NCBI GenBank assembly: GCA_023212695.1
Contig: JALCCG010000001.1
Coordinates: forward strand, 581,688 to 645,687
Direction: 5' to 3'
Source of the DNA: Sporisorium sorghi
Taxonomy: Eukaryota > Basidiomycota > Ustilaginomycetes > Ustilaginales > Ustilaginaceae
Length of the DNA: 64,000 nt
The position numbers and the translations under genes were made by a program. A model generated the notes under the pieces. It did not search any database, was not told the origin of the DNA, and saw only the letters and a list, made by a program, of their open reading frames with translations. Positions 1-64,000 of this stretch are shown piece after piece (the first letter of the stretch is position 1; each line of letters opens with the position of its first letter).

Positions 1-284
1 GTGCTCCAGTACTTGTTGTAGAAACCCACCCAATCTTGAACCTCTTGCAGTGGAGAGGCATTTAGCCTGTATCTCGTTTCCCTGCCTACTTTACGGTCCT
101 CCACCAGTCCGGCCTCTTTAAGAATTGTCAAATGCTTCGATACCGCTGTGCGGCCCATTTGAAACTGTGGCGTCAACTCATGCAGGGGCAGCTCCTCTGC
201 CTCTGATAGCAGATGAATCAGATGACGCCTTGTTGGATCTGCAATCGCATCAAACACGTCTCGCAACTGATTGATCTCGGTCAC
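1..284 (-). CDS. ArsR-family transcriptional regulator (C-terminus outside window)
   Basis: The minus strand encodes about 94 residues running off the window edge. The reading contains an ArsR-type winged helix: an N-terminal helix with DAIADPTRRHLIHLL, a recognition helix with GRTAVSKHLTILKEAGLV, and a wing with DRKVGRETRYRLN. The start is a GTG at 284-282, preceded by GGAGAGGG at 8 nt. No CxC metal-binding motif is visible in this part; many ArsR proteins of this type respond to non-metal signals and precede an SRPBCC/AHSA1 or transporter gene, which here would lie outside the window. Two inverted repeats in its own promoter suggest autorepression. Confidence 0.85.
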   Translation of the reverse strand, partial: MTEINQLRDVFDAIADPTRRHLIHLLSEAEELPLHELTPQFQMGRTAVSKHLTILKEAGLVEDRKVGRETRYRLNASPLQEVQDWVGFYNKYWS

Positions 285-390
285 AACACCCTCTCCTATA
301 ATATTATTGCCAAGGGACAGACGTTAGTTTCCCATCCATTAAACTACAAGTCTCTTCGATCTTTGCGCTTATGTAACAAAAGTACTCAAT

Positions 391-437
391 CGACACCATT
401 TAGTGTCGTTTTGATTATAGGCCACCCTTTGGTGTCG
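391..437. promoter_or_regulatory. Two putative ArsR operators
   Basis: The 18-bp sequence at 391-408 has perfect arms CGACAC/GTGTCG. A related copy lies at 420-437, with core CACCCTTTGGTG. They share the pattern CACCMTTTRGTGTCG and are 29 bp apart. The second fills the -35/-10 spacer and the first lies just past the expected transcription start. Their placement fits autorepression by the adjacent ArsR protein. Confidence 0.6.
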
Positions 438-443
438 CGTCAA
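414..443 (-). promoter_or_regulatory. Promoter of the ArsR gene
   Basis: On the minus strand TTGACG (443-438), an 18-nt spacer and a perfect TATAAT (419-414) form a sigma-A-type promoter reading towards the ArsR gene. The spacer contains one of the two inverted repeats, a position that allows direct repression. Confidence 0.7.
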
Positions 444-581
444 CATTCTCTCATATCTGCCTGCATTGGTATCTCAACGGATAATACAGCTGAATCGATG
501 GATTAGAAACATCATAACAGAAGCAGCGGATAACCACAGCGAGAGCTGACCTTCATGAATGAACCACGAATCCATAACAGC

Positions 582-625
582 AAAAATAACCAGTTCGACT
601 TTATCAGCGACTGGCTATTTTTATT
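582..625 (-). terminator. Terminator after aldo/keto reductase
   Basis: A CCAGT...ACTGG stem is flanked by AAAAATAA on one side and CTATTTTTATT on the other. It lies 40-80 nt past the stop of the minus-strand aldo/keto reductase and could work in both directions. Confidence 0.5.
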
Positions 626-661
626 CGTTTCTGGAAGGATTTGTTCACGGCAACACGAGGT

Positions 662-1651
662 TTACTTTTTAAGAACTGCCCATGAAGCATCACTAATTGC
701 GTCCATTTCACTTTGTGTCAAAGAGAAGTTCATAGCTTTGACATTCTCCTCGGCATGTTTCACTTTAGTGGCTCCAGGAATCGCAAATATGCTCTCGCCT
801 TGAGCGTGTATCATCCAATTCAAAGCAACCTGTGTCGGTGAGGCATCGTATTTCACTGCAAGCTCTTCAAGAGTTTCGATAAGAGGCCATGATTTTTTTA
901 AACCGGACGCACGGAAACCCGAGCTCCACTTTCTCGGACCCTTGATCGCTCTTACGAGGTCTTCATTTCGATGGAATTTCCCGCTCAAAATCCCTTGCTC
1001 CAGCGGTGAGTAAGCAATAATGGCGATGCCCAGCTCGTTTGCGGTATCCAAAATACCATTCTGTTCTATTCTGCGATTCAGCAGACTATATTTCACCTGG
1101 TTGGAGACGAGTCGAAGCCCATGCTCCTTCAGCGCCCTGTCAGCTTCACGCATGTTGGCTGCGGAATAATTGCTGATCCCTACGTTTTCAATTTGACCCT
1201 TCTTCACCAGTTTGGCCATCTCGTTCATTTCACTTGCCACCGACGAGAAGGAGTAGGGTTGATGTACCTGATGAAGATGAATGGTACGGTTGTCAAGCAT
1301 TTGAAGCCGCACCCCGATTGTCGTTCCGATGCTGCGGGCTGTTCTTAAAGCTGGCCACCACTTGGTCGCGATGTGAGCTTGTTTCGATTGTGGGCTATCG
1401 ATTTCCTTCAAGACGCTGGCCAGCATTTGCTCAGACTGACCTCCCCCATAAAATTCCGCTGTATCAAACCAGTTGATCCCTCCATCGAGACTGGTTCGCA
1501 CGATGTCCAATACCACGTCTTTCGGTAGAGACGGCCAGTAATTGCCTAACATTCCTTTGCCACCACTGAATTGCCAACAACCAAGACCTATCGGGGAGAG
1601 CATGAGATTCGAACTGCCTAATTTACGACGAATGGGGGATTCCATGTTCAT
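662..1651 (-). CDS. Aldo/keto reductase
   Basis: This 329-residue protein has the length and TIM-barrel motifs of the AKR superfamily: GLGCWQFSGG near the N-terminus, then WFDTAEFYGGGQSE (catalytic Asp and Tyr), ATKWWP (catalytic Lys), a His-containing strand LHQVHQP, and the NADPH-binding end SIFAIPGATKVKHAEEN. It should reduce or oxidise a carbonyl or sugar substrate with NADP(H) in the cytosol; the substrate cannot be read. It lies 32 nt behind the TetR gene on the same strand, so the pair is probably one transcript controlled by that regulator. The family assignment is firm, the physiological role open. Confidence 0.9.
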   Translation of the reverse strand: MNMESPIRRKLGSSNLMLSPIGLGCWQFSGGKGMLGNYWPSLPKDVVLDIVRTSLDGGINWFDTAEFYGGGQSEQMLASVLKEIDSPQSKQAHIATKWWPALRTARSIGTTIGVRLQMLDNRTIHLHQVHQPYSFSSVASEMNEMAKLVKKGQIENVGISNYSAANMREADRALKEHGLRLVSNQVKYSLLNRRIEQNGILDTANELGIAIIAYSPLEQGILSGKFHRNEDLVRAIKGPRKWSSGFRASGLKKSWPLIETLEELAVKYDASPTQVALNWMIHAQGESIFAIPGATKVKHAEENVKAMNFSLTQSEMDAISDASWAVLKK

Positions 1652-1683
1652 TAGATCTATTTTCCCTTCTTCCTGAGAGTGAA

Positions 1684-2262
1684 TTAAGGTGTAATTCCTT
1701 TGAAAAATAATTCGAAGGTCATCGCCATTTGATTTGATAGTTTATCGTCGCCAAGGCCCTTGCTCCAGTACAACAGAATGCCATCATAGGTCTGTACAGC
1801 CATCTCCGCGATGATATGGGCTGGAATGGCCGGGGTGATCTCCCCTCTACTCTGGGCCGCGGAAACAACCTCGGAGAGCATTTGCTTAAACGGGTTGTTT
1901 TTTGTTTTTTCCAGTTCAAGCAGCTTCGGATTGTTCAAGGTGGTTTGAATCAAAGCCAGAACGAGCGTGCGTTCCGCAGGAAGACGGCGGCACATATCCA
2001 TAAGAAACTCACGGACGAGCGGAATAATAGGACCGGGGTGATTCAGCAAAACGGAGAATTCCTCTGTAGCCAACGTGAGCTGGATATCACAAAGCACTTC
2101 TTCCTTGGTATCGAAATAGTTAAAAAAAGTGCCTTTTGCCACTCCAGCATGCGTGGTAATTTGATCAATCGTTGTTTTGGAGTAGCCATGCTCCGCAAAC
2201 AGCTTAAGCGCAGATTGGATAATGTTCTCACGGGTTGCTTTTTTCTTTTCTTCGCGATTCAT
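1684..2262 (-). CDS. TetR/AcrR-family transcriptional regulator
   Basis: The N-terminal 50 residues are a TetR helix-turn-helix: RENIIQSALKLFAEHGYSKT followed by TIDQITTHAGVAKGTFFNYF. The C-terminal helical domain would bind an unknown ligand. The start is the ATG at 2262-2260 (MNREEKK), with GGAG at 2275-2271 nine nt upstream; an earlier in-frame ATG at 2277 overlaps that Shine-Dalgarno sequence and is less likely. The length of 192 residues is normal. It probably regulates itself and the aldo/keto reductase directly downstream. Confidence 0.9.
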   Translation of the reverse strand: MNREEKKKATRENIIQSALKLFAEHGYSKTTIDQITTHAGVAKGTFFNYFDTKEEVLCDIQLTLATEEFSVLLNHPGPIIPLVREFLMDMCRRLPAERTLVLALIQTTLNNPKLLELEKTKNNPFKQMLSEVVSAAQSRGEITPAIPAHIIAEMAVQTYDGILLYWSKGLGDDKLSNQMAMTFELFFKGITP

Positions 2263-2297
2263 GGTAATCAGCTCCAAATAAGGCGATATATAATTAT

Positions 2298-2308
2298 GAC
2301 TATAAGTC
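2298..2308. promoter_or_regulatory. Candidate TetR operator
   Basis: GACT-ATA-AGTC is a short inverted repeat 36 nt upstream of the TetR start, inside an AT-rich promoter region. TetR-family operators often have this form, but the arms are only four bases long, so this is tentative. Confidence 0.3.
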
Positions 2309-2444
2309 TAATATTTTAAAAACCGGATGTCAATTTAAATTATCAACTCCAATATAAATTGATTATTTATGACATTCAATAAATGACCAATAGTATAATA
2401 TTTTAATCCCATATGAATCAGATCATGAGAAATCCAAAGTGTAA

Positions 2445-2476
2445 AACAGGCCAGAATCCGTGGATTCTGGCCTGTT
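2445..2476 (-). terminator. Terminator of the FAD oxidoreductase operon
   Basis: A perfect 15-bp stem (2445-2459 with 2462-2476, core CAGGCCAGAATCC) begins 5 nt after the stop codon of the oxidoreductase and is followed on the minus strand by TTTTAC. It is a strong intrinsic terminator for the whole YesMN/ABC operon. Confidence 0.85.
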
Positions 2477-2481
2477 CTACA

Positions 2482-4740
2482 TTATCTATGAACATCATAT
2501 ATTCGAATCTCGATTACTTCTGCTCGTTCACTGCCGTTTGTTTCCTTGATGACGACCCTGATTCGGTTCGATGGTATCGGCTCCTCAAATCGATGGATCT
2601 TTTTGCGTGTACGATTATGGTTATCACCGGCAACCGTTGCCCACTCCCCATCCATATATGCCTGCAGCTCATATGCCTTAACCAGCTCCGGAATGATCAG
2701 GAACGGCGTCTCGTGATGATGCAGATTGATCAAATCCTCATTGACGTCATCATTGAAGGTAAGATGGATCTCCCGGATATCCGCTCGTTCTGGTAGCTCA
2801 ACTTCCACCCATTCTACCTGGCCGTTTACGAGGGGCTCCGATACCCACATCTGCGGACCTCCATAAGGACGAACATAACCGCTAACTACTTTATCAGCCG
2901 AATAAGCGCTGGTCTCAACCGCAAAACAGAACGGCTTGCGGACAAGGCCTCTCATCGACCATTCAATCACCAGCTGATCCGGCTGATGGTCCTCCAGATC
3001 GGAGCTGACTACCGGCTTGGCCCCGCGTTCGAATGCGAGCACGCCGGTGAGGGGTACCTCAGATGTAAAGAGACTTGCTGCCTCATTGGCGCGGACAATA
3101 ACAAATCCATTGCACGGTTTATCGCCAAACAGCATCCGGTCCGCCGGAATATCCAGCCACTGCTTCTCACCGGCAGCAACCTCAATGATCAAAGTCTGCC
3201 TGTGATTTGCAGGCACATAGTTCTCATCGCGTCCCGTATCCCACAGCTCGATGTTCAACTGCGTGGTTTCCCTGGCGGTAACCAGGATACGGAGTCCTTC
3301 AACCTCTCCATCAGCCGGGAACAACAATCCAACGTCCGATATGAGTCGATACTCTTGAGCAGCGTTATCGAGCCGTATGCCCTTCATTGTGCTCGACGCG
3401 CTGACAACTCCTTTCTTTGCCAAGTCATGAACATCCTCATTACGCAGACCGATGATCGAAGCATCGGTGCGCAGCATCGTTTGCTGGAGCTCAGACAGGT
3501 ACCGCTCGCGCAATTCGCGCGGCGTGATCCTTTTCATAACGGACAATGCGGCACCAACGCCGGCTGCTTCGCCCATCACTGCACAGGTCGCCATGACGCG
3601 CGTCGTTCCGAAGGCCACATGTGTTGCACTAATATTCCGTCCGGCGAACAGCAGATTGCTTACGTTCCTCGAGTAAAGCGAACCGAATGGAATATGATAA
3701 ATGCCGTCCATATGCAAATGCTTCGAGCCGCTTTCAGTTGCATACATCCCTTGCGGCGGATGAAGATCGATAGACCACCCGCCAAAAGCTACCCTATCTT
3801 CGAACGAACGCTGCGCAATAACATCGTTCTGCGTCAATATGGAATCCCCCAGAAAACGGCGGTATTCGCGTTTACCCGGAATCGATCCTACCCATTCCAA
3901 GGTCATATGATCGGCTTCAAACTCCCCCGAGTTCTTGATATAGTCCCATATGCCGTAAATGACTGACCATAACTCATCCCGGATCCGCTCGTTCTCATGG
4001 ACCGTATCCAGCTCGCCTCCCCATTCAATCCACCAATAATGACAGCCGGAGTCACCGCTTCGAATGACGCGTTTGATCGGAATCGACGTTGTGGTAATAT
4101 CTTTTGCAAAAGACGGGGCCACGAAACGCACGGGTTTCTCCGTTTCTTTAGTATAGAACAGCAAGGTGCTGCCGAGCGTGATGTCGTCAGCCACTTCCGG
4201 GGCCCAATCCTCTAAGAACTCGTGCCTGGCTTCACGCCCGATGCGGTATGCTGCTCCTGCCAAGAAGCCAACGAGTCCATCACCTGTACAGTCGAGAAAA
4301 ATCTCGCTTTCGAACGTAATTTCGCGCTCCGATCCCATCATCCAGCCTGTGACGCCGCGAATCACCCGGTTATCCAGTTCTCCGACAGCTTCAACCTCTC
4401 TTACATCCGTATTCAGGAACAGCGTGAGGTTCGGCTCGGCTCTGACGGCATCCAGCAACGTGACATCCCATAAATAGGGATTGCCTTCCGGGTTACGATA
4501 TTGGTTTTCTATAAACAGTTCTCCCATGATGCCGGTCTCCCTGGCATAACGGTTCACTCCGTGCCCGGTTGCCCCGCATACCCATACGCGTACCTCGGAA
4601 CTGGAGTTGCCGCCAAGCACAGGGCGATTATGGACAAGCGCAACCTTTTGCCCCAGTCTTGCTGCTGCAATTGCGGCGCTAATTCCGGCCAGACCTCCTC
4701 CAATGACGGTTATATGCGAATTTACTGTCTCTTGTCTCAA
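2482..4740 (-). CDS. FAD-dependent oxidoreductase of a sugar-uptake operon
   Basis: This 752-residue protein begins with a dinucleotide-binding fold: GGGLAG at residues 14-19, then LGGNSSSEVRVW, and LDCTGDGLVG near residue 150, as in the large FAD-dependent oxidoreductases annotated PF12831 (often labelled xanthan lyase-like by homology). The C-terminal half of the FAD domain has LLFAGRNISATHVAFGTTRV. A beta-rich extension from about residue 470 to the end may bind substrate. The start is TTG at 4740, with AAGGAGG 8 nt upstream. It is last in an operon with an ABC sugar transporter, so it probably oxidises or remodels the imported saccharide. No signal peptide is seen, so it acts in the cytosol. 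The reaction is unknown. Confidence 0.8.
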   Translation of the reverse strand: MRQETVNSHITVIGGGLAGISAAIAAARLGQKVALVHNRPVLGGNSSSEVRVWVCGATGHGVNRYARETGIMGELFIENQYRNPEGNPYLWDVTLLDAVRAEPNLTLFLNTDVREVEAVGELDNRVIRGVTGWMMGSEREITFESEIFLDCTGDGLVGFLAGAAYRIGREARHEFLEDWAPEVADDITLGSTLLFYTKETEKPVRFVAPSFAKDITTTSIPIKRVIRSGDSGCHYWWIEWGGELDTVHENERIRDELWSVIYGIWDYIKNSGEFEADHMTLEWVGSIPGKREYRRFLGDSILTQNDVIAQRSFEDRVAFGGWSIDLHPPQGMYATESGSKHLHMDGIYHIPFGSLYSRNVSNLLFAGRNISATHVAFGTTRVMATCAVMGEAAGVGAALSVMKRITPRELRERYLSELQQTMLRTDASIIGLRNEDVHDLAKKGVVSASSTMKGIRLDNAAQEYRLISDVGLLFPADGEVEGLRILVTARETTQLNIELWDTGRDENYVPANHRQTLIIEVAAGEKQWLDIPADRMLFGDKPCNGFVIVRANEAASLFTSEVPLTGVLAFERGAKPVVSSDLEDHQPDQLVIEWSMRGLVRKPFCFAVETSAYSADKVVSGYVRPYGGPQMWVSEPLVNGQVEWVEVELPERADIREIHLTFNDDVNEDLINLHHHETPFLIIPELVKAYELQAYMDGEWATVAGDNHNRTRKKIHRFEEPIPSNRIRVVIKETNGSERAEVIEIRIYDVHR

Positions 4741-4758
4741 TGTATGAACCTCCTTCGA

Positions 4759-5589
4759 TTAGCCTTTAACTGCCGAACTCGATATACCTTGGATGATATA
4801 TTTCTGTCCTATCAGGAATATTAGAATCATAGGAACGATAGCCGCTGAAGAAGCAGCCATCATGCCATTATAGTCAACGTTGTTTTCCAGAACGAAATTT
4901 TGCAGGCCAAGCGGAATCGTATAGAGCTCCGGACTCGTCAGAAACACGAGCGCATTCTCATAATCATTCCATTGCCAGGAGAAGTCGATAATGGCAAACG
5001 TCGCAATCGCTGGCTTGGCTAACGGCAGAATCAGCTTGAAGAATATCCGAAAATGGCCGGCTCCGTCCAAAAACGCGGATTCGGTAATCTCCTTCGGTAT
5101 CCCGAGGAAAAACTGGCGAAGCATGAAGACTCCGAATATCGAGAACATGGCGGGCAGGATGAGCGCCCAATGGGTGTTGTAAATATGAAGCCAGTTAAAC
5201 ATAATGAACTTCGGAACGAATACGACTTGAGGGGGAATCATCATCATGGACAAATACACCATGAACAATGTATCCCGGCCTTTGAATTCCGTACGCGCGA
5301 AGCCGTAGGCCGCAAGGGCTGACATGAATACGGCGCCAACCGTGCCGATAACAGCGATTTTAATCGAATTCCAGTAATAAGGAAGAAAATTATAGTTCCC
5401 TGACCATATTCGGATATGGTTACTCCAGTCGAGCCTGGAAGGAAGCCATTGCCGAAAAACTTCGCTCGGCGTTTGGAACGAGGTGCTGAGCATCCATAGG
5501 AAAGGGACAATCATAAAAAATCCGGCAATCAACATAAGAGTTGTCGTGACAAAAAGCTTAATGGAGAGGTTCTTTTTCGTTTCAATCAT
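4759..5589 (-). CDS. Carbohydrate ABC transporter permease (MalG type)
   Basis: The 276-residue membrane protein has about six transmembrane segments and the CUT1 EAA loop ESAFLDGAGHFRIFFKLILP, which contacts the ATPase. The N-terminus (IKLFVTTTLMLIAGFFMIVPFLWML) and the C-terminal IIQGISSSAVKG are typical of MalG-like subunits. GAGGAG lies 8 nt before the ATG. It sits 15 nt behind the MalF-type subunit. No ATPase gene is in the operon, as is usual where a shared MsmX-like ATPase serves several transporters. Confidence 0.92.
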   Translation of the reverse strand: MIETKKNLSIKLFVTTTLMLIAGFFMIVPFLWMLSTSFQTPSEVFRQWLPSRLDWSNHIRIWSGNYNFLPYYWNSIKIAVIGTVGAVFMSALAAYGFARTEFKGRDTLFMVYLSMMMIPPQVVFVPKFIMFNWLHIYNTHWALILPAMFSIFGVFMLRQFFLGIPKEITESAFLDGAGHFRIFFKLILPLAKPAIATFAIIDFSWQWNDYENALVFLTSPELYTIPLGLQNFVLENNVDYNGMMAASSAAIVPMILIFLIGQKYIIQGISSSAVKG

Positions 5590-5604
5590 ACAGCCTGCTC
5601 CTCT

Positions 5605-6489
5605 CTAGTAATGAACCCAGCGTTTTTGGCCTACCCACTGGATGATGGTAATTACGAGAATAACCGCGAACAGAAACCAGGATATCGTTGACGCATAACC
5701 CATCTCATAGTAGCTGAATGCCGTTTTGTAGACGAATAAGGACAGGATTGTCGTGCTTCCGCTTGGTCCTCCGCCCGTTATGGCTTGAATCAGGGAGAAG
5801 GATTTGACCGTCATGATCAGTCCTGTAACCAGCAGCATAAACGTTGTCGGACTAACGAGCGGCCATACAATCTTCCACGTAATCGTCGACGCGCCCGCTC
5901 CATCGATTCGCGCCGCCTCCAGCTGCTCGGTGGAGATTTCCTGCAGCGCCGCAAGGTAAATAATCATATTGTAGCCAAGCATGAACCAGATCTGTACAAC
6001 GTTGATCGCATACATCGCTGAGCCTGAATCCGCAAACCATCCTGGAGGAGAGGCGACACCGATCCAACGCAGTACTTCATTGATCGGTCCTTGCGACGGC
6101 TGGAACAACAGCATCCAGACAAAAGCAACAGCAACGCCGCTAGAGATATACGGAAGGAAAAACATACCCCTGAGCAATCCCTTCAAATACACACTGCGGT
6201 TAAGCACAAGCGCTACAAGGAATGCCAGTCCCAGTGAAACCGGAACGGATAACAGGAAAATCACAGTATATTTGATCGAGGCATAGAATTGATCATCACC
6301 AAAAAGGCGTTTGATATTATCCAATCCCGTGAACGTCCAGTTCGGATTGGCAAATTGATAGTCCGTGAACATCATAAAGAAGGAAAACAGGGCAGGCAGA
6401 ATGAAAAATGCCAGAATCCCCAGCATATTAGGCAGAATAAAGGCGTAGCCAACCCAGCTCTGTTTCCGAATCCAGCTGTTCTTTTTCAC
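5605..6489 (-). CDS. Carbohydrate ABC transporter permease (MalF type)
   Basis: About 294 residues with six predicted membrane helices and the EAA loop LEAARIDGAGASTITWKIVWP. The N-terminal WVGYAFILPNMLGILAFFILPALFSF is typical of CUT1 MalF/UgpA subunits. I prefer the GTG at 6489 (AGGCGG 8 nt upstream); a GTG at 6498 would abut the ribosome binding site. It forms the transmembrane channel with the MalG-type subunit and receives sugar from the lipoprotein encoded just upstream. Confidence 0.9.
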   Translation of the reverse strand: MKKNSWIRKQSWVGYAFILPNMLGILAFFILPALFSFFMMFTDYQFANPNWTFTGLDNIKRLFGDDQFYASIKYTVIFLLSVPVSLGLAFLVALVLNRSVYLKGLLRGMFFLPYISSGVAVAFVWMLLFQPSQGPINEVLRWIGVASPPGWFADSGSAMYAINVVQIWFMLGYNMIIYLAALQEISTEQLEAARIDGAGASTITWKIVWPLVSPTTFMLLVTGLIMTVKSFSLIQAITGGGPSGSTTILSLFVYKTAFSYYEMGYASTISWFLFAVILVITIIQWVGQKRWVHY

Positions 6490-6535
6490 AGAAAACACCG
6501 CCTTTCTTCTTGTTTAGAGCTTTCTAGATACAACA

Positions 6536-6574
6536 AAGAGAGAAGAAGGAAGCGGAAGATCCTTCTTCTCTCTT
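6536..6574 (-). other. Intercistronic hairpin behind a binding-protein gene
   Basis: A perfect 15-bp stem (6536-6550 with 6560-6574) with a 9-nt loop lies between the binding-protein stop and the permease start. There is no clear U-tract after it, so it more likely stabilises the upstream mRNA or partly terminates, giving more binding protein than permease. Confidence 0.6.
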
Positions 6575-6595
6575 AAGGGTATTGACCATATGCGA

Positions 6596-7924
6596 TTACT
6601 TGATATAGTCCTGGTGACGTTTAGTCATATTTGTAAGTGTTGTATCGATATCCTGCTCATTCAGGAAGTATTTCTCATATTCTTCCTTGCGGGCATCCAG
6701 CGCTTGCTGCGGAACATTCAGCTGGAACGACGGGAACTGACCGAACACCACGTTATTCAGCGATGCTGTATCGTAACTATCCTCATTCCCCTTGAGCAGC
6801 AGTTCCATCGCCTGTTGGTTATCCACACTCTTCGAGGATGGAATCCGACCACCGCTAGCCATTGGCAGCATGCCGCCATCGGCATACCATTTCGCGAACT
6901 TCCATGCCGCATCCTGATTTTTGGATTTGGCATTGACGGAGAGCATATCACCGAGTCCGCCAGCATATTTATAATCCTTCTGATCAGCGGTTACTTTCGG
7001 AATCGTTGCGAAAGCAATCTTGAAATCATGTGGAAATTCCTTCTGATTGTTGGCATTGCGGAAAATAAATTCCCCTGCGGCCAGCATGGCTGCCTCGCCT
7101 TTTAAGAAATTTGTATCTACCGGCATTTTGCTAGTTACTTGTTCGCCGTACTCCGGTGTCGATTTGTCCACGAACATCATATCATGCACGGTTTGAAGCT
7201 GCTGCTTCCAAAGATCGTTATCAAAGTTGGATGTACCATCCGGCTTCGTTACGCCAAGACCGGCAATAGTGCCATCAATTGTAGCGGTAAAGGCGGCGTC
7301 ATGCTGCATAAGGCCATACACATTCTCTTTTGTTAATTTCTTCGCGTATTCTCTCAGATCGTCCCATGTCCAGTCGACGGAAGGAACCGGAAGTCCCGCT
7401 TCATCAAGCATGTTTTTGTTAAGCCAGATGAACAGCATGTTTTTCTTTGTAGGGATCCCGTAGTATTTATCGCCGATTTTCCATTGAGCAGCATCCGGGC
7501 CCATTTGCTCATCGATGTTGTAATCCGTTTTGCTGCTGAGGTCCAAAGCGACCCCTGCGTCAACGCGTTTTTGCAGGCGGTTAATCGTATAGTTGATGAA
7601 CAAGTCTGCATCCTGGGCCGTGATGAGTGCCGTATCCAGCTTCAGGTTACCCGGATCATCATTTACGTAGCGGACGTATTCCACCTGAATGTCCGGATTT
7701 TCTTTATTCCAGTTGTCAATCACCTCTTGAGGACCTGCTTCAGCAGGAACCGCTCCCCAAAGCTTGAGGTTGATTTTTTCACCCGAACCGCCTGCTGAAG
7801 CTTCACTTGCCGATCCTGCATTCGCCCCTTCATTGCTACTGCTGTTAATGCCTCCACATGCGCTGAGCATCGAAGCTGCCAGAGTGGTCATTAGAACTAA
7901 CTTCAACCATTTTCTCCGTTTCAC
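6596..7924 (-). CDS. Extracellular sugar-binding lipoprotein (SBP family 1)
   Basis: The 442-residue protein starts with a lipoprotein signal (KRRKWLKLVLMTTLAASMLSAC; lipobox LSAC, Cys about 23), followed by a Gly/Ser/Ala-rich linker. The mature part has family 1 solute-binding features: INLKLWGAVPAEAG, a DADLFINY segment and KFAKWYADGG near the end. It would be anchored to the outer face of the membrane and deliver an oligosaccharide to the two permeases. The start is GTG at 7924 with AGGGGG 7 nt upstream. The ligand cannot be predicted from sequence. Confidence 0.92.
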   Translation of the reverse strand: MKRRKWLKLVLMTTLAASMLSACGGINSSSNEGANAGSASEASAGGSGEKINLKLWGAVPAEAGPQEVIDNWNKENPDIQVEYVRYVNDDPGNLKLDTALITAQDADLFINYTINRLQKRVDAGVALDLSSKTDYNIDEQMGPDAAQWKIGDKYYGIPTKKNMLFIWLNKNMLDEAGLPVPSVDWTWDDLREYAKKLTKENVYGLMQHDAAFTATIDGTIAGLGVTKPDGTSNFDNDLWKQQLQTVHDMMFVDKSTPEYGEQVTSKMPVDTNFLKGEAAMLAAGEFIFRNANNQKEFPHDFKIAFATIPKVTADQKDYKYAGGLGDMLSVNAKSKNQDAAWKFAKWYADGGMLPMASGGRIPSSKSVDNQQAMELLLKGNEDSYDTASLNNVVFGQFPSFQLNVPQQALDARKEEYEKYFLNEQDIDTTLTNMTKRHQDYIK

Positions 7925-8018
7925 TCGTGGTCCCCCTCATCAAAATGATAAGCTTATTGGCTACGTCTTTAACTTTATCACCTGCCTGGCATTGGGGGTA
8001 TGAACGGCGTTTGGATAT

Positions 8019-8786
8019 TCATAGAACGAATTTTTGTTCTTTCCGGTATTCGTTTGGGGTCACACCGCACCAGCGCTTGAATATTTTGATGAAATAATTG
8101 TCGTTCTCAAAGCCTACCATTCTGCCGATTTCGCTAACCGTTTTCTCGGTTTCGGACAACAGCATTTTCGCCGCTTGAACGCGGCGGTTCTGGATAAAGT
8201 GCGTCAGCGTGGTGCCGGTCTTCTTCTTGAATAAATCACTGACATAACTGGCATCCATGCGGACAAATTCAGCCAGTCTCTTTAATGTCACTCCCTCGGC
8301 AAAATGCTCTTCAATGTAGTTGATCATTCGGTTCAGCTCCGGGTGGTCCGTCGGTTCTTGGGCAGTCCTGTCCGGGAACCATTTATCTGCCAGGCGAAGC
8401 TTGTCCATTCTCGTCAGCTCTGCAGCCACTTTGTCCATGGCTTGCTTGAGTCCCTTCAAATCCAGAGAAAGCTTCATCAAATAGCCAGAAGCCCCGTACT
8501 CCACCGCTTGCCTGGCATACTCGAACTCACTTACTGCCGTCAGCATGACAAACCGGCACTGGAAACCTTCCTCCCTCGTCAGCTGCAATAATCGGACGCC
8601 ATCCATTCGCGGCATAAAAATGTCGGAGATGACAACATCGGGCTGCAGCTCCCGAATCAATTGCAGGCCCTCCTCACCGTTTACCGCTTCACCTACAATT
8701 TCGAACGGAATATCCGCCTTTACAAACAATTTGCGTAAGCTTGCTCTCGCGTACTGTTCATCTTCAACGATCAGTGTGCGCCACAT
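8019..8786 (-). CDS. AraC-type response regulator (YesN-like)
   Basis: Residues 1-120 form a receiver domain with acidic EDE at 8-10, phospho-acceptor Asp55 in VVISDIFMPR and Lys105 in YLMK. Residues 150-250 form a double helix-turn-helix AraC domain (VTLKRLAEFVRMDASYVSDLF and VSEIGRMVGFENDNYFIKIFKR). At 255 residues it is much shorter than typical YesN proteins because the central linker is reduced. It overlaps the histidine kinase gene by 23 nt and is followed by the ABC transporter operon, its likely target. Confidence 0.93.
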   Translation of the reverse strand: MWRTLIVEDEQYARASLRKLFVKADIPFEIVGEAVNGEEGLQLIRELQPDVVISDIFMPRMDGVRLLQLTREEGFQCRFVMLTAVSEFEYARQAVEYGASGYLMKLSLDLKGLKQAMDKVAAELTRMDKLRLADKWFPDRTAQEPTDHPELNRMINYIEEHFAEGVTLKRLAEFVRMDASYVSDLFKKKTGTTLTHFIQNRRVQAAKMLLSETEKTVSEIGRMVGFENDNYFIKIFKRWCGVTPNEYRKEQKFVL

Positions 8787-10575
8787 ACGCGCTCCCCTCC
8801 TTCAAATAGGGTTTGGATAGCAATAACGGGAAATGCATGACAACCTTCGTTCCTTCGTCCGTCGACTCGATCAGAAGTCCTGTTGGCTGGTTCTTAAACA
8901 TAAGCTCCAGGCTTTCCCTAAGATTTTGGAGGCCAATGCTTTTTCGTTTCCGGTTGGACTGATTCTCCTGCGATCGCTTAATCCCCATGCCATTATCCAC
9001 AACTTCCAAATAAAGCAGCGAATCGCGGCTTGATGCACAAATGACGATTTGCCCCTCATGATGGGATTGTCCAAACCCATGGAGCAGCGAATTTTCTACC
9101 AGCGGCTGCAGGCAGAATTTCGGAATCAGCGCATACTCCAGATCCTCGCTTACTTCATACTGAATCTCAATGCCGTGCCCGAATCGTTTCCGCTGGATAT
9201 CCATATAGGATTCGACCAGTACAATTTCGTCCTTCAGAAGGATGAGGTCAACCTCCAAATTCAGCGTTGTTTCCAATATGTTGCCAAGCGCAACACAAAT
9301 CTCGTAAATCTCATCCTCATCCTTATCCAGCGCGATACTCTTGATGGTGTTCAGCGTGTTCAGCAGAAAATGAGGATTCATCTGACTAAGCAGCACCTGA
9401 AACCGGACAAATTGCTTTTGACGCTCCTCAAGCTTTAACCGCTCCAACAGATTATTGATGTCTGCAATCATGTAATTGAAGCTTCGGGTCAACGCCAGTA
9501 ATTCACCCCGACCCTGTTCCGGAAGCTTAGTCTTCAAATTCAATTTTACGGTGGTCTCCATTTTTCGCTGAAGCAGCTTCAAAGGGCCGGTGACCGTTGA
9601 AGAAATGAGGTAAGTCAAGAGTACAAACAGCAGCAGGATAGCCCCATAAACGGTATAAAACCTCTGCTTCTGTTTGTTCACTTCTTCAAACAACAAGGAC
9701 AGCGGCACCTTCTTCACGAGATAACCGTCCAGCTCTTGAATCTTGCTGTAGGTATACATCGTATGATTGTTCACAATGGATTGGGAGGAGGAATCCGCTC
9801 CCGCGCTCTGACTGGCTGCTGCAATAGCAGATGACACGGTAGACGGCACGTCCTCTTCCGAATCCGATTGAAGCAGCGTATGTCCGTTTGCATCCAGCAG
9901 GAAATAGGCGCCTTCCCCATGTCTGCCGAATGTTTTTTCCTCGAACCAGCCCTCATAATCGATACTAAAACGTCCGTAAGCAAATGGCTTCAATCCATCG
10001 TCACGCAGCAATGCGTAAAGGCTCAGCATCCGAATGCCCTGCCTCTCTCGGACCTCCGTCGTGTGATCATCGGATGTCCAGATGTAACGCTGTCCCCCTG
10101 CCCTTTTCAGCTCCTGCACCCAGGGCTCGGAGCTCATGGCGGCATAATTCAGGGAGCTCACCGGTGTATACGAGGTGTAAGCGTTTCCTTTTAAATCGAT
10201 TAAAGTGTAGAAAACCGTAGCTCCTGTTAGGAAAAAGCTGTTTTCAATACCTGCAAATTTATTTTCAACGATTCGTTTTCGATGGATAGCATCATATAAT
10301 TCCGGCTGCTGCATGACTTGGCGGAGAACGGAATCCTGTTCCAGCAGCATCCCGGTTTTCATCACAAGGCTCATCAAATCGATAAGATCGTATTTGATGC
10401 CTTCGAGCTGCTTGATGTTACTGTCCGAAGCATTCCGCTGGAGTATCGTTTCCGTTTCCCGGAAGTTGTAGAGGAATAACAGCGCAATCGGCGCGAGGAG
10501 AAACAACAGAAAGGAAAACAAGATTCGGTGTTTAAAGGTTTCAGGCGTTATTCGTCGTAACCATCTGGTCAACAT
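8764..10575 (-). CDS. Sensor histidine kinase (YesM-like)
   Basis: This 603-residue kinase has one membrane helix at about 18-38, an extracellular sensing region (about 40-300), a second helix at about 307-330, a HAMP segment, and a His_kinase domain with QMNPHFLLN (His402 the likely phospho-acceptor). The ATPase part carries LQPLVENSLLHGF and DNGMGI. It would sense an extracellular carbohydrate, or the loaded binding protein, and phosphorylate the AraC-type regulator whose gene overlaps its 3' end. Translational coupling is likely. The initiation site at 10575 has only a weak Shine-Dalgarno sequence. Confidence 0.92.
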   Translation of the reverse strand: MLTRWLRRITPETFKHRILFSFLLFLLAPIALLFLYNFRETETILQRNASDSNIKQLEGIKYDLIDLMSLVMKTGMLLEQDSVLRQVMQQPELYDAIHRKRIVENKFAGIENSFFLTGATVFYTLIDLKGNAYTSYTPVSSLNYAAMSSEPWVQELKRAGGQRYIWTSDDHTTEVRERQGIRMLSLYALLRDDGLKPFAYGRFSIDYEGWFEEKTFGRHGEGAYFLLDANGHTLLQSDSEEDVPSTVSSAIAAASQSAGADSSSQSIVNNHTMYTYSKIQELDGYLVKKVPLSLLFEEVNKQKQRFYTVYGAILLLFVLLTYLISSTVTGPLKLLQRKMETTVKLNLKTKLPEQGRGELLALTRSFNYMIADINNLLERLKLEERQKQFVRFQVLLSQMNPHFLLNTLNTIKSIALDKDEDEIYEICVALGNILETTLNLEVDLILLKDEIVLVESYMDIQRKRFGHGIEIQYEVSEDLEYALIPKFCLQPLVENSLLHGFGQSHHEGQIVICASSRDSLLYLEVVDNGMGIKRSQENQSNRKRKSIGLQNLRESLELMFKNQPTGLLIESTDEGTKVVMHFPLLLSKPYLKEGSAYVAHTDR

Positions 10576-10732
10576 GATTATGGCTCAGCCCTCCAATCGG
10601 TGTGTATCTCCCAATTTACTTGAGGTTACACTTGATCGCAACCATAATTTTTTTAAGCTCAAACGAACAGATCCTGAAGAAACGTAAACCAGCCCTTGAT
10701 AGAGTCTGGTTTACGCTTTTGAATCGGCATTT

Positions 10733-10868
10733 CTATGGATCTATACTTGTCATGTATGTATTAGGCAATCCCAAATCCTCATATAATACTGCGCTTGTAT
10801 GGTGTGCTGCCGTATGAACGCGACTAGATCCGTCACGCGGACGAATCAGTGCAACACGCTTTAAAACA
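10733..10868 (-). pseudogene. Possible remnant of a gene 3' end
   Basis: A minus-strand frame of about 43 codons ending at the TAG at 10735-10733 reads like the C-terminus of a real protein (segments VALIRPRDGSSRVHT and VLYEDLGLPNTYM). It has no start codon or ribosome binding site, and its upstream end runs into the terminator at 10872-10894. I do not recognise the family; chance cannot be excluded. Confidence 0.25.
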
Positions 10869-10871
10869 AAA

Positions 10872-10894
10872 AAAGCCGCGAATTCCGCGACTTT
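10872..10894 (-). terminator. Terminator of the S41 peptidase gene
   Basis: The stem AAAG-C-CGCG/CGCG-A-CTTT with loop AATTC is followed on the minus strand by a run of T residues. It belongs to a recurring terminator type in this window with near-identical stems (also near 12648, 17465 and 43403). Confidence 0.75.
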
Positions 10895-10975
10895 ATCCTC
10901 ATATCCCTTGCTGCGTTCCCTAGCCCAACAATTGGAACATAGATTTTTATCATATCCGGCCGATCATTCATTTCC

Positions 10976-11947
10976 TTACAGCTGCTTCAATTGGTTCTCG
11001 GCTTCCTTTACTATAAATCCATATTCGTTTCTGTCCTGATATAAAGATATTACGTGTTTAAGAGCAAGTTTATACGCCGTTTCATATGCCTCATGTTGAG
11101 TTGTCTCAACATCCGGCGTTACGCCTATTCCCTCCCAATTGGTTTGGGTAATAGGATTAATCGCTCGTCCATCCGGGATAAAAATACCAAAGTGTTTCGT
11201 TAATTGATGAACGGCTCCAGGATTGGCTCCTCCTGCGGTAACTTCTCCAATGATGGTTGCCCGCTTTAAGTTTTTCAGATTATATGTAAACTCCTCCGCA
11301 GCAGAGAATGTTCTGTGACTCGTTAATACATAAACAGGTTTGTTTCCATACCGTTTTCCGGGCACATACGATAACGTCCAAGACTGACTTATAACATCGT
11401 TTGCCCGCGAATAAAAACTGTTTAAGTGAAAAGGTTCGGAATCAAACAAATAACTTGTGAGAAAGGCAACCATCGATGGGCTCCCGCCACCGTTATTCCG
11501 TAAATCAAAGATAAGCGCGTCCGTGTTAGCCACCAAATTCATTGCATTTACTGCAGCCTCGCCTGCAAACTCTGGATCGTGAAAACCTCGCAAATGGATA
11601 TAGCCGATGTTCCCCGCAAGACGTTCAACTCTATGAAATCCATAATTATCGAGCTTGGCATGGAGGAGATATTCCTCCCTTTGCTCCTTCTCACTAATCT
11701 TCATATCAACCGACTTCTCTTGTTCCGTGTATCGTAATTTCAAATGCTTGTCTTTACTAATTTCCCGAAGGTCGTACGTGACTTGTTCACAAAAAGCTTC
11801 TGCGTTTTTAATCGCTTCATATTCTTTTCCGACTAACTTATGCTCCAAGTAATTTCCCATTTCTTCAGCAACATCGGGAAACACATAATGATTATTTAAC
11901 GCTTTGGCTAATGAATGGATTACCTCTTCATGAGCCCAACCCCTCAT
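10976..11947 (-). CDS. S41-family peptidase (C-terminal processing type)
   Basis: About 323 residues. The N-terminal helical part (VIHSLAKALNNHYVFPDVAEEM) and the core GYIHLRGFHDPEF, LIFDLRNNGGGSPSM and VYVLTSHRTFSAAEEFTYNLKNL match tail-specific/IRBP-like S41 serine peptidases; Ser in RTFSAAEEF is the likely nucleophile. No signal peptide or PDZ domain is evident, which separates it from CtpA. The start is uncertain: an ATG at 11947 has GGAAG 8 nt upstream and fits family N-termini, whereas a longer frame to 12070 overlaps the GNAT gene. It is followed by its own terminator. Confidence 0.8.
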   Translation of the reverse strand: MRGWAHEEVIHSLAKALNNHYVFPDVAEEMGNYLEHKLVGKEYEAIKNAEAFCEQVTYDLREISKDKHLKLRYTEQEKSVDMKISEKEQREEYLLHAKLDNYGFHRVERLAGNIGYIHLRGFHDPEFAGEAAVNAMNLVANTDALIFDLRNNGGGSPSMVAFLTSYLFDSEPFHLNSFYSRANDVISQSWTLSYVPGKRYGNKPVYVLTSHRTFSAAEEFTYNLKNLKRATIIGEVTAGGANPGAVHQLTKHFGIFIPDGRAINPITQTNWEGIGVTPDVETTQHEAYETAYKLALKHVISLYQDRNEYGFIVKEAENQLKQL

Positions 11948-12018
11948 CTGGTTAGCTTCCACGATCATCATCCCCTCTAAATTATTGTTCAAAACGGACC
12001 CGTTGAAAAACAATTGAT

Positions 12019-12561
12019 CTAACTGCTCTCGGAGGGATTGATAAGTGCAAGAACCTGATGATCCTCCCATACCCCGTTGATCTTCACGTTGCTTCGGGCT
12101 ATGCCTTCTTTGTGGAACCCTGCATGCTCAAGCACGCGTATGGAGCCGGGATTCCGGGGAGAGGCCTCCCCTACGATCCGGTGAAACCGAAGCTCCTCGA
12201 AGGCATAGCGTACCACCTGTTTTACGGCTTCTGTCATATAACCCTTGCCGTTATGATTCTGGTCCAGGCTGTATCCGATCATACAGCTCTGAAGCGGGTC
12301 CCGTACCACGAAGGACAGCCCTATACTACCAATAATCCGGTCGTCCTCGGTGCGGCATATCACGAAGTCATATTTCCGGTCCTCCTCCCTGTCCGTCTTA
12401 CTCTTCCTAATCATTTGGAGCTGATGCTCCTCTGTATAGAACCCTTCTGGGTTGCTTGGCGAGAAGTTCTCAAAAAAGACCCGATTGCGATTGTACATGT
12501 CTGTCAATTCTGCGGCGTCCGCTTCCTCCGGAAATCGGACATATACTTGCTGCTCTATCAT
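12019..12561 (-). CDS. GNAT acetyltransferase (RimJ/RimL type)
   Basis: About 180 residues with the GNAT fold: VRFPEEADAAEL at the N-terminus, DRIIGSIGLSFV, the acetyl-CoA loop DQNHNGKGYMTEAVKQVVRYAF (a variant of Q/RxxGxG/A), and RNPGSIRVLEHAGFHKEGI near the end, which is characteristic of RimJ/RimL-like N-acetyltransferases. The start is the ATG at 12561, placed 9 nt after GGGG; the frame extends upstream to a TTG at 12579. The acceptor may be a protein N-terminus or a small amine and cannot be decided here. Confidence 0.88.
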   Translation of the reverse strand: MIEQQVYVRFPEEADAAELTDMYNRNRVFFENFSPSNPEGFYTEEHQLQMIRKSKTDREEDRKYDFVICRTEDDRIIGSIGLSFVVRDPLQSCMIGYSLDQNHNGKGYMTEAVKQVVRYAFEELRFHRIVGEASPRNPGSIRVLEHAGFHKEGIARSNVKINGVWEDHQVLALINPSESS

Positions 12562-12647
12562 CTGCACCATCCCCACCAACTCATAAAATGTAAGGAGATT
12601 ATATCACAGGATGGAAAGGGGCAGATATTGCGATTCGCAAAACAAAA

Positions 12648-12669
12648 AAAGCCGCGAATGGCGCGACTT
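12648..12669 (-). terminator. Terminator of the SUMF-domain lipoprotein gene
   Basis: A GCCGCG/CGCGAC-type hairpin with loop AATGG is followed by seven or more T on the minus strand. It lies about 100 nt past the lipoprotein stop and just upstream of the GNAT gene. Confidence 0.7.
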
Positions 12670-12766
12670 CCCAGACCTATATGCTCTTGTCCAACGAAAC
12701 TTCGCTGAGCTCGTTGTTCCCCTTATTCCTGGAGATAAAAGTGATGCTTTGTCTGCCTTGTTCCGA

Positions 12767-13606
12767 CTATTCTCCGCGAACGACACGGAAGCCTTGATCA
12801 GGACCGAAGCCATTCGCATCAAACTTGCCTCGGAAGGATATCTCGTTGTTGCTGACGTCACCCATCCAACCGCCGCCCTTCACAAGCCGGTAGGAGCCGG
12901 TCCGGCTATCCGAATCGCCATGCCACTCCCAGCACCATTCCCTTACGTTGCCAGACATATCGTAAATGCCTAACTCATTGGGTTTCCGGGTACCGATCGA
13001 TTTGGTTTGATTGCGGTTGTTCTCTATGGCTGGCCAGTTCCAATTTCCGGTTAAGGGTTTGTTCCCGGCGTTTTTCCAATACCATGCGACCTCGTCGGCA
13101 TTATTGCTGCCGCTGTATATGTAACCCTTGCTCGCCTGACCTCCGCCTGCAGCATATTCCCACTCCGCTTCGGTTGGCAATCGGTAACCGTTAGCCCCCT
13201 CATGGATCGTGACTATCCATTTTATATTATCGTTCTCATTGTTGTTATTCGGGTCCTTTTTGTTCTTGTCTATATTGTAAAACGGATTTAAACCCTCTTT
13301 TAGACTTCTTTGATTACAGTATTCCACAGCGTCATACCAGCTCACCATCTCTACGGGTAAATTGTCGCCTTTGAATCCCGAGGGATTACTGCCCATGACC
13401 TCGGCCCACTCTTTTTGGGTGACCTCATATTTGCCGATATAAAAATTCGATAGGGTCATGCCTTCTCCAGCGTAATTGGAGTTGTTGTTCTTAAAGGTTC
13501 CGCCCTCCACGAATACAAGATCATTCTTCGATTCAGGTTTTTCTTCCGAACATGCGCTGATCACAACCACTGCTGCTATTAAAAGAAACATGAATAGCTT
13601 TCTCAT
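12767..13606 (-). CDS. SUMF1 (formylglycine-generating-enzyme fold) domain lipoprotein
   Basis: The protein starts at the ATG at 13606 (AGGAG 8 nt upstream) with a lipoprotein signal MRKLFMFLLIAAVVVISAC. The mature part is a SUMF1-fold domain: FVEGGTFKNNNSN, FYIGKYEVTQKEWAEVMG, LPVEMVSWYDAVEYCNQ, NGYRLPTEAEWEYAAGGG, NELGIYDMSGNVREWCWEW and the terminal GFRVVRGE. An Asn/Lys-rich insert (about residues 125-145) is unusual. A true sulfatase-activating enzyme is unlikely because it is a surface lipoprotein and no sulfatase gene is nearby; such domains often serve as binding modules. A small frame ends right at its ribosome binding site. Confidence 0.85.
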   Translation of the reverse strand: MRKLFMFLLIAAVVVISACSEEKPESKNDLVFVEGGTFKNNNSNYAGEGMTLSNFYIGKYEVTQKEWAEVMGSNPSGFKGDNLPVEMVSWYDAVEYCNQRSLKEGLNPFYNIDKNKKDPNNNNENDNIKWIVTIHEGANGYRLPTEAEWEYAAGGGQASKGYIYSGSNNADEVAWYWKNAGNKPLTGNWNWPAIENNRNQTKSIGTRKPNELGIYDMSGNVREWCWEWHGDSDSRTGSYRLVKGGGWMGDVSNNEISFRGKFDANGFGPDQGFRVVRGE

Positions 13607-13619
13607 TGACATATCTCCT

Positions 13620-13820
13620 TTAAGCCTGATAGGAAAAATGATAAACGATGATAGCCTGCTGCTCGGCTCCGGCAAGCCATGGGCCGCTGTTCCCGTTAAT
13701 TCCGCTAGCCCTGCCCAGCGCAACCGGACCGATGGATACAACGGGAGGAGAACGGCCAATCGGCCGCCCTCCAATGTTGAAGTCCACTTCGGTATGACAT
13801 AATTTATCCGCGTAATTCAT
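13620..13820 (-). CDS. Small hypothetical protein, possibly coupled to the SUMF lipoprotein
   Basis: A 66-codon frame whose TAA stop (13622-13620) merges into the AAAGGAG ribosome binding site of the SUMF-domain lipoprotein, an arrangement seen in coupled genes. The product is Gly/Pro-rich (FNIGGRPIGRSPPVVSIGP) with a hydrophobic end (AIIVYHFSYQ). No Shine-Dalgarno sequence precedes the ATG and I do not recognise a family. It may be a real small gene, a fragment, or chance. Confidence 0.3.
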   Translation of the reverse strand: MNYADKLCHTEVDFNIGGRPIGRSPPVVSIGPVALGRASGINGNSGPWLAGAEQQAIIVYHFSYQA

Positions 13821-13895
13821 TACCAGTAGCTTGAAACACCGAATGAGTAAGCGGTTTCAAATCTGATCGTTCGTTGTGTTGCCTTCATGCACCCG

Positions 13896-14531
13896 TTACC
13901 ATACCGTTACATTGGAGCTGCCGCTGCTCTGATAGCCCTCTGTCGCTAACACCTGATAGGCCCAGCTGCTTCCCAGATTCATTCCTTTGCTAGCCCATGC
14001 ATTCACATGATTGCTGAACGTAATACTGGAGTTGACGCCGGTCGCTCTCTTCGATTGCCGAACACTCCAGTACTGGGCAAACGTTTGTGTTCCGTCAATG
14101 GAAGGAGCGTTGTATCTCATTGTCGTATAGATGTCATATGTGCCCCCATCACTCGTCACCGTGCCTTTATGTGTTCCCGTAGGCCGGTACGTCCCCCAAC
14201 TGTCCACAACGTAATATTCGATGAGTGAGTTCCGGGTCCATCCGTAAAGGGTCAAATACCCATTGCCGGACGGCGCCCAGACACCGGCATTGTAGTTAAT
14301 TGTCCGGTTTGGAGATCCGGTATTCCAGCCTTTACCGACTACGAAATTCCCGGTATTTTGCCAGGTCACGCTGTAATTGCCGCCGGACCCATTAACGGCA
14401 TTGACCGTACCGCCGCCATCCGTCCAATTTTGCCAGTAGTCCGTAGCTGCACTTGAGGTTGATGCAAACAAGCCAAAACTCATAGATGCTGCAAGAATGA
14501 CCGTCATCAATTTCTTACTAAACTTAAACAT
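13896..14531 (-). CDS. xynA: Secreted endo-1,4-beta-xylanase, GH11
   Basis: The 211-residue protein has a signal peptide ([20 protein letters not shown], cleavage after about residue 28) and a single GH11 jelly-roll domain, the same layout and length as Bacillus XynA. Catalytic residues are visible: Glu105 in [13 protein letters not shown] (nucleophile) and Glu198 in [10 protein letters not shown] (acid/base). It hydrolyses internal beta-1,4 bonds in xylan outside the cell. GAGGAGG lies 6 nt before the ATG. A promoter with an early GAAAGGAGG element lies about 100 nt upstream. Confidence 0.97.
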
Positions 14532-14628
14532 AATCTACCTCCTCAGATTTTTGTCATTGCCTCATACGTCTGCATGTCGATTGGCTCGCTGTGCAGCACA
14601 TCCCTTATCCTGTATGTTTTTTCCTTTA

Positions 14629-14650
14629 CCTCCTTTCTAAGTAAATTATA
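14629..14650 (-). promoter_or_regulatory. Xylanase promoter -10 and 5' GAAAGGAGG (STAB-SD-like) element
   Basis: On the minus strand a perfect TATAAT (14650-14645) is followed 7 nt later by GAAAGGAGG (14637-14629), about 98 nt before the xylanase start codon. It therefore lies at or near the expected 5' end of the mRNA, too far away to initiate xylanase translation. The same nonamer is the cry3A-type mRNA-stabilising Shine-Dalgarno element in Bacillus. The -35 box is poor. Confidence 0.55.
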
Positions 14651-14871
14651 GAATGATAGCGATTTCATAACACTTCACAAATTAAATATGTTACATCAAT
14701 TATTTTGCAATTTGAAATATTCTGAGTTTAAATTGATTCTCCAGATCTATTGAGAATAATTAACATTTAAAGTAAATTATGCTTATCAAACCAAGAGCAA
14801 TGATCCGCAGAGGAAATCGTTTCACGCCAATCACGTAAGCGCTGTCAATCACTAGTTTTCCGTGAAGTTTT

Positions 14872-14880
14872 GAAAGGAGG
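14872..14880 (+). promoter_or_regulatory. GAAAGGAGG element in the chitinase leader
   Basis: GAAAGGAGG lies 57 nt before the chitinase start, which has its own GAGGAGG. It is followed after 2 nt by an ATG opening a 13-codon frame that stops at TAG (14920-14922), just before the chitinase ribosome binding site. With such short spacing the leader is probably poorly translated, so an mRNA-stabilising role is more likely. Confidence 0.4.
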
Positions 14881-14937
14881 CGATGCTGCTTTACGCAGGT
14901 AGACAAAATCTGATAAACGATTAGTGAGGAGGAATTA

Positions 14938-16404
14938 ATGATGAGAAAGGGCTTATTCGGGGCGCTGGGCAAATCCAAAATGATGCTGCCTCTATTAATT
15001 GTCGTAGCTATGATGATGAGCTTGTTCCCGCGCGAGGTTTCAGCAGCAGAACGGGGTGCATGGGCACCCAATGTGGCTTACGCCGTAAACGATACCGTCA
15101 CTTACAGTGGAAAGACGTACAAGGCTATTCAGCCCCATACCTCATTGACAGGCTGGGAACCACCCAATGTTCCGGCATTGTGGCAGCAGGTTCAAGGCGG
15201 CGGAGGCTCCGATACGGTAGCTCCCACAGCTCCCGCGAACGTAACCGTGAGCGGAGTCACCTCCTCCAGCGTAACTTTGTCCTGGCAGGCCTCCACGGAT
15301 AATGTAGGTGTGACAGGTTATGATGTATACCAAGGTACATCACTTGCAGTAACCGTAACCTCGAATACAGCGACAATCACCGGGCTCTCCGCCAAGACAA
15401 CCTATTCTTTCAAGATCGTTGCCAAGGACGCTGCTGGAAACCTCTCTCCAGCCAGTGCAACGGTAAGTGCAACAACAGCCGAGGGAACTCCTGGCGGTGT
15501 TGGCCAACTGCCGAAGCATATATTGACAGGATACTGGCAAAATTTTGTCAATGGTGCTACCAATGTGAAAGTGAGAAATATACCGGATCAGTACGATATC
15601 ATTGTATTAGCCTTCGCAGAGATGGACCCTGCTAATCCCGGAGGTGTCACCTTTACGGTTAATTCTGCCCTATCCAATGCTCTCGGCGGGTACACAGAAG
15701 CTGAGCTGATCTCGGATATCCAGGCTAAACGTGCTCAAGGCAAGAAGGTTATTATATCTATTGGAGGAGAACTGGGGAACGTCAATCTTAATAATCCTTC
15801 GCCGAATGTAACGAATTTTGTGAACAGCGTTTATGGGATCATCACGAAATTTGGACTGGATGGATTGGACGTTGACCTGGAGCATGGCTTGAATGTACCT
15901 AATTTAACCAATGCGATTCGTCAATTGAAGCAAAAAGTCGGGAATGATTTTGTATTGACGATGGCTCCGCAAACCATCGACATGCAGAATCCAAATACAT
16001 CTTATAGCCAGCTTTATAACAATCTGAAGGATATAACGACCGTGGTGAACGTGCAGTACTATAATTCCGGATGCATGCTGGGTCGTGACGGAAAATGTTA
16101 CAGCCAGGGAACCGTTGATTTCCTTACGGCTCTTTCGGACTTGACGCTGCAGTGGGTGTCTCCTTCCCAATTGGGATTGGGCGTGCCAGCTACCCCTTCA
16201 GCCGCAGGGGGAGGATATGTTTCCCCTACGGTTGTCAATAATGCACTGAATTGTCTTGCAACCGGAAACAGCTGTGGAAGTTATAAGCCAGTTGCTAAAT
16301 ACCCTGATATCCGAGGAGCGATGACATGGTCCATTAACTGGGATGCAACCACGAATTATACCCTTGCCAAGACAGTAAGACCATTCTTGAGCACACTCCC
16401 TTAA
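14938..16404 (+). CDS. Secreted GH18 chitinase with CBM5/12 and fibronectin III domains
   Basis: The 488-residue protein has a signal peptide (1 to about 37, ending VSAA), a chitin-binding CBM5/12-type module at about 38-85 (AWAPNVAYAVNDTVTYSGK, TSLTGWEPP, LWQQV), a fibronectin III domain at about 95-181, and a GH18 barrel at 192-488. The catalytic DxxDxDxE motif is DGLDVDLE at 308-315 (Glu315 the acid), with KVIISIGGELG as the second conserved strand and AMTWSINWD near the end. It cleaves chitin outside the cell. GGAGG precedes two adjacent ATG codons. A terminator follows at 16501. Confidence 0.96.
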   Translation: MMRKGLFGALGKSKMMLPLLIVVAMMMSLFPREVSAAERGAWAPNVAYAVNDTVTYSGKTYKAIQPHTSLTGWEPPNVPALWQQVQGGGGSDTVAPTAPANVTVSGVTSSSVTLSWQASTDNVGVTGYDVYQGTSLAVTVTSNTATITGLSAKTTYSFKIVAKDAAGNLSPASATVSATTAEGTPGGVGQLPKHILTGYWQNFVNGATNVKVRNIPDQYDIIVLAFAEMDPANPGGVTFTVNSALSNALGGYTEAELISDIQAKRAQGKKVIISIGGELGNVNLNNPSPNVTNFVNSVYGIITKFGLDGLDVDLEHGLNVPNLTNAIRQLKQKVGNDFVLTMAPQTIDMQNPNTSYSQLYNNLKDITTVVNVQYYNSGCMLGRDGKCYSQGTVDFLTALSDLTLQWVSPSQLGLGVPATPSAAGGGYVSPTVVNNALNCLATGNSCGSYKPVAKYPDIRGAMTWSINWDATTNYTLAKTVRPFLSTLP

Positions 16405-16500
16405 TATCAGGGAGCTGCTTGCTGAGAGCCGGTCCAATCAATAACCAGCCTTAGTGCTGCCAGAACTAATATAAATTTCTTCACTGACTGCCCATCAAAA

Positions 16501-16545
16501 GTCGCCGCTCTCTTCCGTTGACGGAAAGAAGCGGCGGCTTTTTGA
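16501..16545 (+). terminator. Terminator after chitinase, probably bidirectional
   Basis: GCCGC-TCTCTTCCG TTGA CGGAAAGAA-GCGGC forms a long stem followed by CTTTTTGACTT. The minus side has CTTTTG, so it may also end the convergent hydrolase transcript. Confidence 0.85.
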
Positions 16546-16616
16546 CTTGACTCCATTTTCGGATGCATTAGCCAGCCCTGTTGCTGGATCTCCAGCAAGG
16601 TATGATATTTTCACGC

Positions 16617-17327
16617 TCAACGGTCCGGGCAAATGTTATGGATTTGGGAGATCAGCTCTTCTGAATTGGTACGGAACGCTTGGTTCGAATCCGTCCAGGT
16701 TGAATTGAGAAAATACGAGGCATGAAATCGCCAGCCCTGATGATCCGGATTAAAATCCATCTGAATTTCGCGCCCCGGCTTCCCTCGGTACAACCTGGAT
16801 CCTGGCTTACGCCAGCTGCCGATTTGGGTGATCCTGTCCGGGTTCTGTCCAGTAATATAGGTGAATCTTTCATTATATGGAATGTCCTTCACATAAAACT
16901 TGGGGCAGCCCACAGCAAATACCTGCACATGCTGAATATCGTGTTTGTCCTGCAAATAAAGTCCTGCCCGATAGGCAATTACACCTCCGGCGCTGTGTCC
17001 GATAAGGATCAGGCGATCTGCATCTGATGCATGCTGAAGAATGATTTGCGCTGCCTTGGTAACTCGCCGGGACTGATCGCGAGCCAGATCATAGCCAACC
17101 TGCGTAAGCTGCCGGGCCAGCAAACGCAAGGTTGAGGAGCCCTTGGTTCCGTTTGCCATACCGTAGGGAAAGATCATCACGATCTTAGCTTGCTGATAGC
17201 TTTTGGCAATCTCACTGGCAGCCGCTTCAAAATTATTCCGATACGTCAACACACCAGCAAAAAAGAAAACCACCGTGCGGCACTGTGTTGTGCATGCGCT
17301 ATTGGAGGATACAAACGTCTCTGTCAT
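16617..17327 (-). CDS. Alpha/beta hydrolase (lipase-like)
   Basis: About 236 residues from the ATG at 17327 (AGGGG 8 nt upstream; an earlier in-frame ATG at 17372 lacks a ribosome binding site). The nucleophile elbow GHSAGG is clear in DRLILIGHSAGGVIAYRAG, preceded by the oxyanion strand TVVFFFAGVLTYRNN. A late His (WRFHASYF) could complete the triad. No signal peptide. The layout resembles cytosolic lipase/esterase or PGAP1-like hydrolases; the substrate is unknown. It stands alone between two terminators. Confidence 0.75.
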   Translation of the reverse strand: MTETFVSSNSACTTQCRTVVFFFAGVLTYRNNFEAAASEIAKSYQQAKIVMIFPYGMANGTKGSSTLRLLARQLTQVGYDLARDQSRRVTKAAQIILQHASDADRLILIGHSAGGVIAYRAGLYLQDKHDIQHVQVFAVGCPKFYVKDIPYNERFTYITGQNPDRITQIGSWRKPGSRLYRGKPGREIQMDFNPDHQGWRFHASYFLNSTWTDSNQAFRTNSEELISQIHNICPDR

Positions 17328-17464
17328 TCCACAGTCCCCTTCTTGTCTATTAATCACATTCAGCCCACTCATGCTGTTGGAGAAGTATTACCCCTATGAT
17401 AAACAAAACTTCAGTTCAGTTCAAAGGCAGCCTGGGACAAGAACTCCTATCAGTAAAAACAAAA

Positions 17465-17485
17465 AAGCCGCGGTTTCCGCGACTT
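17465..17485 (-). terminator. Terminator of the LacI-regulated sugar operon
   Basis: AAG-C-CGCG/CGCG-A-CTT with loop GTTTC, followed by a T-run on the minus strand, lies 37 nt after the metallohydrolase stop. It is of the same type as the hairpins at 10872 and 12648. Confidence 0.75.
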
Positions 17486-17521
17486 CTCCAGGCTCTAAGC
17501 TCAAAATTTCGTCCTTCCCCA

Positions 17522-18829
17522 TTAGTCCCGGACTATCACGTTGGTATTAAAATAGATCGGATTGGTCAATGCAGCCATCATCGTCCTTTCCACCTGTTGA
17601 AAATACCGCCATATTTCGGCTCGCAGAAAGCGCCGTTCCTTAGCATCAAATCTAAGTGTCCTTTCCCCATCCGTTTCAGCAGCACTCTCCTCTTCAAGGC
17701 CTCGTTCGCTGTATAGCCGAACCAGATCACCGGCACGCAAACCATCCAATTGAACAACTACGTCTTGATCAGCCTGATCAAATGGCACTTCATCTCCAAT
17801 TCCAAACTCGCCGCATTGGAGGCTAGCAAACGGCCCGTCAGGGGCATGAGTGATTACGACATGACCCTTAACAATGCCGTCCAGCACTCGCTCCACGGTT
17901 TTTTCCTCAGACCAGACCCATACACATGGCATCGCATGCTTCACGTGCGGACCCGGACGATGCACGTCACTTCCGCCCACCGCTACCAGACGTCTGCCCT
18001 TGACGAGCTGCTCATGCCACCAGAAAAGCGCGCGTCGGTTTCGCTCATCCCAGGGGCCGTTCCACACCTCCACCCCGTCGTGATCCACTTCGAAGTCCCA
18101 TTCCCATGGGCAATGATCACAGTGTGTGTGATTTAATACAATTTTGGCCCCCCGCTCACGCGCAATCCGAAACTTCTCATGTACATCGGACATCTCTGTT
18201 ACACGGAAATCATCCATGGGGCTCATAGCTCCGAGAAAATTGCTATGCCCGAAATTCGTTGTAAATTCCGTACCCGGAATCATCAGAACCGATGTTTCTC
18301 GGGGATACGCGAGGTTTTGACTGCTCGTATTGTGATCTGTCATCGCGATAAATTCGCATCCCAGACTCTCCATAATGGCTGCATTCTCTTCCAGTGTATA
18401 GGCACCATCGCTATGAACGCTGTGCGTGTGAAGGTCTCCCTTCAACCAGCGCGGTGTCTTGTGCATAAACTCGATGTCGATCGTTACCGTGCAGCCTTCT
18501 TCCGGTACCTTGTAGGCATTATGAAGTACAGCCCATTCGCCCGGAGCCAGCGCTCCCGACAGATAACCCGGGGTCGCTTGGCTCTGACCGATGTTAAATT
18601 CCTGACGCGCTCCCCCGCTCCAGCCTCTGACTCTGACGCTGTCCCGTACACCAAGATCAATCACCGCTGAGGATTCCCCGCTGTATGTTTCCACCTGATA
18701 GCGCACGTGGATTTCCTCAACCTGCTCCGGCATTTGGAACGGAACCTCAATGTACGTGCTTTGCTCCGAATGCTCAATATATCGCTTGAAAGTAGCAGAA
18801 GAACGCCGCTGCGCGTTTGAGTTTGCCAT
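17522..18829 (-). CDS. CehA/McbA-type PHP-fold metallohydrolase
   Basis: The 435-residue protein has an N-terminal beta-rich region (about 1-155) and a PHP domain with metal ligands in KGDLHTHSVHSDG, AMTDHNTSS, PGTEFTT, VLNHTHCDHCPWEWDF and VGGSDVHRPG. Such CehA/McbA-type proteins hydrolyse phosphoesters or other esters. No signal peptide, so it is cytosolic. It is last in an ABC sugar operon (AGGAGG 7 nt before the ATG, 23 nt behind the permease), so it may cleave an imported phosphodiester- or ester-decorated saccharide. Substrate unproven. Confidence 0.82.
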   Translation of the reverse strand: MANSNAQRRSSATFKRYIEHSEQSTYIEVPFQMPEQVEEIHVRYQVETYSGESSAVIDLGVRDSVRVRGWSGGARQEFNIGQSQATPGYLSGALAPGEWAVLHNAYKVPEEGCTVTIDIEFMHKTPRWLKGDLHTHSVHSDGAYTLEENAAIMESLGCEFIAMTDHNTSSQNLAYPRETSVLMIPGTEFTTNFGHSNFLGAMSPMDDFRVTEMSDVHEKFRIARERGAKIVLNHTHCDHCPWEWDFEVDHDGVEVWNGPWDERNRRALFWWHEQLVKGRRLVAVGGSDVHRPGPHVKHAMPCVWVWSEEKTVERVLDGIVKGHVVITHAPDGPFASLQCGEFGIGDEVPFDQADQDVVVQLDGLRAGDLVRLYSERGLEEESAAETDGERTLRFDAKERRFLRAEIWRYFQQVERTMMAALTNPIYFNTNVIVRD

Positions 18830-18852
18830 GTGTATCCCTCCTGATCTCTGCC

Positions 18853-19731
18853 TTATTCTTTATTTGCTCCAACAAACATCCCTTTAACAAAATACTTTTG
18901 CACATACGGGTAGATGATGATAAGCGGAAGCAGGGCAATGACAATGCCTGCCATCCTGACATTGGTCGTGATCATGAAATTGCTGGAGGTTGCATCGTTA
19001 TCCACGATGAGTGATTTCAACGCAATTTGCAGCGTATATTTGGACGAGTCGTTAATATAGAGCACGGCCGGTGTAAATTGATTCCAGCGACTGACAAACT
19101 CGAACAGAGTGACCGTTGCCAGTCCCGCTCTTGCAAGAGGCAGATACATCGTAAAGAATATCCGATAATCGCCAGCTCCGTCGATCCGCGCTGATTCTGA
19201 CATCTCATAAGGGACGCTTAAAAAGAAGTTTCGCATGAGCATTACGCTGAAGCCGGATACGAAACCCGAAAGAATCAGCGAACTCAGCGTGTTAAGGAGT
19301 CCCAAGTCCTTATTCACAATATACAAAGGAATCATAATGGCCTCGCTTGGAATCATCATGGTCAGAAGGATCGCGGATAACATCCACTTCTTTCCCGGAA
19401 GTCCTCTCTGGATCAGCACGTAACCTGCCATAGAGCTTAAGAAAACATGACAAACGGTACCTACCACAGTCACGATGACGTTATTCGTAAAAGGCAAATA
19501 GAGCTTCATGCGGCTCCATACCGTGGAGAAGCCCTCTACGCTGAATTCTTTGGGCCAGAGCACAATGCCTGGCTGCATGGAAGCAAAATTAGATGAAAAT
19601 GCAAGCGCAAGCGTATTTAAAAACGGAATCACCATGGTCAATACGAGCAGAAGGAGAAACAAAATATTGATCGTATCAAAAATACGGCTCGGATAGCTTA
19701 TTTTTTTCATTGATTTCATATATCGATTCAC
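18853..19731 (-). CDS. Carbohydrate ABC transporter permease (YtcP/MalG type)
   Basis: 292 residues with about six membrane helices and the EAA loop ESARIDGAGDYRIFFTMYLP. The C-terminus IIYPYVQKYFVKGMFVGANKE is typical of YtcP-like subunits paired with LplB-like subunits. The reading opens with a GTG overlapping the upstream stop (GTGA); an ATG four codons later (19719) is an alternative. It is probably coupled to the upstream permease. Confidence 0.92.
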   Translation of the reverse strand: MNRYMKSMKKISYPSRIFDTINILFLLLLVLTMVIPFLNTLALAFSSNFASMQPGIVLWPKEFSVEGFSTVWSRMKLYLPFTNNVIVTVVGTVCHVFLSSMAGYVLIQRGLPGKKWMLSAILLTMMIPSEAIMIPLYIVNKDLGLLNTLSSLILSGFVSGFSVMLMRNFFLSVPYEMSESARIDGAGDYRIFFTMYLPLARAGLATVTLFEFVSRWNQFTPAVLYINDSSKYTLQIALKSLIVDNDATSSNFMITTNVRMAGIVIALLPLIIIYPYVQKYFVKGMFVGANKE

Positions 19732-20606
19732 CCTTCATCGTAGCGGATAACCGCTCTCGTTGCGTACGTAAGCATGAATGTCGCCATAATTACGAGGAAC
19801 CCGGCAGCCGTAGCTGGCCCGATACTAAACTCCAATATGCCTTTCTGATAGGTATACATCATAATCACGTCCACCTTGTTAGCGATGGCGCCATTACTCA
19901 TCACGAATATTTGATCGAACATCCGCAGGATACCCAGTATATTCAACATGATGACCACTTTCATAGTGGATTTGAGCATCGGAAGCGTTACATAACGGAC
20001 TTTCTGCCAGCGGCTGGCTCCGTCCATGCTTGCAGCCTCGTATAATGACGGATTGATGTTCACGATGGCAGCCAAGTACAGAATACAGGTATACCCCATC
20101 TCCTTCCAACCTGAGGTCAGGATCATCACGGTACGGGCATAGCGGTCGGAAGACAGAAAGCCAACAGACTGACCGCCGAAGAGCTGAATGATCTGATTTA
20201 CGATGCCCGTGTCCGGGGACAGCAGCAGAATCCACATGCCGCCTACAACAACCCAGGAGAACAAATGAGGTAAATAAACGATCATCTGGGTCATCTTTTT
20301 GAACCAGACCGAAGCCACTTCATTCAAGGAAAGCGCCAGGATCAGCGGTAAAATAAAGTTGATCACAAAAATTCCGCCGCCGATCACAAGGGTGTTCCTG
20401 GAAACATCCCAAAAAGCCGGATCCTTTAGTACACTTCCATAATTATCGAAGCCGATAAACGGCCGGTCCCCGATGAGACGGTAATCCTGAAAGCTGATGA
20501 CAAGTCCGCGCGCAAGTGGATAAAAGGAAAAAATCAGGAAGTAAGCCAGGATTGGAAACATCATAAAATAGAGTGTTTTATACTTGAACACGGCTCTCAC
20601 GTACAT
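19728..20606 (-). CDS. Carbohydrate ABC transporter permease (LplB type)
   Basis: 292 residues, about six membrane helices, and the EAA loop YEAASMDGASRWQKVRYVTLP. The N-terminal MMFPILAYFLIFSFYPLARG and SFQDYRLIGDRPFIGFDNYG are characteristic of LplB-like polysaccharide permeases. It overlaps the next permease by 4 nt. Transporters of this group often import oligosaccharides from pectin, xylan or similar polymers. Confidence 0.92.
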   Translation of the reverse strand: MYVRAVFKYKTLYFMMFPILAYFLIFSFYPLARGLVISFQDYRLIGDRPFIGFDNYGSVLKDPAFWDVSRNTLVIGGGIFVINFILPLILALSLNEVASVWFKKMTQMIVYLPHLFSWVVVGGMWILLLSPDTGIVNQIIQLFGGQSVGFLSSDRYARTVMILTSGWKEMGYTCILYLAAIVNINPSLYEAASMDGASRWQKVRYVTLPMLKSTMKVVIMLNILGILRMFDQIFVMSNGAIANKVDVIMMYTYQKGILEFSIGPATAAGFLVIMATFMLTYATRAVIRYDEG

Positions 20607-20626
20607 TCACCACCTTCATAATAAAA

Positions 20627-20665
20627 GAAAGAGGGAGCAGAGTGCCGCCGCCCCCTCCTCTTCAA
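20627..20665 (-). other. Intercistronic GC-rich hairpin behind the second binding-protein gene
   Basis: An imperfect stem (AGAGGAGGGGGC with GCTCCCTCTTT) followed by CTTTTATT on the minus strand sits between binding-protein stop and permease start. Like the hairpin at 6536 it may set the ratio of binding protein to permease by partial termination or mRNA protection. Confidence 0.5.
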
Positions 20666-20668
20666 GCA

Positions 20669-22090
20669 TTAATCGATAAACCCGCCTGCCTTGAGTTCTT
20701 CGCGCATTTGTTTCACTGCATCGACAGCCGGCATTTCGCCCATGATGGCTTTGAAGGAATATTTATTGATAATCTTCTCAGCGTCCGACCAATGGGGAGG
20801 CGTTAATTCCAGTGATGCGTATTGATCAACGAGATCCTGCGCTTCCTGTACGCCTGGCAGTTTGCCAAAAGGCGCTTCGACGTTGCTGTTGTACCAGAAT
20901 GGAACGCCGTGGTCGGAAGCATGCTCTTTACCGATCTGGGTCAGTGCATACTTGCCGCTATTATCTACTGTGTAATCAATATCCTTGATACCTAAGCTTC
21001 CTAAAGTAATGCCTTCCTCGGAATGCCACCATTCAATAAATTCAAAGGCTGTTTTCGGATGCTCTGCATTGATTGGAACAACCCAAACATCCGGATCACC
21101 TCTGCGCAGCATGTGGTTGCCGTTTGAATCTGCCGCTCCCGGCAGGCCCTTCGCTTCAAATTTCGTAGTCGGATCTTGTTCATAACGCGTATTGTTCAGC
21201 ATGCCTACCCAAGCGTCCCAGTACGTAATCATGCCGACACGGTCTGTCAGGAACAGGTCGCGCATTTTACCTGTGTCGTTGGTGGCAAAGTTCGGGTCAA
21301 GAATCCCTTCTGTAAACAGCTTGTTCAGCCATTCATAAACCGGGATGGCCGCATCTGTAGAATACGGAACGTCCAGCTTGCCGTCCGCTGTTTCCACATA
21401 TCGCTGTTTAAGGCCCGCTGCGCTGAAGAAGCCCTGCAATTCGTACATGCCTGCCGTGCTGAGTCCGTAGGTGTCTTTTTTGCCGTTGCCGTCCGGATCC
21501 TGTTCCGTGAAAGCCTTGAGGACCTTATAGTAATCATCAAGCGTTTCAGGTTCAGACAGATTCAGCATGGTCAGCCAGTCTTTGCGAACGATCGGCATCG
21601 TACCTCCCTGATATTTGGTGAACACACCGTAAACCTGCCCATCCTTGGTCTTAACCTGCTCCCATTCCTTGGCGGGAATAACTTCAGTGTCTGATAGCAC
21701 CTTGGAGCCATTCACTTGATCGGTCAACGGCATGAGGATGCCTTGATCAATAAAGGTGGACATTTTCTCTTTACTGATCTGCAGCAGATCGAACTTTTCT
21801 CCGGAAGCGATAGCGGCAAGCAGCTTCTGATCGTAGTCGGAAGCCGGCTTGTTCATCGTTACCTTGATGCCGGTTAAACGTTCGATTTCCTGCTCGAACT
21901 GAATGTTTTCTTCCGGCGTTTTCCCACCGATGACACCTGTCATGATTTTGAGCGTGCGTTCCTCCCCATTCGATGATTCTTGAGATGCCGCACTGCTGCG
22001 GTTGTCCGAACTCGGAGAACAGCCTGCAAGTACACTTCCGAATAAAGTTACAACCATGAATGCACTAAGAATCTTCTTTCCTGTTGCCAA
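20669..22090 (-). CDS. Extracellular sugar-binding lipoprotein (LplA-like)
   Basis: About 473 residues. The start is TTG at 22090, with AGGAG 8 nt upstream; a GTG at 22099 is too close to that site. A lipoprotein signal ends in VLAGC, followed by a Ser-rich linker. The mature part resembles LplA-type binding proteins (PASDYDQKLLAAIASGEKFDL, TYWDAWVGMLN, FIEWWHSEEG). It should capture an oligosaccharide for the two permeases downstream. It lies 19 nt behind the LacI gene, so both probably share the transcript from the palindrome-bearing promoter region. Confidence 0.9.
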   Translation of the reverse strand: MATGKKILSAFMVVTLFGSVLAGCSPSSDNRSSAASQESSNGEERTLKIMTGVIGGKTPEENIQFEQEIERLTGIKVTMNKPASDYDQKLLAAIASGEKFDLLQISKEKMSTFIDQGILMPLTDQVNGSKVLSDTEVIPAKEWEQVKTKDGQVYGVFTKYQGGTMPIVRKDWLTMLNLSEPETLDDYYKVLKAFTEQDPDGNGKKDTYGLSTAGMYELQGFFSAAGLKQRYVETADGKLDVPYSTDAAIPVYEWLNKLFTEGILDPNFATNDTGKMRDLFLTDRVGMITYWDAWVGMLNNTRYEQDPTTKFEAKGLPGAADSNGNHMLRRGDPDVWVVPINAEHPKTAFEFIEWWHSEEGITLGSLGIKDIDYTVDNSGKYALTQIGKEHASDHGVPFWYNSNVEAPFGKLPGVQEAQDLVDQYASLELTPPHWSDAEKIINKYSFKAIMGEMPAVDAVKQMREELKAGGFID

Positions 22091-22109
22091 GCTAACCACT
22101 CCTTATTCG

Positions 22110-23123
22110 TCATTTATGATCAACAAAAACACTGCAGGATTCCCTTACAACCAGCTGCGCGGGGATGATGACTTGCCTGTGGACGCTGCTGTCGTTTATT
22201 TTCTCAATTAACAGCTTGGCAGCTTCATCTCCGAGCTTTTCTGCCGACAATTCGACCGACGTAAGCCTCGGATTCATGTCTTGAGCTAAAATCGCATCAT
22301 TGCTCAGCGCGATGACCGACAGCTGTTCCGGCACCTTGATATCAAGCTCTCTAGTAGCCCTCAGCACGCCAAGAGCCACTCTGTCCGTATCCGTAATGAT
22401 GGCTGTATAGCTTAATTTTCCATAAGTATTCAAAATGGACATATAACCGTAATCCGTTCCGTTGGTATGGGCATAGTACATCACGCATTCATCCCGTAAC
22501 GACAGGCCGTGCAGGCTATAGGCCTCCGACAAGCCCTGTCTCCGGTCCTGGGCCACCGTCATATCGGCTGCAGCATTCAGAAACAGTATCGATTCGTGGC
22601 CGTTTCGGAGCAAATAGTCTCCTACCTCATGGGCAGCTTCCGTATTGTTGTTATCCACGTAGCTGATCGATTCGTCATGCGGGTCAGGCCGTCCCACCAG
22701 TACGAGGTGAATTCCCATCTTACGGTACCGTTTAATCCGTGAATCATTCTTACGAGGGTTCAGCAGGATGACGCCATCAACGGGATCCTGGGAATACATA
22801 GTGGGATCCTCCTGCTCCGGCAGAGTGTCAAGCACCACCCTGTAGCCTTGCTTGGTGCATTCCTTGATGACACCGTTAATCATCTGAGTATCAAAGGCCG
22901 TCATCGTCCCGTCGGGAGGAAGGGGTATCTTGAGACCAATGCTCATCGTCCTTTTGATCGCGAGGCTTCGCGCCAGATGGTTAGGGAAATATCCCAGCTC
23001 TTGGGCTACTCTCAGTACCCGCTCCGTCACTTGTTGGCTGATCGGTCTTTTTTTGCTGAACACGCTGGATACGGTCCCCTTGGATACTCCTGCCATCTTG
23101 GCAACATCATCAATGGTAGCCAT
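22110..23123 (-). CDS. LacI-family transcriptional regulator
   Basis: About 337 residues from the ATG at 23123 (AGGAAGGA 10 nt upstream). The N-terminus MATIDDVAKMAGVSKGTVSS is a classic LacI helix-turn-helix with hinge helix (NHLARSLAIKRT). The rest is a periplasmic-binding-protein-like ligand domain ending in the usual VELSAEKLGDEAAKLLIEKI. It probably represses this operon and its own gene through the perfect palindrome at 23171-23190, and responds to a sugar from the transporter. Confidence 0.95.
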   Translation of the reverse strand: MATIDDVAKMAGVSKGTVSSVFSKKRPISQQVTERVLRVAQELGYFPNHLARSLAIKRTMSIGLKIPLPPDGTMTAFDTQMINGVIKECTKQGYRVVLDTLPEQEDPTMYSQDPVDGVILLNPRKNDSRIKRYRKMGIHLVLVGRPDPHDESISYVDNNNTEAAHEVGDYLLRNGHESILFLNAAADMTVAQDRRQGLSEAYSLHGLSLRDECVMYYAHTNGTDYGYMSILNTYGKLSYTAIITDTDRVALGVLRATRELDIKVPEQLSVIALSNDAILAQDMNPRLTSVELSAEKLGDEAAKLLIEKINDSSVHRQVIIPAQLVVRESCSVFVDHK

Positions 23124-23170
23124 TACATTTGGTTCCTTCCTCTGCTGCGAATTCTGAATACTCTGCATAA

Positions 23171-23190
23171 TCATTAAACCGGTTTAATGA
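23171..23190. promoter_or_regulatory. LacI-type operator, 20-bp perfect palindrome
   Basis: TCATTAAACCGGTTTAATGA is a perfect palindrome with the central CG typical of LacI/GalR operators, 47 nt upstream of the LacI start codon. Autorepression of the LacI-ABC-metallohydrolase operon is the obvious inference. Confidence 0.85.
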
Positions 23191-23273
23191 CCCTGCGTAT
23201 TTGATTTTAAGTAAGAATAATTTAATAGAATCCATGTTTATGTTAATTGAAAATAAAATCTCTTAAATAAAAA

Positions 23274-23318
23274 AAACACACACTATGATCTGAATAAGCT
23301 AGATCATAGTGTGTGTTT
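23274..23318 (-). terminator. Terminator of the TetR-GNAT operon
   Basis: A perfect 18-bp stem (23274-23291 with 23301-23318) and a 9-nt loop is followed on the minus strand by eight T residues. It ends the transcript of the GNAT gene, whose stop is 50 nt away. Confidence 0.9.
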
Positions 23319-23368
23319 GGCATACGGGATGGTCTGAACGTAGAGTTGGCGAGAATTCGTTTTGGAGA

Positions 23369-23962
23369 TTATTGGGTATGGATCAACGACACAAAGTAAT
23401 TAATTCCTATTTTCTTAGCCTGTTTAACAGGTATTGGCTTTCGCTTGTATTCGTCAAAACCTAATTTATGATAGAGTTTCATGGCCGGAATATTGGTATC
23501 TGCGACTCCATCAATCAAATAAACTTGATAAGGTGTATGCTCAAGGATATGACATATCAGTTGTGAAGCAACACCTTGCCCTCTGAACTCAGCAGCCGTG
23601 CCTACAAATTCGATGGAACCTGCGCCAGGTGAAGGATGTCCGGGAGTCGTTTCAAATTCTTTTTTCAGGAAAATAGCGGCCATGCTGCCTTTGAAAAAGC
23701 CCAGATGTTTTCGAAGTTCCTTTTTATCAAGTTGAACCGAAAATGAGGCTCCATCCGTGCAGGCTGCCATTCCGATTACTTGTCCGTTGGATACAGCCAC
23801 GTAGAATTGATCCAGAATGAACATATGGGCAAATGACGCTGCTATCTTCTTGGGATCCTTGGAGAAAAATCCTAGCCACTGTGTAAAGCCCTCGGCGAAT
23901 GTTTCAGCTATTCCTTGCCTCACATCACACTCGGCTTGATCCGCTCTTACAATGGTAATCAT
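23369..23962 (-). CDS. GNAT-family N-acetyltransferase
   Basis: 197 residues. The acetyl-CoA loop is FRGQGVASQLICHIL, preceded by IEFVGTAAEF and followed by NIPAMKLYHKLGFDEYKRK, giving a standard GNAT fold. The start ATG overlaps the TetR stop (ATGA), so the pair is translationally coupled and the regulator probably controls this acetyltransferase. The substrate is unknown; self-protection or small-molecule modification is possible. Confidence 0.88.
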   Translation of the reverse strand: MITIVRADQAECDVRQGIAETFAEGFTQWLGFFSKDPKKIAASFAHMFILDQFYVAVSNGQVIGMAACTDGASFSVQLDKKELRKHLGFFKGSMAAIFLKKEFETTPGHPSPGAGSIEFVGTAAEFRGQGVASQLICHILEHTPYQVYLIDGVADTNIPAMKLYHKLGFDEYKRKPIPVKQAKKIGINYFVSLIHTQ

Positions 23963-24579
23963 GACACGTCCACTCCCTCTCTAAATAGAAACGCTGTGAG
24001 CACCGACGGTGAGGGCATCGCAAAACTGTTCTTCAACAGCACCTTCATCTCAGCCAAGCCCTGAACCGATGCGTAAAAAAAGACTGCCATTTCGCGTGCA
24101 TCGCCTGAGCGGAATTCTCCAAGATGCTGCCCCTTACGAATAAGTTGGGCCGTAGCATCAAGCAGTCTTGCATTGACCTGGAGAATCTCTTCATGTTGTT
24201 TGGAGGGTGTGCCAGCGCCTGCAAACATGGATTGATTGATCAGAATCAACAGATTGACTAGTTCCTCCCCATTCATGAAATCTGTGTAGATTTCGTCCAC
24301 AAATCGCGCCATTAAGGTTTTGGGGGATAGATCGGATTCGAAATAGGCAATATTACGTTTCAATCCTTCGACGGCATCGTCCACCATTTCGTGAAACAAT
24401 TGATCCTTTGTTCTGTAATGCCGATACAGAAGCCCAATACTGATGCCAGCTGTATCCGCAATATCTTGAACATTGGTTGATCCGAATCCTTGATGAACAA
24501 ATAACTGCATTGCAGCAGAATGTATTTTCTCTCTAGTGGCATTGCGCATTTCTTCAAATTGTTCCTTCGTACGCGGCAA
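23959..24579 (-). CDS. TetR/AcrR-family transcriptional regulator
   Basis: 206 residues starting with TTG at 24579 (AAGGGG 8 nt upstream). The helix-turn-helix is REKIHSAAMQLFVHQGFGSTN plus VQDIADTAGISIGLLYRHYRTKDQLF. The C-terminal helices would bind a ligand. It is encoded ahead of a coupled GNAT gene, behind a promoter carrying an inverted repeat that is a likely autoregulatory operator. Confidence 0.92.
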   Translation of the reverse strand: MPRTKEQFEEMRNATREKIHSAAMQLFVHQGFGSTNVQDIADTAGISIGLLYRHYRTKDQLFHEMVDDAVEGLKRNIAYFESDLSPKTLMARFVDEIYTDFMNGEELVNLLILINQSMFAGAGTPSKQHEEILQVNARLLDATAQLIRKGQHLGEFRSGDAREMAVFFYASVQGLAEMKVLLKNSFAMPSPSVLTAFLFREGVDVS

Positions 24580-24614
24580 TTGAAAAGCCCCTTTTTAAGC
24601 TCTTTTTTTATGAG

Positions 24615-24656
24615 TGAGTTTTTACTCATTATAAAACATAACAACCTGTTTAACAA
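24615..24656 (-). promoter_or_regulatory. Promoter and TetR operator of the TetR-GNAT operon
   Basis: On the minus strand TTGTTA (24656-24651), a 17-nt spacer and TATAAT (24633-24628) form the promoter. TGAGT-AAAA-ACTCA (24628-24615) begins at the last base of the -10 box. TetR binding there would block initiation. The -35 box overlaps the last codons of the MATE gene. Confidence 0.75.
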
Positions 24657-26005
24657 TGCACTGTTAAATTCTGCATCCATTTACCAGATCGATATCGAAT
24701 ATAACCGATTATAAATCGCACGACCTCCTCCAAGGAGAGGAAAAAATAAACCCAGAACAGCGGCTGCTTCCATACATAAGACAGCATGAATCCGAGGGGT
24801 ACCCCGACTAGCCATGTAGCCGTCGACTCCATGGCGAAGACGAATTTACTGTCTCCGCCACTTTGCAGGATCCCCCCTGCGATGATCATATTTGCAACCT
24901 TAACCCACATGAATGCAGCAAAAACCCATATGACATAAACGGACAGCTGTTTCACTTCCACCGAAACTTGGAATATTCTCGTATACATTGGAGCTAGGAG
25001 AACAACCGCAATGCCAAGTCCGAATGAAGTCACCATGCCGACGCGAATGAGTTTTCCAGCGTAATTCATTGCCTGTGTATGATCACCTTCGCCAAGCTTG
25101 TTTCCAACCATTACACCTGCCGCCGCTCCTATACCCGACAATAAACCGATCATCAGCCCTTGAAGCGGAAACGTAATGGTCATGGCCGTCATCTCGGCCA
25201 CACCCATTCGGCTATAAATAACAGCATAAACTGCCTCACCGAGCACCCATACGAACTCTGTCAGCACAAGCGGGTACATGGTGACAAGGAACTTTCTCGC
25301 TAGCGGCCTCGATGTGCGGAAGAGATGTTTGAACTCCACGGCCCCCGGAAGACGGAACCAGTATACGGCTCCAATAATGAGTAAACATTCCGCTAACCTG
25401 GCAATAACGGTTGCATATGCAGCGCCTGCGAGTCCAAGCTGCGGGAAACCGAAATGTCCGAAGATCAGCAAGTAATTAAGAATCATGTTAAGCATGACCG
25501 CGCATAAACTGACATACATCGGAAGCTTTACATGCCCTGTGCTGCGCAGAATTGCAGAGTATAACATCGTCAGCATGATTGGAACATAGCTAAGCGCTCC
25601 GATCTGCAGAAAGATGCCGCCTTCTCCTGTCACAAGCATATCTGTCGTAAACAAGGAGAGCAGCGGCTGCGGATTGAAATAAACGATAATGGCAAACAGT
25701 ATCGACAGAGATAATCCCAGATACAAGCTCAGTCCCAGCAAGTGTGAAATGCTCTTTGTATCCTTCTTCCCCCAATACTGAGCAGTATAGATGGAAAGCG
25801 TGGCAGCAAGTCCAGCCAGAACGACGGAAATAACACTGAAAATCTTGCTGGAGATTCCAACCGACGCGATGGCAATATCACCCAGCTGTCCTACCATGAC
25901 TTGGTCTGTCATGTTTAGCAGAGCCATAATTAAGCTCTGAAGCGCAATCGGAATCGCTAGTTTATATAGCTTCTTGTAGAATGATGTATTGGCATTGTCA
26001 CTCAT
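24650..26005 (-). CDS. MATE-family multidrug/Na+ antiporter
   Basis: About 451 residues and 12 membrane helices with the MATE pattern: LAIPIALQSLIMALLNMTDQVMVGQLGD near the N-terminus and the repeated half ATVIARLAECLLI then YPLVLTEFVWVLGEAVYAVIYSRMG. It would export cationic or other drugs using an ion gradient. The start is the ATG at 26005 with AAGGAGG 7 nt upstream; the frame extends to 26029 but that start lacks a binding site. It lies upstream of the TetR-GNAT operon on the same strand. Confidence 0.93.
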   Translation of the reverse strand: MSDNANTSFYKKLYKLAIPIALQSLIMALLNMTDQVMVGQLGDIAIASVGISSKIFSVISVVLAGLAATLSIYTAQYWGKKDTKSISHLLGLSLYLGLSLSILFAIIVYFNPQPLLSLFTTDMLVTGEGGIFLQIGALSYVPIMLTMLYSAILRSTGHVKLPMYVSLCAVMLNMILNYLLIFGHFGFPQLGLAGAAYATVIARLAECLLIIGAVYWFRLPGAVEFKHLFRTSRPLARKFLVTMYPLVLTEFVWVLGEAVYAVIYSRMGVAEMTAMTITFPLQGLMIGLLSGIGAAAGVMVGNKLGEGDHTQAMNYAGKLIRVGMVTSFGLGIAVVLLAPMYTRIFQVSVEVKQLSVYVIWVFAAFMWVKVANMIIAGGILQSGGDSKFVFAMESTATWLVGVPLGFMLSYVWKQPLFWVYFFLSLEEVVRFIIGYIRYRSGKWMQNLTVHC

Positions 26006-26062
26006 GGATTTACCTCCTTGTACACTCAATTTTTAATATGCAAGCTAAAATCTGAACGCAAA

Positions 26063-26099
26063 AAAAGCACAACCCCGACGAAGCCAAGGTTGTACTTTT
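26063..26099 (-). terminator. Terminator after the carrier-protein operon
   Basis: AAAAGCACAACC pairs with GGTTGTACTTTT around CCGACGAAGCCAA, with T-runs on the minus strand. It lies 120 nt after the last gene of the ACP/ATP-grasp operon and before the MATE gene, and may act in both directions. Confidence 0.7.
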
Positions 26100-26220
26100 C
26101 AGTAGCATTGCCTGTATATTGCTATGAGTATAGCACCAGGATTTGGATATTACAAGATGGAGAAACTACGCTTATCCGTACAAGAAACAAGTAGCAATCC
26201 ATATCATTAATTAGGATCAG

Positions 26221-27270
26221 CTAGGCGGAGCCTTCGAGCAGTGCAATCAATTTTTGCAGGAGAACCGACTCTTCCTTTCGGAACTGGTCGAACCGGATCC
26301 TGAGCCGTTCAAACACGTCCTTGTCTGCTCGAATTTCATGACGAATGTACTGATCCCTCAGTTTCATCGCTCTCTTGGTGATATCCCTGTAGCCATCCGC
26401 AAGCTCTTCATCGTACGGGATGATCCCTTCAGCCACCAAATAGTCGATCCGCTCGCTCATCATTTTTTTGTGCTCCCAGAGCACATGTAGATGCCTCACG
26501 TCACTACGGTCACCAAGCCGGGAATCGTTGCTCTCTACGGAATCAAAGTACATTTGCAAATAGTCGTAGACCTTTAATCCGAAAGCCTGCTCTTCGTCCG
26601 GATTATAATTGATTCGGTTTAAATGAGTTTCACCGTTTAAGTAATCGCGCAGTTGGTCAATCGCAGCCGTTCGATCAAAAGGATACGGAGAATGCGGTTC
26701 GTATTTGTAGAAATACGTGTGATGATCCGCCGTAACCCCCTCCTTCAGCAGATGCCTCATGGAATGGACAGCATCCTGGAACTCTGTGAACGGGATCTGC
26801 AGATTGCGGTACACTCCCGTATGGTCGAACATGGAAGCATCGAAGATTGCTTGGTCCAAGTCGAAACCATATAGAAACAGATGGTGGGGAAACGGCTCTT
26901 TCTGATAGGCCGCCGCCGGGGATAGCCTCGATTCGTCCAGAAACACAACGCAATAATAGCCGCTGCGAATCTGATCCGCAAAGAATTGCGGCCAGGCGTC
27001 CAAGGGCAAAAACTCTAAAATCGTATAGTTGACGGAGCACGTGAGCAGAAACGGATTGTTGAAATTCAGTTCATTCGGTTTGCCGCGAAAAAAATCGAAA
27101 TAGAACTGCCTGCCATCCTCCAGGAATGTTTTTTTGCAGGACAACTGAATAAAATTGCTGTAATACCAAGGAATCGTTTCTTCGTGGATGCTGGTGATCG
27201 AAAGTGTATAAGCCCACCTTAAAAATCCTTTAAGCGGCGGATTCGATATCGGAAGCTGAACAGCCCTCAT
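26221..27270 (-). CDS. Unrecognised protein, possibly BtrH/C39-like acyl-transfer fold
   Basis: About 349 residues from the ATG at 27270 (GGGGGAG 6 nt upstream). I do not firmly recognise it. The middle (VVFLDESR, then PHHLFLYGFDLDQAIFDASM, then NLQIPFTEFQDAV) has the His...Asp strand pattern of papain-like C39/BtrH N-terminal folds, which in butirosin synthesis move an acyl group from a carrier protein to the product. The N-terminal Cys motif of BtrH is not obvious (only a QLSC near residue 45). The C-terminal third is charged and helical. It is last in the operon with an ACP and an ATP-grasp enzyme, which supports but does not prove an acyl-transfer role. Confidence 0.5.
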   Translation of the reverse strand: MRAVQLPISNPPLKGFLRWAYTLSITSIHEETIPWYYSNFIQLSCKKTFLEDGRQFYFDFFRGKPNELNFNNPFLLTCSVNYTILEFLPLDAWPQFFADQIRSGYYCVVFLDESRLSPAAAYQKEPFPHHLFLYGFDLDQAIFDASMFDHTGVYRNLQIPFTEFQDAVHSMRHLLKEGVTADHHTYFYKYEPHSPYPFDRTAAIDQLRDYLNGETHLNRINYNPDEEQAFGLKVYDYLQMYFDSVESNDSRLGDRSDVRHLHVLWEHKKMMSERIDYLVAEGIIPYDEELADGYRDITKRAMKLRDQYIRHEIRADKDVFERLRIRFDQFRKEESVLLQKLIALLEGSA

Positions 27271-27333
27271 GGATTCTCCCCCTTCTGGTTTCTGAGTTAT
27301 CACCCAGCTGCCATACATGACCGACAGATCTTC

Positions 27334-28137
27334 TTAGCTGCTTGCACTGCTGTATCCCTTCACAGCCTGCTTCCAAATCAGTCGAATGACTGTGAAGAGC
27401 AGAAGCGAACCGGCAAGTGCCAGTCCCGCGTAGAGCCAGCTGAGCTGTCCCAGCAGGAACAGCGGTCCGAAATTGGTAATGAGGAACAGTGGAATGACAA
27501 ATGTTCCGATTCGGCGGACCCAAGCCGGGTAAATCGCCATGGGAAAATTGTTGGCGTCCCAGGCGGAATGGGCGATCTCCGACGCAGAGCCCGTCTGAAC
27601 GAACCAGAATGACAGCAGCGCAGGGATAATCATCAGACAGTATGTGATGACAACGGAGACAAGCAGCAGCAGCATAAACCCGGCAAGCTGCAGCAGCGTC
27701 AGCGGAATATCCATGGCATGCCAGCCGATGCCAATCATGACGAACCCAACCAGAATATCAGGGATCGGCAGCGCCAGATCGACATAACGCAAGGAAGCCA
27801 TAAATTGAAGAGAAACCGGCTTTGTAAGCATTAAGTCGAGCGAGCCGTCCTTGATATACTCCGGAATTTTTGTGAAATTCGTGAATAAGAGTCCCACATA
27901 AATGCCGGTCACTACGGTGTGCATGCCTATAAATAGAAGCAGACCTTCAGGCGGTATGCCGTCTACGTGAAGATCGGTGCGGAACACAACGAGCACATAC
28001 AACAGCTTGGCGAGCAGGTAGACGGATTCCACAAGCAGACTCATCATAAAATTGCCCCGAAACTCCATCTGGGCGATGAGACAATTTTTGATGAACATGC
28101 CATACAGATGTGCGTATTTTCTTATGGTTTTAAACAT
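27334..28137 (-). CDS. ABC-2 type transporter permease (DUF990-like)
   Basis: 267 residues with about six membrane helices. FTKIPEYIKDGSLDLMLTKPVSLQF is the hallmark segment of ABC2_membrane_6/DUF990 permeases. It forms a pair with the preceding permease and the NatA-type ATPase, making an exporter. It lies 12 nt behind the sister permease and 63 nt before the last gene of the operon. It probably exports the product of the biosynthetic genes. Confidence 0.88.
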   Translation of the reverse strand: MFKTIRKYAHLYGMFIKNCLIAQMEFRGNFMMSLLVESVYLLAKLLYVLVVFRTDLHVDGIPPEGLLLFIGMHTVVTGIYVGLLFTNFTKIPEYIKDGSLDLMLTKPVSLQFMASLRYVDLALPIPDILVGFVMIGIGWHAMDIPLTLLQLAGFMLLLLVSVVITYCLMIIPALLSFWFVQTGSASEIAHSAWDANNFPMAIYPAWVRRIGTFVIPLFLITNFGPLFLLGQLSWLYAGLALAGSLLLFTVIRLIWKQAVKGYSSASS

Positions 28138-28149
28138 ATGGAATGCCCG

Positions 28150-28959
28150 CTACCCCCCAACCGCCGAATATTTCTTCATGGAAACCCGCCACGTCAGTCG
28201 GGATAGCAAGAAGAACAGGAGTATCCATCCACACTGGATGAGCAGCCCCTGGTACATCGCCCCTACCTCTGTTTTGCCGCTGAGGACATTGACCGGAAAA
28301 TAAATGGTGTACGGAAACGGCGTGTACTGAAGTGCCTGCACCACCGAATCTCCGAAAATCTCAAGCGGAAACATGCCTCCGCTCAAAATATTGACAAGCA
28401 GACTCGTAATAACAAAAAAATAAGAGATTTCATTCAGATAAAAAGCACTCGCACAGATGCAGTAAGCGATCAGGAAATTAAGCAAAAGCGCGCCCCACAG
28501 CGTGACGGCAAACAAGACCAGCCGTACGGCCTCGAGCTCGATTATGTCCCCGGCCGCTGCGATCCAGATGATCCCGACAAGCATGACAGCGGTAATTCCG
28601 TAATAAATCGCCTTCTGCCCGAAAAAGGACACCAGTCGATACCCGAAGTAGCTGACCGGTTTGATCAAATACTTGTTGAGTCCGCCGTTCTTGATATCGT
28701 CGACAATCTGGTGCTCGAACTGGGTCGCGATCAGCTTGGACACCAATCCCGCCAAAATCGTATACAATATGATTTGATGGTATGAATACGAGAACAGCGC
28801 CGTTTCGCCGGAGTGTCGGTAAACTGCCGTCCAGATAAAATACTGGACAAGAATCGGAAACGCCGCTCCGAGAAGTCCGAGAAAGAAGTGGAATCGGTAT
28901 TCCATCGAATGCTGAATTCCCATCGAGAAAACAGCCGTATACAATCTCCGTCTATTCAT
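28150..28959 (-). CDS. ABC-2 type transporter permease
   Basis: 269 residues, about six membrane helices, with EHQIVDDIKNGGLNKYLIKPVSYF, matching the same family as the following gene. Its ATG overlaps the ATPase stop by 4 nt. The two permeases would assemble as a heterodimer. Confidence 0.88.
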   Translation of the reverse strand: MNRRRLYTAVFSMGIQHSMEYRFHFFLGLLGAAFPILVQYFIWTAVYRHSGETALFSYSYHQIILYTILAGLVSKLIATQFEHQIVDDIKNGGLNKYLIKPVSYFGYRLVSFFGQKAIYYGITAVMLVGIIWIAAAGDIIELEAVRLVLFAVTLWGALLLNFLIAYCICASAFYLNEISYFFVITSLLVNILSGGMFPLEIFGDSVVQALQYTPFPYTIYFPVNVLSGKTEVGAMYQGLLIQCGWILLFFLLSRLTWRVSMKKYSAVGG

Positions 28960-29939
28960 CCTGCATATTCCTTACGGTACAGCCTTGATATACTCTCTTC
29001 GATCGGCACGTCCTCAATCGTCCAATCCAAAATATCAAACGAATCAAGGACGGCGCGCGATACTTCCTTCATGCGGTATTTCGGCAGCTCCAGCACAGCG
29101 TTATAATCGTCCATACTCACAATCTTCCCGAACGAAGCCAGCCGCTGTTCCGCGACCGGCTCGGAGAACTGCAGCCTGATGATTTTGTGCTCGCCAAATA
29201 AATGGTTAATCTTATGAAGATCGCCGTCATACAGCAGGCTTCCTTCGTTAATGATGATCGTCCGCTTGCACAGGTCCTCCACATCCTTCATGTAGTGGCT
29301 GGTCAGCAGAATCGTCGCGCCGAACTGCTCATTATAATATTTCAAAAACTCCCGGACCTTCTTCTGGGAGGGGAAATCCAGGCCGATCGTCGGCTCGTCC
29401 AGATACAGCAGCTTCGGGCGATGGATCAGAGCGGCAATCAGCTCCATTTTCATCCGTTCGCCCAGAGACAGCCGGCGCACCTGCACATTCAGAAGCTCCT
29501 GCACACCTAACATCTCCGATAGTTCGGCAAGACTTCGGCGGTAAAGATCATCCTCCACGTCATAAATACATTTGTTCAAATAAATCGATTCGCTGGCGGG
29601 AAGGTCCCACCAGAGCTGGTTCTTCTGGCCCATCACAATGGAGAACAGCCGTTTGAACTCGTTCCTACGCTCCCAAGGCACATAGCCGAGCACGTTGGCC
29701 TCCCCGCTTGTGGGGTACAGAATACCCGACAGCATTTTGAGTGTCGTGGTTTTCCCCGCCCCGTTAGGACCCAGAAATCCAACGCACTCGCCTGGGCCGA
29801 TATCGAAGGAAACGGATTTAACCGCTTCCTTCACAAGTGACTTACGGGCAAACAAATTTTTCAGTGAATGCCTAAGTCCAGCCTCTTTCCGGTAATACAC
29901 AAATGATTTGTGCAGCTCCCGCACACGGATAAAGTCCAT
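28956..29939 (-). CDS. ABC-2 transporter ATP-binding protein
   Basis: About 327 residues from the ATG at 29939 (AGGAGG 7 nt upstream). Walker A is GPNGAGKTT, the Q-loop VMGQKNQLWWDLP, the signature RLSLGERMKMELIAALIHRP, Walker B LLYLDEPTIGLD, and the switch His in LLTSHYMKD. A C-terminal regulatory region follows. It powers the two permeases. Such NatA/DrrA-like sets export peptides, antibiotics or glycolipids; here the biosynthetic neighbours suggest a product exporter. Confidence 0.95.
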   Translation of the reverse strand: MDFIRVRELHKSFVYYRKEAGLRHSLKNLFARKSLVKEAVKSVSFDIGPGECVGFLGPNGAGKTTTLKMLSGILYPTSGEANVLGYVPWERRNEFKRLFSIVMGQKNQLWWDLPASESIYLNKCIYDVEDDLYRRSLAELSEMLGVQELLNVQVRRLSLGERMKMELIAALIHRPKLLYLDEPTIGLDFPSQKKVREFLKYYNEQFGATILLTSHYMKDVEDLCKRTIIINEGSLLYDGDLHKINHLFGEHKIIRLQFSEPVAEQRLASFGKIVSMDDYNAVLELPKYRMKEVSRAVLDSFDILDWTIEDVPIEESISRLYRKEYAG

Positions 29940-29999
29940 CCCCGCTCCTCCTGAACGATAACATATAGTCCCATTTTGGGCGGTATCCAATCTGAAAGC

Positions 30000-31175
30000 T
30001 TAAACTCCATTGTTATACAAAAGCACACATTTGGAGCATATCGGCATCAAACCGCAGGCCAGCACCTCGCGCTGTTTCCGTAGATCCTCGCCGTGAAAAA
30101 TATCCGCCACGCTGTCTTCGTACAGATTGCCGACACTGAATTCCGGGAAAAATTTGCACGGATTCACTTTGCCGTCCGGCATGACATCCATCCGATTCGA
30201 GATAGAGAAACACTTGGTCCGCTTCATGGCCGGCTTCTCGCTGCCTCGGATGAATCCTTCTACTTCTTCGGGCTCCAGTGCAGGCTGATAGCGAATGCGC
30301 ACATTCCATACACGGGAATTGACGCGTTCAAGCTCTTCGATTAGTGTGTCATAATTATCGGGCGAGATATGGAATGTGAAGGAGTGCCAGCTATTCTTGT
30401 GATTGTCCGCAAAGCGGGAGGCAAGGTGCGGGAAATGGGCATCAAAGTAGGTGTCCATCTTTTCCGCCGTACCGGGAGGAATGTACCATGGGAAGCAGAA
30501 GTAAACGGAATCGACGCCCATCTCTTCGAAGAATTCCATAAAGCTGTAAAGCTGACCAACCATCTGGTCATTCACCGTCAGGGCTACGGAAACTTTGCCT
30601 TTGTACAAGCCCTGCTTCTGCAGATCAAGCAGCAGCTGTACGGCGTGGATCACTTTCTTGAAGGTGCCTTTGCCCCGAATCGCGTCATTCTCCTTCTCGA
30701 AACCTTCCAGGCTGACCAGCATAACCAGATTTTCCGACATTTTCAGAATGGAATCCAGCTTCTGTTCGATGAGAATCGCGTTTGTGCAAATGGTTGTGTA
30801 CCGGTCTTCCTTGGCCAGCAATTCCGCCAATTCATCGAACTTGGAATAGAACAGCGGTTCTCCACCCCACAGGAACACACGCGATTTGCGCTCTCTCGTT
30901 TCGGCCAGAAGCTTCTCCACGACGGGAATGTCGATCTCGTCTTTCTTCTCTTCCTTGGCAAACCCGTGATGGAACCCGTCCGGATTCCATTCGAAGCAGT
31001 GCTTGCAGCGCAGGTTGCAGCCGTTATTAAGCTTGATCCCGATCTCATAAGGCACGGGGGCGGCATAAGTCGGATCTTCCCGAAGCTTCCTCCCCGTTTC
31101 CGCCAGCGGAACGAGGGTCCTTTTCATATTTTGGAATGTCAGCTGGTCAAACGTAACTGCTGTTTTCGGCTGCAT
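30000..31175 (-). CDS. Radical SAM enzyme with C-terminal SPASM domain
   Basis: 391 residues from the ATG at 31175 (GGGAGG 7 nt upstream), overlapping the glycosyltransferase gene by 29 nt. The radical SAM cluster motif is CNLRCKHC (Cys53, 57, 60), followed by FLWGGEPLFY (SAM-binding GGE). Residues 315-388 hold a SPASM-like set of cysteines (322, 340, 374, 380, 383), with MPDGKVNPCKFFPEFSVGNL. It would bind [4Fe-4S] clusters and modify a peptide or amino-acid-derived substrate, perhaps one carried on the ACP. The reaction cannot be inferred; BtrN and peptide-modifying SPASM enzymes are distant analogues. Confidence 0.9.
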   Translation of the reverse strand: MQPKTAVTFDQLTFQNMKRTLVPLAETGRKLREDPTYAAPVPYEIGIKLNNGCNLRCKHCFEWNPDGFHHGFAKEEKKDEIDIPVVEKLLAETRERKSRVFLWGGEPLFYSKFDELAELLAKEDRYTTICTNAILIEQKLDSILKMSENLVMLVSLEGFEKENDAIRGKGTFKKVIHAVQLLLDLQKQGLYKGKVSVALTVNDQMVGQLYSFMEFFEEMGVDSVYFCFPWYIPPGTAEKMDTYFDAHFPHLASRFADNHKNSWHSFTFHISPDNYDTLIEELERVNSRVWNVRIRYQPALEPEEVEGFIRGSEKPAMKRTKCFSISNRMDVMPDGKVNPCKFFPEFSVGNLYEDSVADIFHGEDLRKQREVLACGLMPICSKCVLLYNNGV

Positions 31176-32253
31176 AAGTTTTCCTCCCGAAATGATTGAT
31201 TTTTGATCGCTCCTCCAGCAAACGCGTGTGTATTCTCTCCAGATGTTGTTTCGAGAAATCCTGGGCTGCCCATTCCGCGAACCGGATGCCGAAGCCGCAG
31301 GATTCCCAATAACTTGAATTGTGCAGCTCATGCTCGCCGAACGGCTCCAGCATGACAAAAGGGATTCCATATGACAGCGAGTCGTTCAGGGTGGCTCCTC
31401 CCGGCTTGCTGATTATGGCAGCGCAGTTCTGCATCAGATCCGTGTAAGCGGCGTAATCCCTGAGCGGGATATCCTGTAGAACGCCGCCCTCACGGACATA
31501 ACGGACCATCGGCGGAAACGTATGCCGCCCCTGTTCATCCCGGCTCCACGGGTCCCAGGCTGCGCCCGTTCCGAAGTACCGTGTAACCCCGTCGTCCTCC
31601 TCCACTTCGGAAGGATCATAGACAATCACATCCAGCGGGTAACCGAGCTCGCGAAGCTTAGGGATCGTTCCGGCATACGTCCCGATCCCCCAGCCGCCGC
31701 CATGGATCAGAATGCGTCCGGCACGCTGCGCATAAGGCAGAGGCTCCGTCTCGTCTGAAGCAATATAGCCGCCCGGTGACCATTTCGAAGGCTCATAGAA
31801 CCAGACGTTATGGTAGCCGGGGTACAAGGACTTGTGTACCTTGAACGATGGCGTATCCCACGCATCCAACCGGATCAGTCGAATATCCAGAGGCTCGCGG
31901 GCAATGATCTTGTAGCGCTCCAGGATCGGCAGCCAGAAGCCGGTAAACACGGCAAAGCGGGATACCCCATCACGGTTCCATGCATCCAGCAGACGCTGGA
32001 CCTCCTCCTCGTTCAGGGAAGATTCAACGGGTTTGGCCAGCTTATGGCCCATCAGGGCAACGGAGAAATCGGCATGGAATGCTTTTTTTGTGGAAGGGAT
32101 CTTGCGCCTGATTTCTTCGTGATACAAATTCTCCAGAACGTGAACCGCTGCTCTGACACCTCTGTCTTGGAGGTACGTGTACAGGTGCATAGCCGGAATG
32201 TACGCGCCCAGCGAATTGCCCGACGCCAGCATGGTGATCGAAGATGAATTCAT
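31147..32253 (-). CDS. GT-B-fold glycosyltransferase (MurG/UGT-like)
   Basis: 368 residues. The N-terminal half begins ITMLASGNSLGAYIPAMHLYTYL, like the acceptor domain of GT-B enzymes. The C-terminal half has ILIHGGGWGIGTYAG and ISKPGGATLNDSLSYGIPFVML, with a closing EHELHNSSYWESCGFG, matching the donor-binding PGG..(T/S) motif of MurG and UDP-glycosyltransferases. GAGGTGG precedes the ATG. It probably transfers a sugar to the operon's product. Donor and acceptor unknown. Confidence 0.8.
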   Translation of the reverse strand: MNSSSITMLASGNSLGAYIPAMHLYTYLQDRGVRAAVHVLENLYHEEIRRKIPSTKKAFHADFSVALMGHKLAKPVESSLNEEEVQRLLDAWNRDGVSRFAVFTGFWLPILERYKIIAREPLDIRLIRLDAWDTPSFKVHKSLYPGYHNVWFYEPSKWSPGGYIASDETEPLPYAQRAGRILIHGGGWGIGTYAGTIPKLRELGYPLDVIVYDPSEVEEDDGVTRYFGTGAAWDPWSRDEQGRHTFPPMVRYVREGGVLQDIPLRDYAAYTDLMQNCAAIISKPGGATLNDSLSYGIPFVMLEPFGEHELHNSSYWESCGFGIRFAEWAAQDFSKQHLERIHTRLLEERSKINHFGRKTYAAENSSYV

Positions 32254-32275
32254 GCCCTGCCACCTCGTTCCCGAT

Positions 32276-33751
32276 TTAGTTGTACACTTTAACCGACAAG
32301 TCAGCGAACACCTGTCTCAGCCTGTTAATCAGTTCACTGCGGTGCTCGTTGTCACGACCTACCACCGATACATACAGCCGTCCCTTCGGCATGCCCCGTT
32401 TGCTCTGCAATCCCTCGGCGATACGGCGGGAGGTCAGAATATCGTTCACCATTACGGTGTTAGATGAAAGAGGCACAATCCCGTACCCTTCCTGGACAGT
32501 TAAGAGAAGACCGGACACGCGCAGCGCGTCCAGCAGCCTCCCGAACGCGAAGCCTTCGGGTAAACCGAGGGACAGGAATGTAAGCCAACTGGTATGGCCA
32601 TGCGTTTCCCAGACTTTATTGAGATAAGCGTTAATGAGGCCCATGGACATGCGGGCGTTAATCTCTACAATCGGCACCACATCCCCGTTCTCCAGAATCA
32701 TGGAGTCGAAGCAGACGAAACCGTGGTAGCCGTCCCCAGCCAATATGCCGAGTGCTTTTTCCATCGTGTCGAAATAACCGGCGTGCTCCAGAAGACGGAT
32801 CAAAGCTTCATCCGCTTTAATAGACCCGCCGTAGTTCTGCCGCTGATTCATCATCTGCTGAACGGAGATGAAATCCTTCTCACCGTTTTCCCGGATGAAC
32901 CAGTGGGAACTGAAGTCGGTCCCCCTCCTCAGCAGCGGCTCCAGCAGAAATTGTGAGCGGAGGCCGCTCCGCTCCTGTTTATCCAGATGTCCCGCTATCC
33001 TTCGCTGCATGGCTTCGCCGTCGATGAGCAGGTTACCCTTGCCCGACACACCGAAGGGATCCTTCAGCAAATACGGCCCCTGCTTCAGAAGCGTATTTCC
33101 GGCCGACTCCATTTCCGCTGCGCTGTTCGCCTCCATGCCGTAACACTTCTCGCCGATTCTAGCCAGCAGGCGGTTGGAGTAGATTTTGGAGTTCACACGG
33201 ACAACCGTCTCAAGGTCAGGCAAAGGACTAAAGGGCCCGGCGGCTTGAAGGTAAACTTCCGTATCAGCCGTAATGGCATACGGAGTGAGAGGTTTGACGG
33301 TGTGAGTCCATACCGCTTCACGGTGCAGACCACCGGCAGCATGCTTGAGAGATATCATTTCCGCCAACCCCGTTGCCTCCGGATAGCCGGAACCTACTGC
33401 CTGCAGCATGCGGTCTGCCGTTATCTGACTTTGGGTTTGATCCGCCGCAAGACGGAACATGCACCGCTTGAAAACGTCCGCTTCTGGCAGGGGCTTCTTC
33501 TCATCGCTTAAATCAAAGTGATAACGACTTCGAAAGGAAAATCCTAACCCGGCCAGGTATTCATACAGTTCTGGATCGATTTGACACCGGCTGTAGAGGA
33601 TATCGTCCGGTCCGCAAAATGGAAATAGCAGCTCGTCCATACAGAGAACTATGGATTCCCGTTCTCTATCCGGCATAGCGGGCAGCCTGGTTAGATTCGG
33701 ATCCCTCCACCTCGTTTCGGGATCGAATGTACCCATTACGATGGTTGGCAT
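32276..33751 (-). CDS. ATP-grasp ligase (carrier-protein or peptide ligase type)
   Basis: 491 residues from the ATG at 33751 (GAGG 8 nt upstream), beginning just past the ACP stop. Residues 1-190 look like a pre-ATP-grasp region; 195-370 hold the ATP-grasp fold with the nucleotide loop YLLKDPFGVSGKGNLLI (227-243) and the metal-binding VEINAR (362-367). A C-terminal region of about 110 residues follows. The size and layout resemble PGM1-related peptide ligases and BtrJ-type enzymes that load amino acids on a carrier protein. With an adjacent ACP, loading or extending an aminoacyl chain on Ser37 of that ACP is the best inference. Confidence 0.78.
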   Translation of the reverse strand: MPTIVMGTFDPETRWRDPNLTRLPAMPDRERESIVLCMDELLFPFCGPDDILYSRCQIDPELYEYLAGLGFSFRSRYHFDLSDEKKPLPEADVFKRCMFRLAADQTQSQITADRMLQAVGSGYPEATGLAEMISLKHAAGGLHREAVWTHTVKPLTPYAITADTEVYLQAAGPFSPLPDLETVVRVNSKIYSNRLLARIGEKCYGMEANSAAEMESAGNTLLKQGPYLLKDPFGVSGKGNLLIDGEAMQRRIAGHLDKQERSGLRSQFLLEPLLRRGTDFSSHWFIRENGEKDFISVQQMMNQRQNYGGSIKADEALIRLLEHAGYFDTMEKALGILAGDGYHGFVCFDSMILENGDVVPIVEINARMSMGLINAYLNKVWETHGHTSWLTFLSLGLPEGFAFGRLLDALRVSGLLLTVQEGYGIVPLSSNTVMVNDILTSRRIAEGLQSKRGMPKGRLYVSVVGRDNEHRSELINRLRQVFADLSVKVYN

Positions 33752-33761
33752 CAAGCCGGCC

Positions 33762-34037
33762 TCACTTCTGGACATCTTCGTATAAAGATAACTCCTGAGG
33801 CTGGCAGCTTTTCAGGAAAGTCATAAAGGTGTCGATCGACTGGAGATGCTCGTAATCGAATTGGTCATAGTCAATGACAACGTTCAACTGTTCCTCGATT
33901 TTAAGCATAAACTGGATCATTTGGAGTGAATCGAGGCCAATATCGTTGTTCAGTTCCGTGGTAGGGGACAGAATTTGGCGAAGTTCCGGTTGGTCTTCCT
34001 TAATAGCGCACAAAATGTCTACGATTTTATCGTACAT
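33762..34037 (-). CDS. Acyl carrier protein
   Basis: 91 residues with the phosphopantetheine site in NDIGLDSLQMIQFMLKIEE (Ser37 in the DSL motif), flanked by four predicted helices. It is a free-standing carrier domain, not the fatty-acid ACP judging by its context and unusual sequence (YDQFDYEHLQSIDTF). AAGGAG precedes the ATG. It is first in an eight-gene operon and should carry the growing substrate as a thioester for the ATP-grasp enzyme. Confidence 0.93.
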   Translation of the reverse strand: MYDKIVDILCAIKEDQPELRQILSPTTELNNDIGLDSLQMIQFMLKIEEQLNVVIDYDQFDYEHLQSIDTFMTFLKSCQPQELSLYEDVQK

Positions 34038-34049
34038 GACTACACTCCT

Positions 34050-34103
34050 TTAAAGTGATAATGTGTGAGGGTACAACCGATCCTTACGTTTAGAGAATGC
34101 CAT
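34050..34103 (-). other. Leader ORF, 17 codons, upstream of the ACP gene
   Basis: A short frame (MAFSKRKDRLYPHTLSL) lies in the 5' leader of the ACP operon; its TAA runs into the AAAGGAG of the ACP gene. Its own ribosome binding site is weak (CAGG). It may be a translated leader, a tiny peptide, or chance. Confidence 0.25.
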
Positions 34104-34152
34104 TCAAATCTAACCTGACTTAGACGCCCCTCCCTTTTCCATAGTTACAATT

Positions 34153-34181
34153 ATTATGCTCAACATGCCAATTTATGTCAA
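34153..34181 (-). promoter_or_regulatory. Near-consensus promoter of the ACP/ATP-grasp operon
   Basis: On the minus strand a perfect TTGACA (34181-34176), a 17-nt spacer and CATAAT (34158-34153) form a strong sigma-A-type promoter, about 110 nt before the ACP start. The leader begins with GGAAAAGGGAGGGG, a purine-rich stretch. No obvious operator was seen. Confidence 0.8.
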
Positions 34182-34354
34182 TGATAAATACCGTTGCGTT
34201 GATGACTTTCAACAATTACTGCCGGAGTAATACAGACACGGCGGTCCTCATGCACCAGCTAATATATATGCGTTGTTCCAATAGGCAATTCATATGAATG
34301 CACGCAAAATCTACATGTCACCTTCCCGTCTACCATACGGAAGCCGCCAATATT

Positions 34355-34547
34355 CTATATTTTCTTTCTCAACATGTGGAGATGATCCTGCAAATCATCC
34401 TCCATGATCTGTATACCGGGCTCCTGCGAAGGCTTCATTTTATCGTCAAACCTTCGCATAAGCACTTCAGCAGCTGGAAGCACAGCGACTCCCTTTGACT
34501 GTGTCTTTTTTGTCCGCCATCGCATCGACAATTAACCTAAATTGCAT
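34355..34547 (-). pseudogene. Small frameshifted gene, possibly YCII-related
   Basis: A start at 34547 has an excellent ribosome binding site (GAGGAGGG 6 nt upstream) but the frame stops after 26 codons (34467). The coding signal continues in another frame (LPAAEVLMRRFDDKMKPSQ) to a TAG at 34355. One extra G in the run AAAGGGAG (about 34490) would explain the break. A 63-residue product is implied. Its N-terminus (MQFRLIVDAMADK) is reminiscent of YCII-related proteins, but this is weak. It lies directly behind the DUF998 gene and may be a decayed gene, a sequencing error, or real frameshifting. Confidence 0.5.
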
Positions 34548-34575
34548 TTGGATTCCCTCCTCGTATTTATGCTTC

Positions 34576-35232
34576 TTATACCTGGAGTGTTTCAGCACGC
34601 AATTTCGCGGCAAGCAGCGAAACCCAACCGAAAGCAACCATTCCGGCGCTGCCCATAATAACGCCAATCCAAGCACTGTTCATCGAACCTACTATGATGA
34701 GCACAGGCGCAATAATGCAAGATGCAATGCAATAGAAGCTCCAACCACGCTCGCCTTGTGAAGCAAACCGACTTGCAAAGACCATATTGGCCACGATCAG
34801 GCAAATAAAGGCGGTAAAAAAAGCTGCCGAGTGAAGGGCTGCATGGCCGCTCATCGATGTCGGCGCTTCTGCGGGCGCACCCGGAGGAAAGCTGAGCCCA
34901 GGGTCTGGTCGAAACAGGCCGGCCATCATCATGCCAATCCCATAGATTCCAATAAGCAGAGCCCCCCATGTACCTCCCTGGAATCCACGAAGTAAACGGC
35001 GCACGCCAATCGCCGCACATACAGCAAGCAATCCAGTAATGAAGAAATTAGCGCTCTGGACCCATCCCGCATCCCCCAAAGTAAGAGTACTGATAGCGTG
35101 GAGCCTGATATCAAATCCCGTACGCGTAAACGATTGAATAATAGCTACTACATAGAACAACGGGGTGGATATAACTCCACCCATCAGAAGCATACGAATC
35201 ACCTTATAATTTTGCTTGTTTATCATCATCAT
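34576..35232 (-). CDS. DUF998 integral membrane protein
   Basis: 218 residues with six predicted membrane helices. The segments HAISTLTLGDAGWVQSANFFITGLL and GLFRPDPGLSFPPGAP and LHSAAFFTAF match the DUF998 family of unknown function. ATG-rich start (MMMINKQ) behind GGAGGAAG. It lies ahead of the small frameshifted gene and upstream of the ACP operon, but the strong promoter at 34153 probably separates them. Confidence 0.85.
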   Translation of the reverse strand: MMMINKQNYKVIRMLLMGGVISTPLFYVVAIIQSFTRTGFDIRLHAISTLTLGDAGWVQSANFFITGLLAVCAAIGVRRLLRGFQGGTWGALLIGIYGIGMMMAGLFRPDPGLSFPPGAPAEAPTSMSGHAALHSAAFFTAFICLIVANMVFASRFASQGERGWSFYCIASCIIAPVLIIVGSMNSAWIGVIMGSAGMVAFGWVSLLAAKLRAETLQV

Positions 35233-35392
35233 GATCTTCTTCCTCCTTAATTTTCCTTTTTACCTACGCAGAATGAACTTCTCCGTTATATAGACAACGA
35301 ACAAGAGCAGAGCTAATCGACATTCCTCCATTCTTTTTTTGCGATTTTAATGGAATGGCTCGTTAACGATGTTCTATCGCTGTATAAAAAAA

Positions 35393-35417
35393 CAAGCCCT
35401 GCTAAGAGCAAGGCTTG
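35393..35417 (-). terminator. Terminator of the chemoreceptor gene
   Basis: CAAGCC-C-TGC TAAGA GCA-A-GGCTTG, with seven A upstream on the plus strand (a T-run on the minus transcript), lies about 95 nt after the stop of the chemoreceptor gene. Confidence 0.8.
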
Positions 35418-35512
35418 CTGTAGGATGAGTTTCCTCTAAAATACTACTTCGCAGGCATATCGAGAGATGTAAACCGGGTCAGCCGTACAGCTTCTCTCCA
35501 GCCTGAAGTGAA

Positions 35513-37597
35513 TCACTTATTATTTATGGTGAATTTTTTTACATTATCCTCCAGATCCGTGGACAGTGCCTTGAGCTGAGACAGATAATCTGCCAAGTCA
35601 TCAATCGTAGCCAATTGCTCCTCAGCAGCCGCAGACACGTCTTGAGTAATGGCTGCATTTTCTTCAGTAATCGCTGATATATTGGTAAAGACGTCCGTAA
35701 GTGCATACCGCTTTTCTTCCATCAACTGGATATGGACATCTACCTCGCTTGTTTTATCCACTTGGCTGTCAACGGAGACCATAATGTCGTTAAAGATCGA
35801 TTCCGTTTCCCGTACAGCTGTTTCTTGATCCCTGAAGAGCTCACGGGATGTGCCGATAGCCTGAACTGCCGCACCTACCTGACTGTTTACGTTTGAAATA
35901 ATGTAGCTAATACTGTTCACCGCGGAAGCTGATTGCTCAGCGAGCTTGCGGATCTCGGCAGCTACAACGGAGAATCCACGCCCATGCTCGCCTGCTCTGG
36001 AAGCCTCGATCGAAGCGTTTAGGGCCAGCAGGTTGGTCTGTCTGGATATTTCAAGGATTGTGACAAGTATGCTGCTGATTTCACCTGCACTTTCATTCAC
36101 TTGATTAATGGCCAGTGCTGTTTCTTCTGACGCTTTCAGTGTATTGTTGAATCTTCCTACCAACTCCTGCATAATGACGATCCCTCGTTGATTAAGCTCA
36201 CCCGTATGTCGAGCAATATCCAGTATTTCCTGAGTGGATGTAGTGACCTGATCGATCGCTCCGCCGAGTTCTTCTACTTTTTCAGAGCCATTCATAACAG
36301 TGCTCGCTTCTTCACTGGATGCGGTAGAAAGCTGGATGATGGACTCGGTTATTTGAGAGGAAGCCTTTTGAGTCTGATCCATACCATCTTTAAGGTTGGA
36401 CGCCGATTGTGAGACAATATGCACCGAACCCGATATCCCACCGATTATTCTCTGCAAATCCTGCTTCATGACATCCATGGCCCGAACCATTGTGCCTACC
36501 TCGCTCTTCTTCTTCAACATCGCTTGTGGAATTTCAGCGGCAAGATTACCACTACCAATTTGCTGCAGATAATGTACAGCAGCATGAATCGGCTTGGTAA
36601 TCGCGCCGGATACAATCAACGAGACACCGATGGCAATCAGGACGATAATTCCCATAACAATGAAAATAATTCGCTGGATCGCATCGATGGATTCCTCGAT
36701 TTCACTCTTGTCCATGATCGCGATATATCTCCACTGGGTTTCCGGTGATACAAAGACGCTGGCTGTGTAGTTCTTGTTATCCAAGGTGATATCAAAATTC
36801 TGATCTTTCAACTTGTCGATTTCAGTAAATTCCTTTACACCCAGATCCTTCAGCGTTTTGAAATTCGTTTCCGGGTTCTTAGGATTCGCCAGAACTGTAC
36901 CATTTTGGTCTGCCAGAATGACATAGCCAGTTTCACCGATTTTAATGTCATTGATGGTCTCCGTCAGTGATTCCAAGCTTACATCTACACCTTGAACACC
37001 AACGATGTTGCCTGCCTTGTCCTTGATGGTAACGGATGAACTGACAATTGGAACATTTCCGGTAAACGAAGCATAAGCACCTGTGCGCATGACTTTATCC
37101 GGGTTATCGATAGCCTGGGTGTACCACTCCCTGGGTCTTGGGTCGAATTTATCGTTAGAAGTACCTTCCGGCCATTGAATGTATCCACCATCCTTTGTTC
37201 CCAAATAGATGTAAGCAACATTCGGATGTGTTTTGGAATAATTCAAGAAAAAGTTGTAAATGTCCGATTCCAAACCTGCTTTTTTTGATGGCGTCATCTG
37301 AATGGTCCCGTCTTGGCCTACTTCATTCACATAAGAGGTGATGGATTTATCGATCTGCTTAGTGAGAGGATGATTAGCGAAGTATTCAACCGATTCATTT
37401 ACCGTATTAAAGTATAGGTTCATAGCACCACTAACTTGCTTAATTTCCTTACGAGTGGCTTCATAGAAATTATTTTCCATGTCATTCTTAACTTTTTGGT
37501 CTATCGCGAGGCCTAGTGATAATGTCGATATCAATACCATGACGACCATCGTAACCAATAGTTGAATTTTTAGATTCCATTGCAATTTCTTTCTCAT
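35513..37597 (-). CDS. Methyl-accepting chemotaxis protein with dCache sensor
   Basis: 694 residues: membrane helix at about 11-30, a large extracellular dCache_1 domain (about 35-300, with [23 protein letters not shown] and the second lobe [18 protein letters not shown]), a second helix at about 307-332, HAMP (about 333-385), and a cytoplasmic signalling domain with the conserved tip [30 protein letters not shown]. No C-terminal NWETF pentapeptide. It senses a small ligand, often an amino acid in this class, and signals to CheA. Its start codon is overlapped by a nine-codon leader. Confidence 0.95.
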
Positions 37598-37640
37598 GTT
37601 GTTTCTCCTCCAGTTTCTCTCATGTTGCTTCTCCTCCAGT
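37593..37640. repeat. Tandem 24-nt duplication of the chemoreceptor start region
   Basis: Two adjacent 24-nt units (37593-37616 and 37617-37640) differ at only two positions. Each contains, on the minus strand, CTGGAGGAGAAnCAACATGAGA, that is, a complete ribosome binding site and ATG. The outer copy opens a nine-codon frame. Confidence 0.85.
37594..37623 (-). CDS. Nine-codon leader ORF coupled to the chemoreceptor
   Basis: The outer copy of the duplication has GGAGGAG 6-8 nt before an ATG that reads MRETGGETT and stops at a TGA overlapping the chemoreceptor ATG (ATGA). It could couple or tune translation of the receptor. Whether it is translated is unproven. Confidence 0.45.
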
Positions 37641-37696
37641 GTTAAAACATTTATGTATGTGTCCTTACATTCTATCGGCCGAAGGAGTGGATTTTG

Positions 37697-37730
37697 TTAA
37701 AAATTTGTCGAATTGTTCACAAATTTTTAA
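37697..37730. promoter_or_regulatory. 12-bp perfect inverted repeat between divergent genes
   Basis: TTAAAAATTTGT and ACAAATTTTTAA are separated by 10 nt, between the chemoreceptor and the divergent amidase. There is no T-run placement for termination of either gene, so it may be an operator for an unknown regulator. Confidence 0.35.
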
Positions 37731-37840
37731 GACTTTGGTTGGATACTATTCATTTTCACACTATTTACAACGATATTAATACAGGGAGAGAGAAACATAA
37801 TGAGTAATTTGTACTATTCAAACATCAGGAGGTAAGACAC

Positions 37841-39463
37841 TTGAGTAAAAGAATTTTAAATTTCAAAGTATTATTAGCTATTTTGTTAATTGCAGCCATT
37901 TTTCCATGGAATCATGCAAATGCCGAAATAAAGAAACAGGCGTTTGAACCGTTTGAGAAAAGTATTGATGAAGTCGCAACTGCTTTGAAAACGAAGCAAA
38001 TTACATCGGAAGAACTCGTAGAATATTATCTGAAGCGTATTGAGGCCTTTGACAAGCAAGGTCCCACTATAAATTCCATTATTACAATTAACAACAAAGC
38101 GCTTGAAACAGCAAAAGCTCTGGATACTGAACTTAAAAAGAAAGGTCCAAGAAGCAAACTGCACGGCATTCCTTTTGTCGTTAAGGATAATTACGACGTC
38201 GTGGGCATGCCGACAACAGGCGGATCCGTTGCTCTGAAGAATGCCTATCCGACCAAGAATGCATTCACCGTACAGAAGCTTGTCGATGCCGGGGCTATTG
38301 TAATTGCCAAAACAAACATGTCTGAGCTTGCCGCTTCCTACGGAAGACTGGGCTATAGCTCCATGGGCGGTTTAACAATCAATCCTTATAATCTGAATCG
38401 TGATGCTTCGGGGTCCAGCAGTGGCAGTGCTGCAGCTGTTGCGGCTAATTTTGCCGTATTCGGGCTTGGAACGGATACTTCCGGTTCGGTCAGAGGTCCA
38501 GCTAACGTTACCGGCCTCGTAGGTATCAGACCAACTATGGGATTGACCAGCCGCAGCGGCGTCATTCCCAGCTCACTCTCTCTGGACGTAACGGGCCCTA
38601 TGGCACGCAGTGTGAAGGACGCTGGCTTAGTACTCACTGCGATGGCTGGTACAGATAAAGAAGATAAAGCAACAAAATTTGCGAAACAGCATGTTCAAGA
38701 CTACACCAAAGCATTAGATTCTTCTTCGTTGAAGCATGCACGCATTGGGGTCGCAACTGATTTCTTCGGTGACCATGTCGAAGTGGATACGATAACAAAT
38801 CAAGCAATCGCGAAAATGAAAAGTATGGGAACGGTTGTCGTACCTGTATCGTTCTCCAACCAAACCAAATACCTCTGGACTCCGGTGCTTGGACCGGTCG
38901 GGGATGCCGAATTCAAAAGCCAGTTTGAAAAATTCTTAAGTTTCCTTCCTGCTGGCGCACCCAAAACGCTGCAGGACGTGATTGACATTAGTGAGTCTCC
39001 TGAAGTATTGAACTCGAAGACGCCTGTTAACCCCGCACGTCTGGAAGGCTTGAAGACAGCATTGGCACAAGCGGATACGCTGTATTCCAAAGAATACAAG
39101 AACATCATGAACAAAGAAATTCCGAAGACCCGTGAGGAAATCACGAAAATAATGAAGGACAACAAACTTGATGCGATTGTCTTTCCTACCATGTCCTGCC
39201 CGGCTTCGAACCGTTTTGACAAAGAAGATCCTGCTTATATCTGTGAAGCATATGACACCTATGCCGCAAGTTATGTGGCATCAGCAACAGGCTTCCCTGA
39301 AATCACCGTCCCTGCAGGAGCAGTGGAAGCAGGAGTACCCGTGGGCATCTCGTTCCTCGGTACGGCATACAGTGAGCAAAAGCTTCTTGATCTTGCCTAT
39401 TCCTTTGAGCAAGCTACCCATGCCAGATTCGTTCCTGTTCATACACCAGAAACTATTCAGTAA
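37841..39463 (+). CDS. Secreted amidase-signature-family hydrolase
   Basis: 540 residues. A signal peptide (about 1-28, LLAILLIAAIFPWNHANA) precedes an amidase-signature domain with the Ser-cisSer-Lys set: Lys115 in FVVKDNYD, the Gly/Ser loop SGSSSGSAAAV (190-200) and the nucleophile Ser216 in DTSGSVRGPA. It hydrolyses an amide bond outside the membrane, unlike cytosolic GatA. The start is TTG with AGGAGG 8 nt upstream. Extracellular members of this family in Bacillales are annotated only generally; the substrate is unknown. Confidence 0.92.
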   Translation: MSKRILNFKVLLAILLIAAIFPWNHANAEIKKQAFEPFEKSIDEVATALKTKQITSEELVEYYLKRIEAFDKQGPTINSIITINNKALETAKALDTELKKKGPRSKLHGIPFVVKDNYDVVGMPTTGGSVALKNAYPTKNAFTVQKLVDAGAIVIAKTNMSELAASYGRLGYSSMGGLTINPYNLNRDASGSSSGSAAAVAANFAVFGLGTDTSGSVRGPANVTGLVGIRPTMGLTSRSGVIPSSLSLDVTGPMARSVKDAGLVLTAMAGTDKEDKATKFAKQHVQDYTKALDSSSLKHARIGVATDFFGDHVEVDTITNQAIAKMKSMGTVVVPVSFSNQTKYLWTPVLGPVGDAEFKSQFEKFLSFLPAGAPKTLQDVIDISESPEVLNSKTPVNPARLEGLKTALAQADTLYSKEYKNIMNKEIPKTREEITKIMKDNKLDAIVFPTMSCPASNRFDKEDPAYICEAYDTYAASYVASATGFPEITVPAGAVEAGVPVGISFLGTAYSEQKLLDLAYSFEQATHARFVPVHTPETIQ

Positions 39464-39835
39464 CGACATGACAGCCTCTGAATTCGCTCATTCTCTCCCT
39501 CAACATGCAGGCTGAAGAAACTACGATACCGCTCCGTTCCATACGGAGCGGTTTTCTGTTTTATGGGAAAGAAGACCAAGCCTCATTCCAGGCAAGCAGG
39601 GACAATTTCTTTTAATGAGAATTCCATTCGACTTGCACATTACCTGAAGCACAAACGAGCAGCCTTAGTCCGGTCAAGATCCGAACTAAGGCTGCTTAGA
39701 GAGGCTTTTTATATAGTTGTCTGCTTGACACCAATGGCTATACTGAACGATACACGAGAGCATATGAATATTGCTCTCCCTCTGCTCGGAAGATATGGCT
39801 GTTCCAGCAGCCTGTTCTAGCCAAAGCTACCGTGG
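39464..39835. other. Convergent intergenic region
   Basis: This 372-nt stretch between the amidase and the beta-glucanase holds the amidase terminator and a second hairpin (39658-39696: AGCAGCCTTAGT with ACTAAGGCTGCT, then TAGAGAGGCTTTTT). The second may end the GH16 transcript or be a leftover. A plus-strand frame at 39563-39820 has no ribosome binding site and spans that hairpin, so I do not call it. Confidence 0.5.
39528..39552 (+). terminator. Terminator of the amidase gene
   Basis: A perfect 10-bp stem ACCGCTCCGT/ACGGAGCGGT with a 5-nt loop is followed by TTTCTGTTTT, about 65 nt after the stop codon. Confidence 0.9.
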
Positions 39836-42463
39836 TTACTCCGGTGTGCCTTGAGTTACCCCGTGAACATAGGTGAACCAAGGGGTGTCCAGAGCTCCTT
39901 GCCCCGGGTTATACGTAAAGAAGTACTCGACAGTATCCCCATGTTTCAGATTCTTCACAGGATACGTATAGTTGCCGTTTCCAGTCGGAGTCATGGCTAC
40001 ATTCAACTGCCCTCCGTTATTGACCTTATAGTGCAGATCCGCAAAGGTTGCACCATTGACATAAAACAGCAAGTCATCGCCGGTTTTCTTCAGGCCCCGC
40101 ACTTCATCGCCAATGATGATGACGGTGGATGGTTTAGGCACAACCGTGATGGTGGAAGCCGCAGTATGATTGCCGTCAACGGTTGTCGCCGTTACGGTTG
40201 CCGTTCCCGGAGCAAGCCCGGTCACGAGCCCGTTCTGACTCACGGAAGCAACACCGGAGCCCGATACGGACCAAGTGACCTGCTTGTTCGATGCATTCGC
40301 CGGTGCTGTGCTGGCGTTTAACTGAAGGGTCTGTCCGACTTCCACCTGCGCAGTCGCCGGATTCAAGGTTACGCCGGTCACCGGAACATTTCCAGGATTC
40401 GATCCGCCGTTCTCTTTATAGACCCGCACGTAATCAACCTGCATCGTAGCAGGGATATCAGACGGCCCCGGGGAGATGCCACCGTCAAAATTCCCGCCCA
40501 GCGCCAAATTCATAATGAGATAGAACGGCTGGTCGAACGGTGCGTTCGGATTATTTGGTGCGGCCAGTGAATACCATTGCTCGTTCGTCACTTTGAAGAA
40601 GAACTTGCCATCTACATACCATTTGATGTTGTCCTCTTCCCAGACTACAGAATATACATGATAGTCATTGTTGATGGTCTGCCCTTGAGGGAAATGATAT
40701 TCGCCAGAAATATGCCGGTTCGCCGGCCATGTCCCACCGAAGTGAACGGCCCCGCTCGTCGAGCCAGGCAATCTTCCTCTTGCTTCCATTACATCGATTT
40801 CGCCAGATGCGGCCCATGTTCCGTAAGGACTGTCTTGCGGAAGCATCCACAATGCCGGCCATATGCCATTGCCTGTCGGCAGCTTGGCACGGAAGTCAAC
40901 CCGGCCATACGTAAGGGTGAAGTGATTTTTCGTGTTGATTTTCCCGGAGGAATATTGTGCATACCGGTTTGGATCCTGCGGGAAAGATTTCGGATCATTC
41001 AAAGCCCGAATGTTCAGCTTTCCATCCTGCACGAATACATTTTGCGCACTGTCAGTATAGTGCTGCAATTCCGCATTGCCCCAACCCCATGTATTCGGAT
41101 CATCATTGAGATAATAGCCCTGCTCATAATTCCATTTGCTCATATCCAGCGAAGTCCCGCTAAATTCGTCCTGCCAGATGAGATTCATGCCGTCGATGGC
41201 CGGATTGCTCGGCGTTCCGATGACAATGTCTTCTTGGTCGCTGACATCCGGACGAGGCGCATTGGGATTGCCGATAAACGTATAGTTAACATAATTGCTG
41301 CCCACGCTGCCACCTTTTTGCCCGTTCAATGGATAGCCGATACGGATCAGCATGTCTTCCTGGATAGGCTGAAACCACAGGCCATAGATGTAGTCGGCCC
41401 AGTATCCCCATTGATTGGCATCCGACATATTGTTATAGCCGTTGGCGGAGTATGTAAATCCACTCAGACCCGAATCCCCCATGTTCACCCATTGCCCGTT
41501 GATGTTGATTTGGTATACAAAATTGTCAAGCTCTGTACCGATTGGCGCACCTCCATCGATCTTAGGCAGCGGTACGCCGATAGCGCCGTTCGCATCCGCT
41601 GTAAACGTTGTTCCTTCATAAGGCGTAATGACATATGAATTCCTTACAGGTTCATTAAACGTGATGGTATATACAACGTTAGTCCCGGAGGTCTTTGACT
41701 CCAATTTGACGTTAATCGACTCCGTTACGTTAAACCAGTACCCGCCGCCTCCATCAGTGAATTGCCCGAAGTTCTGATCGTAAATCCAGCCGCTGGCAGC
41801 GTTGTTGTCGATATCAATCCACGTGCTGCTGTTGACTGGCTTTACATACACCTTCAGATCATCTGCGACAGCTTCATACGTCACGGCCGGATCGTTATTG
41901 AACGTGGGGTAAGTAAAACCGGCTCCACCCGTGAAGCTTGCTGTTATCTGTGGCCCTTGCGTAGGTGTCATGGCTGAAATCGTGGTTTTGTTAATGTTCT
42001 GAAATACAAGCGTGTAATTCAATGTGACTCCATTCGCCTTGGAGTACAGCTGAATCTCGGTCGTTGCCGAGAGGGTGAACCAATATCCTGTAAAACCGCC
42101 ATCACTCCAGTGTCCCCAGTTCTGGTTATAGATAAAACTGCTGACACTATCAATATCGACCCAGTTTGCGCCTACTTTTACTTTAACGCCAACGTCCTGG
42201 GCAACATCATTCCAGGTGGCGGAGCCCCCGTTGAATTTGGGCATAACAAAACCGTAGCTGGCCTGTCCCACCCCTGATTTGGAGATAATGGGTCCGTCTG
42301 CTGCTGAAAAGTAATCCATAGAGGTAACCGTCGTGGCTGCCGCCTCCGCGCCGTGAACCTGGGCAGGCTGCCACAGGCTAACGCTTGCCAGCATCCCTAT
42401 TGCTAAGAATAAACTTAATGCTTTTTGCATAAACCGTCTTTCTATCGTGCGAGAACGCCTCAT
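39836..42463 (-). CDS. Secreted multidomain GH16 beta-1,3(4)-glucanase with CBM56
   Basis: 875 residues: signal peptide (about 1-41), three related modules of about 110 residues (55-160, 165-275, 280-400), a GH16 catalytic domain (about 425-685; active site GEIDVMEARG, Glu555 and Glu560), a bacterial Ig-like group 2 domain (about 693-775) and a C-terminal CBM56-type beta-1,3-glucan-binding module (about 780-868, FADLHYKVNNGGQLNVAM). It should cut laminarin- or fungal-wall-type glucans. GGGAGGG is 5 nt before the ATG. A cre-like box lies upstream. The N-terminal modules share YNQNWG/YDQNFG, SDGG/TDGG and GYWF motifs and are not a named CBM that I recognise. Confidence 0.93.
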   Translation of the reverse strand: MRRSRTIERRFMQKALSLFLAIGMLASVSLWQPAQVHGAEAAATTVTSMDYFSAADGPIISKSGVGQASYGFVMPKFNGGSATWNDVAQDVGVKVKVGANWVDIDSVSSFIYNQNWGHWSDGGFTGYWFTLSATTEIQLYSKANGVTLNYTLVFQNINKTTISAMTPTQGPQITASFTGGAGFTYPTFNNDPAVTYEAVADDLKVYVKPVNSSTWIDIDNNAASGWIYDQNFGQFTDGGGGYWFNVTESINVKLESKTSGTNVVYTITFNEPVRNSYVITPYEGTTFTADANGAIGVPLPKIDGGAPIGTELDNFVYQININGQWVNMGDSGLSGFTYSANGYNNMSDANQWGYWADYIYGLWFQPIQEDMLIRIGYPLNGQKGGSVGSNYVNYTFIGNPNAPRPDVSDQEDIVIGTPSNPAIDGMNLIWQDEFSGTSLDMSKWNYEQGYYLNDDPNTWGWGNAELQHYTDSAQNVFVQDGKLNIRALNDPKSFPQDPNRYAQYSSGKINTKNHFTLTYGRVDFRAKLPTGNGIWPALWMLPQDSPYGTWAASGEIDVMEARGRLPGSTSGAVHFGGTWPANRHISGEYHFPQGQTINNDYHVYSVVWEEDNIKWYVDGKFFFKVTNEQWYSLAAPNNPNAPFDQPFYLIMNLALGGNFDGGISPGPSDIPATMQVDYVRVYKENGGSNPGNVPVTGVTLNPATAQVEVGQTLQLNASTAPANASNKQVTWSVSGSGVASVSQNGLVTGLAPGTATVTATTVDGNHTAASTITVVPKPSTVIIIGDEVRGLKKTGDDLLFYVNGATFADLHYKVNNGGQLNVAMTPTGNGNYTYPVKNLKHGDTVEYFFTYNPGQGALDTPWFTYVHGVTQGTPE

Positions 42464-42509
42464 AAATACCCTCCCTTAATCTGATAGATTCTCAATCTCT
42501 GTGCATTTA

Positions 42510-42523
42510 GGAAAACGCTTACA
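42510..42523 (-). promoter_or_regulatory. Putative CcpA binding site (cre) of the GH16 gene
   Basis: GGAAAACGCTTACA matches 12 of 14 positions of the Bacillus cre form TGAAAACGCTTTCA and lies 47 nt before the GH16 start. Glucose repression of this glucanase is plausible. Confidence 0.5.
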
Positions 42524-42627
42524 GATGAGATCCTCTTCATTCTATCGAATTCGGAATCAGATAAACAGGTACCATTTTTTGGGTTCAGGCCTCTTATTTT
42601 GGCTGTCTACAATATGTGAAAGAACCT

Positions 42628-42657
42628 TTGTATCAACTCATGTGGATTTGATATACT
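42628..42657 (+). promoter_or_regulatory. Promoter of msrA
   Basis: TTGTAT (42628-42633), an 18-nt spacer and TATACT (42652-42657) precede the msrA ribosome binding site by about 40 nt. Confidence 0.6.
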
Positions 42658-42713
42658 GAACATCTACGAATCTATCAGATCCAATAACAAGATATCGAAA
42701 GAGGTTGAGCATA

Positions 42714-43241
42714 TTGGAAAAGGCTACTTTTGCAGGCGGATGCTTCTGGTGTATGGTTACGCCCTTTGAGGAACTGCCCGGCATTCATGGAATTGTATCA
42801 GGGTATACAGGGGGTTCCGTAACAAATCCAACCTATGAAGAGGTTAAGAAGGGAACAACCGGACACTACGAAGTCGTAGAAATCACGTTTGATCCCGAAG
42901 TATTTCCTTATGAGAAGCTGCTTGAACTTTATTGGCCACAAATCGATCCGACCGATCCTGAAGGCCAGTTTCACGACCGGGGCAGTCAGTATCGAACTGC
43001 CATTTTCTATCATAACGAGCGGCAGCAGGAGCTTGCCCTATCTTCGAAAAAGGCTGTGGAGGACAGCGGCCGATTTGACAAGCCAATCGTCACGGAGATT
43101 CTTCCGGCTGAACGGTTCTATCCAGCAGAGGAATATCATCAGGACTATCATAAAAAGAATGTGAAGCACTACAAGGAAGATCGCGAGAAATCCGGTCGAG
43201 ACGAATTTATAACGGAACACTGGCAAGTAACGGACGTATGA
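42714..43241 (+). CDS. msrA: Peptide-methionine (S)-S-oxide reductase MsrA
   Basis: About 175 residues, the usual MsrA length. The catalytic motif GGCFWCM is at residues 8-14 (Cys10, taking MEKATF as the start). VVSGYTGG-like IVSGYTGGSVTNPTYEEV, HYEVVEITFDP, FHDRGSQYRTAIFYH and the C-terminal EYHQDYHKKN are all diagnostic. It repairs oxidised methionine in the cytosol. I place the start at the TTG at 42714 (AGAGG 9 nt upstream) because family members begin EKATFAGGCFW; a TTG at 42705 abuts the binding site. MsrB is not present. Confidence 0.97.
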   Translation: MEKATFAGGCFWCMVTPFEELPGIHGIVSGYTGGSVTNPTYEEVKKGTTGHYEVVEITFDPEVFPYEKLLELYWPQIDPTDPEGQFHDRGSQYRTAIFYHNERQQELALSSKKAVEDSGRFDKPIVTEILPAERFYPAEEYHQDYHKKNVKHYKEDREKSGRDEFITEHWQVTDV

Positions 43242-43245
43242 TGAA

Positions 43246-43289
43246 AAAAGGAAACGGACTCCTGTTTACAGGAAGAGCCCGTTTCCTTT
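43246..43289 (+). terminator. Terminator of msrA
   Basis: AAAAGGAAACGGACT pairs with AGCCCGTTTCCTTTT, starting 5 nt after the msrA stop and ending in a T-run. It could work in both directions. Confidence 0.85.
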
Positions 43290-43402
43290 TGTTATTGGAT
43301 CAAGCATAGCATCTCTTCTCCCATCATTCGCTGGGGGATCTTGCCATGGCGACTTTATTAAGCTCGGTCTCCAAATAACAAACCAATGACTCACAACGAA
43401 AA

Positions 43403-43422
43403 AAGCCGCTATACGCGGCCTT
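43403..43422 (-). terminator. Terminator of the OmpR/histidine kinase operon
   Basis: AAGCCGC TATAC GCGGCCTT with a T-run on the minus strand lies 18 nt after the kinase stop. It is of the same GCCGC type found elsewhere in the window. Confidence 0.75.
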
Positions 43423-43439
43423 CGTCGTCAATACATTCT

Positions 43440-44807
43440 CTAGTTGTCGGATATTTCGCTATTCGCCTCTTCCACCTTCGGATTGGAACTAGCAACAGGT
43501 AACCAGCCTGCCAGCACTGCCCCTCCCTGCGGATGATTGCTTGCTTCCAGCTCGCCTCCGTGCTGCTTCATGATTCTGTGCGAGATCGTTAGCCCTAATC
43601 CACTGCCTCCGGTAGAACGGCTTCGAGAGGCTTCCCCACGATACAGCGGTTCAAACACGCGCGTTAGTTCTTCCATAGAAAAGCCAGCTCCGCTATCGCG
43701 TATCGTAAACCTGACATACTGATCGTCTCTGTGGCAATGGACATCCATTTCACCCCCAGAGGGTGTATGTCTGACGGCATTTTCAAGAATATTGTTCATC
43801 GCACGCTCCAATAGATGCTTATCACCGCTAATGAAACAATTGTGCGTAAAGTCAGTTGACAGCGATATATGTTTCTCTCGAGCCTGCGGAGTGAGACTGT
43901 CGATCGACTCCTGGAGTATGTGTACAAAATCCATCGTTTTGTTATTAAGCTTCGTCTCCAAATACTCCATCTTTGTAAACGTAAAGAGGTCTTCAACCAA
44001 TCGATCCAATTGAGCCGATTTCTCCTTGCATACCGCTATATATTTGGCTATTTTCTCCGGTGACTGGGCAATCCCTTGCTCCAATCCATCCAAATAACCG
44101 CGCAAGGCGAACAATGGCGTACGTAAATCATGCGCGACGGCAGCAATCACGAATCGGCGTTCCTCCTCCAATTCCGTTTGTTTCCGATAAGATAACTCAA
44201 GCCCTTTCACCATAACCTCAAAGCCGTCCCGCACTTCGGCGATTTCCGTGATGCTGGACGTGGGCAGTAATACATCCCAATCGCCTTCCGCAATTTGCCT
44301 CGCGGCCTTGCTCATCCTCTCCAGAGGTTTCAGAAGGAACCTTCTCATGGCCATACCAATAACAACAAAAGCAAGCAGCAGTCCGATCGAAGCCATCATC
44401 ATCTGTCCCGAAGTTGATCTGGGGAGATAAAAACTCACCCTTCCCAGCAGCTGCCCGTCTTCGATGATGGAGAATTGTTCAATCGATGACAAAGCGCTCC
44501 GGCGCTCTGGATTTGAACGATAAATCTCCGAATTTGACGCTGACTGAATCACTACATCCATCTCCGTTTTTTGCAGATGGGTAATCAATCGATGTTGCCA
44601 ATCGGGGTCCTCCCATTGCTCCGAGTTTGCTTCAATCATATGAATCGTTTCGGTTACTTGCCGCTGCAGCTCCTCGTTTAGCCGATGGCTTTTTGAGATG
44701 TTAAGCGTTTGCGTCTCCACAAAGTTAGCGGTGAGAAAAAAGATCCACGGCACTGTAAGCAAGAAGAATAAACAAAGTATCGTAAACGTACGAATGCGAA
44801 GCTTCAT
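43440..44807 (-). CDS. Sensor histidine kinase (HAMP, HisKA)
   Basis: About 455 residues from the ATG at 44807 (GGGAGGA 4 nt upstream), 1 nt after the regulator's stop. Membrane helices lie near residues 5-25 and about 155-175, with a short extracellular part between them, then HAMP, the H-box AAVAHDLRTPLFALRGYLDG, N-box LERAMNNILENAVRHTP and G-boxes RDSGAGF and GGSGLGL. It would phosphorylate the OmpR-type regulator encoded just upstream. The stimulus and target genes are unknown; no transporter genes are attached. Confidence 0.95.
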   Translation of the reverse strand: MKLRIRTFTILCLFFLLTVPWIFFLTANFVETQTLNISKSHRLNEELQRQVTETIHMIEANSEQWEDPDWQHRLITHLQKTEMDVVIQSASNSEIYRSNPERRSALSSIEQFSIIEDGQLLGRVSFYLPRSTSGQMMMASIGLLLAFVVIGMAMRRFLLKPLERMSKAARQIAEGDWDVLLPTSSITEIAEVRDGFEVMVKGLELSYRKQTELEEERRFVIAAVAHDLRTPLFALRGYLDGLEQGIAQSPEKIAKYIAVCKEKSAQLDRLVEDLFTFTKMEYLETKLNNKTMDFVHILQESIDSLTPQAREKHISLSTDFTHNCFISGDKHLLERAMNNILENAVRHTPSGGEMDVHCHRDDQYVRFTIRDSGAGFSMEELTRVFEPLYRGEASRSRSTGGSGLGLTISHRIMKQHGGELEASNHPQGGAVLAGWLPVASSNPKVEEANSEISDN

Positions 44808-44808
44808 A

Positions 44809-45495
44809 CTATCCTCCCTCAAAGCGATACCCGATTCCCCATACATTGACCAAAAGTTGCGGATGGTTCGGATCGGATTCGATTTTCTCGCGAAGTCGGC
44901 TCAGATGGACTCGAATGGTGTGCCTGTCGCCCACGCCACCCCAAAATTTCTCAAGTAATTGTTCATATGAGAAAACATGCCTCGGGTGCTCGGCAAATAA
45001 ACGCAACAGCTCATATTCCCTGGGTGTAAGCACAACGTTCTTGCCTTCCACTACAACTTCTCTTGCAGACAGATTCATTTTGAAACGGCCGTAATCCAAG
45101 ACCCTCCCCTCCACTGGCTGCGGTGAAGCAGAGCGCCTTAGAACGGCTTTGACTCTGGCAACAATTTCACCAGGCGAAGCTGTTTTGACGATATAATCAT
45201 CGCCGCCGAGCGTCAAACCCCGAATCTTGTCCACATCATGGCTGCGAGCACTCAAGAAAAGGATGGGAACGCTGCTCTCCCCTCGAATTCGGCGGCATAA
45301 CTCAAATCCGTTCTGACCCGGCATCATGATGTCCAGCACGATGCAATGAACGGGCTGTTGTTTGAACACGTCCCATGCTTGCTCGGTATCACTTGCGGTC
45401 ATTACGTGATAGTTATCATTCTCCAGAAAATCCCTCAATAGTTCAACGATGCTTTGGTCATCGTCTACCACAAGCACCGTATGATATACACTCAT
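44809..45495 (-). CDS. OmpR/PhoB-family response regulator
   Basis: 228 residues: receiver domain with DDD at the N-terminus, phospho-acceptor Asp in CIVLDIMMPGQNGF and Lys in DYIVKTASPGEIVARV, then a winged-helix DNA-binding domain (LTPREYELLRLFAEHPRHVFSYEQLLEKFWG ... HTIRVHLSRLREKIE). The receiver has the less common KTASPGE instead of KPFSPxE. First gene of a two-gene operon with the kinase. Confidence 0.95.
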   Translation of the reverse strand: MSVYHTVLVVDDDQSIVELLRDFLENDNYHVMTASDTEQAWDVFKQQPVHCIVLDIMMPGQNGFELCRRIRGESSVPILFLSARSHDVDKIRGLTLGGDDYIVKTASPGEIVARVKAVLRRSASPQPVEGRVLDYGRFKMNLSAREVVVEGKNVVLTPREYELLRLFAEHPRHVFSYEQLLEKFWGGVGDRHTIRVHLSRLREKIESDPNHPQLLVNVWGIGYRFEGG

Positions 45496-45705
45496 GCATA
45501 CCCCACCTTTTGCATTCTAGTTTATCATTTTTTCTTCCAGAGCCCATGTGGATTTGCATTTTGTGATGAGATGTTTATGGTTTTGTGACTTTTTTACGAC
45601 GTTGTTTGAGATATTCGTTTGTTATGCTTCTCCTTGCGGACACGGGTGGCTTTATATTTCGCTTGCCCGCGCAGACATGGATAAAAAGACGAGGAGGATG
45701 TATGT

Positions 45706-46740
45706 ATGCTTACCATTCAAATTGTGTTATTTGATGGCTTTGACCTTCTGGATGCCATTGCACCATACGAAGTTTTTTGCGCCGCTGCCATGCATGTCGA
45801 GAACGAATTAAACGTAGAGCTAGTCACGGCTGAGGGAGCTAGGTCCGTGGCCAGCGGTATCAATGGATTGAGGATCGAAGCGACTGGCAGACTGAATCCG
45901 GATCGTGCGGGCATCATTCTCGTGCCTGGTGCATCCGGCGACGTCATGGGAGATGGCCCCCATTCGATCCCGGCTATTCTGAACCGGGCGATGCAGACCG
46001 AATTAACCGGTCTGATCCGTCAGGCTCTTGTACAAAAAGACGTTATAGTTGCTACGGTATGCGGCGGTTCCATGTTACTTGCCATGGGAGGGTTGCTGGA
46101 AGGCAGACCGGCGGTAACGAATCACCTGGGGATGGATTTGCTGGGAGCAACCGGGGCAATTCCCGTCTGGGCACGCGTCGTGGACGATAACAACCTCGTT
46201 ACCGGCGGCGGCGTGACCTCGGGACTTGATGTCGCGCTATATTTGGTGGAGCGTGAACTGGGACCGCGAATCGCACACGCCGTAGAGCAGCTGTTTGAAT
46301 ATGAACGAAGAGGAACCGTTTGGAGGCAGACGGGAATGGCCCCCAGCACTCATAGGGTGTCGACGAGCGAAGAATCGAACATAGAAGTGAGCCCTGCGAC
46401 CGTAACTCTCGGCATCATGCCTAACGACATTACACAGACTTCAGCCTTCAACGGAGATTGGGATGCTACGATCGTAACACCTCTCGGGAATATGGAGGTC
46501 AAACTCTCGATAGCGGTGGGTTCAGATACAATTCTGGGAACGGCCATGCAAGGCGAAGAAACCATCCCTTTCGCGAACCCCGTGTTTATCGACAACAAGC
46601 TGTCCTGGTCGCTTCGAATCACGAAACCCATGCGCTTGAACTTGAAATTCGAAGTTGAAGTTGACGGAGACCGCATGACCGGAATTGCCAAGGCAGGGGT
46701 GCTCCCCGCCTCCAAATTAACAGGGAACCGTGTGTCCTAA
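45706..46740 (+). CDS. DJ-1/PfpI-family protein with an extra C-terminal beta domain
   Basis: 344 residues. The first 200 form a class I glutamine-amidotransferase-like DJ-1/PfpI domain: IVLFDGFDLLDAIAPYEVF, ILVPGASGD, and the nucleophile-elbow VATVCGGSMLLA, as in isonitrile hydratase-like and transcriptional GlxA-type proteins. Residues about 240-340 are a different domain (FNGDWDATIVTPLGNMEV ... MTGIAKAGVLPASKLTG), a beta-rich unit that occurs elsewhere attached to hydrolases. No AraC domain. AGGAGG lies 8 nt before the ATG. The reaction is unknown. Confidence 0.8.
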   Translation: MLTIQIVLFDGFDLLDAIAPYEVFCAAAMHVENELNVELVTAEGARSVASGINGLRIEATGRLNPDRAGIILVPGASGDVMGDGPHSIPAILNRAMQTELTGLIRQALVQKDVIVATVCGGSMLLAMGGLLEGRPAVTNHLGMDLLGATGAIPVWARVVDDNNLVTGGGVTSGLDVALYLVERELGPRIAHAVEQLFEYERRGTVWRQTGMAPSTHRVSTSEESNIEVSPATVTLGIMPNDITQTSAFNGDWDATIVTPLGNMEVKLSIAVGSDTILGTAMQGEETIPFANPVFIDNKLSWSLRITKPMRLNLKFEVEVDGDRMTGIAKAGVLPASKLTGNRVS

Positions 46741-46793
46741 CGCAGGGATGTCCCATCAATAATCATAGTAGAGTCTCGGGGGTTGTGGATTGC

Positions 46794-47432
46794 ATGAAGA
46801 AACGGAAAACATTATACCGTTTGTTGGCCTGTGTCAGTATTATTTTTATTTTTTATGCCTTGGTAAAAAACTATTGGATTGATCCGGGAGCGACGGGGTT
46901 CTTGAGCCGCAAAACCGGGCTGAAGCGCGAGCTGAATCTTCCGGTGTGGTTGAATGTCATGTACGTTCATGTTGCATTTGCCTGCCTCGCCATGGCATCG
47001 GGACTGGTCAACTTTTCTAATCGCATTTTCGAAAAAAGCCGCAGATTTCATCGCATCAACGGATACATCTACATCGTGTCCGTGCTGCTTGTTGTTCTGA
47101 CTTCCGGTTATATGGCTCCTTACGCCACCAACGGAAAAATTAGCAGTTGGGGATTCAATGCGCTAAATATGTTATGGCTGTTTATCACCATCACCGCTCT
47201 CATCCATATCAAAAAGAAACGAATAATCCGGCACCGGAACTGGATGATCCGAAGTTACGCCTTTTGTTTCACGAACATGTTCATTCATTTGATCACTTCC
47301 CTATTTCATCAGGGACTCGGGCTCGAATACGCTGCGAGCTACACCATCAGCATTTATGCTTCAATAGCGCTGCTGCTCGTTATTCCGGAAATCATAATTA
47401 GAACGAGCCGAACGGAATTGACAATCAAATGA
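46794..47432 (+). CDS. DUF2306 integral membrane protein
   Basis: About 212 residues with seven or so hydrophobic segments. HVAFACLAMASGLVNF, RRFHRINGYIYIVSVLLVVLTSGYMA and RHRNWMIRSYAFCF fit the DUF2306 family. The His and Arg residues spaced across the helices resemble heme- or quinone-binding patterns, but no role is established. An earlier GTG at 46785 is possible. A terminator follows. Confidence 0.8.
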   Translation: MKKRKTLYRLLACVSIIFIFYALVKNYWIDPGATGFLSRKTGLKRELNLPVWLNVMYVHVAFACLAMASGLVNFSNRIFEKSRRFHRINGYIYIVSVLLVVLTSGYMAPYATNGKISSWGFNALNMLWLFITITALIHIKKKRIIRHRNWMIRSYAFCFTNMFIHLITSLFHQGLGLEYAASYTISIYASIALLLVIPEIIIRTSRTELTIK

Positions 47433-47456
47433 AAAAATAAAGAGATTCCTCGAATG

Positions 47457-47500
47457 AAAATAACGAACTCCTTCCTAAATTAGGGAGTGTTCGTTGTTTT
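47457..47500 (+). terminator. Terminator after DUF2306 gene
   Basis: AAAATAACGAACTCC and GGGAGTGTTCGTTGTTTT form a stem with one bulge, followed by CTTCTATTTT. Confidence 0.75.
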
Positions 47501-47661
47501 CTTCTATTTTAACTATACGGACAGGGTCCGGGTCTTTTCAAAATCCACATGTAAGATCAACCAAATTTCAAGCATTTTTGCGTATGTGTTATGCCTTGTT
47601 TTCCAAAAACAAATTCCATAATGCGGCGATAATCCTCATTAGCTAAACAAGCGGGTGCATG

Positions 47662-48231
47662 TTAATAATCCAGAAGACGTCCGTCATCATGCCATTGACC
47701 GTACATTTTATTCTCTTTCGTGTTTGTTATCAATTTGTCTAATCTGCTCGTATACAATTCCGGATCATCTTTGTTGCTTTGTATGGTGTCGATCCGCACT
47801 CTTTGATAAAGTGATGGAAATGCCACAAAATTTGCGTACACCTCCCTGTCCTCTTTAAGTCTTTGCATGATCACATTGTCTATTTTGAAAGAATCCGGAT
47901 CCATATCAGGAAGAACCTTTCTTCCTTCATCTCTCATCCACCCCAATTTTTCAAGACGGCGGACACGCTCTTTATTCAATTCAGTCCATGAACTTTTCCT
48001 GCTTCTAGGAGACAGTCTTTGCACCACTCCCGCCTCAGGTATTTTCTTCTTGACTCCATCAATCCATCCAAAACACAAGGCTTCTTCGACTGCGTCCAAG
48101 TACAAGATTGCATCCGGGTTTGGCGTCATACTGACCACGACCCAGCAGCATTTTTCAGTATGGCTATTCTCCAGCAGCCAACTCCTCAATTCTGCTCTCG
48201 AAGTAATTGCAAGCAAGTTTTCAATTTCCAT
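47662..48231 (-). CDS. YdeI/OmpD-associated family protein
   Basis: 189 residues. The pattern LYLDAVEEALCFGWIDGVKKKI, followed by QRLSPRSRKSSWTELNKERVRRLEKLG and the positively charged C-terminus, is that of the YdeI/OmpD-associated family, sometimes annotated as bacteriocin-protection proteins. The biochemical role is not established. No close operon partners. The ribosome binding site is rather far (AGGAAGG 13 nt) but the start fits family members. Confidence 0.85.
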   Translation of the reverse strand: MEIENLLAITSRAELRSWLLENSHTEKCCWVVVSMTPNPDAILYLDAVEEALCFGWIDGVKKKIPEAGVVQRLSPRSRKSSWTELNKERVRRLEKLGWMRDEGRKVLPDMDPDSFKIDNVIMQRLKEDREVYANFVAFPSLYQRVRIDTIQSNKDDPELYTSRLDKLITNTKENKMYGQWHDDGRLLDY

Positions 48232-48356
48232 GGTTTAAATACAACCTTCCTTCTATGTATGGGAATATAAGTATTCAAGTCATTGGTCGATATTCAGGTC
48301 ATAAAGCCATGTGCAAGAGCAATTCTACCCCCGGCTGTCATTAAATATAAAAAAAA

Positions 48357-48382
48357 AAGTATGACAATGGTCTGTCATACTT
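48357..48382 (-). terminator. Terminator of the PTS operon, overlapping the EI stop codon
   Basis: AAGTATGACA ATGGTC TGTCATACTT is a perfect 10-bp stem followed by nine or more T on the minus strand. The stop codon of Enzyme I (48377-48375) lies inside the stem, so it needs ribosome release before it can fold. Confidence 0.85.
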
Positions 48383-50144
48383 CTTCATAAAGTTTGTTGA
48401 GCTTGGCGTTATGAAAGTCCTCCAGCGCCTGACGAACGGCTTGGGGGGTATCGAGAAGAAGAATACGCTTCGCCAGCTCGCGGCATTCCTGGCGATCCAG
48501 GCCTGCGAGCGTCTCCTTCATCCGGCTGAGACAGCCGGCCTCCATGCTCCATTCGTCCAGCCCAAGACCGAGTAAGAGTGGTGCGGCCAATGGATCACCC
48601 GCCATACTGCCGCACATGCCGGTCCATTTATCGGCCGCATGGGAAGCCTCAATGATCGTGCGGATTAACTGCAGCACAGCTGGATGGAAATAATCGTACA
48701 GGTGAGCCACATGTTCATTCATACGGTCTGCTGCTACCGTGTACTGAACGAGATCGTTCGTACCGATGCTGAAGAAATCCACTTCACTTGCAAAAAGTCC
48801 TGCCAACACGGCCGTTGAAGGAATCTCAACCATAACGCCCACTTCCATATTCTCGTCGAACGGGATGCTCTCCTGCCTTAATTCAGCCTGCACTTCCGTC
48901 AGGATTCCTCTGGCCTGTCTCCATTCCTGCAGGCCGGAGATCATCGGGAACATGACCTTCACCTTGCCGAAGGCGCTGGCCCGCAGCACCGCCCGCAGCT
49001 GCGTGCGAAGCTGGTCCTGACGGACTAACCCCACGCGTATCGCACGGTAACCAAGGAACGGGTTCGCCTCCTTCGGCAGCTGCAGATACGGCAGCTCCTT
49101 GTCTCCGCCGATGTCCATCGTGCGGATGATCACGGGGCGGCCCTCCATGATGCGGGCCGCTTCCTGGTATGCACGGAACTGCTCCTCCTCGCCCGGCATA
49201 GCCTGGGCGTTCATGAACAGGAACTCCGTGCGAAACAATCCCACGCCGTCCGCGCCCTGCAGGACGGCGGCCCCGGCTTCCGCGGCGCTGCCGATGTTCG
49301 CCGCGAGCTCCACGCGCGCGCCGTCGGCGGTCACTGCCGGCCGCGCCGCGTACGCCTCGAGCGACTGGCTGCGCTCGAGGTCCCGCAACATGCGGAGCCG
49401 GTACTGCTCCGCTTCCGCTTCTTGCGGCCGGGCAATGCAGAGCCCGGCGGCCCCGTCAAGGACGAGCGTATCGCCGTCCTTGATGCCCTCGACGCCGTCA
49501 CCTGCGCCGACGACAGCGGCAATACCGAGCGACCGCGCAAGGATAGCGGTATGCGAGGTGGCACCTCCGGTTCGGGTAATAAAACCGACCACCAAGGCAG
49601 GGTCCAGCTGAACCGTATCCGACGGTGCCAGATCGTCAGCCACCAGAATGACCTGTCCGGTGATTCCGGTAAGACCGTGCCTATGCCCCGGCGATAGACA
49701 GGCAAGAAGCCGGCTGCCGATATCGCGAATGTCTGCGGCGCGCTCCTTCATGTAATCGTTGTTCATGTCTTCCAACAGCGAAGCGACCTGACCTATGATT
49801 TCGGCAACGGCCCGCGGCGCAGGCTCCAGATACTCTCGGACCCGCGCTTCCATCTTCGGATAGAAGGCAGGATCGTCCAGAAGCTTTCGCTGTCCCGCAA
49901 GAATGCCCGCTTGCTCTTCGCCGACGGCTTCCTTCGCTTTCTGCGTCAGCTCCTCCAGTTGTTCCGCGCAGTCGGCTTTAGCCCTCCGAAGTTTATGAAG
50001 CTCTGCATCGACCGCCGCCGGGGTATCCAGCTGGCTTACGGGAGAGTCATCTCCTCCGACATCCTGCGCAGGCTTGTAGATGTATGCCTTGGCTATCCGA
50101 ATTCCTTCCGATACGCCGATTCCTTGAATTTCCTGCCTCTTCAT
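48375..50144 (-). CDS. ptsI: PTS Enzyme I (phosphoenolpyruvate-protein phosphotransferase), operon-encoded copy
   Basis: About 589 residues. The N-terminal domain carries the phospho-His in TRTGGATSHTAILARSLG (His198); the C-terminal PEP-binding barrel has GVGLFRTEFLFM, DIGGDKELPYL, GVMVEIPSTAVLA, FFSIGTNDLVQY and the active Cys in GMCGSMAGD. It transfers phosphate from PEP to HPr. The ATG at 50144 overlaps the HPr TGA by one nt (TGATG). It shares the operon with its own HPr and a sugar-specific EII, unlike the general Bacillus ptsHI pair. High GC, CpG-rich middle part compared with neighbours. Confidence 0.94.
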   Translation of the reverse strand: MKRQEIQGIGVSEGIRIAKAYIYKPAQDVGGDDSPVSQLDTPAAVDAELHKLRRAKADCAEQLEELTQKAKEAVGEEQAGILAGQRKLLDDPAFYPKMEARVREYLEPAPRAVAEIIGQVASLLEDMNNDYMKERAADIRDIGSRLLACLSPGHRHGLTGITGQVILVADDLAPSDTVQLDPALVVGFITRTGGATSHTAILARSLGIAAVVGAGDGVEGIKDGDTLVLDGAAGLCIARPQEAEAEQYRLRMLRDLERSQSLEAYAARPAVTADGARVELAANIGSAAEAGAAVLQGADGVGLFRTEFLFMNAQAMPGEEEQFRAYQEAARIMEGRPVIIRTMDIGGDKELPYLQLPKEANPFLGYRAIRVGLVRQDQLRTQLRAVLRASAFGKVKVMFPMISGLQEWRQARGILTEVQAELRQESIPFDENMEVGVMVEIPSTAVLAGLFASEVDFFSIGTNDLVQYTVAADRMNEHVAHLYDYFHPAVLQLIRTIIEASHAADKWTGMCGSMAGDPLAAPLLLGLGLDEWSMEAGCLSRMKETLAGLDRQECRELAKRILLLDTPQAVRQALEDFHNAKLNKLYEEV

Positions 50145-50413
50145 CACCCTTCACCAAACTTGCTATTGACGAGCTGTACCAAAGCTTCGACGACTTCCTG
50201 TTCTCCATCCCCGCTCGCTTCAATGGTCACCACAGCTCCTCTCTCAATGCCGAGTGTCATCAGCTCCAGCATGCTTTTGCAATCAGCGGCACGTCCTTCT
50301 CCTGTCATTAGACGTACCTCTGCCTCATATTGTCCTGCTTTTTCCGAGAAAAGCTGTGCCGGACGGACATGAAAGCCCTGCTCATTTTGTATGGTTACGG
50401 TTTGTGCAAACAT
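50144..50413 (-). CDS. ptsH: HPr-family phosphocarrier protein, operon-encoded copy
   Basis: About 89 residues from the ATG at 50413 (GAGGAGG 6 nt upstream). The active site is NEQGFHVRPAQLF (His15, Arg17), and DCKSMLELMTLG (Ser47) aligns with the HprK-regulated Ser46 region. The surrounding residues differ from canonical Bacillus HPr (KSIMGVMSLG), so regulation by HprK/CcpA may be altered. It accepts phosphate from the next-encoded Enzyme I and passes it to EIIA. The pair gives this PTS operon a private phosphate relay. Confidence 0.92.
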   Translation of the reverse strand: MFAQTVTIQNEQGFHVRPAQLFSEKAGQYEAEVRLMTGEGRAADCKSMLELMTLGIERGAVVTIEASGDGEQEVVEALVQLVNSKFGEG

Positions 50414-50532
50414 GTCGTTCCTCCTCATCCTGTACGGCCTGCCCGTATCTGATCCATCCTTGCCAGGCGGCCTGCTATATTGTGTAGTTTGGCAATCAAG
50501 TGTTATGGCCTAAATCGCATGGTTCTCCATCA

Positions 50533-51267
50533 TCAGGCCAATAAGGCTATCCGTTCTCTATAAACCTCGATCAACGCTTGGTTATGCTCATCAGAGCCGT
50601 CAACATTCCCGCTAAGAAATACAGGAGGTTTAAACCCTGCTTCAATCATAATTTCGATCGATTCAGCGAACAGGGCATTCAATATCAAGGCACCAACTAC
50701 GGTCGAGCTCGGCGTGAATGGCACCTCGAGGTCCGGATGGCTCAATACGGCATCGCCTTTGACCGAGAAATTGTCGATCACCAGATCAACGGCATCCGCC
50801 AGGTGTTTGCCGCTGCGGTGACGGGACGGCTGGCTCATGGAATATTCCAGCGAGGTTATGCCTACGGTGAAGGCTCCCTTCTCCTTTGCCATTAAAGCGA
50901 CGTCCACCGGAACGGGATTGCGGCCCGAGGTGGACAGGACGAATACCACCTCGCCCTTGCGAATATCCTGCTTCCTCATGAATTCGGCGGCAAGGTCGTT
51001 TTGTCTCTCGAGTTCCGACGAACGTACCGCGCCTTCATGCAGCATCAGCTTCTCTATAAGAATCGGAGATATCGGCACGAGTCCGCCTGCCCGGTAGAAG
51101 ACTTCCTCTGTCAAGATATGCGAATGCCCGCAGCCAAACAAATGAATGATACCGCCCTGCTGTATGCAATACGCCACCCTCTCCGCAGCTTCACGGATCG
51201 GCTTGGCCTGTTCGGTTCGGACTTTGTCAAACAACTTGCCGATTATATCAAAATAGGTGTTCATCAT
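50533..51267 (-). CDS. SIS-domain protein (UPF0309-like sugar isomerase)
   Basis: About 244 residues from MMNTYFDIIG (GAGGTG 9 nt upstream; the frame extends to 51366 but overlaps the creatininase gene). HLFGCGHSHILTEEVFYRAGG and VVFVLSTSGRNPVPVDVALMAKEKG are SIS phosphosugar-binding motifs, and the length and C-terminal SGNVDGSDEHNQALIEVY fit UPF0309. It probably isomerises or binds a phosphosugar formed by the neighbouring PTS and lactonase. Substrate unproven. Confidence 0.88.
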   Translation of the reverse strand: MMNTYFDIIGKLFDKVRTEQAKPIREAAERVAYCIQQGGIIHLFGCGHSHILTEEVFYRAGGLVPISPILIEKLMLHEGAVRSSELERQNDLAAEFMRKQDIRKGEVVFVLSTSGRNPVPVDVALMAKEKGAFTVGITSLEYSMSQPSRHRSGKHLADAVDLVIDNFSVKGDAVLSHPDLEVPFTPSSTVVGALILNALFAESIEIMIEAGFKPPVFLSGNVDGSDEHNQALIEVYRERIALLA

Positions 51268-51346
51268 GATCGCTTTCACCTCGTTGTTCGTGTATTCATC
51301 GTGCTTATTGCAGTCTCGTAATCGGATCGTATCGGACCGGTTCGGC

Positions 51347-52075
51347 TCATAACGCCTTTTTCGCACGGAGAACCATTTCAGTCATAACATCCAGGCTCCG
51401 CTGGATAATCCGCTCACCCTTTTCCCTTGTTGCCAGGGTTGCATCACCGAGTACGGCGGAGGCCGTCATTTCCTCCCACGGTGTAGGCGTGAAATCCGCA
51501 TCGAATGGAATGTGCGGAGCACCGTCGATGGCCTTGCTCATGTCCACATACTCGCCCGCGAGATAGAGCATATAGGATGTCTCAATTTCATCGGCATGCA
51601 TATAGGTGCCGTGAGCAGCCGAGGCTTCCCGTACTTCCGCTGTTATTTCCTTCGTGCCTGGATAAAAGAAATAGAATACCTTCAATGCGGGGACCCGTTC
51701 GTATAAAATTCTTGCGGCTTCCTTCAGCGCAGCGGCATTACCCAGATGGCCGTTGACCATGATGAAGATCCGGAATCCCTGCTGATATAAACTCTCCCCG
51801 ATATCGGCAAGCAGCCGAATAAGCGCTTCGTTTGACACATTGATGCTGCCCGGGAAATTACGCAGGCTCCATACTTGACCATATGGGAGGGTCGGCAGTA
51901 CAAAGCTGTCCGTCCGCTCTGCCAATTTGTCCGCCAGTCTGGCCGCGAGGAGATTATCCGTACCCAGCGGCAGATGGGGACCATGCGCTTCAACGGCGCC
52001 GATGGGCAGGATGGCAGCGCCAAGCCTACGGATTTTATCCTTCACCTCAGCCGAATTTTCGAGTTCGAATTTCAT
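51347..52075 (-). CDS. Creatininase-family amidohydrolase
   Basis: 242 residues. Metal ligands are visible in AAILPIGAVEAHGPHLPLGTD (Glu, His, Asp), VNGHLGN and HADEIETSYML (Glu). The family includes creatininase, mycofactocin MftE and amide- or lactam-cleaving enzymes of purine and riboflavin pathways. The usual NGHGGN motif is NGHLGN here. In this PTS operon it probably opens an amide or cyclic bond on the imported or phosphorylated substrate; 14 nt separate it from the lactonase gene. Confidence 0.85.
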   Translation of the reverse strand: MKFELENSAEVKDKIRRLGAAILPIGAVEAHGPHLPLGTDNLLAARLADKLAERTDSFVLPTLPYGQVWSLRNFPGSINVSNEALIRLLADIGESLYQQGFRIFIMVNGHLGNAAALKEAARILYERVPALKVFYFFYPGTKEITAEVREASAAHGTYMHADEIETSYMLYLAGEYVDMSKAIDGAPHIPFDADFTPTPWEEMTASAVLGDATLATREKGERIIQRSLDVMTEMVLRAKKAL

Positions 52076-52089
52076 AGTAGGCGCACTCC

Positions 52090-53082
52090 TTACTTTTTAA
52101 ATGAGAAGCAGCTGGCCGGATTGCTTACGAAAAATTTCTCCACCAGCTTCTGGCCGTCAAAGCCGCAGCGGTTCGCCTCATCCACAAAGCGCGGCACCCA
52201 TTTGGAGATAATGTATTCCAGTCCAAGACCGTGATCGTAATGCTTGTAATAGGTTTTTCGGGCGGTATCTCCACTGATGAGAATCTGATCCTCGTAGCCT
52301 TTGCGGACAAGCTCCAGAATAAGCGAAATCCGGGAGCTTTCCGGTGCATACTTGATTTTGCCGATGCCGTCAAAACTCATGTAAGCTCCCGTTGAGGCGA
52401 TCTGCTCATGGTAGTAGGGGTCTGGATTGCGGTCCATATGTCCCAAGCTTAAATAGGACAGCTCCACGCCTTCGCTTTTAAGCAAATCTATTTGCTCCAG
52501 CGCCATCGTCCCAACCTCGGTATGGGAGTGGATCGGAGCTTTCGTCTCGTGGTGAGCCCGCGCTACAGCGCGCAGCGTCTTCTCCTCCAGAGGTGTGATG
52601 CGGTTATAGCCTGTCCCGAATTTAACCTGACCTGCTTTGAAAGGCGTACCCTCCAGACCCTCTTCCACTTCCCGAATGACGAAATCCGCAAGTTCGTTGA
52701 TGCTTTTTGCTTCAATCCACTGCGCGTAGCTGGCATAATCGCCGGTCAGCGGCTTAAGCTCCTCCTTGATTTTGGCATCCCATAGGAAACTCTTGTTGAA
52801 ACCCGCCGTTCCCACAATATGAATACCGGTTTCGATTGCGATTTCCTGTACTGCCTGAACATCCCGTCCGTAATCGACGGCTGTAGCATCCACGATTGAT
52901 CGACCGCCGTGTTGTTTGAAGTCAAGTACGTCCCGCTTGGATTTCTCTTTATCGTCCAGCAGCAAATCGTCTTCGCCCCGTTCCTGCCAGAAGGCCGGGC
53001 GGCACACAATATGCTCGTGGGAATACGTAAATCCGAGCTCCTCCTTGCTGATATCTCCATGTAAGGTACGAATAAAGCCCAT
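52090..53082 (-). CDS. Phosphotriesterase-family metal-dependent hydrolase, lactonase-like
   Basis: About 330 residues from the ATG at 53082 (GGAGGAG 7 nt upstream). The amidohydrolase barrel has FTYSHEHIVC (two metal His), the strand GQVKFGTGYNRI with the bridging Lys, IHSHTEVGTMALEQ, YLSLGHMDRNPD and ILISGDTARKTYY (the Asp near the active site). COG1735 members such as Listeria Lmo2620 and Bacillus halodurans BH0225 are phosphofuranose lactonases. Next to a PTS EII, hydrolysis of a phosphorylated sugar lactone is the best hypothesis. Confidence 0.85.
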   Translation of the reverse strand: MGFIRTLHGDISKEELGFTYSHEHIVCRPAFWQERGEDDLLLDDKEKSKRDVLDFKQHGGRSIVDATAVDYGRDVQAVQEIAIETGIHIVGTAGFNKSFLWDAKIKEELKPLTGDYASYAQWIEAKSINELADFVIREVEEGLEGTPFKAGQVKFGTGYNRITPLEEKTLRAVARAHHETKAPIHSHTEVGTMALEQIDLLKSEGVELSYLSLGHMDRNPDPYYHEQIASTGAYMSFDGIGKIKYAPESSRISLILELVRKGYEDQILISGDTARKTYYKHYDHGLGLEYIISKWVPRFVDEANRCGFDGQKLVEKFFVSNPASCFSFKK

Positions 53083-53243
53083 AAACGTATCTCCTCCACT
53101 CATTGTTAGGCAAGCAGCTGAAGGGATTGACCGCATATAGCGGAGTTGAACTCGCGGCTATTAATCCCTCCAGCTCCTTTATATCTGTAATCCTCAGACA
53201 GCCAAGCTTGATACGGCTCCAGTCGTTTTTTGCAACAGGATGG

Positions 53244-54539
53244 TTAGAAGAACAGCTTCGCCAGGAAACTCAGAATCGGTCCGATGATGAACATATCGGA
53301 ATCGGCCGCCCACATGGCCGTATCCGGCACCGTCGAGCCAATGAAGAAACGCACCATCAGGAATTGTCCCCAGGCAACAACGGTTGCCGTGATGAAGCCG
53401 CCCATGACGGCCCCTCTGACTCCGCCTGTCGAGTTCCCGAATACGCCCGCCGTAGCCCCGTGAAAGAACAACACAATCATCGTCGGCACGAAGATGTAGG
53501 ACACGGTATTGCCAAGAACAAGCAGCCAGATGATGGCTCCCGCGAAAGCTCCCAGGAAACCGAGAACGACCGCATTCGGCGCATAAGCGTATACAACAGG
53601 TGCATCCAGTGCAGGTTTAGCTCCCGGTACCAGTTTGGTAGCAATTCCGTTGAAGGCCGGAACCAGCTCGCCGATAAACATCCGCACTCCCATCAGAACA
53701 ATGGCGATTCCACCTGCAAACGTGAACGATTGGATAATGGAGTAGATTATAAAGTTCTGGTCTCCCGATTGTTTAATCAGCTCGGCCGCTGCAGGCGTGC
53801 CTTTTGTCGATAAAATAACGGCTCCGATCAGGAACAAAATCCCCATGCTGAGCGCAGTGATAACATTGGAATCGCGAAGAAACTCGAAGCCCTTCGGCAC
53901 TTTAATTTTCTCGGAGTCATTGTTCTTGTTCCCGAACCATTTACCGAACAAGGCAGCAAGCAGGGCAACCGAGGCCGAGGTGTGACCCAGCGCGATGTTA
54001 TCGTTGCCCGTAATTTTGCGCAGGAACGGCTGAACCAGCGCCGGCTGAAATGTCCAGTACACACCCAGGACAACCGCAATCATCAGAACCAGCTTCCAGA
54101 TCGAAATACCGCTGGCAGCATGAACGATAACACCTGCAAAAATGGTCGAGGTCCAGAACATCATATGTCCGGTCAGGTAAATAAACTTAAACCGGGTGAA
54201 TCGTGCCAGCGCAACGTTGATCAGAAAGCCCAACAGCATGGCGAGAGTGACGGCGCTGCCGAATTTGGAATTGAAAGCTTCCTGCCCCATGAAGGTACCG
54301 AGGGAACCGCTTTCCAAACCGAAAACTTCTTTCCACATCGGCTCAAATACGTTCAAGGCTTTCACGATGACATCAGATCCTGCACCGATAATAAGGAAAC
54401 CGATGATCGCTTTAAAGGTGCCGCTTACGAGTTGGCTCGTTGATTTCTTCTGAAGCAGAAGACCTACCAGAACGATAAATCCGAGCAGAATGGCCGGCGT
54501 TCCAAAAATGTTGGTGGCAATCCAATAAAGTACGTCCAT
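53244..54539 (-). CDS. PTS EIIC permease, ascorbate/SgaT (UlaA) family
   Basis: 431 residues with about 11 membrane helices. SKFGSAVTLAMLLGFLINVALARFTRFKFIYLTGHMMFW, FVGELVPAFNGIATKLVPGAKPALDAP-type segment IGELVPAFNGIATKLVPGA and the C-terminal NSTGGVRGAVMGGFI are characteristic of UlaA/SgaT proteins. AGGGAGAG precedes the ATG. It moves and helps phosphorylate the substrate with the EIIB and EIIA upstream. Family members are known for L-ascorbate, but the absence of UlaG, UlaD, UlaE and UlaF genes argues for a different, perhaps lactone, substrate. Confidence 0.92.
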   Translation of the reverse strand: MDVLYWIATNIFGTPAILLGFIVLVGLLLQKKSTSQLVSGTFKAIIGFLIIGAGSDVIVKALNVFEPMWKEVFGLESGSLGTFMGQEAFNSKFGSAVTLAMLLGFLINVALARFTRFKFIYLTGHMMFWTSTIFAGVIVHAASGISIWKLVLMIAVVLGVYWTFQPALVQPFLRKITGNDNIALGHTSASVALLAALFGKWFGNKNNDSEKIKVPKGFEFLRDSNVITALSMGILFLIGAVILSTKGTPAAAELIKQSGDQNFIIYSIIQSFTFAGGIAIVLMGVRMFIGELVPAFNGIATKLVPGAKPALDAPVVYAYAPNAVVLGFLGAFAGAIIWLLVLGNTVSYIFVPTMIVLFFHGATAGVFGNSTGGVRGAVMGGFITATVVAWGQFLMVRFFIGSTVPDTAMWAADSDMFIIGPILSFLAKLFF

Positions 54540-54562
54540 GAGCCCTCTCCCTTTCTAATGGT

Positions 54563-54826
54563 TTACAGTACTTCTTCCAGCTTCTGTTTGATTTCGTTGT
54601 TGTCAAAATAGTTATTGACGATAACAACTTTGGCTTCATGCCCTTGAAGGCTTTGTGCCAGCTCGTTGCTTGTAATAATAAAGTCGGCTGCTGTTCCGGA
54701 GGCCGTTGAGACGTCCGTATGCTCGACATCGGCATTGACTCCCATGCCGCTCAGTACATTCTCCACATTCATTCTCAGAATCAGGCTCGTTCCTTGTCCT
54801 AAACCGCATACGCATAAAATTTTCAT
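54563..54826 (-). CDS. PTS EIIB subunit (SgaB/UlaB-like)
   Basis: 87 residues. The phospho-Cys is Cys7 in CVCGLGQGTSLIL, the canonical EIIB loop for the ascorbate/galactitol group. It receives phosphate from EIIA and gives it to the sugar bound by EIIC. Its ATG overlaps the EIIA stop (ATGA), and EIIC follows after 23 nt. Confidence 0.93.
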   Translation of the reverse strand: MKILCVCGLGQGTSLILRMNVENVLSGMGVNADVEHTDVSTASGTAADFIITSNELAQSLQGHEAKVVIVNNYFDNNEIKQKLEEVL

Positions 54827-55266
54827 GTTTCGTTCCCCCTAATAAGTTGTTGGATTGTCTCCACATCAGCCGCTTGCTTGAATTGTTCCAGATTGTCCGG
54901 GTTGCTTAACAGCGTAGTCAGCTTGCGCAGCATGGCGATATGTTCCGAACTCGTGGAGCCGCCGAGGGCGAATACGAGCTGTACCGGATCATTGGCTGCA
55001 TGGCCAAATACAACGGGGTTCTTCAATCTAAGCAGCGAGACCGACGCTTCCTTCACCCCGTCCTCCGCACGGGCATGCGGAAGAGCGACATGGGGCGCAA
55101 GAACAAAGTACGGGCCTTTGTCACGGTAGGATGCTACCATGGCGTCGGCGTAACGTTCTTCCGTCGTTCCCGCATTCGTGAGAAGTCCTCCCGCTAAGCG
55201 GATTGCTTCTTCGGCCGTCTCGGCTTCTACATCCAGGGCAATTAGTGACGGTTCTAAAAATTTCAT
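54823..55266 (-). CDS. PTS EIIA subunit (fructose/mannitol type 2)
   Basis: 147 residues with the EIIA type 2 active-site segment APHVALPHARAEDGV (His64). KEASVSLLRLKNPVVFG and HIAMLRKLTTLLSNPDNLEQF are typical. It takes phosphate from HPr. It lies 36 nt behind the regulator gene and overlaps EIIB by 4 nt. Confidence 0.94.
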   Translation of the reverse strand: MKFLEPSLIALDVEAETAEEAIRLAGGLLTNAGTTEERYADAMVASYRDKGPYFVLAPHVALPHARAEDGVKEASVSLLRLKNPVVFGHAANDPVQLVFALGGSTSSEHIAMLRKLTTLLSNPDNLEQFKQAADVETIQQLIRGNET

Positions 55267-55302
55267 CTCTCATCTCTCCCAAATCCGGTATTCTAATCGG
55301 CG

Positions 55303-57414
55303 CTAATGACCGCTTTGCAATTGCTGCAGTATTTGCTCCTTCGTCTTGGCCTCTTTCAGTCTGGTCAGGTTCTCCTTCTCGCTGAGCAGGAGTGTCAGCT
55401 CCGACAGCGCTTTCAGGTGTGACTCACCGTCAATCGCCGCCAGCACCAGAATAATTTGCACCTGATGGCGGGGTTCCTCTGAGAAAGCGACGGGCTGCTC
55501 CAGCCGCAGCAAGCTGATTCCCAGCCGCCGGACTCCATCCTGCGGCTTGCCGTGTGCAATCGCGATGCCAGGTGCAACAACGATGTAAGGACCGAGCGCC
55601 TCCACTTTGGATATCATCGCATCGATGTAAGCTCCATCGATATACCCATCTTCAAGCAGAGGTTCTGCGGCTTCCCGTATAGCGCTCCGCCAGTCGGCAG
55701 CTTCTCTCTTTACTCGAATCATGCGTTCGGTAAGCAGATCCGACAGAGAAGGCTTGCGCGCTTCGCTCAGCCACGTTTTCCCCACGGACAAGTAGTGGTT
55801 AAGCTCCTCCGCAAGTCCCGCTTCATCCTTTACCGCGGCATATTTATGGACGATGTCCAGCAATGCCTGAACCGTATTGGCCTGGGTTCTAGATTTACGG
55901 CCGGTAACCATGCTGATCTGGTTCAGCAGGTGCTCCTTATCCTTGTCGCTTAGGATCGGACTCACCAAGAGAACGGGCACTTTGCTGTCCGGCAGAGGCA
56001 CCGTCGAGAATATAAAATCGACACGCTCTTCATGAAACGACTCGTAATCGCGCAGCGAGAGCACCGCTGATATATCCACAGCCGAGAATAAGTTCTCCAG
56101 CTGAGATTTCAGCATCCGCGAAGCGGAAATACCGTTGACGCAGACGATGGCGGCCTGCCGCCTCACGGCCGGCATCGTATTCTCTCTGCGCAGCCAGCCG
56201 CCGAAATGCATGGCGAGGTATCCGATTTCGTTATCGTCAAGTTTGCGACCAACCAATCGCTCGAACGGTGCTGCGGAACGCCGGGTTAACTCGAACACTT
56301 CCCTGTACTTGGTAAGGATATTTTCGAGCAGCGGATTTTCAAGATCAAGTCCGTACAGGATCCGGTAATAAGCCGGTTTCAAATGGACCAGAAGATGCTC
56401 CTCCATGGCTTCCCGGTTCGGCAGAAATACGCAGGCGTATCGTTGAAAATCATCGATCATCTGCAGGGTAACTTGGCGCAGCTGCTTGAGTACCTCTTCG
56501 GATCCGGTCACCTGTTCCATCCGGTTGACTCTCGCTCCAAGCAGGTGCATTGCAAAATAACAAACTTCTTCATCCGGAAAACAGATGCCAAACAGGGGGC
56601 CGAGTCCCTCCGCAATACGCGCAGCAGCTTCAAACTCAGGCATTCTGTGCAGTACGCTTCGCTCATCCTCATCAATTGAGATCCATTGAGCTGCCTGTAT
56701 CCGCCGTATATATAGCAGGAAGCGTGCCGTCAAATTAAACAACATCTCATCTGTCAAATCTACGCCCAGTGTTATTTCACTATCCGAAATCAAGCCATAA
56801 ACCTGCTTTAGATCGTCCGATTCCATTCGCGGAAACAAGACCGCAGCAAGCTCGTGGCTTTCGGATTCCTGGTTCGGGTCCAGCGCCTGTTCCCAGCTAG
56901 CATTGCCGAAGATTTGCCCGAAGTAGTAGCTCAGCAGCTTCCGCTTGTCACGCTCCTGCCCCTGGACACCATAACCTCGCTTGCGATCATAGGTTACCTT
57001 GAGTCTCGCGCCCTCTATCTCCTGACGGACCCTGTTCAAATCCTTGAGCACAGTTCCCCGGCTTACCTGCAGAAGTTGTGTCAGATGCTGTACAAAAAGC
57101 GGCTCTACCGCCGATAACAGATAGAGCGATATCCAGGCCAATCGTTCCCGTGGAGACAAATAGTACTGCTGTGCATGAGGCTTCCCCGTCAGCTTCGGAA
57201 GACCCGCCCGACTCTCATCAGGCAAATAGTAGCCTGCTGTCCTGACATATTGAACCGGTGGAAGATGAACCGCTTTCAACCAGTCGTTTACTTTTTCCAT
57301 ATCATAATAAACGGTTCGTCTGGAGATACCGAGCTTCTGCATCAGTTCTTCCAGTGATACATAATCGGCTGCCTCATGAAGCAGGGTCAGAATCCGTGTA
57401 CTGCGTTCGTCCAA
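55303..57414 (-). CDS. PRD-containing transcriptional regulator with EIIB and EIIA modules (MtlR/LicR type)
   Basis: 703 residues: N-terminal helix-turn-helix at about 1-60 (SLEELMQKLGISRRTVYYDMEKV), a second HTH around 100-130, two PTS regulation domains (about 190-300 and 310-415, with His in YFAMHLLG and YLAMHFGGW), an EIIB-like module (AAIVCVNGISASRML, Cys425) and a C-terminal EIIA-like domain (APGIAIAHGKPQDGV, His621). It activates the operon depending on phosphorylation by HPr and EII, as in LicR/MtlR. A TTG start at 57414 is used; AAAGGAG is rather far (13 nt). It heads the nine-gene PTS operon. Confidence 0.93.
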   Translation of the reverse strand: MDERSTRILTLLHEAADYVSLEELMQKLGISRRTVYYDMEKVNDWLKAVHLPPVQYVRTAGYYLPDESRAGLPKLTGKPHAQQYYLSPRERLAWISLYLLSAVEPLFVQHLTQLLQVSRGTVLKDLNRVRQEIEGARLKVTYDRKRGYGVQGQERDKRKLLSYYFGQIFGNASWEQALDPNQESESHELAAVLFPRMESDDLKQVYGLISDSEITLGVDLTDEMLFNLTARFLLYIRRIQAAQWISIDEDERSVLHRMPEFEAAARIAEGLGPLFGICFPDEEVCYFAMHLLGARVNRMEQVTGSEEVLKQLRQVTLQMIDDFQRYACVFLPNREAMEEHLLVHLKPAYYRILYGLDLENPLLENILTKYREVFELTRRSAAPFERLVGRKLDDNEIGYLAMHFGGWLRRENTMPAVRRQAAIVCVNGISASRMLKSQLENLFSAVDISAVLSLRDYESFHEERVDFIFSTVPLPDSKVPVLLVSPILSDKDKEHLLNQISMVTGRKSRTQANTVQALLDIVHKYAAVKDEAGLAEELNHYLSVGKTWLSEARKPSLSDLLTERMIRVKREAADWRSAIREAAEPLLEDGYIDGAYIDAMISKVEALGPYIVVAPGIAIAHGKPQDGVRRLGISLLRLEQPVAFSEEPRHQVQIILVLAAIDGESHLKALSELTLLLSEKENLTRLKEAKTKEQILQQLQSGH

Positions 57415-57578
57415 AATACGGCATCAACTCCTTTGCCGTTTAGTGTGGTACCTTTTGCAACTTGATTATACCCATGGGCAATGAAGAAGGGACAGTTCAA
57501 TTCATGGAGTCCCTTTTGTGCAAAACTGTACTCTGCCAAGATTCTCCTCATTTTGCTCAATGTATCTTTCAGTCCCAT

Positions 57579-57586
57579 GCTATAAT
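57579..57586 (+). promoter_or_regulatory. Extended -10 promoter of the RR-HK-ABC operon
   Basis: TGCTATAAT (-10 TATAAT at 57581-57586, with the TGn extension) lies 42 nt before the response regulator start. No good -35 box is seen, which is tolerable for an extended -10 promoter. Confidence 0.55.
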
Positions 57587-57627
57587 GAACAGAAAATTTA
57601 AAGCATACGGAACAGGGGCGACAATTA

Positions 57628-58335
57628 TTGAATTCTCCTAAAACCATACTCATCATTGAAGATGAACAGGATATCTCTCGTATTGTTAACGACTATCTGC
57701 GTGTTCAGGGATTCAGCGCGTTTATCGCAGAGAATGCCAGTGACGGATTGCGGGAAGTCCGGAACCGTCAGCCGGATTTCATCATTCTTGATCTAACGCT
57801 GCCCGATGCCGACGGGATTGAAGTCTGCCGCAAGCTGCGTACGTTGACAGCTGCGCCTATTCTTGTCTTGAGTGCTCGAAGCAGCGACACGGACAAAGTG
57901 CTGGCTCTGGGTTTTGGCGCGGACGATTATATGACCAAGCCCTTCTCGCTCAGTGAACTGGTCGCACGAGTTCAGGCACATTTGCGCAGACTGGCAGATC
58001 CGAAATTTAAGGCAACGACGCAGCAATTATTACGATTCGACTCGTTATCGATTGATAAAACGGCCCGCAAGGTCATGACCGGTCATCTCGAGATATCTTT
58101 GTCCGCGAAGGAATTTGACCTGCTTTACTTTCTCGCCTCCCATCCTAACCAAGTGTTTACCAAATCCCAGCTGCTGGATCAGGTGTGGGGGTATTCCGCT
58201 TATGTCGAGGATAACACGATCACGGTTTACATTCGGCGGCTCCGCGAGAAACTGGAGCGAAGCGAAATCAAACATTCCTATATCACCACGGTTTGGGGTG
58301 TCGGTTATAAATTCGATCCCGAGGAAACGGAGTAA
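57628..58335 (+). CDS. OmpR-family response regulator
   Basis: 235 residues: receiver with EDE at 11-13, phospho-acceptor Asp55 in FIILDLTLPDADG, Lys in DYMTKPFSL, and winged-helix DNA-binding domain (LSAKEFDLLYFLASHPNQVFTKSQLLDQVWG ... NTITVYIRRLREKLE). The start is TTG (AGGGG 9 nt upstream). It is first of four genes with a kinase and an ABC transporter, a common arrangement for sensing and removing cell-envelope-active compounds. Confidence 0.95.
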   Translation: MNSPKTILIIEDEQDISRIVNDYLRVQGFSAFIAENASDGLREVRNRQPDFIILDLTLPDADGIEVCRKLRTLTAAPILVLSARSSDTDKVLALGFGADDYMTKPFSLSELVARVQAHLRRLADPKFKATTQQLLRFDSLSIDKTARKVMTGHLEISLSAKEFDLLYFLASHPNQVFTKSQLLDQVWGYSAYVEDNTITVYIRRLREKLERSEIKHSYITTVWGVGYKFDPEETE

Positions 58336-58341
58336 CCTCCC

Positions 58342-59781
58342 ATGAATTGGAAATCATGGTATGCAAAAGTGCGGTTGGTTGCCTGGCTGTCTCTTCTTAT
58401 TATGCTGCTGTCCGTCGTTTGGCTCGTTTGGCCTTCAAACCAACAGACTCCGTCATCCATTGTCAACCATATTCGCGTGCTGACTAATACGATTGTGCAC
58501 ACCTTGGAGAAGGAGCATACCGAACGGCTGCTGTCCGATGCACCGCTTCGGCAGAAATTGAACGACTGGAGCAAGGAGACAAGCATTAGCCTCAAGGTTG
58601 TACTTCCGGACGGCACGATGGTCTATGATAGCGATCAATCTTCCTTGCACAATATGTATCCGCGTTTTGATCTGGACTATACGCTGCGTATTTCTGACAG
58701 CGAACCGCCCGATTATCACCTCGCGTTTCCGCTGCTGGACGCTGAATCCAGCGCCTTAGTCGGCTACGTCCAGTTTACTGTTCCTGCGCCTGTGATGGCC
58801 GCAGCGTTACCCGCCTCAAGCCCGGTTATCCTTGTGCCATGGACGCTGCTTACGCTGGCCTTTGTGACGCTGCTTTATTTATTCTTCTCCATGGGACGCC
58901 GGGTGCAGCGCGATCTGGTTCAACCCGTCGCCGAGCTTAAGCCTTATGCGGAAGCTATCTTGAAAGGCGATTACGAGCAGCGCGCCGAATGGACAAGCGA
59001 TAACGAGGTCGGAGAGCTCTATGCCGTCTTTGACCTCATGCGAGAGGAAATTCGTAATTTACATATGCAGCAGGCTGCACATAACCAGTCGCACAAAGAG
59101 TTGATTTCCAATCTGTCCCATGACTTAAAAACTCCGCTGGCGACCATCAAAGCCTATGTGGATGCGATTCGTGAAGGTATCTGCCCCGATCTGCCCAGCG
59201 TGATGGCTTATCTTGAGGTTGTACATGCAAATACCAGTAAAATGGCCGTGCTTGTCGACGATTTGCTGCTGCATGCCCTGCGCGATCTGGAACAGATTGC
59301 GGTACATCCGCTGGAGCAGTACAGCTCGCCAGCGCTTGAGCCCATATTCCGGACAATGGCCCACTACATTCGGACGATGGGTGTGCACTGCGAAGAGCCC
59401 TCCACGATTCCAAACGTCCTTATCATTATTGATGCCGTGCGTATCGAGCAGGTCATCGCCAACCTCGTCACAAATGCCCTGAAGCATACCGAGCCCGAGG
59501 ATACGATCACGCTCGCTGTGGAGGAACAAACCGAATGGTCCTGCTTGCGGATCATCGTCTCCGATACGGGCAGCGGGATTTCTCCGCAGGATATGCCCTT
59601 TATCTTCGAGCGTTACTACCAGGGGAGTGTCCCAGACCGTACGAAACTGGCCCAGCGGCACGGGGTCGGACTCGGGTTGTCGATTTGTAAATATATCATG
59701 GAAGCGCATGGCGGCACGATCGAATTTCACAGCAAGCAACAGCAGGGAACAACGTTCTGCCTAACGCTGCCGCTAAGCTGA
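58342..59781 (+). CDS. Sensor histidine kinase
   Basis: 479 residues: membrane helix at about 11-31, an extracellular sensing domain of about 125 residues, a second helix at about 162-183, HAMP (about 185-240), H-box LISNLSHDLKTPLATIKAYVD (His260), N-box RIEQVIANLVTNALKHTEP, and G-boxes SDTGSGI and HGVGLGLSICK. Unlike the short BceS-type kinases it has a real extracellular domain, so it may sense a ligand itself. It starts 6 nt after the regulator stop. Confidence 0.95.
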   Translation: MNWKSWYAKVRLVAWLSLLIMLLSVVWLVWPSNQQTPSSIVNHIRVLTNTIVHTLEKEHTERLLSDAPLRQKLNDWSKETSISLKVVLPDGTMVYDSDQSSLHNMYPRFDLDYTLRISDSEPPDYHLAFPLLDAESSALVGYVQFTVPAPVMAAALPASSPVILVPWTLLTLAFVTLLYLFFSMGRRVQRDLVQPVAELKPYAEAILKGDYEQRAEWTSDNEVGELYAVFDLMREEIRNLHMQQAAHNQSHKELISNLSHDLKTPLATIKAYVDAIREGICPDLPSVMAYLEVVHANTSKMAVLVDDLLLHALRDLEQIAVHPLEQYSSPALEPIFRTMAHYIRTMGVHCEEPSTIPNVLIIIDAVRIEQVIANLVTNALKHTEPEDTITLAVEEQTEWSCLRIIVSDTGSGISPQDMPFIFERYYQGSVPDRTKLAQRHGVGLGLSICKYIMEAHGGTIEFHSKQQQGTTFCLTLPLS

Positions 59782-59871
59782 TCCCTGTCATACTTTATTT
59801 ATAATTTGATATCAAATGTGCAAGAATTGTCCTCTATACTTTGGAAGCTAGTGAGGAAAGGAGACTCTATC

Positions 59872-60636
59872 ATGCCTACAAGCAAAACCATCATGCTGCA
59901 AGCTTCCAACTTATGCAAAACCTATACCACCGGCAAGGAGCAGTACCATGCCGTTCGCAATGTCGATCTGTCCATTTACGAAAGAGACTTTACCGTCATT
60001 ATGGGAGATTCCGGGTCCGGGAAATCGACCTTGCTTTATTTGCTTAGCGGGCTCGACGCGGTCACAGCCGGAGAAGTCCAGCTTCAGGGACTGCGGCTTA
60101 ATCAATTTTCTGCCAAGGAACTTGCACGCTTTCGGGCCAATCAGATCGGCTTCATCTATCAGAACAGCAATCTTGTACCGGATTTAACCCTGTTCGATAA
60201 CATTGCTCTGCCTGGTTATATTGCAAACCGGGACAAAGAAGCTGTGAAACAAAGGGCGCACGAACTGATGACAAGCCTCTACCTTGAAAAAGAAGGCAGC
60301 CGACTGCCGTCCCAGGTATCCGGTGGTCAGCAGCAACGAGCTGCCATCGCCAGGGCGCTCATCAACAACCCGGATATCGTTTTTGCCGATGAGCCCACCG
60401 GCAGTCTCAACTACGAACAAGGCGTTACTGTACTCGACATCCTGAGCGGCATGAATGCCGACGGTCAATCGATTGTCATGGTTACTCACGATATGAAGGC
60501 AGCATGCCGCGGCAACCGCCTCATCTACATTCGCGATGGCAAGATTGGCGGAACGCTGGATATGGGGCCTTATGCACCAGAGCAAGCCTCCGAGCGGGAA
60601 GCGATGATTTTTGCTTATGTCACCGGGAGGAGGTAG
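59872..60636 (+). CDS. ABC transporter ATP-binding protein (LolD/MacB type)
   Basis: About 254 residues from the ATG at 59872 (AAAGGAG 8 nt upstream). Walker A is GDSGSGKST, Q-loop IYQNSNLVPDLTLFDN, signature QVSGGQQQRAAIARAL, Walker B DIVFADEPTGSLN, switch His VTHDMK. This pattern is typical of LolCDE/MacB/BceA ATPases working with FtsX-type permeases. It lies 90 nt behind the kinase and 6 nt before the permease. Confidence 0.95.
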   Translation: MPTSKTIMLQASNLCKTYTTGKEQYHAVRNVDLSIYERDFTVIMGDSGSGKSTLLYLLSGLDAVTAGEVQLQGLRLNQFSAKELARFRANQIGFIYQNSNLVPDLTLFDNIALPGYIANRDKEAVKQRAHELMTSLYLEKEGSRLPSQVSGGQQQRAAIARALINNPDIVFADEPTGSLNYEQGVTVLDILSGMNADGQSIVMVTHDMKAACRGNRLIYIRDGKIGGTLDMGPYAPEQASEREAMIFAYVTGRR

Positions 60637-60642
60637 CCCAAG

Positions 60643-63018
60643 ATGCAGGCCATATTGACGCTGTGCTGGGGAAATATTCGCAAGAGAAAAATGCAAAACG
60701 CGCTGATTGCACTGCTGATTGCACTGTCTGCGCTGTTAGTCAGCACCGCTTTCATTGTTTTGCAGAATACGGAAAGTGTATTTGAGGAGCGACATTCGGC
60801 TGCTCAGGGTGCTCATGAGATCATAAATATGACCCGTGGGCTGCATGATGAACGCATGGTGGCCGAATGGTGGTCAGCCCAGGACGGTGTGAGCGCCTCC
60901 AGCCTGGTTCCTTACAAGCCTTGGACTGGCCTCTCTTATAACGGGGAAGAATTGCCCAATCTTTATCTGTATATGATCAATACACCGCCCATGCCTCATG
61001 GAGTCAATAACCCCCTCCCTGCTGCAGGTCCAGCCCATCTGACCAAACCGGAAGAAGGTACAGTATGGATACCCACCTCCCTCGCGTACAAATACGGAAT
61101 GGAGGTCGGGGATGAATTGGTGTTCACCTCCGGGGCAGCCCCGGTACAGTTCACGATTAGTGCCATTGTCATTGACTTGTCTCATGGCGGCCCATTCTCC
61201 ACCTCGGCCCGCATTTGGATGAACGAAGCCGACTATCAGTCAACCATGGGAGGCCTGTCTACCCCGGAGCAATATATGTTGTCGCTTCGCTTTGCACATC
61301 CCAAACAAAGCGAAGCATACTGGCAGCGCTTTGAGCAGGCGCTTGGATCGCCGTTTTTGGAGGAGCGCGTCTCGTTTGCCGAGTTGTCCGCCTTTTACTT
61401 TATCATGAACAAAGTGATTGGCTTCGTTATGAGTTTCCTTGGACTGGTCATGATTGTTGTAGCCCTGCTTACCATCGGGTTTACGATCACGGACACGATC
61501 CTTGCCAACTACCGTAACATCGGTATTCTCAAATCGGTCGGTATGTCCTCCGAACGCATTATCGGCACTTATATGCTCCAGTACGGTTTCATCACGGGGA
61601 TCGCCTTGATTCCTGCCCTGATCGGCAGCCGTCTGCTCTCGAATGTCATCATCCAGAATTCTCTCTCCTTCCTCAAATCCGATACAGCACCTGTTTCCGT
61701 GCAGTCGGTGGGAATCACGATCTGGACCGGCGTCGGCATGCTGTTCATCATCCTGTTATGCGTTGTCCTCTACGCAGGCAAAACACGCCGTATCGAACCG
61801 ATACAGGCGATCCGGTACGGCATGTCAGAGTCTTCGCATTCCCATGCCCATCGTCACGGAACCCGTACCCGGCTGCTGGACCGGTGGTCTGTGCCCGCAG
61901 TGATCGGCTGGAAGCATGTGACCGGCAACAAAAAAGGAGCTGCGCTGATCTTTCTGTTAATGAGCATTACCGCGGCTGTGCTCGTTTTTGGCACACTCCT
62001 GGTAACCAGTGTCTATCGTATCAGCGAAACCTCGGCCCAATGGGGATATGACGACGCGGATATCGCCATTATGGTGATCAACGGTGAGGGATTGGACCGG
62101 GCCGACATGCAGTCTTATATCGAGAACGATCCCCGGGTTTTCAGCCTGAATTGGTCCGGTTCGGCCAACGGCGTCATCGCGGAGCCCGGTAGCAATCATC
62201 AGGCGACGTTCAGCCTCCCTCTGACCGTTGTGGAGGGCAGCATGGACGAGATGGGATTAGCCTCGCTTTCTGGCCGAAATCCAGTTCTGTCTAATGAAAT
62301 ATCGATTGGAATCAATATTGCCCGCAAATTGCACAAAGGCATTGGCGATACTCTCACGATCTACATTGAAGGAAAAGAGCATCAGCTGCTGATCACCGGC
62401 ACGTTTCAGTCCATTTCCAACTTGTCGAATATAGCCCGGGTCACATCGGAACTTGTCGGTCCATTAAATCCGGATGCGGGGTTTGTTCATCTATGGAACC
62501 CGGCGGATAGCGATAAATTTGTCCAACAGCTAAACCAACGTTACGGCCCTGTCATTCAGGCTATGAAGCAGGAGGTGCTGCTTGATTCCGTATTTAAGGA
62601 AGCTGCCGCCGTGCTGCTCATTCCGATGAGTATGCTGGCTCTTCTGTTCCTTGCAGTTACTTGCCTGATTGTTTATAGCACTTGCCGACTGCATATTCGC
62701 AAGGAAACAAAAACATACGGGATTTATGCTTCGCTTGGCCTGACGGTATCAGACATCCGTCGCGCCTTGACAAGCGGCATTGCCGTACTGGGTGCGCTTG
62801 GTGCAATGGTTGGCATGGTGTGCGGCATTTACATACTGCCAGCCGTGCTGCGTGGTTTGCTGTCTGCATACGGCATTGTCAAACTGCCGCTGATCATGGA
62901 GTGGCCGCTTGCCATTGGCCTGACATTGATCGCCCTGGTCATCGCCGTCAGCGGCTGCTGGCTGGCATCGCGAACCCTGTGCCGTACCTCCTTACGCGTC
63001 CTGGTCACCGATTCATGA
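60643..63018 (+). CDS. FtsX-like ABC permease (double FtsX domain)
   Basis: 791 residues with an N-terminal helix (about 20-40), a first FtsX domain (about 255-385, with GIVILKSVGMSSERI-like NIGILKSVGMSSERIIGTYM), a second N-terminal helix near 440, and a second FtsX domain at 640-785 (TYGIYASLGLTVSDIRRAL). Extracytoplasmic loops sit between helices. It forms the transport or mechanotransmission part of the system with the ATPase, either removing a peptide or lipid from the membrane or controlling a partner. GGAGG 9 nt before the ATG. Confidence 0.92.
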   Translation: MQAILTLCWGNIRKRKMQNALIALLIALSALLVSTAFIVLQNTESVFEERHSAAQGAHEIINMTRGLHDERMVAEWWSAQDGVSASSLVPYKPWTGLSYNGEELPNLYLYMINTPPMPHGVNNPLPAAGPAHLTKPEEGTVWIPTSLAYKYGMEVGDELVFTSGAAPVQFTISAIVIDLSHGGPFSTSARIWMNEADYQSTMGGLSTPEQYMLSLRFAHPKQSEAYWQRFEQALGSPFLEERVSFAELSAFYFIMNKVIGFVMSFLGLVMIVVALLTIGFTITDTILANYRNIGILKSVGMSSERIIGTYMLQYGFITGIALIPALIGSRLLSNVIIQNSLSFLKSDTAPVSVQSVGITIWTGVGMLFIILLCVVLYAGKTRRIEPIQAIRYGMSESSHSHAHRHGTRTRLLDRWSVPAVIGWKHVTGNKKGAALIFLLMSITAAVLVFGTLLVTSVYRISETSAQWGYDDADIAIMVINGEGLDRADMQSYIENDPRVFSLNWSGSANGVIAEPGSNHQATFSLPLTVVEGSMDEMGLASLSGRNPVLSNEISIGINIARKLHKGIGDTLTIYIEGKEHQLLITGTFQSISNLSNIARVTSELVGPLNPDAGFVHLWNPADSDKFVQQLNQRYGPVIQAMKQEVLLDSVFKEAAAVLLIPMSMLALLFLAVTCLIVYSTCRLHIRKETKTYGIYASLGLTVSDIRRALTSGIAVLGALGAMVGMVCGIYILPAVLRGLLSAYGIVKLPLIMEWPLAIGLTLIALVIAVSGCWLASRTLCRTSLRVLVTDS

Positions 63019-63108
63019 GTTCCGTCTTGAGCAGCAGATTCCAGAAGACCAGAACATGCGGGTCATAACCACACAAGTGGACAGCCGTGCATAAGGCTGT
63101 TAAAAAAC

Positions 63109-63145
63109 AAGAGACGGCCCCTGAATTCTCGGGAGGCCGTCTCTT
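63109..63145 (-). terminator. Terminator of the SpoIIM-like gene, in the convergent gap
   Basis: AAGAGACGGCC and GGCCGTCTCTT pair around a 15-nt loop. The T-run is on the minus side (GTTTTTTAAC), so it mainly ends the SpoIIM-like transcript, and may also stop read-through from the permease. Confidence 0.8.
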
Positions 63146-63213
63146 CCTATGATATCGTCTAAGTCAGGCTCCACTCTCAAATGGGTACCGAGACTCTTTA
63201 GGTACGAGAGAAA

Positions 63214-63756
63214 TCATCGTGTCCAATCCATGATAACCGGAGTTATATGGGCTTCAATCAGACTTGCAGCGATCAGCTTCGCCATGACCACAGCAAACAA
63301 AGCAGCGCTCTGTCTGGCTTCCTTCCCCCAGGGAATTTTCTCTCGTTGCTTGACCGCCCGTGCGAAAAGCCCCAGTGGTCTAAGGCCGATGGCCCCAGCT
63401 AACAGCAGGGCTGGAATTTCCAGAATGCCGTGCGGAAGCAATCCCGCCAGAAGGGTCGGAAAGGAATGAACTGCCGCAGACAGTGCGATAATAAAGCCGA
63501 TCATAAGCCCGTTAAACAGCAGCATGATGATGGTTGGAATGGAAAACAGGAGACCAGTGCCTGCAATGAGGAGAGCTACACCGATATTATTAAGGGCTAG
63601 GTTATACCATACTGCCCCCTGTCCCGGACGGTAATATTGATCGGGGGTTATGTTCACATAGTTGCCTAGCAGAATACCCAGAAACATACCGAGAGAAAAG
63701 AGTATGCCTGATTGAATTAAACGTTTTTTTTCTTGTCTCCATACTTTTTTTAGCAT
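63214..63756 (-). CDS. SpoIIM-family membrane protein
   Basis: About 180 residues from the ATG at 63756 (AGAGG 8 nt upstream). Five or so membrane helices, with LFNGLMIGFIIALSA, PHGILEIPALLLAGAIGLR and the C-terminal AKLIAASLIEAHITPVIMDW, the pattern of stage II sporulation protein M and related membrane proteins. True SpoIIM works with SpoIID and SpoIIP in engulfment; this may be a paralogue, as there are no sporulation genes nearby. Confidence 0.85.
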   Translation of the reverse strand: MLKKVWRQEKKRLIQSGILFSLGMFLGILLGNYVNITPDQYYRPGQGAVWYNLALNNIGVALLIAGTGLLFSIPTIIMLLFNGLMIGFIIALSAAVHSFPTLLAGLLPHGILEIPALLLAGAIGLRPLGLFARAVKQREKIPWGKEARQSAALFAVVMAKLIAASLIEAHITPVIMDWTR

Positions 63757-63827
63757 CCTCCGCACCTCTTTTCCTCCCAAACTATATAAAGCGGGCAGAC
63801 GCTGACCTTCATAGAGTATAGAAGAAA

Positions 63828-63878
63828 TGCATCTGCCGCTTGGGCAGATGCACAGGCTGTCGAGAAAGTCTCGACAGC
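63828..63878. terminator. Two adjacent perfect hairpins ahead of the last gene
   Basis: TGCATCTGCC/GGCAGATGCA (63828-63852, 5-nt loop) and GCTGTCGAGA/TCTCGACAGC (63856-63878, 3-nt loop) are each perfect 10-bp stems separated by 3 nt; TATTTTTATATT follows on the plus strand. They lie between the divergent SpoIIM-like gene and the last gene. The second resembles a rho-independent terminator for a plus-strand transcript for which I see no gene. Confidence 0.6.
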
Positions 63879-63964
63879 TATTTTTATATTCGATTATTTC
63901 AACACGACACCGCGTTAATGTTGTATAATTATAGTAATAAATGAGATCGGGAAGGTGTTCAATT

Positions 63965-64000
63965 ATGCTGCGTTCAAACCGTGAAAAACAACAGGCTTAT
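63965..64000 (+). CDS. N-terminus of an unidentified gene, cut by the window
   Basis: ATG at 63965 with GGGAAGGTG 7 nt upstream opens a frame of 12 codons (MLRSNREKQQAY) reaching the window edge. Too short to identify. Confidence 0.5.
   Translation, partial: MLRSNREKQQAY

Follow-up and report, generated by a model that had tools for sequence, protein, structure and literature searches.

A Paenibacillus operon combining a free-standing carrier protein, an ATP-grasp ligase, a glycosyltransferase and a radical SAM enzyme: a candidate undescribed natural-product system

We describe an eight-gene operon that may quite plausibly, if short of probably, make and export a glycosylated small molecule on a free-standing acyl carrier protein (ACP), without an NRPS or PKS. 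It lies in a 64,000-nucleotide stretch of DNA (hereafter the window), and the DNA that hosts it is that of a Paenibacillus near P. glucanolyticus. Directly visible are the gene content, the protein folds, catalytic motifs that are intact except for the cysteine of the BtrH-like protein, and a near-strict co-occurrence of the genes for ACP, ATP-grasp ligase, glycosyltransferase and radical SAM enzyme. An earlier note on this DNA had proposed an amino acid that is loaded on the ACP, modified, transferred to an acceptor and exported, with butirosin synthesis as its model, which uses the ACP BtrI, the ATP-grasp ligase BtrJ and the acyl transferase BtrH. Gene co-occurrence, the lack of NRPS, PKS or precursor genes in the operon and the lack of a described cluster among the open papers listed uphold this reading in part, whereas its BtrH-type cysteine acyl transfer is weakened.

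Organization of the operon

All eight genes lie on the minus strand, with intergenic gaps of at most 63 nt, a promoter at the start and a strong terminator hairpin near the end:

34153..34181, minus strand: promoter, TTGACA-N17-CATAAT, 11 of 12 consensus matches
33762..34037, minus strand: free-standing acyl/aminoacyl carrier protein (ACP), 91 aa; PF00550, 33.3 bits
32276..33775, minus strand: ATP-grasp ligase, predicted to load the ACP with an acid, 499 aa; ATP-grasp fold and motif
31147..32253, minus strand: GT-B-like glycosyltransferase, 368 aa; family profile matches the C-terminal half of 9wde, E 5e-8
30000..31175, minus strand: radical SAM enzyme with one four-cysteine (Twitch-type) auxiliary site, 391 aa; PF04055, PF13186
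28956..29939, minus strand: ABC exporter ATPase, 327 aa; PF00005, 85.5 bits
28150..28959, minus strand: ABC-2 permease 1, 269 aa; PF06182, 78.6 bits
27334..28137, minus strand: ABC-2 permease 2, 267 aa; PF06182, 131.1 bits
26221..27270, minus strand: BtrH/CcbD/AziU3-fold protein without catalytic cysteine, 349 aa; fold comparison
26062..26106, minus strand: probable intrinsic terminator; fold -22.6 kcal/mol, z -6.4

This confirms the co-directional arrangement behind a promoter that had been read earlier, and the promoter is kept in close relatives. TTGACA is identical in 15 of 15 aligned upstream regions, and 16 of 111 loci have a related pattern, TTGACA-N16-18-RATAATAATTGTAAC, some 100 bases ahead of the ACP gene; the window's own promoter has C in place of the R of this pattern. 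The terminator fold was matched by none of 200 shuffles. An Rfam scan of positions 24000-36000 detected no known RNA, and a conserved leader RNA was rejected as a candidate, its consensus fold reaching only -1.7 kcal/mol with zero compensatory pairs. Spread on plasmids was also rejected, the plasmid collection holding no near match to the operon.

Core enzymes and cluster class

Profile searches bear out the ACP (PF00550) and the radical SAM enzyme (PF04055 and PF13186). Catalytic residues of the core enzymes are invariant across aligned relatives, including Ser37 of the ACP (62 of 62 rows) and, in the radical SAM enzyme, C53, C57 and C60 together with C322, C340, C380 and C383 (69 of 69). The latter enzyme had been assigned to the radical SAM/SPASM type; the radical SAM part of this assignment stands, but the auxiliary site is a four-cysteine one that aligns with that of BtrN, a butirosin enzyme with four-cysteine auxiliary cluster ligands. 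The CxxxCxxC motif and the four auxiliary cysteines are present as in BtrN, and the C-terminal part aligns to BtrN with E 3e-9, while the core is barely BtrN-like. The pVip (viperin) model, which has no stated cut-off, gave 52.5 bits to the same protein, spanning only positions 4-147 of 257. An anti-phage defence system was not favoured, with PADLOC matches confined to the radical SAM core and the ABC ATPase.

Fold comparison places the ATP-grasp ligase in the ATP-grasp peptide-ligase group, with superfamily fold and motif both present, and profile comparison identifies the glycosyltransferase as kin to a lipid glucosyltransferase. The window's ATP-grasp and BtrH-like proteins fall below every Pfam and NCBIfam cut-off, so searches relying on these models would miss both.

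Among the eight proteins, Pfam and NCBIfam revealed no condensation, adenylation or ketosynthase/acyltransferase domains and no PLP decarboxylase, and Pfam revealed no AMP-binding protein. Neither the leader nor the intergenic gaps encode a precursor peptide, and no co-directional ORF of at least 20 aa lies wholly between promoter and ACP gene. The earlier statement that NRPS, PKS and a clear precursor peptide are missing thus holds for proteins, leader and gaps alike. The system also keeps its status as a candidate undescribed one, since no open paper among the matches listed describes this gene combination or a matching cluster.

Co-occurrence of the core genes

Eighty loci were collected by ATP-grasp motifs alone (the contig-end loci L057 and L067 are included in all counts). 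The glycosyltransferase gene adjoins that of the ATP-grasp ligase in 79 of these; 79 have an ACP gene no more than 4 kb away, and 67 have a radical SAM gene within 1.8 kb. In a quick tree of the ATP-grasp proteins, one clade of 10 loci is without the radical SAM gene, which implies that its members either do without the radical step or replace it.

A wider search covered 295 Paenibacillaceae genomes, with E limits of 1e-60, 1e-60 and 1e-40 for the three enzyme families; scoring was confined to the top 5 or 6 candidates of each genome, which makes the counts lower bounds. ATP-grasp ligase, glycosyltransferase and radical SAM enzyme were all found in 86 genomes (about 29%), and 201 had none of the three families at the limits used. 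Every ATP-grasp match lay near a glycosyltransferase match (98/98) and near a radical SAM match (98/98). Glycosyltransferase and radical SAM genes without an ATP-grasp match occurred at 11 loci. Among the four inspected, two carry a diverged ATP-grasp and two (L109 and L111) show none, indicating that the ligase is not strictly required. Glycosyltransferase matches without either partner were seen in two genomes. Across 48 rows, made up of the window and 47 loci, the four core proteins have correlated pairwise distances (r 0.94-0.96), a value that ignores kinship and comes with no unlinked control gene. The core is also found in Clostridium, Thermoflavimicrobium and bins labelled Nostoc, Chlorobiaceae and Methylococcaceae, its occurrence in other phyla being documented by metagenome bins only. 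Taken together, the core genes travel together far beyond chance, and neither missing co-occurrence nor a primary-metabolism match, the two outcomes that the earlier note had set against its own reading, was observed.

Accessory genes vary greatly from one Paenibacillus species to another. Stretches of up to 10 kb on each side of the 80 loci repeatedly contain genes with a link to sugars, which favour a glycoside product: an epimerase/dehydratase (14 loci), a GH3 protein close to beta-N-acetylhexosaminidase (12), a glucose-1-phosphate cytidylyltransferase (7) or a PIG-L deacetylase (5). A member of the AMP ligase family is present at 13 loci. One locus, L054, carries a PLP decarboxylase, a second ATP-grasp and a second ACP.

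Exporter and BtrH-like protein

The exporter and BtrH-like genes are common yet optional beside the core. The exporter ATPase is DrrA-like in NCBIfam, under the cut-off. BtrH-like genes, three families together, occur in 57 of 80 loci and are rarer than those for the ACP or the glycosyltransferase. The window's BtrH-like protein shares its fold with CcbD, CtaG and AziU3, the last of which acts on a carrier-bound substrate; a review searched for AziU made no mention of it. Fold comparison alone gave these matches, as a PDB sequence search with the BtrH-like profile and one Cys-containing cousin returned no relative.

What remains of the earlier BtrH/C39-like assignment is the fold, without the catalytic cysteine. 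The Cys of CcbD and CtaG is replaced in the window protein, and Cys is absent from the aligned stretch in 50 of 53 family rows, with a conserved His (H129 in the 349-aa protein) kept in 52. Because the fold is present but the cysteine missing, the case for a BtrH-like acyl transfer through cysteine is weakened. BtrH-family proteins with Cys do occur in some relatives (c17, 11 of 11), and locus L059 has a PF14399 match over the cut-off. BtrH_N matches were also noted in P. chitinolyticus, on short loci.

Proposed pathway and alternative readings

In the pathway that we propose, the ATP-grasp ligase would activate a small carboxylic or amino acid and load it onto the ACP phosphopantetheine. The GT-B-like glycosyltransferase would glycosylate the acyl group on the ACP, and the Twitch-type radical SAM enzyme could oxidise, rearrange or C-C couple the resulting ACP-bound glycoside. 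The CcbD/AziU3-fold protein may act in a carrier-dependent way to release, couple or cyclise the intermediate, with no acyl-enzyme formed on a cysteine, and the ABC-2 transporter would ship the product out. More speculatively, the operon could belong to a widespread undescribed class of NRPS-independent carrier-templated glycosides. In this class, the sugar would be added and then radically remodelled on an ATP-grasp-loaded ACP, and a CcbD-fold protein that lacks the cysteine would complete the molecule non-covalently. The four-gene core would serve as a transferable unit to which individual species add genes for methylation, sugar nucleotides, KAS III or a second carrier. If right, this indicates a glycosylated metabolite family that is still unexplored and provides a compact soluble system for testing the action of radical SAM enzymes and glycosyltransferases on carrier-bound substrates.

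A possible, though rather doubtful, alternative follows the order of butirosin and lincosamide synthesis. Here, glycosyltransferase and radical SAM enzyme would make a free (amino)glycoside, ATP-grasp ligase and ACP would ready an aminoacyl group, the BtrH/CcbD-like protein would form the amide and the exporter would ship the product. The fold that the BtrH/CcbD-like protein shares with CcbD, an enzyme that couples carrier-bound proline to an amino sugar according to the available excerpts, fits this order, as do the BtrN-like auxiliary site, the Cys-containing proteins of some relatives and the gene set of L054. The cysteine missing from the window protein and nearly all of its family argues against it, as do the incidence of BtrH-like genes, below that of ACP and glycosyltransferase, and the absence of a known scaffold-making enzyme from the eight genes.

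It is unlikely that a Dlt-like ACP and ligase decorate a wall or capsule polymer, together with the glycosyltransferase and transporter, instead of producing a secreted metabolite. ABC-2 transporters also carry polymers out, the glycosyltransferase has its lipid-glucosylating kin, and the ACP is weakly similar to DltC (17-18 bits versus cut-offs of 52 and 68). However, the Dlt system uses an AMP ligase, a membrane acyltransferase is missing among the eight genes, and both the strongly differing accessory genes and the presence of the three enzymes in only 86 of 295 family genomes speak against an envelope function. A cofactor or primary-metabolism pathway is very improbable: the radical SAM enzyme is strongly conserved (85-96% identical to the window copy in L001-L025), but most family genomes have none of the three enzymes at the limits used, and no curated primary-metabolism model exceeded its cut-off among the matches listed. 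Hardly credible is a RiPP pathway in which these enzymes act on an overlooked short precursor, for although many SPASM/Twitch enzymes mature peptides or proteins and such models are the top radical SAM matches listed (all far under cut-offs), leader and gaps offer no fitting ORF, the Pfam matches include no peptide-recognition domain and the invariant ACP serine would go unexplained.

Comparison with known systems

For the preferred reading, a glycoside built on the ACP, butirosin synthesis is one point of comparison, where BtrJ loads the carrier protein. Like the butirosin set (BtrI, BtrJ, BtrH, BtrK and BtrN), the operon has an ACP, an ATP-grasp ligase, a BtrH-fold protein and a radical SAM enzyme with a four-cysteine auxiliary site, but it differs in lacking the decarboxylase (BtrK), the catalytic Cys and a BtrN-like radical SAM core. 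Its ATP-grasp ligase is 16-19% identical to 3wvq (PGM1), 8ynd and BesA; the title of 8ynd calls it a peptide ligase, and BesA is represented in NCBIfam as an amino-acid ligase model, whereas here an ACP gene is nearby in all but one locus. BtrJ itself is placed among ATP-grasp enzymes in the available part of PMC4431377. From the lincosamide condensing enzymes CcbD and LmbD, the window protein is set apart by 11% identity and by loss of the Cys of the Cys-His-Glu triad.

In the closthioamide system (CtaD, CtaE and CtaG), as far as the available excerpts go, an ATP-grasp enzyme is predicted to charge a stand-alone carrier protein with an amino acid, and CtaG, like CcbD, takes carrier-bound substrates. 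The operon resembles it in this predicted loading and in the fold of CtaG; however, CtaG has a Cys (C11A variants appear in PDB titles), and the excerpts name no glycosyltransferase or radical SAM enzyme for closthioamide.

The early mitomycin pathway, in the available part of PMC8621148, begins with AHBA loaded on the ACP MmcB by MitE; MitB adds GlcNAc to the ACP-bound acid, as shown in vitro, and the radical SAM enzyme MitD is proposed to form a C-C bond, so that radical SAM action on a carrier-bound substrate is only proposed there. Both systems have a free-standing ACP, a loading ligase, a glycosyltransferase and a radical SAM enzyme, the last two matched by enzyme type alone, and the deacetylase MitC may have its counterpart in the PIG-L genes near five of our loci. 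By contrast, a CoA ligase does the loading in mitomycin synthesis, and no BtrH-like protein is named in that part of the source (PMC8621148). Excerpts of further literature were also drawn on (PMC12945683, PMC4351081, PMC6772006, PMC2922099, PMC10318531, PMC11405602). By analogy, the predicted loading step parallels closthioamide and butirosin synthesis, and the set of enzymes resembles that of the early mitomycin pathway.

Anatomy and source of the operon

All eight genes run in the same direction on the minus strand, from 34037 to 26221, and they are tightly packed: three of the junctions overlap and the other four leave 12 to 63 nt between genes. The features, with Pfam results, are:

34181-34153, minus strand: promoter-like site (score 11/12)
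Gene 1, minus strand: PP-binding protein, the acyl carrier protein (ACP)
Gene 2, minus strand: ATP-grasp enzyme; no Pfam family above cut-off
Gene 3, minus strand: glycosyltransferase (GT); sub-threshold glycosyltransferase match
Gene 4, minus strand: radical SAM protein (rSAM)
Gene 5, minus strand: ABC ATPase
Genes 6 and 7, minus strand: two ABC-2 permeases
Gene 8, minus strand: BtrH-like protein; no Pfam family matching

A search of the eight proteins against NCBIfam gave nothing above cut-off among the matches listed (for rSAM and the ATPase, the best 25). The BtrH-like product has lost its catalytic cysteine. Promoter-like sites are no more numerous across the region than expected by chance; the TTGACA box is unchanged in all 15 aligned upstream regions (the window and 14 close relatives picked from the 80 loci described below), and an adjoining ATAAT block is likewise conserved. 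The arrangement TTGACA-N16-18-RATAATAATTGTAAC lies near the ACP gene in 16 of 111 loci. A conserved stretch at 34157-34120, ATAATAATTGTAACTATGGAAAAGG, covers the -10 box and the probable transcription start in close relatives and is a possible operator; a search for RNA structure in this region was negative. A U-tailed hairpin (z -6.4) follows the last gene, and past this probable terminator the operon is closely followed, on the same strand, by a gene for a MATE family efflux protein (24650-26029).

The closeness to Paenibacillus shows in two proteins: the ATP-grasp enzyme shares 98% identity with a protein from P. glucanolyticus (P0001), and the BtrH-like one shares 98% with a database protein and up to 85% with named Paenibacillus proteins. 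The window is the end of its contig of 645,687 bases, in an assembly of 23.17 Mb and 469 contigs that is handled as an intron-bearing genome. GC content is 42-48% in three stretches of this contig versus 56-60% in stretches of nine others, so the assembly appears to be eukaryotic or mixed and this contig bacterial; the Paenibacillus contig is likely a contaminant or an associate. The conclusions about the operon are unaffected by this.

Core genes co-occur in related loci

The earlier note had called for a gene-neighbourhood survey, and its outcome bears out co-occurrence of the core genes. Loci were sampled by ATP-grasp motifs only (the best 80 of 145 relatives) and searched by tblastn with all eight window proteins. 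The GT lies within 200 bases of the ATP-grasp gene in 79/80 loci (the exception, L057, is a 3.2-kb contig), the ACP within 4 kb in 79/80 (all but L027), and in 67/80 an rSAM gene of the same orientation lies no more than 1.8 kb away. The ABC ATPase was found in 65 loci, although the L080 match, at 22% identity, is to a different transporter. Either ABC-2 permease was found in 54 loci each, and the BtrH-like gene in 53, in part at only 20-27% identity. Distances among core proteins correlate at 0.94-0.96 (48 rows; an unlinked control gene was absent), and none of 2000 permutations reached such values.

Ten of the 13 loci lacking rSAM belong to one clade (L027-L035 and L049, from P. elgii, P. 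ehimensis, P. tyrfis and kin); of the others, L057 and L067 are short contigs and L060 carries rSAM elsewhere on the opposite strand. At about 70% identity, this clade has ATP-grasp, GT, BtrH-like, ACP and ABC ATPase genes, except that no ACP was seen in L027. No ABC-2 permease match was found in the ten, though the ABC ATPase is present, and six carry an MFS transporter. Arylamine N-acetyltransferase occurs in 10 of the 80 loci, exactly the ten of this clade (10/10).

Reverse test and distribution

The reverse test covered 295 Paenibacillaceae genomes, at E-value limits of 1e-60 for ATP-grasp and rSAM and 1e-40 for GT. The families occur in 86, 92 and 94 genomes, respectively, counts that are lower bounds since the best five or six candidates were scored per genome; on this scoring all three are in 86 genomes and none of them in 201. 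On the same basis, all 98 ATP-grasp matches lie within 8 kb of GT and of rSAM (98/98 each); GT matches lie near ATP-grasp in 98/111 cases and near rSAM in 102/111, and rSAM matches near ATP-grasp in 98/109.

Outside Paenibacillaceae the ATP-grasp family is rare in wider samples at E 1e-60: it was found in 1/292 genomes of the phylum of a Nostoc bin, namely that bin, and in 2/291 of the class of Clostridium gasigenes (C. gasigenes and one other). All four non-Bacillota loci (L060, L061, L066 and L080) come from metagenome bins. In a quick tree they group apart from the rest, which argues against stray Paenibacillus contigs.

Variant loci and accessory genes

Thirteen GT matches had no nearby ATP-grasp match, and six of these loci were fetched. 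Two (L106, L110) keep a diverged ATP-grasp gene in place, and none was seen in L109. L111 lacks the gene and retains ACP, GT, two rSAM, exporter and two BtrH-like genes, along with genes for AMP ligase and for a second carrier; four more genomes show similar GT-rSAM spacing and no ATP-grasp match. L107 and L108 hold the same GT family in other clusters with AMP-ligase-like genes. L107 encodes AMP ligase, carrier protein, BtrH_N, sulfotransferase and nucleotidyltransferase domains and a PLP-decarboxylase-like gene, with a further ATP-grasp gene about 6 kb off; L108 resembles it by blastp only.

Accessory genes were taken from flanking stretches of up to 10 kb per side, so some belong to other operons; families were named from one or two members each and counted by clustering over the 80 loci. 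They comprise methyltransferases (three families; 17, 12 and 6 loci), epimerase/dehydratase (14), Gfo/Idh (14), AMP ligase (13), a GH3 protein resembling beta-N-acetylhexosaminidase (12; 204 bits against a cut-off of 207), second ACP (9), glucose-1-phosphate cytidylyltransferase (7; above cut-off), KAS III-like (6) and PIG-L deacetylase (5). L054 encodes a PLP decarboxylase, a second ATP-grasp protein with PGM1_C and a second ACP. This set points to variable, sugar-bearing products built on a carrier. L054 and L058 both come from a single P. puerhi genome, which thus carries the system twice, with differing accessory genes.

Proposed pathway and comparison with known systems

We favour, by analogy, a pathway in which the ATP-grasp enzyme would load the ACP, glycosylation would occur on the ACP, rSAM would then act on the intermediate, and a carrier-dependent finishing step would precede export; the analysis demonstrates the anatomy of the operon, while substrate, sugar and order are all inferred. 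The main rival has the ACP donate an acyl group to a finished glycoside; the loss of the BtrH-like cysteine and the lower frequency of BtrH-like genes make it less likely. Carrier-templated, NRPS-independent synthesis is already known; among the matches listed in literature searched by gene combination and named relatives, with few subscription journals, this gene combination is nowhere described.

BtrJ is an ATP-grasp enzyme that loads a stand-alone carrier, and ATP-grasp loading of such a carrier is predicted for closthioamide. On these precedents and the role set of early mitomycin synthesis, we favour loading, glycosylation, radical modification, finishing and export. In mitomycin synthesis, ACP-bound AHBA is glycosylated with GlcNAc by MitB in vitro, and C-C bond formation is proposed for MitD (PMC8621148). 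Early mitomycin synthesis employs the same roles as the operon: a carrier, a loading ligase, a glycosyltransferase and a radical SAM enzyme.
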